7,133 nt of DNA, taken from NCBI GenBank assembly GCA_025934635.1, contig JAICWX010000392.1, positions 1-7,133 of the forward strand, given 5' to 3'. This document shows positions 1 through 7,133 of this stretch, in pieces (within the stretch, counting starts at the first letter, position 1; each line of letters starts with the position of its first letter). A program made the position numbers and the translations under genes. A model generated the notes under the pieces. That model saw only the letters and a program-made list of their open reading frames with translations, was not told where the DNA came from and ran no database searches. Source of the stretch: Streptosporangiaceae bacterium. Its GTDB lineage: Bacteria > Actinomycetota > Actinomycetes > Streptosporangiales > Streptosporangiaceae.

Positions 1-6
1 GACGAA

Positions 7-20
7 GTAACCTGGGGTAC
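7..20. promoter_or_regulatory. Possible operator: imperfect palindrome upstream of hxlR
   Basis: GTAACC-TG-GGGTAC reads as an inverted repeat with 5 of 6 paired positions matching. It lies 17 bases before the TTG start of the HxlR-family gene. HxlR regulators are dimeric winged-helix proteins that usually bind short palindromes and often control their own promoter, so an autoregulatory site is plausible. Only 36 bases precede the gene in this window, so neither a promoter nor a divergent neighbour can be seen. A palindrome this short could arise by chance. Confidence 0.25.
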
Positions 21-21
21 C

Positions 22-30
22 AGGGAGGGG
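22..30 (+). promoter_or_regulatory. Shine-Dalgarno supporting the TTG start of hxlR
   Basis: The purine run AGGGAGGGG ends 6 bases before TTG at 37. This is good ribosome-binding spacing. It is the reason for accepting the TTG and the long N-terminal extension rather than an internal start closer to the HxlR domain. Confidence 0.55.
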
Positions 31-36
31 ATTTTC

Positions 37-573
37 TTGACGACCGGGCGAGCAGACCCGGGCTACGAACTGCCGGGGGCGGCAGGTGCGCTACCGGAGG
101 CGGCCGGGGAGCTCGATGCCGCCTGCGAGGCAGAAGCAGCCTGCGAGACCGAAACGGCCGGTTTGGGCGCCACTGACGAGACAGCGCCTCCGGAGAGCGT
201 GGCCCGGGAGGCGGAGGCAGTCGTACCGACGACCTGCCGGGCGCGCGAGGTCCTCCAGCGCGTCGGCGACAAGTGGTCGGTGCTGGCCATCGACCTGCTC
301 GGCCAGGGCACCATGCGGTTCACCGAGCTGCACCGCGCCATCGACGGCATCACCGCCCGGATGCTGACCGTCACGCTGCGCGGGCTGGAGCGGGACGGCA
401 TCGTGACCCGGACCATCCACCCGGTCATCCCGCCGCGGGTCGAGTACGCGCTCACCCCGATGGGCCGTACCCTGCTCTGCACCATCGGCCAGCTGGTCAG
501 CTGGACCGACAGCCACCTGCCCGAGATCGAGGCCGCGCGGGCCGCCTATGACGCCAGGAATCCCGCCGATTGA
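37..573 (+). CDS. HxlR-family winged-helix transcriptional regulator
   Basis: A DNA-binding regulator of the HxlR family (MarR/ArsR-like winged helix) of 178 aa. The domain occupies about residues 65-170. It runs from TTCRAREVLQRVGDKW (67-80), equivalent to the family's CPxxxxLxxIGxKW opening, through RFTELHRAIDGITARML (94-110, helix-turn-helix) and RGLERDGIVTR, to VEYALTPMGRTLL (wing and following helix). Cys67 falls at the conserved family cysteine, which is a redox switch in some members (YodB, HypR), so thiol sensing is possible. The first 60 or so residues are an Ala/Glu-rich low-complexity extension with a duplicated ACE(A/T)E(A/T) unit, unusual for a family usually 100-150 aa long. The TTG start is chosen for its Shine-Dalgarno. 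The stop codon coincides with the inferred right end of the TnpB element, so the last few residues may be element-affected. The regulated target cannot be seen. Confidence 0.88.
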   Translation: MTTGRADPGYELPGAAGALPEAAGELDAACEAEAACETETAGLGATDETAPPESVAREAEAVVPTTCRAREVLQRVGDKWSVLAIDLLGQGTMRFTELHRAIDGITARMLTVTLRGLERDGIVTRTIHPVIPPRVEYALTPMGRTLLCTIGQLVSWTDSHLPEIEAARAAYDARNPAD

Positions 574-602
574 CTACTCCCCGCTTGAGGGGCGGGGATT
601 CC
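557..602. repeat. Inverted repeat joining the hxlR 3' end and the element's right end
   Basis: GGAATCCCGCC (557-567, the last codons of hxlR) is the reverse complement of GGCGGGGATTCC (591-602) except for one missing base. The two arms surround the hxlR stop codon and the compact hairpin at 579-597, with which they would compete for pairing. In an hxlR transcript this forms a stable stem over the stop codon. No U-run follows, so a standard intrinsic terminator is not supported. The left arm may be a remnant of a second, inverted element end. Confidence 0.5.
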
Positions 603-1566
603 GGTCCTCACGGCCCGGGGTTCCTGTTTCACGGCCCGACTGCACCCGGGGGGACCCGGGGTGTCTGACATCAGCTCCGCAGGCATGGCCGGGGTTACCC
701 CCGGCTACGGCAAGACCTGCCGCCAGGATGTTCTTCGCGGCATTGACATCCCGGTCATGCCGGGCACCGCAGGACGGGCACTGCCACATCCGTGTCCTGA
801 GGCTCAGCTCGGCGAGGACATGCCCGCAGGCCGAGCACATCTTCGAGCCGGGGAACCACCGGTCGATCACGACCACCCGCCGCCCGCACCGGGCCGCCTT
901 GTACTCCAGCATCGCCCGGAAGGCCCGCCACCCGCAATCCGAGATCGCCTTCGCCACCCGGCGGTTGCGGACCATGTTCTTCACCGCGAGGTCCTCCACG
1001 CTGATCAGGTCGTGGTCCCGGATCAGACGAGTGCTGGTCTTGTGCAGGAAGTCGGTACGGGCGGCGCGGACCTTGCGGTGCGCCCGGGCGACCTTCCCCT
1101 TGGCCTTGGCGCGGTTCGCGGATCCGGGCTGGCAGCGGGCGAGGCGCCGCTGGTAGCGGGCCAGGTTCCGGGTCCGCCGCTCCAGGTGCCTGGGGTTGGG
1201 GATCCGCTGCTCGTCGCTGGTCACCACGAAGTCCTTAACCCCCAGGTCCACCCCGACGGCCTGGCCTGTGGCGGGCAGCGGATCCGGGTCAGGGACGTCA
1301 ACGGCGAGCGAGACGTACCAGCGGCCGCACGGGTCCCGGGAGACCGTTACCGTCGTGGGGTCGATGGTGGCGATGTCCACCTCGGGCCAGGACCAGGTGA
1401 ATGCCAGCGGCGTTCCCATCTTCGCCAGGAACAGGGCGCCGTCGCGCCACCGGAACCCGGACCGGGCGTACGCCGCGGACTGCCGCCCGTTACGGGACTT
1501 GAACCGGGGATACCGGGCCCGCTTGGCGAAGAACGCGGCGTCCTCACGACCAGAAACTTTATTCGA
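574..1566 (-). pseudogene. tnpB: N-terminally truncated TnpB (RuvC-like RNA-guided nuclease of IS1341-type elements)
   Basis: The frame is open from 1566 to the TAG at 574-576, but the first start codon is the ATG at 1417-1419, which gives 281 aa. Upstream of that ATG the frame still encodes recognisable TnpB sequence (FFAKRARYPRFKSRNGR), then ends at a TGA at 1567-1569. No ATG, GTG or TTG occurs before 1419. Roughly the first 90-100 residues of a normal TnpB of about 370-400 aa are therefore absent. Counting from the ATG, the visible parts are RuvC-I VDLGVKD (Asp58), RuvC-II SVEDLAVKN (Glu142), a zinc finger CSAC...CPSC (Cys195, 198, 214, 217) and RuvC-III HDRDVNAAKNI (Asp224). All catalytic residues are intact. 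The lesion removes the N-terminal domain that binds RNA and target DNA. The C-terminus (EDRNPRPSSGE) is encoded inside the right-end hairpin, as is common where the guide RNA overlaps tnpB. It is most likely a relic; a retained short product cannot be excluded. Confidence 0.8.
579..597 (-). repeat. Right-end hairpin of the TnpB element; putative end of the omega RNA scaffold
   Basis: A perfect 6-bp stem, CCCCGC and GCGGGG, encloses a 7-base loop immediately after the last tnpB codons, followed on the minus strand by AGTAGTCAA. In IS605-group elements a hairpin here is the transposase recognition structure, and the same region gives the 3' part of the guide (omega) RNA, whose guide begins beyond the element end. 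Transcription of such an RNA in this copy is inferred, not seen. Confidence 0.55.
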
Positions 1567-1599
1567 TCAAATCCGAGTATGCGAACGTGACACGCCGAG

Positions 1600-1605
1600 A
1601 GGAGG
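1600..1605 (+). promoter_or_regulatory. Strong Shine-Dalgarno before an alternative TTG start of the methyltransferase
   Basis: AGGAGG is followed, 7 bases later, by TTG at 1613-1615, in frame with the methyltransferase gene. No comparable site precedes the ATG at 1658. Use of the TTG would add 15 residues (MCPGLRTGVPTSQKT), encoded by hairpin sequence that probably belongs to the TnpB element. The start of the downstream gene is therefore left open. Confidence 0.4.
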
Positions 1606-1650
1606 TGCGACGTTGTGCCCCGGCCTGAGGACCGGGGTCCCCACGTCGCA
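1606..1650. repeat. Two-part hairpin, probable left end of the TnpB element
   Basis: The outer stem is a perfect 8-bp pair, TGCGACGT (1606-1613) with ACGTCGCA (1643-1650). The inner stem is a perfect 6-bp pair, CCCCGG (1618-1623) with CCGGGG (1632-1637), around the loop CCTGAGGA. The inner part resembles the right-end hairpin at 579-597. An A-run (1650-1655) follows on the + strand, so it is not an intrinsic terminator for + strand transcription. It could also affect translation of the methyltransferase, since the possible TTG start begins at the last base of the outer stem. Confidence 0.6.
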
Positions 1651-1657
1651 AAAAACG

Positions 1658-2506
1658 ATGAACGATCAGGCCAGGGCGGAGGGCAGGGAAAGCGATCAGC
1701 CCCGCACAGCGGGCCACGAGACCGAGACGGCCGAACGGCTGCGGCACGGCTCCTCGTTCGGCGCCGCGGCGGCCGCTTACGCCGAGCACCGGCCGGTCTA
1801 CGCCGAGGCCGCGGTCGGGTGGGTGCTGGAGCCGGTCCGTGACCGGCGGCCGCTCCGGGTGGCCGACATCGGCGCGGGCACCGGGAAGCTGACGGCCATG
1901 CTGGCGCGGCTGGGCGCGGACGTGACCGCGGTGGAGCCGGACCCGGAGATGCTGGCCGAACTGCGCCGGGCGATGCCCGGCGTGCGGTCGGAACCGGGGA
2001 GCGCCGAGGCGCTGCCGCTGGCCGACGCGAGCGTCGACGCCGTCCTGGCCGGCCAGGCCATGCACTGGTTCGACCTGGACCGCGCGCTGCCCGAGATCGC
2101 CCGGGTCCTCATTCCCGGCGGCGTGCTGGCCGGGCTGTGGAACGTGGACGACGACCGGGTCTCCTGGGTCGCCGAGCTGTCCGCGATCAGCAGGCGCAGG
2201 TCCAGCCCGACCCTGCTGCGGTGGCGCGACGGGGCCGGCCGCGGCCGGCCGGCCGCGCTGGCCGAGGTGGCCGCGGACCTGTTCCGCCCGGCCGAGGAGG
2301 ACGAGTTCGAGCACGGGCAGGCGCGCACGGCCGCCTCCCTGACCGCCACCATCGGCACCCACTCTCACCTGCTCACCATGGAGGAGGCCGAACGGAGTGC
2401 CCTGCTTGCCCGGATACGCGGCTTCCTGGATTCGCGGCCGGAGACGTCGCACGGCGAGTTCACGCTGCCGCTGGTCACGATGGCGCTGCGGATGGTGCGC
2501 AGATAG
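1658..2506 (+). CDS. Class I SAM-dependent methyltransferase (Methyltransf_11/UbiE-like)
   Basis: A 282-aa soluble methyltransferase with a Rossmann-type AdoMet-binding fold. Motif I is VADIGAGTGKLT (68-79). An acidic residue ends strand 2 in AVEPDPEM (91-98, Glu93, expected to hold the AdoMet ribose). The motif III-like stretch GSAEALPLADASVDAVLAGQAMHWFD (114-139) and ARVLIPGGVLAGLWN (148-162) complete the core. SFGAAAAAYAEHRPVY (33-48) is the usual N-terminal signature of this actinobacterial subgroup. The substrate cannot be told from sequence. The ATG at 1658 is used because it lies just outside the hairpin and before the family core, but it has no Shine-Dalgarno. An in-frame TTG at 1613 does have one and would add 15 residues. 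The gene is separated from hxlR by the TnpB element, which may have displaced its original promoter. It ends 5 bases from the convergent sigJ stop. Confidence 0.87.
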   Translation: MNDQARAEGRESDQPRTAGHETETAERLRHGSSFGAAAAAYAEHRPVYAEAAVGWVLEPVRDRRPLRVADIGAGTGKLTAMLARLGADVTAVEPDPEMLAELRRAMPGVRSEPGSAEALPLADASVDAVLAGQAMHWFDLDRALPEIARVLIPGGVLAGLWNVDDDRVSWVAELSAISRRRSSPTLLRWRDGAGRGRPAALAEVAADLFRPAEEDEFEHGQARTAASLTATIGTHSHLLTMEEAERSALLARIRGFLDSRPETSHGEFTLPLVTMALRMVRR

Positions 2507-2511
2507 CCCCG

Positions 2512-3396
2512 TTATTCGAGGAACGGCGGACGGCCGACCGAGGTGAGCTTGTCCGGGTTGCGGACGACGTAGATGGCGGTGATGCAGCCGTCCCGCGACG
2601 TCACCGTCATCACCTGCTCGACAGCGTCACCCGCCGAGAGAATGAGGCCCGCGGAGCCGCCGACGACAGCCGGGCGAGCGGTCAGGTGACGGCCGTAGCG
2701 GCGGGCCGCGCCGACGAGGAAGCGGGCCACCGGGACGGAACCGGTGAGCGGGCGGCGAGCGGCCCGGCGGCTGGGACCTCCGTCGGTCAGGCAGACGACC
2801 TGCGGCGCCAGCCGGGCGACGACCGCGTTCACGTCGCCGGACGACAGCGCCCGGAGCAGCCCGTCGACGAGTTCACGGTCGGCCATGGTGCTCCGGGCGG
2901 GCGGCTGGTCCGGCCGGAGCCTGCGGCGGGCCCGGCTGGCGATCTGCCGGCAGGCGGCCGGGGAGCGGCGCACCGTGGCGGCGATCTCGGCGTAAGGGAC
3001 CTTGAAGACGTCCGCCAGGACGAATACCGCCCGCTCGACCGGTGCCAGCTGGTCCAGCAGCACCAGGAAGCCGAAGGTCAGGGATTCGGACAGCTCGGCG
3101 GCGCTCTCCGGATCGGCATCGGTGACGACCGGCTCGGGCAGCCACGGGCCGGGGTAGATCTCCCGGGTCCTGGCCGCGGACCGGAGCCGGTCCAGACACA
3201 GGCGGGTGGCGGCGGTGACCAGCCAGGCCTCGGCGTTGGCGATGAGCGCGCGGTCGGCGGCCTGCCAGCGCAGCCAGGTGTCCTGGGCTATGTCGTCGGC
3301 GTCGGCGAGGGTGCCGAGCATCCGGTAGGCCAGGCCGCGGATCCGGGGCCTGGCCGCCTCGAACGGGTCGGGGCTCACGTCCGGGTCGGGGCTCAC
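2512..3396 (-). CDS. sigJ: ECF41-group RNA polymerase sigma factor (SigJ type) with fused SnoaL-like domain
   Basis: A 294-aa alternative sigma factor. Region 2 is at about residues 11-80 (RGLAYRMLGTLADADDIAQDTWLRW). The linker motif WLPEPV lies at 85-90. Region 4 is at about 105-162 (LLDQLAPVERAVFVLADVFKVPYAEIAATVRRSPAACRQIASRARRRL). A SnoaL/NTF2-like C-terminal domain spans about 170-285. WLPEP(L/V), DGGGK and NPDKL mark ECF41; here they read WLPEPV, DGGPS (205-209, altered) and NPDKL (280-284). In ECF41 the C-terminal domain replaces a separate anti-sigma factor and controls activity. The GTG start overlaps the stop of the upstream oxidoreductase gene (GTGA), which implies translational coupling. 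A second in-frame GTG at 3376-3378 lies in the adjacent 18-bp repeat. Transcription probably starts at the ECF41-type promoter at 4646-4672, giving autoregulation. The inducing signal is unknown. Confidence 0.92.
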   Translation of the reverse strand: MSPDPDVSPDPFEAARPRIRGLAYRMLGTLADADDIAQDTWLRWQAADRALIANAEAWLVTAATRLCLDRLRSAARTREIYPGPWLPEPVVTDADPESAAELSESLTFGFLVLLDQLAPVERAVFVLADVFKVPYAEIAATVRRSPAACRQIASRARRRLRPDQPPARSTMADRELVDGLLRALSSGDVNAVVARLAPQVVCLTDGGPSRRAARRPLTGSVPVARFLVGAARRYGRHLTARPAVVGGSAGLILSAGDAVEQVMTVTSRDGCITAIYVVRNPDKLTSVGRPPFLE

Positions 3397-3400
3397 GTCC
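3365..3400 (-). repeat. Perfect 18-bp tandem duplication over the sigJ start
   Basis: Two identical copies of GGACGTGAGCCCCGACCC (minus strand, 3400-3383 and 3382-3365) each contain a GTG in the sigJ frame. The repeat encodes the N-terminal MSPDPDVSPDP and includes the stop codon of the upstream oxidoreductase in its first copy. It supplies two equivalent start codons 18 bases apart. A similar 12-base repeat lies at the cysteine hydrolase start (5329-5364). Confidence 0.8.
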
Positions 3401-4637
3401 GGGCCGTGACCGGGACGGCCTGGACCGCGCGCAGGGCGGCGGCGTGCCCGCTGGCCAGGGCGGCGTCAGCGAGGAGGCCGGCCGGGCCGACCCAGTCGCC
3501 GGCCAGGTAGACGCCAGGCAGCCCGGTCGCGCCGACCGCCGGCCGGCCGCCGAGTCCGCCGCGCGCCGCGACCGGGGCCGCCCCCGCGACGACCATGCGG
3601 GCAAGGAACCGGCTGGTCACCACGTCTTCCTCCCGAAGGCCGGCCCGTTCCAGGTGGGCTTGGAGGGCGGCCCGGTCCGCTCTGGCTTCGGTGGCACCAT
3701 AGCGGACGGCGGCCACGACCGCCTGGCCTGGCGGCGCCTGGCGGGCAGGCGGCGCCTGGACTGCCGCGTACACGGGGGCGTCGATGCCGAGGACGTAACC
3801 GGGATCGGGCACCCGCCGCGAGCCGGCGTCGAGGCACGCGGCCGTCAGCTCGGGACCGAGGTCGCCCCAGCCCGGGTCGGCGGGCAGCAGCCGCCGCGCC
3901 GCGGCCGGGCGGCCGGCCGCGATGATCACCGAGCGGGCGGCCAGCGGGCCGTCGCCGGTGGCCACCTCGACCCGGCCGGCCACGGGCGCGACGCCGGTGA
4001 CCTTGATCCCGGTGCGTACCTGGCAGCGGACGGCCAGCCGGGCGACCAGCTGGGCCCAGCCGCCGTCCAGGTACACGACCCCGCCCGCGGCCAGCTGCAG
4101 CTGGGCGACGGCGGCGTCGGCGGCAAACGTGTCCAGGTCGCAGGCGTACGTGGTCAGGCGGACCAGCGCGCTGACAGCGGCGGCGGCCGCCGGTCCGAGG
4201 CCGGCGCCGGCGATCCACTGCGACACCGAGGCGCCGGCCGGCCGTCGCGGAGTCAGCCGGGACAGGCCCGCCAGGAGCGCGGCCAGCGCCTCCTTGTCCT
4301 CCGGGCCGAGGAGCGTCGTGCTGCGCAGCGAACCGGGGCCGGTCGGCATCAGGTGGAGCCTGCCGCCGGCCAGGGCCTGGTAGCGGCCGAGCGGCGGCGC
4401 GCTGCCCTGCGGTTCGATTCCCAGGCTGCGCAGCACCCGCCACCCCGCGCCGCCCTGGTAGAGAGCGTGCAGGCCCCGGTTGAACACGAAGCCGTCCCGC
4501 GTGGTGACCCGGGCCCGGCCACCCGGCACGTGGGCATCGAGCACGAGCACCGCGGACCCGGCCCGGGTGGCGGTGGCTCCCGCGGCCAGGCCGGCCAGGC
4601 CGGCTCCGATCACGATCACATCCCAGTCAGCTCTCAT
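3393..4637 (-). CDS. FAD-dependent oxidoreductase of the amine oxidase/phytoene desaturase-like group
   Basis: A 414-aa flavoprotein. The N-terminal dinucleotide-binding motif is VIVIGAGLAGLAAG (7-20, GxGxxG at 11-16), with an acidic residue at the end of strand 2 (LVLDAHVPGGRARV, Asp34) and the PGGRA turn typical of this superfamily. The C-terminal FAD-contact segment is GVYLAGDWVGPAGLLADAALASG (375-397). GGVVYLDGGWAQLVARL (185-201) matches the 'xGGxxxLxxxL' substrate-domain segment of phytoene-desaturase-like proteins. There is no signal peptide or membrane segment, so it is probably cytosolic. The substrate is unknown. It lacks the layout expected of a sarcosine oxidase (DAO family), so a direct role after the neighbouring hydantoinase-type genes is not supported. 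It overlaps sigJ by 4 bases and is preceded by the ECF41-type promoter, making it the likely primary target of that sigma factor. No Shine-Dalgarno precedes its ATG. Confidence 0.85.
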   Translation of the reverse strand: MRADWDVIVIGAGLAGLAAGATATRAGSAVLVLDAHVPGGRARVTTRDGFVFNRGLHALYQGGAGWRVLRSLGIEPQGSAPPLGRYQALAGGRLHLMPTGPGSLRSTTLLGPEDKEALAALLAGLSRLTPRRPAGASVSQWIAGAGLGPAAAAAVSALVRLTTYACDLDTFAADAAVAQLQLAAGGVVYLDGGWAQLVARLAVRCQVRTGIKVTGVAPVAGRVEVATGDGPLAARSVIIAAGRPAAARRLLPADPGWGDLGPELTAACLDAGSRRVPDPGYVLGIDAPVYAAVQAPPARQAPPGQAVVAAVRYGATEARADRAALQAHLERAGLREEDVVTSRFLARMVVAGAAPVAARGGLGGRPAVGATGLPGVYLAGDWVGPAGLLADAALASGHAAALRAVQAVPVTART

Positions 4638-4645
4638 ACCGCGTA

Positions 4646-4672
4646 GACGGCCGGGCCGGCCTGGCTGTGACA
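4646..4672 (-). promoter_or_regulatory. ECF41/SigJ-type promoter of the oxidoreductase-sigJ operon
   Basis: On the minus strand the -35 element TGTCACA (4672-4666) is followed by exactly 16 bases and the -10 element CGTC (4649-4646). This is the ECF41 promoter signature as I recall it from published work on that group. It lies in the only sizeable gap of the minus-strand cluster (4638-4706), directly upstream of an operon that encodes an ECF41 factor. Only 8 bases separate the -10 from the ATG at 4637, so the transcript should begin at or within a few bases of the start codon. Confidence 0.75.
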
Positions 4673-4706
4673 GGGTCCTCGCGTGAGGCGGCCGCGACCG
4701 GGCCGG

Positions 4707-5360
4707 CTACGGCGCGGCGAACCGGGCGACGGCCTCTTCGATCGTGGCGATGTCGGCGTACTTGGCCTGCAGGTCGGCGATGTTGGCGTCGTGGATGGCC
4801 GGGCTCCGGTCCCCGCAGGCCGCCGCGACGACGATGGGCCGGAAGCCGTGCTGCATGGCGTCGGTGGCGCTGGCCCGGACGCACCCCGAGGTGGAAACGC
4901 CGGCGATGACCGCGGTGTCGATCCCGGCGGCGGTGAGGGTGGCCGCCAGCGAGGTGCCGAAGAACGCGGAGGCGTACTGCTTGACGATGACGACCTCGGC
5001 GTCCCCGGGCTCGAGGCCCTCGGCGAACTCGCCCTGGTCGCCGGGGACGTCCTCGGCCAGCAGCCGCAGCGCGCTGACCTTGCGGACGAACAGGCCGCCG
5101 TCGCTGGCGCCGGGGCGGTAGCGGACCCGGGTGTGCACGACGGGCAGGCCTGCCGCGCGGGCGGCCGCGAGCAGGCGCGCGCACCCGGTCACGGCCGCGT
5201 CGGAGCCGAGGTCGAACGGCGAGCCCGGCGTGAAGTAGGCCCGCATCATGTCGATCAGGATCAGGGCCGGCCGCTGGCCCCAGCCCATCGACCCGCCCCA
5301 GGTGCCCTCGCCGCCGGCCGCCCCGGGGCCGGTCACGTCCCTGCTCATGTCCGGGCTCAT
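4707..5360 (-). CDS. Cysteine hydrolase, isochorismatase superfamily (N-carbamoylsarcosine amidase-like)
   Basis: A 217-aa amidohydrolase of the isochorismatase-like fold. The catalytic triad is visible as Asp37 (PALILIDMM), Lys127 (VVIVKQYASAFFGT) and Cys160 (GVSTSGCVRASA). The stretch STSGCVRASATDAMQHGFRPIVV is closest in style to N-carbamoylsarcosine amidase and maleamate amidohydrolase rather than to true isochorismatases. The expected reaction is hydrolysis of an amide or N-carbamoyl group with release of ammonia. The ATG at 5358-5360 is chosen because it overlaps the hyuB stop in ATGA. A second ATG at 5346-5348 lies in the next repeat unit, and the frame also stays open upstream to 5408. 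No Shine-Dalgarno is seen, so translation is probably coupled to hyuB. Acting after a hydantoinase-type enzyme, an N-carbamoyl amino acid is the most economical substrate guess, but this is inference. Confidence 0.87.
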   Translation of the reverse strand: MSPDMSRDVTGPGAAGGEGTWGGSMGWGQRPALILIDMMRAYFTPGSPFDLGSDAAVTGCARLLAAARAAGLPVVHTRVRYRPGASDGGLFVRKVSALRLLAEDVPGDQGEFAEGLEPGDAEVVIVKQYASAFFGTSLAATLTAAGIDTAVIAGVSTSGCVRASATDAMQHGFRPIVVAAACGDRSPAIHDANIADLQAKYADIATIEEAVARFAAP

Positions 5361-5364
5361 GTCC
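5329..5364 (-). repeat. 12-bp tandem repeat over the cysteine hydrolase start
   Basis: On the minus strand, GGACATGAGCCC, GGACATGAGCAG and GGACGTGACCGG follow one another without spacing. Units 1 and 2 share their first 10 bases; unit 3 has drifted. Each unit carries an in-frame ATG or GTG, the first overlapping the hyuB stop. The core GGAC(A/G)TGAGC is the same as in the sigJ start repeat. Confidence 0.65.
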
Positions 5365-7133
5365 AGACCGGGCGCTGCGGCGCGGGCAGGCCGGTTTCCT
5401 CCTGGCACCGGGCCAGCAGTTCGGGCAGCGGCGGGCCCATGTCGAAGACCGGCAGCTCGGCCGGGCGGGCGGCGCGCATTTCCTCGCGCAGCGCGCTGGT
5501 CCGGCCGGCGTCCACGCCGCCGCCGTCGCTATCGCCGCCGGCCAGCACGACGCCGTAGCGCCGGGCACCGTCCGCTGTGACCAGGCCGCGCCGGACCTCG
5601 AGGGCCACCAGGCCGGGATCGCGCTGCAGCGGGTCGCCCCAGCCGCCGCCGCCCCAGGTGACGAAGTGCAGCACGTCGCCCGGGGCGACCGGGACGTCAT
5701 GGCACTTGCTCGGCAGCACCTCACGGGTCCCGCCGACCCGGTCGATCCACTTGCGGCCGCGGGCGCCCGGCAGGCCGCCGTTGACGCCCCACGGGTAGGT
5801 CAGCCACCGGTCGTCGTGGATGGCGATCGTCCCGGGCTCGAGGAACCGGTACGCGACGTCGACGCCGTTGCCGCCCCGGTGCAGGCCGGGGCCGCCGGTG
5901 TCGGCGACGGTCTCCCAGCGCTCGATCCGCAGCGGGTAGTAGGACTCGAGGAACTCGCAGGGGATGTTCACGAAGCTCGGCCACAGCGAGTGCCCGTCCG
6001 GGCCGTCGCCGAGCGGACGGCCGGGAATGCCGCCGAAGCCGATCGAGTACAGCTGGAACCACTCCCCCGCGCGTTCGCCGCCGGAGTACCGGCCGGAGTA
6101 CATGAAGTGCGGGGACGAGGAGAACCCGGCCGCGTTGAGCAGCGCCGGGTTGGTCTGCCCGAGCAGCCCGCCGAACAGGTCGAAGACCCGCCCGATGCCG
6201 TGGTTGCGCGCGTTCAGGGCGGCCGGGTGCCGGGGCTTCCAGTAGGAGCCCTCGGGGATGGTGACGTCGACCAGGGGGTAGAAGCCGTCGTTCCACAGGA
6301 TCTGCGGGTCCGCCACCGTGATCATGTAGATGCCGAAGAACATCCGGGCCAGGTTCTCGTTCAGGTAGTAGTTGACCGGCCCGACCGCCTGGGGGGATGA
6401 GCCGGTGAAGTCGAGGTGCACCTTGTCGCCGGTCCGGGTGAGCGACAGCTTCAGCTCATACGGCCCGTACCCGACGCCGTCGTCGCAGATGTAGTCGGTG
6501 AACGACAGCGTCCGGCCCTCTTCGAACACCACCTGGAGCAGCGTCTTCATGGCCCGGTAGTTACGGTCGAGCAGGGCGTCGAGCGCGGCCAGGTAGGTCG
6601 CCACGCCGAACCGGGCGCACATCTCCTGCACCCGCCGCGACGCGGTCCGGCACGCGGCGACCAGGCCGTTCAGGTCGGCCCGGTTCCAGTCGGGGACGCG
6701 GACCTGGTTCAAGATGATGCGCAGTGCGTCGTCGTTCAGCTGGCCCGCCTTGTACAGCGTGAACGGCGGGATGACCACGCCCTCCTCGTAGATGGTGCGC
6801 GCGTCGGTGGGCATCGAGCTCGGCGTCTTGCCGCCGACGTCGGACATGTGGCCGAACATGGACGCCCACCCGACCAGCCGTCCCTCGACGTAGACCGGCA
6901 GGACCACGAGCCAGTCGTTGGCGTGGCTGATCGCCGCGCCGCAGGCGTACGGATCGGAGGTCAGGAGCACGTCGCCCTCGCCGATCTCCCCGTCGAAGCC
7001 GTCGAGGAAATCGGGGATGGACAGGCCGAACTGGCCGACCACCATCTTGCCGCTGGGGTCGGCGATCAGCGGGAACTCGTCGTGCTGCTCCCTGATGCCG
7101 GGCGACAGCGCGGTCCTGAACAGCACCTCGTCC
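5357..7133 (-). CDS. hyuB: Hydantoinase B/oxoprolinase-family subunit (5' end outside the window)
   Basis: The visible 591 residues cover nearly all of a hydantoinase B protein. The frame runs off the right edge, where DEVLFRTALSPGIREQHDEFPL matches the region normally about 25 residues after the start, so the true start lies just outside. Family landmarks, numbered from the GTG codon at 7126, are GDVLLTSDPYACG (51-63), FGHMSDVGGKTPSSMPTDARTIYEEG (91-116), LDFTGSSPQAVGPVN (238-252), GGPGLHRGGNGV (411-422) and TWGGGGWGDPLQRDP (490-504). Hydantoinase B proteins act with a HyuA-type ATP-binding subunit in ATP-dependent opening of 5-oxoproline or (N-methyl)hydantoin rings, or in the related acetone/acetophenone carboxylases. 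The hyuA partner is expected to the right of the window. The stop overlaps the cysteine hydrolase start (ATGA), which favours hydantoin ring opening followed by amide hydrolysis. The frame shows no internal damage. Confidence 0.92.
   Translation of the reverse strand, partial: DEVLFRTALSPGIREQHDEFPLIADPSGKMVVGQFGLSIPDFLDGFDGEIGEGDVLLTSDPYACGAAISHANDWLVVLPVYVEGRLVGWASMFGHMSDVGGKTPSSMPTDARTIYEEGVVIPPFTLYKAGQLNDDALRIILNQVRVPDWNRADLNGLVAACRTASRRVQEMCARFGVATYLAALDALLDRNYRAMKTLLQVVFEEGRTLSFTDYICDDGVGYGPYELKLSLTRTGDKVHLDFTGSSPQAVGPVNYYLNENLARMFFGIYMITVADPQILWNDGFYPLVDVTIPEGSYWKPRHPAALNARNHGIGRVFDLFGGLLGQTNPALLNAAGFSSSPHFMYSGRYSGGERAGEWFQLYSIGFGGIPGRPLGDGPDGHSLWPSFVNIPCEFLESYYPLRIERWETVADTGGPGLHRGGNGVDVAYRFLEPGTIAIHDDRWLTYPWGVNGGLPGARGRKWIDRVGGTREVLPSKCHDVPVAPGDVLHFVTWGGGGWGDPLQRDPGLVALEVRRGLVTADGARRYGVVLAGGDSDGGGVDAGRTSALREEMRAARPAELPVFDMGPPLPELLARCQEETGLPAPQRPVWT

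Follow-up and report, generated by a model that had tools for sequence, protein, structure and literature searches.

Introduction

The ECF41 promoter was described by Wecke et al. (2012; PMC3426412) as TGTCACA-n16-CGTC and lies before a COE gene, with Amino_oxidase among the accepted COE oxidoreductase domains and a WLPEP motif in the linker of the sigma factor. In that study the order COE-ECF, with both genes co-directional, was found in 107 loci, and the promoter was located at the COE gene in 97. The COE gene was identified as the target in two species, an RSP_0606-ecf41 operon was proposed as the target, and ydfG of B. licheniformis was monocistronic. Both the ECF41 signature and the autoregulation of COE-sigma pairs are already published.

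Genes without a leader are widespread in Actinobacteria. Switches in the mode of initiation among genes that share an ancestor have been described as a general phenomenon (PMC3160421), and a leaderless M. tuberculosis sigE transcript is raised in starvation (PMC3160421, PMC3898074); neither sigJ nor sigI is named in the part of PMC3898074 covered here, and ECF41 promoters do not come up in the covered parts of either paper. The word "leaderless" is absent from the main text of PMC3426412. A literature search that paired "ECF41" with "leaderless" and covered few subscription papers returned a single paper, on S. meliloti (PMC3616915), and we found no prior report of leaderless ECF41 promoters. 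Here we analyse an actinomycete oxidoreductase-sigJ operon whose ECF41-type promoter is predicted to give a leaderless mRNA.

Results

Genes and predicted promoter of the window

The window, that is, the whole stretch of DNA analysed, is 7133 nt long, and the features of its oxidoreductase-sigJ operon are collected in Table 1. Searching both strands with the pattern TGTCACAN{14,18}CGTC gave a single match, an exact TGTCACA-N16-CGTC at 4672..4646 on the reverse strand. It falls within the 69-nt gap 4638-4706 (-) that separates the stop of an isochorismatase-type hydrolase gene (4707) from the ATG of the oxidoreductase, and its elements, set 16 nt apart upstream of a COE gene, are those of an ECF41 promoter, for which a spacer of 16 +/- 1 nt is allowed. 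The last C of CGTC is at 4646 and the A of the ATG at 4637, leaving 8 nt between them. The original prediction, of one exact copy of the motif in this gap, on this strand and ending 8 bases before the ATG, was therefore accurate in each of these respects.

Table 1. Coordinates of the oxidoreductase-sigJ operon and its predicted promoter in the window
Feature	Position	Strand	Basis
SigJ/ECF41 sigma factor, 294 aa, sigma2 + sigma4 + C-terminal extension, WLPEP linker	2512..3396	-	
4-nt overlap GTGA, shared by the oxidoreductase stop and the sigJ start	3393..3396	-	
FAD-dependent amine-oxidase-type (phytoene-dehydrogenase-like) oxidoreductase, 414 aa, operon gene 1	3393..4637	-	PF01593 54.5 bits, PF13450, homologues
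Predicted transcription start, A of ATG	4637	-	YR peak at offset 8; TSS spacing of the S. meliloti rpoE9 operon
Stretch between -10 and start codon, 8 nt, TACGCGGT	4638..4645	-	
-10 element CGTC	4646..4649	-	16-nt spacer, same as consensus
-35 element TGTCACA	4666..4672	-	consensus TGTCACA in PMC3426412

The second gene of the operon encodes a protein with both sigma2 (PF04542) and sigma4 (PF08281) above cut-off. It scores 320.1 bits against the SigJ profile NF007214 (cut-off 271) and 306.9 against the other SigX4 profile, TIGR02957, under the cut-off of 323.25. Its match to the M. tuberculosis SigJ structure 5xe7 (E 7e-57) reaches residue 286 and so takes in the C-terminal extension of about 100 residues expected of ECF41/SigJ factors; a SnoaL domain gave no Pfam match at E 1e-3. 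The WLPEP motif given in PMC3426412 is present in the sigma2-sigma4 linker, the PF01593 oxidoreductase adjoins sigJ as a COE gene should, and no anti-sigma family was seen among the seven window proteins scanned. Since PMC3426412 defined this promoter and the COE-ECF order, and since the sigma factor fits SigJ, neither the promoter type nor the operon type of the window is new.

In the stretch that begins 4 nt past the promoter motif and ends four codons short of the FAD-binding glycine motif of the oxidoreductase, the ATG at 4637 is the only in-frame ATG, GTG or TTG; two GTGs, at offsets 26 and 32, fall within the strand leading into that glycine motif. (Offsets are counted in nucleotides past CGTC.) The energy of pairing with the 16S tail, taken over the 17 nt that end 3 nt before the ATG, is -2.5 kcal/mol, weaker than the background mean of -3.9, so that the gene lacks a Shine-Dalgarno sequence, as had been claimed. 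It thus has neither a Shine-Dalgarno sequence nor another plausible in-frame start, as is expected of a leaderless mRNA. The predicted mRNA folds unremarkably over its first 70 nt (z 0.04).

The window sigJ likewise has no Shine-Dalgarno sequence (-2.9 kcal/mol), and in some leaderless relatives the energy of the region before sigJ is as strong as -8.4. A 4-nt overlap of the form xTGA between oxidoreductase and sigJ was found at 23 of the 30 homologous loci (see below) with sigJ downstream; of the 10 loci that remain, three end before the stop, four show no sigJ and three have sigJ upstream. The overlap and the two genes without Shine-Dalgarno sequences would fit the originally predicted translational coupling, by re-initiation on sigJ. 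The sigJ start region, 3364-3396 (-), also contains a tandem repeat, GTGAGCCCCGACCCGGAC then GTGAGCCCCGACCCG, and as a result has two GTG starts in the same frame, with a spacing of 18 nt. At the other end of the window, an HxlR-type regulator gene (1-573) is directly followed by the stop of a TnpB remnant of the IS200/IS605 type (574-1419, -), in which the profile matches only from about position 150 and the frame stays open to 1566.

Homologous loci with and without leaders

We compared 40 homologous oxidoreductase loci, the window included. The others were the best 8 of 64 matches among genome contigs, 23 of the 24 found in 296 genomes of the G001 class (L081 in this set duplicates L001) and all 8 found in the 341 genomes of the family of G456. 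That family was chosen because the 16S of G456 was 96% identical to Nonomuraea in a class-wide search; a first look at 24 large genomes had found a 16S in 11, none closer than 91.2% to Nonomuraea. Protein identity was 76-90% for the closest homologues, in the upper part of the match list, and for the loci compared it was at most 58% among the contig matches listed and at most 51% in the G456 family. The 394 genomes of the class of G302 yielded one weak oxidoreductase homologue with no motif seen, and plasmid records yielded no homologue.

The motif was present within 330 nt upstream at 29 of the 40 loci, 26 times as the exact TGTCACA-N16-CGTC and three times with TGTCACG, and 11 loci had no motif. 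Together with the gene content and gene order, which are of the type published in PMC3426412, this supports the reading of the site as an ECF41 promoter. Twelve of the 29, among them the window, have no Shine-Dalgarno sequence and an in-frame start past CGTC at a distance of 8 nt in 10 loci and of 9 nt in two, and 16 were assigned to a start at least 23 nt from CGTC, with a Shine-Dalgarno sequence. One locus, L003, was kept out of both groups; it has the motif and an ATG at offset 8, but this ATG opens a short ORF out of frame with the aligned part. In the leadered group, further in-frame start codons occur at offsets 11-20 in L008, L092 and L103, and a GTG occurs at offset 6 in L087; in each the later start was taken for its better Shine-Dalgarno sequence, although the two candidates of L103 are nearly equal in energy (-9.0 and -9.5).

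When the best Shine-Dalgarno energy over all in-frame candidates is taken, the 8/9-nt group spans -2.1 to -8.3 and the leadered group -8.2 to -15.4 kcal/mol (Mann-Whitney p 1.1e-5, the groups having been assigned beforehand), with the two touching at L098 (leaderless, -8.3) and L097 (leadered, -8.2). A first test had used hand-picked leadered starts, and the repeat over all candidates gave the same split. The homologues do not count as independent observations, since several are closely related: L336 with L338 and L339, L001 with L005, and L082 with L332. In a tree of 28 oxidoreductases, the leaderless and leadered forms require four changes, two of them forced by well-supported branches, against 9.3 for shuffled labels; the window falls in a four-member clade, all leaderless, with support 99/96. 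Across the oxidoreductase family, the promoter core appears to persist while the leader is gained or lost. Since its relatives have the same layout, the original prediction for the window appears largely right, although each of its ingredients had been known before. The three loci that carry sigJ upstream rather than downstream of the oxidoreductase, L333, L334 and L335, have no motif before the oxidoreductase.

Motif sites beyond the oxidoreductase family

The strict motif was counted 236 times in 148 genomes from the class to which G302, the source genome of the Streptomyces locus L019, belongs, and the 150 listed sites were studied. A SigJ-like match lies within 2 kb (tblastn E 1e-8) at 49 of these, and in this SigJ-linked set ATG stands at offset 8 in four and GTG in three, with neither in 42. 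Over all 150 sites, ATG is found at offset 8 in nine against 0.88 expected from offsets 9-24; because L222/L235/L245 and L279/L282 look related, these nine count as about six independent cases (Poisson p 3e-4). ATG is commoner still at offset 2 (12 of 150 sites), an offset that lies outside the 0.88 expectation; these sites include L176, L179 and L184, which are near-copies, and L157, L222 and L235, which also have ATG at offset 8. Genes 8 nt behind the motif encode sigma factors (L228, L264), an NAD-binding/epimerase protein (L266) and a protein with a weak, below-cut-off match to carboxymuconolactone decarboxylase (L279), and those of L157 and L282 gave no Pfam match. The predicted leaderless form is a minority among the ECF41-type promoters sampled in this class and is common in the oxidoreductase family.

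Two other arrangements were noted among these sites. At L228, divergent ECF41 motifs each lie 8 nt before a start codon, that of a sigma factor on one side and of an MMPL transporter (PF03176, GTG start, at least 664 aa) on the other. At L222, L235 and L245, none of which has a SigJ match within 2 kb, TGTCACA-N16-CGTC lies 8 nt before the ATG of similar small proteins, and those of L222 and L235 match DnaJ weakly, below cut-off; these three may represent an extra ECF41 target or a conserved coding sequence.

Transcription start point

The leadered promoters offer a view of the start point that is independent of start-codon choice. A pyrimidine-purine (YR) step occupies offset 8 in 12 of the 14 leadered homologues used (the 16 leadered loci less L008 and L332) and in 24 of 40 SigJ-linked sites, de-duplicated and lacking an ATG at that offset, whereas the YR fraction at the other offsets from 0 to 19 is 0 to 0.36 in the leadered sets. 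Against an assumed 0.21, the corresponding p values are 4e-7 and 9e-8. SigJ-unlinked sites show a smaller rise at the same offset (0.42 of 89). Leadered ECF41 promoters tend to carry a Y-G-A initiator at offsets 7-9 past CGTC, which may serve as a usable predictor of the start point. We also considered leaderless upstream mini-ORFs at the SigJ-linked sites L298, L277 and L236, where an NTG at offset 6 opens 8 codons, and dropped them because this NTG would precede a transcript starting at offset 8 and because the string fits the initiator signature.

On the split of the homologues by Shine-Dalgarno energy, the YR peak at offset 8 and the start mapped in S. meliloti 9 nt from the motif, comparison supports a leaderless mRNA in the window, with +1 predicted on the A of the ATG. 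This is in line with the earlier expectation of a start at or just before the ATG and of a leaderless first gene.

Start choice at bacterial promoters often wobbles, and purines lie close by at G4639 and G4640. A real, SigJ-driven promoter could accordingly fire from 2 to 5 nt ahead of the start codon, and the mRNA, with its very short leader, would be translated as a leaderless one is. We consider this unlikely, as the YR signal peaks at offset 8 in both leadered sets, the start codon stands at 8 or 9 in twelve homologues and the mapped distance in S. meliloti is 9 (PMC3616915), although the additional starts of L008, L092, L103 and L087 described above keep the comparison from being clear-cut. 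Initiation on the A of the ATG itself is the reading that we prefer.

Discussion

The DNA itself displays the motif and its position, the absence of a Shine-Dalgarno sequence and of any other plausible start, the gene overlap and the recurrence of this layout in part of the homologues. We suggest, with a probability of about 0.77, that an ECF41-type promoter fires the oxidoreductase-sigJ operon through its own SigJ. RNA polymerase carrying this SigJ would recognise TGTCACA-N16-CGTC and begin transcription at the A of the ATG, yielding a leaderless mRNA; ribosomes would load on the 5'-terminal AUG without a Shine-Dalgarno sequence, translate the oxidoreductase and, by way of the GTGA overlap, probably re-initiate on sigJ. 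A rise in SigJ would then give more transcription, a positive feedback, and the C-terminal extension of SigJ may gate its activity.

The isochorismatase-type hydrolase and hydantoinase B/oxoprolinase genes (4707-7132, -) lie directly upstream in the same direction, only the 69-nt gap intervenes and no terminator-like site was found in 4500-5000, between these genes and the promoter. Read-through could therefore also supply operon mRNA, and one might suppose that oxidoreductase and sigJ are read mainly in this way, with the motif weak or idle. The motif is nonetheless kept at 29 of 40 homologous loci, and a read-through mRNA would give the oxidoreductase no Shine-Dalgarno sequence, which makes this supposition very unlikely. 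That the match is a chance one is scarcely credible: the pattern does occur away from sigJ (101 of the 150 sites in the 148 genomes have no SigJ-like match within 2 kb) and its reversed form is found 72 times against 236, but a match turned up in 2 of 200 whole-window dinucleotide shuffles, and the window's match sits in the one expected gap, on the expected strand, and recurs in homologues.

If the self-activated, leaderless operon is accepted, a further and decidedly speculative step, which we think rather improbable, can be taken. Were the ECF41 polymerase to start at a rigid distance from the -10 element, the promoter core could be flipped between Shine-Dalgarno-led and leaderless expression by gain or loss of the leader alone; and because the whole window operon, sigma factor included, has no Shine-Dalgarno sequence, its feedback might reach full strength only under conditions in which leaderless translation is favoured, as in starvation or stress. 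If true, this would be a translational gate on a sigma factor.

Whatever the merit of that idea, the presence of both forms in one gene family provides a natural series on leaderless translation of a putatively self-activating sigma factor. Moreover, a start 8 nt past CGTC, at a YR step, is a prediction drawn from nucleotide sequence alone that can be checked with actinomycete 5'-end data.

The closest published start-point evidence is consistent with this distance. The SMb20029-rpoE9 operon of S. meliloti has the same motif as the window and a start mapped 9 nt downstream of it (PMC3616915), although S. meliloti is an alphaproteobacterium, unlike the window's host. In Table 5 of PMC3426412, the leader lengths of ydfG and RSP_0606 are 31 and 32, against 22 and 23 by RACE; we read the excess of about 9 as the same motif-to-start distance, though by the table's legend the length is counted from the start site. 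In the leaderless actinobacterial genes of PMC3160421 and PMC3898074, the -10 element lies about 10 bp before the start codon, as in the window, but the leaderless signal given for Actinobacteria in PMC3160421 is a TAnnnT pattern and not an ECF -10. Finally, both 5'RACE-mapped promoters of PMC3426412 have leaders, of 22 and 23 nt, with a ribosome-binding site, whereas the window is predicted to be leaderless, and our results would thus add a recurrent leaderless form to the existing picture of the ECF41 promoter.
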